This document shows positions 1 to 19,372 of a stretch of 19,372 nucleotides of DNA, in pieces. The position numbers and the translations under genes were made by a program. The stretch is from an uncultured Prevotella sp. (lineage in GTDB: Bacteria; Bacteroidota; Bacteroidia; Bacteroidales; Bacteroidaceae), in contig CAKQFW010000013.1 of assembly GCA_934230965.1 (NCBI GenBank), positions 1 to 19,372 on the forward strand. Reading direction: 5' to 3'. The notes under the pieces were generated by a model that was not told the DNA's origin, ran no database searches, and worked only from the letters and a program-made list of their open reading frames with translations. Within the stretch, counting starts at the first letter, position 1; every line of letters starts with the position of its first letter.

Positions 1-202
1 ATGCTCATCGCCGTTTGGCATGTGTTGCATGACAACACAATTTATATTGACTTCACTACTGATCGTAAAACATCCCAAACAAGGGGATGAACACGATATA
101 CCGCCTATCAAAGATACAAAAAAATATATAACACTGGCAATCAAGTCGTTAGGTTTGTTTAGAATAATTTGCGACCATCCCTATATAAAAATATGCCCCC
201 TT

Positions 203-222
203 AAGCCCACATGGGCTTTCAG
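203..222 (+). terminator. Possible weak terminator hairpin
   Basis: A perfect 6-bp stem AAGCCC / GGGCTT with the four-base loop ACAT lies at 203-218 and is followed by only a short T-rich run. It could end transcription coming from the left edge. The T-run is poor, so this is a weak call. Confidence 0.25.
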
Positions 223-259
223 CTAAGCCAACATTGATTAGGCATAGGTGAAGACAGTG

Positions 260-291
260 CAAATATAGTGGTTTCGTCTGAATAATGCAAG
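260..291 (-). promoter_or_regulatory. Possible minus-strand Bacteroidota promoter
   Basis: Read on the minus strand, a CTTG (291-288) is followed after 20 bases by TATATTTG (267-260), which fits the -7 consensus TAnnTTTG. Any gene it serves would have to lie to the left; a minus-strand frame is open from an ATG at 30-28 to the window edge, but that is only ten codons. The match may be chance in AT-rich DNA. Confidence 0.22.
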
Positions 292-427
292 CGATATAAG
301 AGATATTTGTCTCAAAATGTGACAAATAGCGGCATGTGCTACCCCACCCCACATCATCATACATCATCTTTTTTATGGGATAAACAAAAAATATAGGGAA
401 AAGTGGTGCGAAGTGCAGAATTTTATA

Positions 428-435
428 TAACTTTG
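428..435 (+). promoter_or_regulatory. Likely -7 element of the dcw/rsmH promoter
   Basis: TAACTTTG matches the Bacteroidota primary-sigma -7 consensus TAnnTTTG. No good TTTG occurs at the expected -33 position (about 403-408 reads GTGGTG), so the promoter may be moderate or need an activator. It would give a leader of roughly 50 bases before the rsmH ATG at 492. This leader contains a tandem 11-base repeat (463-484). Confidence 0.5.
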
Positions 436-491
436 AACACTAATTCCTATTATTAAGGTACGCATGTATTTTACATGTATTTTGTTTACAT

Positions 492-1484
492 ATGACCCAG
501 ATAACAGAAAAAGATAACACTATAGCGGCCCACGCCGAAGCCGCCACCACAACAGGCGCCGACAACATTGTAACAGCGCAAGGCTATCATGTGCCCGTGC
601 TGCTGCATGAGAGCATCGATGGCCTCAACATTCAGCCTGGCGGCGTGTATATTGACGTAACCTTCGGCGGCGGAGGCCATTCGCGCGAAATTTTGCGACG
701 CCTCGACCCCACTGCCCGCCTCTTCAGCTTCGACCAAGATGCCGATGCCGAGGGCAACATTGGCCCCGACGCTCCCGACAACTTCACCTTCGTGCGCAGC
801 AACTTCCGCTACCTAAAAAACTGGATGCGCTATTACGACATAGACCATATTGATGGTTTGCTGGCCGACCTGGGCGTGTCGTCGCACCACTTCGACGACG
901 CCACACGTGGCTTCTCGTTCCGCTTCGACGCCCCTCTCGACATGCGCATGAACAAACGTGCGGGCATGACCGCCGCCGACATTGTAAACACATATAGCGA
1001 AGAGCAGTTGGCCGACGTGTTCTACCTTTACGGCGAACTAAAAAACGCGCGACGCATAGCCGCCACGCTGGCCAAGGCGCGCACACAAAACGCCATTGCC
1101 ACCACCACCGACTTTATGAAGGCCGTAGAGCCCCTGTTCCGCCGCGAGCGCGAAAAGAAAGATATGGCCAAGCTGTTTCAGGCCCTACGCATAGAGGTGA
1201 ACCACGAGATGGACGCCCTGAAACAGATGCTTACCGCCGCCACCGAACTGCTGGGCGAGGGTGGCCGCCTGTCGGTCATTACCTACCACTCGCTGGAAGA
1301 CCGCATGGTAAAAAACATTATGAAGACGGGCAACTGTGCTGGCAAGGCCGAGGAAGACTTCTTCGGTCGTGTGAGTTCACCCTACCGCCTCATCAACAAC
1401 AAGGTGATTGTGCCCTCTGACGAGGCACAGGAAAAGAACCCACGAAGCAGAAGCGCCAAACTAAGAATTGCAGAAAAGAAATGA
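492..1484 (+). CDS. rsmH: 16S rRNA (cytosine-1402-N4)-methyltransferase RsmH (MraW)
   Basis: RsmH transfers a methyl group from S-adenosylmethionine to N4 of C1402 in 16S rRNA, in the decoding centre, and acts in the cytoplasm. Of 330 residues, the family motifs run in order: HVPVLLHE (33-40), the SAM-binding DVTFGGGGHS (55-64), LLADLGVSSH (123-132), LRIEVNHEM (232-240), YHSLEDRMVK (265-274) and the basic NPRSRSAKLR end (316-325). The first roughly 28 residues are an Ala/Thr-rich extension before the conserved GYHVPVLL. No other ATG lies between 492 and that motif, so this start is kept. It is the first dcw gene here, with no mraZ before it, and its stop overlaps the next start in ATGA, which suggests translational coupling. 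Confidence 0.97.
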   Translation: MTQITEKDNTIAAHAEAATTTGADNIVTAQGYHVPVLLHESIDGLNIQPGGVYIDVTFGGGGHSREILRRLDPTARLFSFDQDADAEGNIGPDAPDNFTFVRSNFRYLKNWMRYYDIDHIDGLLADLGVSSHHFDDATRGFSFRFDAPLDMRMNKRAGMTAADIVNTYSEEQLADVFYLYGELKNARRIAATLAKARTQNAIATTTDFMKAVEPLFRREREKKDMAKLFQALRIEVNHEMDALKQMLTAATELLGEGGRLSVITYHSLEDRMVKNIMKTGNCAGKAEEDFFGRVSSPYRLINNKVIVPSDEAQEKNPRSRSAKLRIAEKK

Positions 1485-2167
1485 AACACAAAGACCCCAC
1501 ATCGCATCCCGACCCACAGATTGAAGCTTTACTGAAAGCCGCCTTGGCCGACGCCCCCACTCAGGACAGCGGCAAGGACAACCATGCGCCTACGCAAAGC
1601 AAGAAGAAAGAGGAGAAAGACCTTGCGACAGAAGAAGAGAGCAAAAAGAAAGAACAAGATAAAGACGCCCCAAAGGAGGAGAAAAAAGAAGATAAAAAGG
1701 AGGATAAGAAGCGAAAGAAGAACAACGATAAGCAGAAAAACAACGACGATACAACTGACGAGGCCGACGACAAGCACGAAGAAGGCAAGTCGCTGGCCGA
1801 CGTTATTCGCGAGCGCGCTAACGAGGTAGAGCGCCAACCACTGGGCTCGCTCACCTTGAAAAGCATTGTGGGTGGCGACATCTTGGCCACCACAGCCGTA
1901 AGAAAACAGATTGGCGTAATCATGCTCATCGTTCTCTTCATGCTGGTTTACATCTCTGACCGATACAGCTGCCAACAAAGTTTGATACAAATAGACAAGC
2001 TGAACGAAGAGCTGAACGATGCCAAGGCCAAAGCCCTATCAAGCAGCAGTAAGCTGACAGAGAAGAGCCGTGAGAGCCGCGTGCTGGATATGCTGCAAGC
2101 CTGTAAAGACAGTACGCTGCACATCTCGTCACAGCCTCCCTACATCATCAACGTTCCCGAACAATAG
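1481..2167 (+). CDS. ftsL: FtsL-like bitopic division protein with long charged N-terminus
   Basis: Position between rsmH and ftsI, one membrane segment (about residues 144-158) and a short periplasmic part with a heptad-like helix (IQIDKLNEELNDAKAKA, 169-185) identify this as the Bacteroidota FtsL-like protein, which in the family bridges FtsQ/FtsB-type partners and the FtsW-FtsI synthase. FtsL sequences diverge strongly, so the call rests on position and topology. At 228 residues it is about twice the usual size because residues about 30-105 form a Lys/Glu/Asp-rich low-complexity cytoplasmic segment, with runs such as KKKEEKD and EEKKEDKKEDKKRKK. A conserved-looking stretch (SLADVIRERANEVERQPLGSLT, 104-125) precedes the membrane span. 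The start overlaps the rsmH stop by four bases. Confidence 0.82.
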   Translation: MKHKDPTSHPDPQIEALLKAALADAPTQDSGKDNHAPTQSKKKEEKDLATEEESKKKEQDKDAPKEEKKEDKKEDKKRKKNNDKQKNNDDTTDEADDKHEEGKSLADVIRERANEVERQPLGSLTLKSIVGGDILATTAVRKQIGVIMLIVLFMLVYISDRYSCQQSLIQIDKLNEELNDAKAKALSSSSKLTEKSRESRVLDMLQACKDSTLHISSQPPYIINVPEQ

Positions 2168-2185
2168 TAAACACGCACCAAGATA

Positions 2186-4354
2186 ATGAGTAGTACGAAA
2201 TTTGATCATAAGAAAACGCCCTTGCGCTTTTCTTGCCTTGTTATCATCATGATGGCCGTAACGCTGGCCATGCTGGGCAAGGCGCTATATATGATGACGG
2301 CCGAGCGCCAGTTTTGGCTCGACGTGTCAGAGCGTGTGAAGCTCGACAGCACCGCCATCACACCCACACGCGGCAACATATTGAGCTGCGACGGCAAGCT
2401 TATGGCCTCATCGCTGCCCGAATTTGAGATCTTTATGGACTTTCAAACGCTGCACGACGCGGGCACCGACACACTATGGACAGAGAAGATCGACTCTATA
2501 GCCACGGGGCTGAGCAACATCTTCCCCGAACGCTCGGCACACGACTTTAAGACCTATCTGGAAGAAGGACACGCCAAACGTAGCCGTTACTGGCGCATCT
2601 GGCCCAAACGTATCGACTATAACACGCTGTGCGACGTGAGAGCGCTGCCCGTGTTCAACATGAAAAGCAAATATCGCAGCGGCTTCATCTTCAAAGAGTA
2701 TAATGCCCGCAAGCACCCCTACGGGTCATTGGCGCTGCGCACCATTGGCGACCTCTTCGGAAAGAAAGACTCGGCCATCTGTGGCATAGAGCTCTCCTTC
2801 GACCGCGAGCTGCGCGGCATTGATGGCGTGAAGCACCGCCGCAAGATATTAAACAAGTATCTCGACATTATCGACACGCCACCTACCGATGGTTTAGACA
2901 TCGTTACCACCATCGACGTCGACATACAAGACTTGGCCGAACGCGCCTTGGTGCAAGAGCTGAAAGAGCCCGACGTGCACGGCGACGTGGGCGTAGCCAT
3001 TGTGATGGAGGTGGCCACGGGCGACATCAAAGCCCTTGTAAACATGGAGAAATGTGGCGATGGCGAGTATCGCGAGCGTAAAAACCATGCTGTGAGCGAC
3101 CTGATGGAGCCAGGCTCGGTATTTAAAACGGCCAGCATCATGGTGGCGCTTGACGATGGCGTGGTAGACACCACAGCACGTGTAGAGACGGCTGGCGGCG
3201 TGTGGCCCATGTATGGCCGCGAGATGCGCGACCACAACTGGCGACGCGGTGGCTACGGCATGCTCACCCTGCCGCAAACATTGATGGTGAGCTCGAACAT
3301 CGGCGTCAGCCGTATCATCGACGACCACTATCGCAACTGCCCCGAAAAGTATGTAGAGGGCATCCACCGCCTGGGCTTGGCCGACGACCTCAAGCTGCCC
3401 ATCGCTGGCTCGTCGCCCGCCAAGATACGTATGCCCAAGAAAGATAAACGGGGCAAGCAATATGTAAACTGGAGCAAGACAACGCTGCCATGGATGAGTA
3501 TTGGCTACGAAACACAGGTGCCACCCATCTCTACCGTTACCTTCTACAACGCCATTGCTAACAACGGCAAGATGATGCGCCCCCGACTGGTAAAGGCGGT
3601 AATGAGAGATGGCGAGGTGGTGAAAGAATATCCACCCGTGGTGATGCGCCCCAGCATATGCAAGTCCAAGACGCTGGGCGAGATACAAACCATTCTTGAA
3701 CACGTGGTAAGCCAGGGCTTGGGCAAGCGCGCAGGCTCGCCATCGTTCAAGGTGGCAGGCAAAACGGGCACCGCACAGGTGGCCAAAGGGGGCGGATATA
3801 AGATGGGCACCGTGCACTACCTGCTCAGCTTTGCAGGCTATTTCCCAGCCGACGCCCCACGCTATAGCTGCATAGTATGTATACAGAAGTCGGGACTGCC
3901 CGCCTCGGGTGGTGGCATGAGTGGCCGCGTGTTTCACGACATTGCCGAGGGCATCATGGCACAAAGTCTAAAGATGGATGTAAAAGATGCTCGAGACGAG
4001 CAATCTATCCTTGAGCCCGACGTAAAGAGCGGCAACATATTGGCAGCCGACTATGTGCTGACACACCTGGGCTACGACACACGGGCCGACTGGAGCGGGT
4101 CGTATGCCGACGGCAACCCCATCTGGGGACACGCCACACGGGGCAACGGACATATAGCCCTGACACGGCAAGCCAAGACACAGGCCAACGTGATGCCCGA
4201 CGTGGTGGGCATGGGTGCCCGCGACGCCGTGTACCTGATAGAAAGCCGTGGCGTGAAGACCAAGCTGTATGGCCGAGGCAAGGTAACACAGCAAAGCATA
4301 GCTCCTGGCCACACCATCAGCAAGGGCATGGCCTGCATACTAACGCTTAGATAG
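2186..4354 (+). CDS. ftsI: Division-specific peptidoglycan transpeptidase (PBP, FtsI type) with PASTA domain
   Basis: This penicillin-binding protein cross-links septal peptidoglycan together with FtsW. Its 722 residues comprise a short cytoplasmic N-terminus, one membrane anchor (about 15-35), a PBP dimerisation region (about 55-230) and a transpeptidase domain with all three active-site motifs: SVFK with the acyl-accepting serine at 311, SSN at 369-371 and KTGTA at 526-530. A C-terminal PASTA domain (about 667-722, beginning MPDVVGMGARDAVYLIE) follows, as is common in Bacteroidota FtsI. The gene starts 18 bases after the FtsL-like gene and ends 57 bases before murE. It appears intact. Confidence 0.96.
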   Translation: MSSTKFDHKKTPLRFSCLVIIMMAVTLAMLGKALYMMTAERQFWLDVSERVKLDSTAITPTRGNILSCDGKLMASSLPEFEIFMDFQTLHDAGTDTLWTEKIDSIATGLSNIFPERSAHDFKTYLEEGHAKRSRYWRIWPKRIDYNTLCDVRALPVFNMKSKYRSGFIFKEYNARKHPYGSLALRTIGDLFGKKDSAICGIELSFDRELRGIDGVKHRRKILNKYLDIIDTPPTDGLDIVTTIDVDIQDLAERALVQELKEPDVHGDVGVAIVMEVATGDIKALVNMEKCGDGEYRERKNHAVSDLMEPGSVFKTASIMVALDDGVVDTTARVETAGGVWPMYGREMRDHNWRRGGYGMLTLPQTLMVSSNIGVSRIIDDHYRNCPEKYVEGIHRLGLADDLKLPIAGSSPAKIRMPKKDKRGKQYVNWSKTTLPWMSIGYETQVPPISTVTFYNAIANNGKMMRPRLVKAVMRDGEVVKEYPPVVMRPSICKSKTLGEIQTILEHVVSQGLGKRAGSPSFKVAGKTGTAQVAKGGGYKMGTVHYLLSFAGYFPADAPRYSCIVCIQKSGLPASGGGMSGRVFHDIAEGIMAQSLKMDVKDARDEQSILEPDVKSGNILAADYVLTHLGYDTRADWSGSYADGNPIWGHATRGNGHIALTRQAKTQANVMPDVVGMGARDAVYLIESRGVKTKLYGRGKVTQQSIAPGHTISKGMACILTLR

Positions 4355-4411
4355 CACCCCTACACACTTTATACGAGAGATTGAACATATCAAGTTAAAA
4401 AGACAATAATT

Positions 4412-5860
4412 ATGGTATTATCAGAATTGCTTAACGACTTGAAGCCGGCAAGCATCGTCGGCTCAACCGACATCGACATTACAGGCGTGAACATCGACTC
4501 GCGTCGTATTAAAGACGGACACCTGTTTGTGGCCATGAAGGGCACACAGGTAGACGGACATCAGTTCATACCCAAAGCAATACAACTGGGCGCTAAGGCC
4601 GTGCTCTGCGAAGACATGCCCGCAGAGAAGGCTGAAGGCGTGTGCTACATTCAGGTGCCTTCGACCGAAGATGCCGTGGGCCCCGTGGCAACCGCCTTCT
4701 ACGGATACCCTTCGCGCAAACTGAAACTGGTGGGCGTAACAGGCACCAACGGCAAGACCACCATCGCCACCTTATTATATAATATGTTCACACGTCTGGG
4801 CTATAAGTGTGGTTTGCTCTCTACTGTGTGCAACTATGTGGTGGACGAAGCCATACCTGCCGACCATACCACCCCCGACCCCATTGAACTGAACGCCCTG
4901 CTGGCACGCATGGTAGAGGCAGGATGCAGCTACGCCTTCATGGAGTGTAGCTCGCACGCCATCGCACAGAAGCGCATCGGTGGCCTGACCTTTGCGGGTG
5001 GCCTGTTCACCAACCTCACCCGCGACCATCTCGACTATCACAAGACGTTTGAAAACTATCGCGAGGCCAAGAAGGCGTTCTTCGACAATCTGCCCAAAGA
5101 GGCGTTTGCCGTAACCAATGCCGACGACAAGAACGGCATGGTGATGGTGCAAAACACAAAGGCAACGGTAAAGACATACTCTACACGCACCATGGCCGAC
5201 TTTAAGGGTCGCATCATCGAGTGCCACTTTGAGGGCATGTATCTCGACATTGATGGCCACGAGGTGGGCGTACACTTCATAGGCAAATTTAATGTTAGCA
5301 ACCTGTTGGCCGTATATGCCGCCGCCGTGCTGCTGGGCCAGAAGCCTGAAGATGTGCTGGTGGTGCTGAGCACTCTGCACAGCGTGAACGGACGCCTCGA
5401 ACCTATACACGCCCCCGAAGGCTATACCGCCATCATCGACTATGCCCACACCCCCGACGCGCTGGAGAATGTGCTGGCCGCCATTCATGAGGTGCTCGAC
5501 GGCAAAGGCCACGTTATCACCGTGTGTGGCGCTGGCGGAAACCGCGACAAGGGCAAGCGCCCGCTGATGGCGCAAGAGGCTGTAAAACAGAGCGATAAGG
5601 TTATTATCACCAGCGACAACCCCCGTTTTGAAGAGCCACAAGACATCATCAACGATATGCTGGCGGGCCTCAACGCTCAGCAGATGAAGAAGGTGATCAC
5701 CATCGTCGACCGCCGCGAAGCCATACGCACCGCCTGCATGATGGCTCAAAAGGGCGACGTTGTTCTCATCGCTGGCAAGGGTCACGAAAACTACCAAGAC
5801 GTAAAAGGTGTGAAACACCATTTCGACGACCACGAAGTAGTAAAAGAAATGTTTAATTAG
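4412..5860 (+). CDS. murE: UDP-MurNAc-tripeptide synthetase MurE (meso-DAP adding)
   Basis: MurE is the cytoplasmic ATP-dependent ligase that adds the third residue to UDP-MurNAc-L-Ala-D-Glu. The 482 residues show the ATP loop GTNGKTT (111-117), [10 protein letters not shown] (201-210), the lysine expected to be carbamylated in EAKKAFF (220), the H-N domain junction with GRLEPI (327-332), YAHTPDALE (344-352) and DNPR (402-405). The DNPR motif is the known marker of meso-diaminopimelate specificity, as opposed to lysine, which agrees with a Gram-negative cell. The ATG at 4412 gives an N-terminus of normal length. The gene is followed directly by a repeat-filled gap. Confidence 0.97.
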
Positions 5861-5863
5861 TCA

Positions 5864-6086
5864 GTTGACGAGTGACGAGTTGACAAGTGACGAGTTGATT
5901 GCTTTAATAGTTGACGAGTTAACAAGTTGACAAGCTAATAGCAATAAGTTAATGAGTAACGAGTTATGAGTAATGAGCGACAAGTAAGGAGCTATAAACG
6001 AGAGAAACAATGGTAATCTCCTTGTCTACTCGTCTCCTTGTCTACTCGTCTCCTTGTCTACTCGTCAACTTGTCTACTCGTCAACT
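5864..6086. repeat. Intergenic tandem short repeats in opposed orientation between murE and mraY
   Basis: The left half (5864-5992) is made of 7- to 8-base units of the types GTTGACGA, GTGACGA and GTTGACAA, decaying towards its right end. The right half (6018-6086) consists of four tandem 16-base units: three identical copies of CTCCTTGTCTACTCGT (6018-6033, 6034-6049, 6050-6065) and a variant CAACTTGTCTACTCGT (6066-6081), followed by CAACT. Its reverse complement reads as the same kind of GACGAGT/GACAAGT units as the left half, so the whole can fold into a long, imperfect hairpin. It lies between stop and start codons and codes for nothing recognisable. Confidence 0.9.
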
Positions 6087-6104
6087 AACAAACTTCAAGA
6101 AAAA

Positions 6105-7376
6105 ATGTTATACTACATCTTCCGCTTTTTAGAACAGTATGGTATCTCTGGTTCACACATGTGGGGATACATTTCGTTCCGTTCATTATTGGCACTTATC
6201 CTGTCGCTGGTAATCTCGGCATGGATGGGCGAAAAGTTTATTAAGTTTCTGAAGAGCAAACAAATTACCGAGACACAACGCGACGCCAGCATCGACCCCT
6301 TTGGCGTGCAGAAGATAGGCGTGCCCTCAATGGGTGGCATCATCATCATCATTGCCATATTGGTGCCCGTACTGCTGCTGGGCCGCTTGCGCAACGTTTA
6401 TCTTATCTTAATGATTATCACCACCGTATGGCTGGGCTTCTTGGGCGGAATGGACGATTATATAAAGATATTCCGCCGCAACAAAGAAGGATTGAAAGGC
6501 AAATACAAGATTGTAGGACAGGTGGGCATCGGCCTCATCGTGGGCTTGGTGCTGTGGATGTCGCCCGACGTAAAGATGAACGAGAACCTGGCCATTGAAA
6601 ACCAGCAGTCGAACGAGCTGGTGGTGAAGCACCGCGCCGAGGCCACCAAGTCGTTAAAGACCACCATTCCGTTTGTCAAAGGGCACAACCTCGACTATTC
6701 GCACATCATGTCGTTCTGTGGTAAGTATAAAACGGCGGTAGGATGGATATTGTTTGTTATCATGACCATTATTGTGGTAACGGCTGTATCTAACGGCGCC
6801 AACCTGAACGATGGTATGGATGGCATGTGTGCTGGCAATTCGGCCATCATAGGTGTGGCCATCGGCATATTGGCCTATGTAAGCAGTCATATCGAATATG
6901 CCAACTACCTGAACATCATGTATATACCACAGTCGGAAGAACTGGTGGTGTTTATGTGCGCCTTCATTGGTGCCCTCATCGGCTTCTTGTGGTACAACGC
7001 TTATCCCGCACAGGTGTTTATGGGCGACACAGGCTCGCTCACCATCGGTGGCATCATTGCCGTGTCGGCCATCATCATTCACAAAGAACTCATGCTGCCC
7101 ATCTTGTGCGGCATCTTCTTCGTCGAGAGTTTGAGCGTTATCCTTCAGGTTTACTACTTTAAGTGGGGCAAGCGTCACGGCGTGAAGCAGCGCATCTTTA
7201 AGCGCACGCCTATACACGACAACTTCCGCACGCAAGAGTGCCAGCTCGACCCCGAATGTCGTTACCTCATTCGTAAGCCGAAGGGCGCCATACACGAATC
7301 GAAAATTACCATACGCTTCTGGATTGTTACCATCATTCTGGCAGCCATGACAATTATCACGCTGAAGATTAGATAA
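6105..7376 (+). CDS. mraY: Phospho-MurNAc-pentapeptide transferase MraY
   Basis: MraY is the polytopic inner-membrane enzyme that transfers phospho-MurNAc-pentapeptide to undecaprenyl phosphate, making lipid I. From the ATG at 6105 the protein has 423 residues, the usual length for Bacteroidota, starting MLYYIFRFLEQYG. An upstream in-frame TTG at 6054 would put the start inside the repeats and is rejected. Motifs: SMGG (75-78), GGMDDYIKI with the paired aspartates 117-118, NLNDGMDG (233-240), GDTGS (307-311) and PIHDNF (369-374). A long periplasmic loop between helices (about 153-208) is typical of the phylum. In the last motif only the first histidine of the classical HHH triplet is kept, followed by Asp-Asn. 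Both flanks of the gene are repeat elements. Confidence 0.96.
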   Translation: MLYYIFRFLEQYGISGSHMWGYISFRSLLALILSLVISAWMGEKFIKFLKSKQITETQRDASIDPFGVQKIGVPSMGGIIIIIAILVPVLLLGRLRNVYLILMIITTVWLGFLGGMDDYIKIFRRNKEGLKGKYKIVGQVGIGLIVGLVLWMSPDVKMNENLAIENQQSNELVVKHRAEATKSLKTTIPFVKGHNLDYSHIMSFCGKYKTAVGWILFVIMTIIVVTAVSNGANLNDGMDGMCAGNSAIIGVAIGILAYVSSHIEYANYLNIMYIPQSEELVVFMCAFIGALIGFLWYNAYPAQVFMGDTGSLTIGGIIAVSAIIIHKELMLPILCGIFFVESLSVILQVYYFKWGKRHGVKQRIFKRTPIHDNFRTQECQLDPECRYLIRKPKGAIHESKITIRFWIVTIILAAMTIITLKIR

Positions 7377-7502
7377 AAGCCCCTCCCGGCCTCTCTGGTG
7401 GGGAGGAGGTGGTAATACTCAGCATTAATGTATAGCAATAAATAAGAACTTAAATAACTCCGCGCCTCTGCTCCTCCCTACGGGGGAGGCAAGGAGGGGC
7501 TT
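7377..7502. repeat. REP-like inverted doublet filling the mraY-murD gap
   Basis: A 32-base unit beginning AAGCCCCTCC (7377-7408) is repeated in inverted orientation at 7471-7502, 26 of 32 positions matching. The outermost 11 bases pair perfectly (AAAGCCCCTCC at 7376-7386 with GGAGGGGCTTT at 7493-7503). The right copy also folds on its own: CCTCCC-TACGG-GGGAGG at 7473-7489. The two copies enclose 62 mostly AT-rich bases. The right end runs into TTTTT (7501-7505) only a few bases before the murD ATG, so it could act as a terminator or attenuator, or mask the murD start. The G-rich run at 7493-7499 might also serve as a ribosome binding site. Confidence 0.85.
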
Positions 7503-7509
7503 TTTATAT

Positions 7510-8865
7510 ATGAAACGAATCGTAATATTAGGAGCCGGCGAGAGTGGAGCTGGCGCCGCCGTACTGGCAAAAAAAGAAGGCTTCGATGTGTTTGTTAGCG
7601 ACATGTCGGCCATCCACGACAAGTATAAGACCATGCTCGACGCTCACAACATTGAGTGGGAAGAGAAGCATCATAGCGAAGAAAAGATACTAAACGCCGA
7701 CGAGATTATCAAGAGCCCCGGTATACCGAAAGAGGCTCCGATGATACAGAAGGCTATGGCCAAGGGCATACATATCATCAGCGAGATTGAGTTTGCAGCC
7801 CGCTATACCAACGCCAAGATGGTGTGCATAACAGGCAGCAACGGCAAGACCACTACCACCTCGCTCATCTACCACATCTTTAAGAAAGCGGGCATCGATG
7901 CTGGCTTGGCAGGAAACATAGGACACTCGCTAGCCCTACAGGTGGCCGAGCAGCCCAAGCCTGTGTATGTGATTGAGCTAAGCTCGTTCCAGCTCGACAA
8001 TATGTACGACTTTAAGGCCGACATTGCCATCTTGCTGAACATCACCCCCGACCATCTTGACCGCTACGACTTCTGCATGCAGAATTATGTAGACGCCAAG
8101 ATGCGCATCATACAGAACCAGACCGAAGACGACGCCTTCATCTATTGGAACGACGACCCCATCATCAAGGGCGAGTTGCCTAAATACGATATCAAGGCGC
8201 GCCAATATCCGTTTGCCGAAAACATGGAAGACGGATGCCAAGGTGCCATCATAGACGGCATGTATCAGCTGCTGGCCCCCACCCTCTTCAAGATGAAGCG
8301 CGAAGAGCTGGCGCTGGAGGGCAAGCACAACATCTATAACCAGTTGGCAGCCGGATTGGCCGCCAACATCTTCGGCATCAGTCACGAGGCACTTACTGCT
8401 GGCCTGGCCGACTTCCCTGGTGTGGAACATCGCTTGGAGAAGGCGGGCGTGGTGAACGGTGTGCGATACATTAACGACTCGAAGGCCACCAATGTAGACG
8501 CCTGCTGGTATGCGCTGGAGAGCATGACCACACCCACCATCCTTATCTTGGGTGGAAAGGACAAGGGCAACGACTATAACGAGATTAAGGAGATGGTGGC
8601 AAAGAAATGCGCCGCGCTGGTGTATCTGGGTGCCGATAACACTAAGTTGCACAACTTCTTCGATGGCCTCGGACTGCCCGTGCGCGACACCCATAGCATG
8701 CCCGACTGTGTGAAGGCGTGTGCCGAGCTGGCCAAGGCTGGCGACACCGTGCTGCTGAGCCCCTGCTGCGCCAGCTTCGACCTGTTCAAGAACATGGAAG
8801 ACCGTGGCGAACAGTTCAAGACCTTGGTGCACGCCATGGCTCAAGAACAGACACAAAACGCATAA
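7510..8865 (+). CDS. murD: UDP-MurNAc-L-alanine:D-glutamate ligase MurD
   Basis: MurD is the cytoplasmic ATP-dependent ligase that adds D-glutamate to UDP-MurNAc-L-Ala. Over 451 residues it shows the N-terminal UDP-binding GAGESGAGAA (8-17), the ATP loop GSNGKTTTT (109-117), LNITPDHLDRY (176-186), the lysine expected to be carbamylated in YVDAKMRI (197), HRLE with INDSKATN (307-328), LGGKDKGNDY (347-356) and the C-terminal LLSPCCASFDLF (415-426). The sequence appears intact. Its ATG lies seven bases past the REP-like element, and the next gene starts three bases after its stop. Confidence 0.97.
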   Translation: MKRIVILGAGESGAGAAVLAKKEGFDVFVSDMSAIHDKYKTMLDAHNIEWEEKHHSEEKILNADEIIKSPGIPKEAPMIQKAMAKGIHIISEIEFAARYTNAKMVCITGSNGKTTTTSLIYHIFKKAGIDAGLAGNIGHSLALQVAEQPKPVYVIELSSFQLDNMYDFKADIAILLNITPDHLDRYDFCMQNYVDAKMRIIQNQTEDDAFIYWNDDPIIKGELPKYDIKARQYPFAENMEDGCQGAIIDGMYQLLAPTLFKMKREELALEGKHNIYNQLAAGLAANIFGISHEALTAGLADFPGVEHRLEKAGVVNGVRYINDSKATNVDACWYALESMTTPTILILGGKDKGNDYNEIKEMVAKKCAALVYLGADNTKLHNFFDGLGLPVRDTHSMPDCVKACAELAKAGDTVLLSPCCASFDLFKNMEDRGEQFKTLVHAMAQEQTQNA

Positions 8866-8868
8866 ACA

Positions 8869-10173
8869 ATGAACAAGACACTGAACAACATCTTCAAGGG
8901 CGACAAGGTGATATGGATGATTTTCTTATTGCTCTGCGTCATCAGCATCGTCGAGGTATATTCGGCCTCGTCACAGCTCACCTACGAAAACGGTAGCTAC
9001 ATGAAGCCAGTGGCTAAGCACATTGGACTGCTTATCGTGGGCGTGGGTGCCATGATTGTGACGATGAACATACCGTGCAAGTTTTTTAAGGTGGCGTTGC
9101 CCTTCTTGTTGGCAATCTCCATCCTCTTGCTCGTGGGCGTATACTTTGCGGGCGCTGTGAACGACGGACACCGATGGATTAACATCCTTGGCATCAAGTT
9201 TCAGCCCTCAGAGATAGGTAAGGGCACTATGGTGCTGGCTACGGCACAAATTCTTAGCGCCATGCAAACCGAGAATGGGGCCGACCGCCTGGCCTTTAGA
9301 TATGTGCTCACGGTGTGGTTCATGATTGTTCCTCTCATCTTCTTTGAGAACCTGTCTACCGCTGTGCTGCTCAGCGCCGTGGTGTATATGATGATGATTA
9401 TTGGCCGTGTGCCTGTATCGCAACTGGGCAAACTGCTGGGCGTGGCGCTGCTGGGCATCACGCTGGCGCTGTCGGCCATCATGTTGCTGGGTAAAGATAA
9501 GGAGCGCGAGGCGGCTAAAGAGGGCAAAGCAAAGACCGAGCTGGTGGCTACCACTGCTCAGAAGAAAGAAGAGAGCGGTTTCGGGTCGAAGATATTGCAC
9601 CGTATGGACACGTGGAAATCGCGTATCGACAAGTTCTTCGACACGAAAGAGTTGACACCGAAGGACATCGACCTCGACGCCGATGCGCAACGCGCACATG
9701 CTAATATTGCCATCGTATCATCGGGCATTAAAGGTAAGGGGCCAGGCAACTCGGAAGAGTGCGACCACCTGTCGCAAGCCTACTCCGACTTTATCTTCGC
9801 CATCATTATTGAAGAGATGGGCATCCTTGGTGCCATCTTCGTGGCATCGCTATACATTGTATTACTGGTGCGCACAGGCTATATTGCTAACCGCTGCGAA
9901 AACAACTTCCCGGCTTATCTGGCTATGGGCCTCGCGCTCATGCTGGTAACACAGGCGCTGTTTAACATGATGGTGGCCGTGGGATTGGCACCTATCACGG
10001 GGCAGCCGCTACCACTTATCAGCAAGGGTGGTACCTCGTCAATCATCAACTGTATCTACCTAGGCGCCATCCTCAGCATCAGCCGCACCGCACAAAAGCG
10101 TAGCGACCTGGTAAGCAATAGTTCGGGCAACAACCAAAGCACGCCCGCTGTGGCACAACCGGCTGCTGTATAG
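8869..10173 (+). CDS. ftsW: Septal peptidoglycan glycosyltransferase FtsW (SEDS family)
   Basis: FtsW polymerises lipid II into glycan strands at the division site together with FtsI. Its 434 residues contain the SEDS features: HRWINILGIKFQPSE (101-115), NLSTA (161-165), the extracellular GPGNS...SDFIFAIIIEEMG (291-318) with the aspartate at 307 that corresponds to the essential residue of E. coli FtsW, and GQPLPLISKGGTSSI (378-392). About ten hydrophobic segments are visible. Between two membrane helices, residues 209-275 form an unusually long charged loop (KDKEREAAKEGKAKTE onward). The short C-terminal tail is Ser/Asn/Ala-rich. It is the last plus-strand gene before the SusCD insertion and is followed by terminator candidates. 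Confidence 0.96.
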   Translation: MNKTLNNIFKGDKVIWMIFLLLCVISIVEVYSASSQLTYENGSYMKPVAKHIGLLIVGVGAMIVTMNIPCKFFKVALPFLLAISILLLVGVYFAGAVNDGHRWINILGIKFQPSEIGKGTMVLATAQILSAMQTENGADRLAFRYVLTVWFMIVPLIFFENLSTAVLLSAVVYMMMIIGRVPVSQLGKLLGVALLGITLALSAIMLLGKDKEREAAKEGKAKTELVATTAQKKEESGFGSKILHRMDTWKSRIDKFFDTKELTPKDIDLDADAQRAHANIAIVSSGIKGKGPGNSEECDHLSQAYSDFIFAIIIEEMGILGAIFVASLYIVLLVRTGYIANRCENNFPAYLAMGLALMLVTQALFNMMVAVGLAPITGQPLPLISKGGTSSIINCIYLGAILSISRTAQKRSDLVSNSSGNNQSTPAVAQPAAV

Positions 10174-10190
10174 GCAATGACGAAACAATA

Positions 10191-10222
10191 TTCATCACGC
10201 GCTTTGCGTTGATGAGTTTTTA
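10191..10222 (+). terminator. Rho-independent terminator candidate after ftsW
   Basis: A stem of TTCATCA + CGC (10191-10200) with GCG + TGATGAG (10206-10216), a single bulged T at 10209 and the loop GCTTT is followed by TTTTT (10217-10221). It starts 17 bases after the ftsW stop and would close the rsmH-ftsW unit. Confidence 0.6.
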
Positions 10223-10230
10223 TCGTAAGC

Positions 10231-10296
10231 ATAAAATAACGCGAATTGCATATTTATACAACCTCATGCATAAATATACAATTCGCGTTTTTATTT
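10231..10296. terminator. Bidirectional terminator between convergent ftsW and susD
   Basis: A long hairpin pairs ACGCGAATTG (10239-10248) with CAATTCGCGT (10279-10288), then continues across one mismatch with ATATTTAT (10250-10257) / ATAAATAT (10270-10277), a second mismatch, and CA/TG, with a six-base loop at 10261-10266. The plus side ends in TTTTTATTT (10288-10296); the minus side ends in TTATTTTAT (10239-10231). It therefore suits both converging transcripts. Confidence 0.8.
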
Positions 10297-10320
10297 CTAC
10301 AACAGAGCATTAATTAATTA

Positions 10321-11952
10321 TTATTTTGTTTCATACTCGGGGTTTTGTGTCAAGCCACCATTTAGGTCGATGGCCTTTTGTGGAATGGGAAAGACGATAG
10401 AAGCTTGTTTGGCATCAAGCTGACTGGGGGTATGAATGTCGTAGGCCTGGGTGAAGCGCCCAAAGCGGATGAGGTCTTGGCGGCGCCAGCCCTCCCATGC
10501 CAATTCCAGTAGGCGCTCGTTGAGAATATTGTCGAGCGTAGCCGCCTTCTCGGCCATGCCCACACGACGTCGAACAGCGTTAAACGGTTCGTCGCCACTT
10601 TCGCCATTGCGCACTAAGGCCTCGGCCTTCATCAGTAGCACATCGGCATAACGATACAGCACAATATCGTTGTTAGGCAGTCGGCCATCGGCATAGGCAG
10701 TGCGGTCTACCTCATATTTCTTCATACGTGCACCCGCTGTCTCAATATATTTGCTGGCCGTAAGGTTCTGTTCTACAGCCAAGGGCTCATATTTCAGTGG
10801 GGTGCCATCGTCGAGCATCACCTCTTTACCATCGACCACCACTTTTCCTGTGTAGAAGTTATAGTCGAGTCGGGCATCGGGGCTGCTGGTGCCATAACCA
10901 TACACCGCCATGGTGTGCAGTGTGGCGCACGGCCCATTTTCAGAAGCGCCACCATAGGCACCGCCATGCGCATAGTGGCGCGAGCGGAAGAGGTAGTGAA
11001 ACTCGTTAGGATAAATCATCTTATCCATCGGAATTGTAAAGATATTTTCTACTGAGTTTTCGTTATGTACGGCAAAGTTTTGCGTATAGTCGGAGGCCAG
11101 CGTGTAGCCACTTTGTGCAATGAGGTTGCAATAGTGTACACAGGTTTGCCAGGCGTTAAGTTGCTGCCCGTCAACATTGAAGAAGATGCTGGAGCCGGAG
11201 GCGTTGGGGGCTGTGGTCCAGTAGTCGTTGGTATACACCTCGGCGTTGAGTGCCAACTTAGCCAGTAAGAACCACACCACGGGGCGCGTTACACGCCCAT
11301 AGCTATTGCCCTCAAGGTTGCTGTGCGCATTATCGAGCAAGGGCTCGGCAGCTTGCAGTTCGCTTATGATATAGCGAAACATCGTGCTACGGTCACTCTG
11401 TCGGGTTTCGGCAATGGTTTGGTCGGCCTTCTGCATAAGAGGCACACGCCCAAACATATCCATAGCATAATAATAGAACATGGCCCTTACCGCCCGCACC
11501 TCGGCCTTATAGGCTTGCTGCTGCGTGGGGCTAAGCAACTGTGCATGCTGATCGATGGTTTCGAGCGAGCGCGTAGCCAGCACTATCACCTTATACAGAT
11601 ATTTCCATACGTTATACAGTTCGGTATCGGAGGCTGTCCAGCGGTGGTTGTACATATTTTTCCATAGGCCACCATCATACCAGTCGCCACCACGAATTGG
11701 GATGATAGCCTCGTCGGTGGTAAACGTATTGTAATCGTAAATGCCACGGCAGGTGCCTTGCAGCCCCTCGCCCTCTTCATGGGCGCCGATATAATTGTAC
11801 AGCGATGCCACTGCATTAACATAAAGGCTGTTGGCCGAGTCGTATATCTCTTTTTCAGGAACCTGATCTTTAGGATGTTCGTCAAGGCAAGCGGTGAGCG
11901 AGAGCGACAAGCAACAGAGGGTCACCGCGAAAAATATATTTGTTCGTTTCAT
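10321..11952 (-). CDS. SusD/RagB-family nutrient-binding surface lipoprotein
   Basis: SusD-family proteins are surface lipoproteins that form the lid of the SusC importer and capture glycans or peptides. The 543 residues begin with a lipoprotein signal (hydrophobic core 5-20, lipobox LTAC with the lipidated Cys at 22), followed by the acidic LDEHPKD, which is consistent with surface export. Typical family stretches are FTTDEAIIPIRGGDWYDGG (77-95), the helical repeat EVRAVRAMFYYYAMDMFGRVP (151-171), RYADVLLMKAEALVRNG with ERLLELAWEGWRRQDLIRFG, and the C-terminal FPIPQKAIDLNGGLTQNPEY. It lies 30 bases downstream of susC in the same operon. The substrate cannot be told: no glycoside hydrolase, peptidase or sensor is adjacent. 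Confidence 0.95.
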   Translation of the reverse strand: MKRTNIFFAVTLCCLSLSLTACLDEHPKDQVPEKEIYDSANSLYVNAVASLYNYIGAHEEGEGLQGTCRGIYDYNTFTTDEAIIPIRGGDWYDGGLWKNMYNHRWTASDTELYNVWKYLYKVIVLATRSLETIDQHAQLLSPTQQQAYKAEVRAVRAMFYYYAMDMFGRVPLMQKADQTIAETRQSDRSTMFRYIISELQAAEPLLDNAHSNLEGNSYGRVTRPVVWFLLAKLALNAEVYTNDYWTTAPNASGSSIFFNVDGQQLNAWQTCVHYCNLIAQSGYTLASDYTQNFAVHNENSVENIFTIPMDKMIYPNEFHYLFRSRHYAHGGAYGGASENGPCATLHTMAVYGYGTSSPDARLDYNFYTGKVVVDGKEVMLDDGTPLKYEPLAVEQNLTASKYIETAGARMKKYEVDRTAYADGRLPNNDIVLYRYADVLLMKAEALVRNGESGDEPFNAVRRRVGMAEKAATLDNILNERLLELAWEGWRRQDLIRFGRFTQAYDIHTPSQLDAKQASIVFPIPQKAIDLNGGLTQNPEYETK

Positions 11953-11982
11953 GATGTAATCAAGTAAAAAAAACGGTTCGTA

Positions 11983-14712
11983 TCAAAACTGCATGCTCAG
12001 CCCCATTGAAAAGGTGCGATAGGTGGGATAGCAACGTTTGTCGTCGATGCCCAAGGTTGAGTTCATTACATACGAGTTGATCATAGGCGTTACGCCGCTA
12101 TAGCCAGTGATGGTGGCCAGATTGTTTACGCTGCATGATAGGCGCAACGAGCGCACCACGCGCGACTTGATGGGCACGTTATAACCCACGGTAAGACACT
12201 CGATGTTAAGATAATCGGCACGCTCTAACCAATAGTCAGACACATTTTGGTCAACAATATTACGCTCGGGTGCCCCCTTCAGCACATTGTAGACGGGGAA
12301 CGACGACATATTGTTGAAAGCCAACGCCGTGCCATTAAATATTTTATGGCCGAAGGCGCCATTCATTTGCAACGACAGGTAGAACTGACGGTAGCGCAGC
12401 GAGATATTAGAACCCAGCGTAGCCTTCGGCGTAGCTTGTCCGCAGATACGTCGGTCGCCACCATCGCCAAAGTCGATGGTGCCATCGCCGTCAAGGTCGG
12501 CGATATCATATTTCATGGTGCCCTGTTCGTCTTTATACAACCCTGTGCAGTGGGGCAAGTAGAACACGCCGAGGGGCTGACCCACAATTTGATAGAGCAC
12601 ATGGTTATTGTCGCCACCATTCTGCCCGGCACCATCTATCGATCCCATTGCGGTGATGGGCGCTGCCGACATATCCATGCCTTTATATTGTCCCGACAAC
12701 GACAGCAGTTTGTTCTTTTGGAACGAGAGATTTAGGTTGATATTGAGGTCGATGTCGCGAGTTTGAACAGGGGCTATCGAGAAGCCAATCTCAAAGCCTT
12801 GGTTCGACATTGAGCCTATGTTTGCCAGCAACTTATCGTAGACGAAGGGCGGCACGGGCACATCGTAGGCATATAGCATATCGGTGGTCTTTGAGTAGTA
12901 ATATTCGGCCGTGAGCATCAGGCGGTTATGCCACAGACCTATCTCGCCACCAATGTTAAAGGTAGACTTGGTTTCCCACTTCAAATCGGGGTTGTTGTTG
13001 CGTATGGCACCCAGCGTTACAGTGGGTGTATTGTTTACAGGCACGATGCCCGTTTGCTGCACATTATCCATGGTGGTGTAGGCGCTGATACCACCCAAGT
13101 TGCCCGACTGGCCATAGCCCATGCGCAACTTCAAGGTGCTGATGCCTTTCACCGTGTGCATAAAGGGTTCTTTCAACACATTCCACTCGCCAGATATTGA
13201 GGGAAAGATGCCCCACGTATGGTCGTCGCCTACCATCGACGAGCCGTCGGCACGAAGCGTGGCCGTGAGCACATAGCGGTTGAAGAGGGTATAAGCAGCA
13301 TTGGCCATGAACGAGCCGAGGGTTTGGTCGTCGTAGCTGCTCGACGTGCCTCCATAGGGGCGAGAGGCCGTAGCACCAATATTGTCGTAACCAAAAACGT
13401 TGGTAGTGATGCCTTTAGCACGTGACCAAAAGGCTGAGCGCTCTTGCTTATGATACTCGGCGGCAGCGGCAGCCGACAGGGCATGGGGGCCACTGGTGTG
13501 TGAATAGTTGAGCGAGAGATTAGCCAAATACTCTTGCTTTTTAAACTCGCCACGATACACATTGCCTTGCGCCCATACCCAGGTGGGACAAAACTCGGCG
13601 TTCTCGGTTGACGCATGCGAATAGCTGCCGAAAGCAGCGAGGGTGAGCGAGGGTGCTAAGCGGTATTCAAGGCGTAGGTGGGTGTTGAAATATATTTCTT
13701 TTTGGTCTTTACGTTCGGCCAACACCGCCTTGGGCGGATTTATCTGATAGGCATTGCCGTTCTTTATCCAATTGCCATTGGCATCGCGCCCCGACGGATA
13801 GGTGGGGTTCTGACAGGCAGCCGAATAGAACAGCGCCTTAGTGTCGAAGATATCGTTGTTGCGGAAGGTAGAGCCAAAGACGCCAAACTGCCCTGTCAGG
13901 CGGTCATCAAAAGCATGCTGGGTGACATCAATCTTGGCCACCAAGTTGGTATAATCTTTGTCTTTAATAATGGTATTGTGGTCAATGTATCCGAACGAGG
14001 CACGATAATTCGACTTCTCGGTTCCGCCACTAAAGGCCAGGAAATGGTTCTGCACGAAGCCCGTGCGGGTGATGGCATCGAAGAAATTGGTGTTATAACC
14101 GCCATCATTGGCATGAACACCAAGGGTTCGAGCCGTGGAAAGATATTCGGAACCCGACAGCATCTCTAATTTGCGCGCCATGGTTTCGAAGCCAATGTTG
14201 GCCTCATAAGATATCTGAAAGCCGCCACCTGTGCCCTTCTTGGTCTTTACCTCAATCACGCCCGAGGCACCACGCGAACCGTAGAGGGCGGTTTCAGAAG
14301 CGTTTTTCAGCACGGCAAGACTCTCAATATCGGCAGGATAGATGGTTGAAAGGGTGGCAATGTCGGAGGTTACACCATCAATGATAACAAGAGGGTCGTT
14401 ACCACCAATAATTGAGGTAGTACCGCGCACACGTACAGCGCTAAGCTGAGCCATGCGGTCCATGCCATTTGAGGTAACGTTTACACCCGCAGCATTGCCT
14501 TGCAACACATCGAGGGCATTGTTTACGATACCTTTTTGATGAACAGTGAGGTCGGTAGAGATGGTGTCGCGTAACACACTGAGGCTTTGCATCTGCACCT
14601 GTGCCTCGGCGGTGCTATGGCAAGCCAAAGCCGCTATAAGCAACAGGCCAACGGGCGATGTTAACCGTGAGTTATAGCGATGGTTTTGTAGCGTTATCAT
14701 TGGTTTCATCAT
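11983..14712 (-). CDS. SusC/RagA-family TonB-dependent outer-membrane transporter (short form)
   Basis: SusC proteins are TonB-driven outer-membrane channels that work with a SusD partner. The 909 residues show a signal peptide (core about 20-31, probable cleavage after AEA at 37), a plug with VRVRGTTSIIGGNDPLVIID (93-112) and the SusC signature around DIESLAVLKNASETALYGSRGASGVIEV (128-155), then a beta-barrel ending in a terminal phenylalanine (LSMGLSMQF), typical of outer-membrane insertion. The usual N-terminal carboxypeptidase-regulatory-like domain is absent: only about 55 residues separate the signal peptide from the plug, and no classic VVVVGYGTQ-type TonB box is seen. The susD gene follows after 30 bases. 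The pair interrupts the dcw cluster on the opposite strand. Confidence 0.95.
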   Translation of the reverse strand: MMKPMITLQNHRYNSRLTSPVGLLLIAALACHSTAEAQVQMQSLSVLRDTISTDLTVHQKGIVNNALDVLQGNAAGVNVTSNGMDRMAQLSAVRVRGTTSIIGGNDPLVIIDGVTSDIATLSTIYPADIESLAVLKNASETALYGSRGASGVIEVKTKKGTGGGFQISYEANIGFETMARKLEMLSGSEYLSTARTLGVHANDGGYNTNFFDAITRTGFVQNHFLAFSGGTEKSNYRASFGYIDHNTIIKDKDYTNLVAKIDVTQHAFDDRLTGQFGVFGSTFRNNDIFDTKALFYSAACQNPTYPSGRDANGNWIKNGNAYQINPPKAVLAERKDQKEIYFNTHLRLEYRLAPSLTLAAFGSYSHASTENAEFCPTWVWAQGNVYRGEFKKQEYLANLSLNYSHTSGPHALSAAAAAEYHKQERSAFWSRAKGITTNVFGYDNIGATASRPYGGTSSSYDDQTLGSFMANAAYTLFNRYVLTATLRADGSSMVGDDHTWGIFPSISGEWNVLKEPFMHTVKGISTLKLRMGYGQSGNLGGISAYTTMDNVQQTGIVPVNNTPTVTLGAIRNNNPDLKWETKSTFNIGGEIGLWHNRLMLTAEYYYSKTTDMLYAYDVPVPPFVYDKLLANIGSMSNQGFEIGFSIAPVQTRDIDLNINLNLSFQKNKLLSLSGQYKGMDMSAAPITAMGSIDGAGQNGGDNNHVLYQIVGQPLGVFYLPHCTGLYKDEQGTMKYDIADLDGDGTIDFGDGGDRRICGQATPKATLGSNISLRYRQFYLSLQMNGAFGHKIFNGTALAFNNMSSFPVYNVLKGAPERNIVDQNVSDYWLERADYLNIECLTVGYNVPIKSRVVRSLRLSCSVNNLATITGYSGVTPMINSYVMNSTLGIDDKRCYPTYRTFSMGLSMQF

Positions 14713-14757
14713 AGTTTGTAATGTTGAAAAAAAGTGTTATCGTTTTTAGTTATGTTG

Positions 14758-14765
14758 CAAAGATA
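14758..14765 (-). promoter_or_regulatory. -7 element of the susC promoter
   Basis: On the minus strand 14765-14758 reads TATCTTTG, matching TAnnTTTG and placed 45 bases before the susC ATG at 14712. No clear TTTG lies 19-21 bases further upstream (about 14785-14788 reads ATAA), so a weaker or activated promoter is likely. Confidence 0.55.
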
Positions 14766-14816
14766 GAACTTTTTGCGAATAGTTTTATTACTCGCCAATA
14801 AAAAAGAAAAAAATAT

Positions 14817-14847
14817 TTTGTCTTTCAACTGATTTGCAGTATCTTTG
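14817..14847 (+). promoter_or_regulatory. Canonical Bacteroidota promoter of the murG-murC-ftsQ-ftsA unit
   Basis: TTTG (14817-14820), a 19-base spacer and TATCTTTG (14840-14847) fit the Bacteroidota -33/-7 consensus exactly. A start a few bases downstream would give a leader of about 100 bases before the murG ATG at 14957. An A-rich tract (14798-14813) lies just upstream. This gives the second half of the dcw cluster its own promoter. Confidence 0.85.
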
Positions 14848-14956
14848 CATTAAATAGGCATATTCTGGCACAACGTCGGAAGAATTACTTACACCTTATT
14901 ATATAATATAGCACATACAGGCAGGCGAAACACACCTACCCTTCAACATAAAAAAG

Positions 14957-16075
14957 ATGGAGAAGCAATTAAGAATTATCATCAGCGGTGGCGGAACAGG
15001 AGGACACATCTTTCCCGCCGTTTCCATAGCCAATGCCATTAAGGCAAAGCACCCTGAGGCCGACATTCTATTTGTAGGCGCACTGGGACGAATGGAGATG
15101 CAACGTGTGCCCGCAGCAGGATATCGCATCATAGGTCTGCCCGTAAGGGGCTTCATACGTCCGCTGTGGTCGCCCAAAAACATTGGCGTGGCGCTCGACT
15201 TTTTGAAGAGCAAACGCATGGTGAAGAAAACCATTAAAGAGTTTAACCCACAGGTGGCAGTAGGCGTAGGCGGATATGCCAGCGGCGCCACACTGGATGC
15301 AGCCAGCAGCATGGGCATACCGTGCTTGATACAAGAGCAAAACTCGTATGCTGGCGTTACCAATAAGCACTTGGCACATAAGGCCGAGAAGATATGCGTG
15401 GCCTACGACGGCATGGAGCGTTTCTTCCCCGCCGACAAGATTATAAAGACGGGCAACCCCGTGCGACAGGCGCTGCTTGAAACCAACATTAGCCGCGAAG
15501 AGGCTATCAAGAGTTTTGGTCTCGACCCACAAAAGCGCACCATCTTGCTGGTGGGCGGAAGCTTAGGCGCTCGCACTATTAACGAGAGCGTGCTGCAACA
15601 TCTCGACTTGGTTGAGGAGAGCGGTGTGCAGTTTATTTGGCAAACGGGCAAATATTACAGCGCCGCCATTGGCGAGCAACTGAAAGCCCACAAGCCACTG
15701 CCCATGCTGAAGGCTACCGACTTTATTGCCGACATGGGCGCTGCCTATAAGGCTGCCGACCTCGTCATCAGCCGTGCTGGTGCCAGCTCTATCAGCGAGT
15801 TCTGCCTCATCGGCAAACCCGTTATCTTGGTACCCTCGCCCAATGTGGCCGAAGACCATCAAACCAAGAACGCCATGGCGCTGGTGAACAAAGATGCCGC
15901 CCTATATGTAAAAGATGCCGACGCGCCACAGCAGCTGCTAAAGCTGGCCGTTGACACCGTAAACAACGCCGCCCGCCTGCAACAGCTGAGCGAGAACGTA
16001 AAGAAACTGGGACAGGCCGACTCGGCCGAAATCATTGCCAACGAGGTGCTGAAGTTGGCAGCCCGAAAAGGCTAA
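14957..16075 (+). CDS. murG: Undecaprenyl-PP-MurNAc-pentapeptide GlcNAc transferase MurG
   Basis: MurG, a peripheral inner-membrane GT-B glycosyltransferase, adds GlcNAc from UDP-GlcNAc to lipid I to make lipid II. Its 372 residues carry the N-domain glycine loop GGGTGGH (11-17) with the conserved histidine, GVGGYASG (103-110), EQNSYAG (127-133), the second glycine loop GGSLGA (200-205), and the UDP-binding SRAGASSISE (272-281) followed by PSPNVAEDHQTKNA (293-306). The start at 14957 gives the normal short N-terminus before the glycine loop. It is the first gene of the second dcw unit, transcribed from a strong consensus promoter, and lies 51 bases before murC. Confidence 0.97.
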   Translation: MEKQLRIIISGGGTGGHIFPAVSIANAIKAKHPEADILFVGALGRMEMQRVPAAGYRIIGLPVRGFIRPLWSPKNIGVALDFLKSKRMVKKTIKEFNPQVAVGVGGYASGATLDAASSMGIPCLIQEQNSYAGVTNKHLAHKAEKICVAYDGMERFFPADKIIKTGNPVRQALLETNISREEAIKSFGLDPQKRTILLVGGSLGARTINESVLQHLDLVEESGVQFIWQTGKYYSAAIGEQLKAHKPLPMLKATDFIADMGAAYKAADLVISRAGASSISEFCLIGKPVILVPSPNVAEDHQTKNAMALVNKDAALYVKDADAPQQLLKLAVDTVNNAARLQQLSENVKKLGQADSAEIIANEVLKLAARKG

Positions 16076-16126
16076 GCACCACAACAAGTAATAAGAACAC
16101 ATCGTAACAGAAGGAACAACAACGAA

Positions 16127-17408
16127 ATGGATATTAAAGATATTAAAGCCGTATACTTTGTAGGAGCTGGCGGCATAGGCATGAGCGCCATCGCACGCTA
16201 CTTCATACGTAAAGGCTTGGTAGTGGCCGGTTATGACAAAACGCCCAGCGACTTGACACGTCAGTTAGAGAAAGAGGGCATGCTCATTCACTATGAAGAG
16301 AACATCGACGAGATACCTCAGGCTTGTCGCAACGCGCAGTCGTGCCTCGTTATCTACACGCCCGCCATACCACAAGAGCACAAAGAGCTGCAATACTTCC
16401 GCGAGGGAGGCTTCACCATTGAGAAGCGCGCTCAGGTGCTCGGCACTCTTACACGCACACACAAAGGTCTGTGCTTTGCTGGAACACACGGCAAGACCAC
16501 CACATCTACCATGTGTGCACACATCATGCACCAGAGCCATCTCGACTGCAACGCCTTCTTGGGCGGCATCTCGAAAAACTATGGCACTAACTATATCTTA
16601 TCAGACACCAGCGACTATGTTGTGATTGAGGCCGACGAGTTTGACCGCTCGTTCCACTGGCTGCGCCCTTGGATGAGTGTCATCACCTCAACCGACCCCG
16701 ACCACCTCGACATCTATGGCACTAAGGAGGCTTACCTTGAAAGCTTCCGCCATTATACCACCCTCATTCAGCCGGGCGGAGCACATCGTGATTGAGAATG
16801 GTGAGATTACCTTCGACTTTGTATCGCCCATCGAAACTGTAAAGGGCATACAACTAGGACAGCCCATACCCATCAACATTGAAAATGGTGTGGCAGCTAT
16901 GGCTATGGCACAGCTCAACGGATGCACAGCCGAAGAACTAAAGTATGGCATGAAGACCTTCCACGGCGCACAGCGTCGTTTCGACTTCAAGATTAAGTCC
17001 GACAAACTGGTGTTCTTGTCTGACTATGCTCATCACCCAAAGGAGATTTACCAAAGCGCAAAAAGCATACGCGAGCTGTATAAGAACCGCAAGATTACGG
17101 CCATCTTCCAGCCGCACCTCTATACTCGCACACGCGACTTCTACAAAGACTTTGCCGATGCGCTGAGTCAGCTCGACGAGGTAATATTGTGCGACATCTA
17201 CCCCGCACGCGAACAACCCATACCGGGCGTCACCTCAAAGCTCATCTACGACAACCTGAAGCCTGGCGTAGAAAAGAGCATGATACATAAGGAAGACGTG
17301 CTCGACCTGGTGAAGCATCGCGACTTCGACGTGCTCATCGTGCTCGGCGCTGGCGACCTCGACAATTATGTGCCTCAGATAGCTAAGATATTAGAAAGCA
17401 AAGGATGA
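16127..17408 (+). pseudogene. murC: UDP-MurNAc:L-alanine ligase MurC, disrupted by an internal deletion and frameshift
   Basis: MurC adds L-alanine to UDP-MurNAc and starts the stem peptide; it is normally essential. The first frame (16127-16795, 222 residues) has GAGGIGMSA (13-21), the ATP loop GTHGKTTT (119-126), EADEFDRSFHW and DPDHLDIYGT, then breaks after LIQPGGA and stops with TGA at 16793-16795. Homology resumes in another frame at about 16776 (AEHIVIENGEITFDF) and runs to 17408 with GAQRRFDF, DYAHHPKEI, FQPHLYTRTRDFYKD and IYPAREQPIPGVTSKLIYD. The two pieces add up to about 429 residues; Bacteroidota MurC is about 455-460. So roughly 28-29 codons of the central domain are missing as well as the frame. 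The 3' end overlaps ftsQ in ATGA. A sequencing or assembly error is possible. Confidence 0.88.
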
Positions 17409-18478
17409 AGTGGAAGAAAGCACTGCTGATCATCGCCAATCTCGTACTGGGAACGTATCTGGTTTTCGCCTTCACGGTGTTTAACAAGCCAGACGAAACC
17501 ATGCGCGTATGCACAAAAGCAAACATCAGCATCGACGATGAGCGGACAGGTGGTTTCATCGACGCAAAAGAAATAAGCAAACGCCTGAAGCAGGCCGATA
17601 TGTTTCCGCTGGGAAAGCAAATGCAGCACATCAACGCGCGAAACATTGAAGAGATGCTGAAGAGAAGCGCCTTTGTAAAGACCGCCGAATGTTATAAAAC
17701 AGAAGACGGACAGGTATATATCTCTATCAGTCAGCTCACGCCCGTAGTAAGGGTGAAAGCCGAAAACGGCGACGACTATTATCTTGACGATAAAGACTGC
17801 ATCATGCCCAACTCGGCATACACCAGCGATCTCGTCATCGCGACAGGTAATATCAGTCGCACGTTTGCCGTAAAATATCTCTCGCCACTTGCAAAAGCTA
17901 TCATGGCAAACGACCTGTGGCACAACCTGGTGGAACAGATTAACGTGCTGCCCAACGCCGACATTGAGATTGTGCCACGCATAGGCGACCACATCGTGTG
18001 CCTGGGTCCGCTGCCCGAAGCTGCTAATAAGGAGAAACGACAGAAACTTATCAACGAGTTTGTTGACAAGAAGTTTACCCGACTGGAGAAATTCTACCAC
18101 TATGGTCTGTCGCAAGCAGGATGGAACAAATACGATTATATCAACATCGAATTTGACAACCAAATCATCTGCAAACGGCACTCAGACAAACAACGCCCTA
18201 TGCCTACGCCACCTGTCGTAACGAAGCCCGACTCGGCAGCCATCAAGAAGGCAGCCAATGCGCAGCCATCAAACACAAAACCCGAGCCACAAAAGGCTAC
18301 AACGCAAAAGGCACAACCCCAAAAGGGTGAAACTAAAAGGGTAGAGAACAAAAAGGCAGAAGCTAAAAAAGCCGAACAGAAAAAGGCAGAGAACAAAAAT
18401 ACCGAACAGAAAAAGGCTAATAATGCAAAAGCGACAACAAAGAAGACGCCAAGCAAAAAGCCCGTCGCTCATCAATAA
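17405..18478 (+). CDS. ftsQ: Cell division protein FtsQ/DivIB with lysine-rich C-terminal tail
   Basis: FtsQ is a bitopic divisome scaffold that recruits the FtsL/FtsB-type partners. The 357 residues show a short cytoplasmic KWKK, one membrane helix (about 6-25), a periplasmic POTRA-like part (about 40-110, with FIDAKEISKRLKQ and RNIEEMLKRSAFVKTAECY) and a beta-rich domain (about 115-258) ending near DYINIEFDNQIICKR. The call rests on position between murC and ftsA, topology and these Bacteroidota-type segments. The last 100 residues (about 259-357) are a low-complexity Lys/Ala/Gln/Glu/Pro tail with repeated KKAE and QKKA units, predicted to lie in the periplasm. The start overlaps the murC stop in ATGA, implying coupling. 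Confidence 0.9.
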   Translation: MKWKKALLIIANLVLGTYLVFAFTVFNKPDETMRVCTKANISIDDERTGGFIDAKEISKRLKQADMFPLGKQMQHINARNIEEMLKRSAFVKTAECYKTEDGQVYISISQLTPVVRVKAENGDDYYLDDKDCIMPNSAYTSDLVIATGNISRTFAVKYLSPLAKAIMANDLWHNLVEQINVLPNADIEIVPRIGDHIVCLGPLPEAANKEKRQKLINEFVDKKFTRLEKFYHYGLSQAGWNKYDYINIEFDNQIICKRHSDKQRPMPTPPVVTKPDSAAIKKAANAQPSNTKPEPQKATTQKAQPQKGETKRVENKKAEAKKAEQKKAENKNTEQKKANNAKATTKKTPSKKPVAHQ

Positions 18479-18510
18479 AAGGAAAAAAGAACAAGACAAA
18501 ACATATACGT

Positions 18511-19372
18511 ATGGATAAGGAATTTATCATTGCAATAGAACTCGGGTCATCGAAAATGACCGGCATCGCGGGAAAGAAAAACCTTGACGGCAGCATAACC
18601 ATTCTTGCTGTAGCCAAGGAAGATTCCACTCTATGCATACGCAAAGGCGTGGTCTACAATATTGATAAGACCACTGCTGCTCTTACCAACCTGGTGAAGA
18701 AACTGAAAAACAACCTGAAAACAGAAATAGCAAAGGTGTATGTGGGCATAGGCGGACAAAGCTTACGCAGCATTAAAAACACCATCGTGCGCGAGCAACC
18801 TGAAGAGGCCATCATCACACAGGATATGGTTGACTCTATCCTCGACTCAAACCGCGCCATGACATACGCCGACCAAAAGATATTAGAAGCTGCTATTCAA
18901 GAATATAAGGTTGACATGCAATACCAGATAGACCCCATCGGCATTGAATGTAAACGTTTAGAAGGCAACTTCTTGAACATCTTGTGGCGTCGCTCGTTCT
19001 ATAACAAGCTGGAGAAATGTTTTGAAAGCGCACACATACGCATTGCCGATATGTACATTGCTCCGCTGATTTTGGCCGAAAACGTGCTGACAGAGGTAGA
19101 GCGCCGAGCAGGATGTATGCTGGTTGACTTGGGCGCTGACACTACCACGGTATCGGTATATTGGCACAACATATTGCGTCATCTGGCCGTTATCCCCTTG
19201 GGTTCAAACAACATCACCAAGGATATTGCCTCGCTGCAGATTGAGGAAAAACTGCAAATTGACGAGCGCGAAGCTGAAACAATCAAGCTGCGCTATGCCA
19301 GCGCCTACACTGAAAACAGTGAAAGCACCGAACTGCAAAACATCTCTATCAGTGTTGACCGCAACATCGACA
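18511..19372 (+). CDS. ftsA: Cell division protein FtsA (5' part; runs off the window)
   Basis: FtsA is the actin-like ATPase that tethers FtsZ to the membrane and signals to the divisome. The reading frame opens at ATG 18511, 32 bases after ftsQ, and stays open for 287 codons to the window edge, so the C-terminus and the membrane-targeting helix are not seen. Visible motifs: phosphate-1 loop AIELGSSKMTGIAG (8-21), the 1C-domain start AKVYVGIGGQSLRSIKNT (74-91), NFLNI (153-157), and phosphate-2 VDLGADTTTVSVY (205-217) followed by VIPLGSNNITKDIA (227-240). FtsZ is expected to follow outside the window. Confidence 0.96.
   Translation, partial: MDKEFIIAIELGSSKMTGIAGKKNLDGSITILAVAKEDSTLCIRKGVVYNIDKTTAALTNLVKKLKNNLKTEIAKVYVGIGGQSLRSIKNTIVREQPEEAIITQDMVDSILDSNRAMTYADQKILEAAIQEYKVDMQYQIDPIGIECKRLEGNFLNILWRRSFYNKLEKCFESAHIRIADMYIAPLILAENVLTEVERRAGCMLVDLGADTTTVSVYWHNILRHLAVIPLGSNNITKDIASLQIEEKLQIDEREAETIKLRYASAYTENSESTELQNISISVDRNID

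Follow-up and report, generated by a model that had tools for sequence, protein, structure and literature searches.

The murC gene assembled in the 19,372-nucleotide stretch of DNA analysed here (the window) is broken by an internal, out-of-frame loss of 98 bases; this loss most likely arose from a read that was chimeric or damaged, from library amplification or from an error of local assembly, and does not reflect the only murC of a living cell. A sequence-only reading had reported a deletion at this place and had listed error, a degraded copy and odd biology as its possible causes. That observation is correct in essence and the list was the right one; on our best reading an artefact is the likeliest source, followed by a recent dead allele, with a working split ligase unlikely. 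The break is thus most likely an error or a rare dead copy and not new biology.

The break in murC and its intact relatives

MurC is essential for the cell. The broken gene lies at 16127-17408 on the plus strand, and both of its halves find their best match in the Prevotella type of MurC (TIGR01082), the UDP-N-acetylmuramate--L-alanine ligase. The 5' part (16127..16795, plus strand) encodes the N-terminal domain and the first part of the middle domain, that is, MurC residues 1-219 followed by three out-of-frame residues and a stop; it scores 173.1 bits over profile positions 2-204, matches PF01225 and part of PF08245, and contains AGTHGKTTT, in which GTHGKTT is the ATP-binding motif of MurC. 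The 3' part (16785..17408, plus strand, +1 frame) encodes the end of the middle domain and the C-terminal domain, scoring 150 bits over profile positions 251-443 and matching PF02875. Compared with the family, the window copy lacks 98 bases and its reading frame is lost within the middle domain, so that neither half reaches the curated cut-off of 335.1 bits and the three Mur ligase domains, all present in one chain in an intact database protein (P0002), are divided between two frames.

As previously read, the frame from 16127 runs through LIQPGGAHRD and stops at the TGA of 16793-16795. MurC similarity does resume in another frame, the +1 frame leading to the stop that ends at 17408, but it had been taken to restart at AEH, whereas it truly starts at IVIENGE (16785). 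The size of the loss had likewise been put too low, at 85-90 bases: the gene has 1279 coding bases against 1377 in intact relatives (stop codon excluded), a difference of 98. The missing block corresponds to about residues 220-252, within a middle domain that spans 118-294 of P0002, and of the 33 removed positions 17 did not vary among 20 aligned sequences taken from the 120 full-length matches listed. The loss shifts the frame and leaves a 5' product of 222 amino acids; read as assembled, murC would give no complete MurC, just this dead fragment carrying half of a middle domain. The structure model of intact P0002 had a mean pLDDT of 60.4, too poor to rely on. Within 16778-16795, GGAG is followed by a GTG at 16788, a possible re-initiation site that is probably accidental.

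Comparison with intact relatives bore out an internal, out-of-frame deletion. Two 459-residue proteins in the protein database, P0002 and P0003, are intact and 98% identical to the read-through of the window outside the gap; relatives with an uninterrupted murC, which the sequence-only reading had said would mark the break as an artefact, therefore exist at the protein level. Such near-identical intact proteins favour, without proving, either an artefact or a rare allele. Thirteen of the 14 loci of a first scan have murC over this region, uninterrupted in all 13, and the remaining locus (L011) begins inside murC. In a survey of the genus, 150 genomes drawn evenly from a larger group were searched with P0002 at E 1e-60 or better: 147 matched, and 145 gave one near-full-length match with no internal stops, murC being single-copy in these relatives. 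Two further genomes (G075 and G094) carried murC in two pieces on different contigs and three (G101, G104 and G105) had no match at E 1e-60; a search of these five genomes with the MurC profile returned nothing over the cut-off. Judged against the 145 of 150 genomes with one unbroken murC, the break is more than chance would give.

The fragment ends occurred in none of the 360 matches listed by three protein searches (the best 120 each of 8000, 5870 and 6487 candidates; 361 sequences with the read-through query included). In viral contigs, the junction 25-mer had 0 matches and a search with P0002 gave no locus; a plasmid search also returned no match. At the DNA level, 389 of 398 genus genomes from the larger group matched, the best at 83%, and DNA of the same species was not found among the 398; this best match was also the only genome among 60 relatives to pass E 1e-170.

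The murC locus and its conservation

The window is filled by a dcw cell-wall and division cluster in the order mraW, ftsL, ftsI, murE, mraY, murD, ftsW, a reversed SusD/SusC pair, murG, murC, an ftsQ-like gene and the start of ftsA. The cluster is of the Prevotella type and the organism is a Prevotella-like bacterium. Profile matches identified MurG, MurC, FtsL, the MraY-type family and SusC/SusD; the remaining dcw names were assigned from gene order and from reading the translations, and in four relatives the counterparts follow one another as they do here. In those four relatives murC likewise lies between murG and ftsQ. Directly upstream, murG (14957..16075, plus strand) is intact at 372 amino acids, scores 282.2 bits against a cut-off of 250.25 for TIGR01133, and is 71-87% identical to its counterparts in the four relatives. 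Downstream, the ftsQ-like gene (17405..18478, plus strand) is open and overlaps the murC stop codon; a gene in the same place in the four relatives is 51-73% identical over at least the first 259 residues. In a search with ftsQ the nearest relative was L001. A Pfam search with the ftsQ-like gene gave no match and NCBIfam only a chance-like match of its low-complexity tail; we take it to be ftsQ from its position. The rest of the dcw genes have open frames and align almost end to end with those of the four relatives, the exceptions being ftsL (the last 124-137 of 228 residues) and ftsQ (from about residue 260 of 357). In this comparison no second broken gene was seen besides murC in the 19.4-kb window.

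Ratios of dN/dS against the nearest relative compared (L041) were 0.044 for the 5' part of murC and 0.086 for the 3' part, compared with 0.058 for murG, 0.040 for murE, 0.062 for murD and 0.031 for mraY; saturation prevented a ratio for ftsQ against L041 and for every comparison with L043 or L044. The values for the murC parts are near the 0.031-0.062 of the neighbours, and the gene therefore shows little sign of decay at the sequence level, though its 3' part ranks highest among the six computable values.

Between ftsW and murG, at 10174-14956, the dcw cluster harbours the SusC/SusD-type outer-membrane pair (10321-11952 and 11983-14712, minus strand), with AT-rich gaps of 31% GC on its flanks. 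The ftsW and murG matches lie just 41-850 bp apart in the 14 relatives whose locus has both, and none of the 18 relative loci searched gave a SusC/SusD match at E 1e-5. The SusC-like protein (909 amino acids; 11983-14712) matches the plug and barrel families, with no N-terminal carboxypeptidase-like domain at E 1e-3; this domain is usual in SusC-like proteins.

Edges of the deletion and the GCGGAGC motif

The heptamer GCGGAGC is present at 16776-16782, as had been reported, along with the proposal that a second copy once bounded the lost segment. Alignment with 13 relatives and with P0002-P0006, together with an analysis of the edges, would place the junction at 16783..16785 (plus strand), with left-hand DNA up to 16783 or 16784 and right-hand DNA from 16783 or 16785; the exact edge depends on the strain's own codons and was placed from the sequences of relatives.

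The full-length MurC matches listed have Glu-Asn before IVIENGE, and the Ala-Glu-His of the window is therefore best read as left-hand DNA (GCG GAG CAC) one base out of frame. A frameshifted database murC, P0195, reads the left-hand stretch as QAEHSSFTLA, which agrees with this origin. Glu-Asn followed by Ile or Val stands at the right edge in all 120 full-length MurC matches listed, and Glu-Asn in 118 of the 120 C-fragment matches listed (one of the others has Ala-Asn and one was not scorable by pattern). A second GCGGAGC would require His, or another codon beginning with C, where the matches have Asn; since these matches read Asn and not His at the right edge, nothing points to a second copy.

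If the right edge is Glu-Asn, no coding tried gave the flanks more than 2 bp of homology, and about 16% of simulated random junctions reached 2 bp or more by chance. Scanning 16600-17000 for repeats, an approach blind to the missing block, turned up no pair bounding the junction. The edges thus seem to lack a repeat, and the direct-repeat mechanism was rejected because the proteins of relatives leave no place for a second copy. Were the deletion real, slipped-strand loss between two copies of GCGGAGC would still be a very improbable route, in spite of the copy at the junction. Glu-His does occur in two of the 13 more distant relatives (L002 and L008; the same two of 31 in a larger set), and if the strain too had Glu-His at its right edge, there would be room for a longer repeat and the question of the 7-mer would reopen.

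Origin of the break

An artefact would account for the near-identical intact P0002 and P0003, for the unbroken gene of 145 of 150 genomes and for fragment ends absent from the 360 matches listed; open dcw neighbours, low dN/dS and the removal of 33 positions, 17 of them invariant, lend it further support. Such an error would sit in a contig that otherwise looks sound, and this same soundness, with no other break in 19.4 kb and an assembly that is not poor overall, also counts against it, as does the form of the loss: a clean, repeat-less loss of 98 bases differs from the short indels that are the usual error of assemblers or long reads. The dN/dS of the 3' part, the highest of those computed, also speaks against an artefact. 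Reads carrying the deletion junction may well exist.

That assembly error often gives rise to false pseudogenes in public bacterial genomes is documented, in a study that did not assess metagenome-assembled genomes (PMC11017572). The window resembles such spurious pseudogenes in having a single disabling change in a conserved gene of which intact near-identical versions exist elsewhere, and differs from them in that the change is a 98-base loss and not a short indel or internal stop (PMC11017572). Literature searches found nothing on frameshifts in metagenome-assembled genomes and, by title, nothing relevant on amplification chimeras.

It is possible, though we think it doubtful, that the deletion is real and recent, made by repeat-independent end joining (blunt or with 1-2 bp) or by a replication error, and carried either by a minority of cells or by a strain with an intact murC elsewhere, the window copy being dead. 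The clean junction with no other break, and the good conservation of both halves, are as expected of a very young break; on the other side, the 145 genomes have one murC match each, the junction is missing from both the listed protein matches and the viral contigs, and loss of a sole murC in this way should be lethal.

That both halves are made, by re-initiation near the TGA or by frameshifting, and cooperate without the missing block is highly unlikely. The GTG at 16788 lies in the second frame and overlaps the first stop region (TGA at 16793-16795), with GGAG a few bases earlier, as re-initiation would have it, but the middle domain has lost about 33 residues, including 17 that are invariant across the 20 aligned sequences; a split of this kind occurs in none of the 145 relatives whose murC is whole, and near-identical intact versions of MurC exist. 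Less credible still is a Prevotella-like strain with a truly split and shortened chromosomal murC, in which the two halves jointly, or an unrecognised ligase encoded elsewhere in the genome, would add L-alanine. The Mpl-like substitute proposed earlier drew no support: Mpl exceeded its curated cut-off in none of 14 relative genomes (against one of 14 in a control set), and the murC parts scored 64.9 and 36.2 bits for TIGR01081 (Mpl) against a cut-off of 388.7. Mpl, which ligates a tripeptide, would not stand in for MurC.

We therefore return to a technical error as the probable cause, and the case serves mainly as a caution: before biological conclusions are drawn from an essential gene that is broken in assembled DNA, the gene should be compared with intact versions of near-identical sequence. 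A deletion that proved real and fixed would speak to the question of whether peptidoglycan can be made without a whole MurC.

A second, different frameshift is present in a near-identical murC, that of P0195, which shares 99% identity with the window across residues 1-192. As in the window, the frame is lost within the middle domain; unlike the window, P0195 loses it elsewhere, after residue 192, and keeps the start of the missing segment in the wrong frame. This sequence comes from a 16-kb contig and belongs to a cluster of four members.
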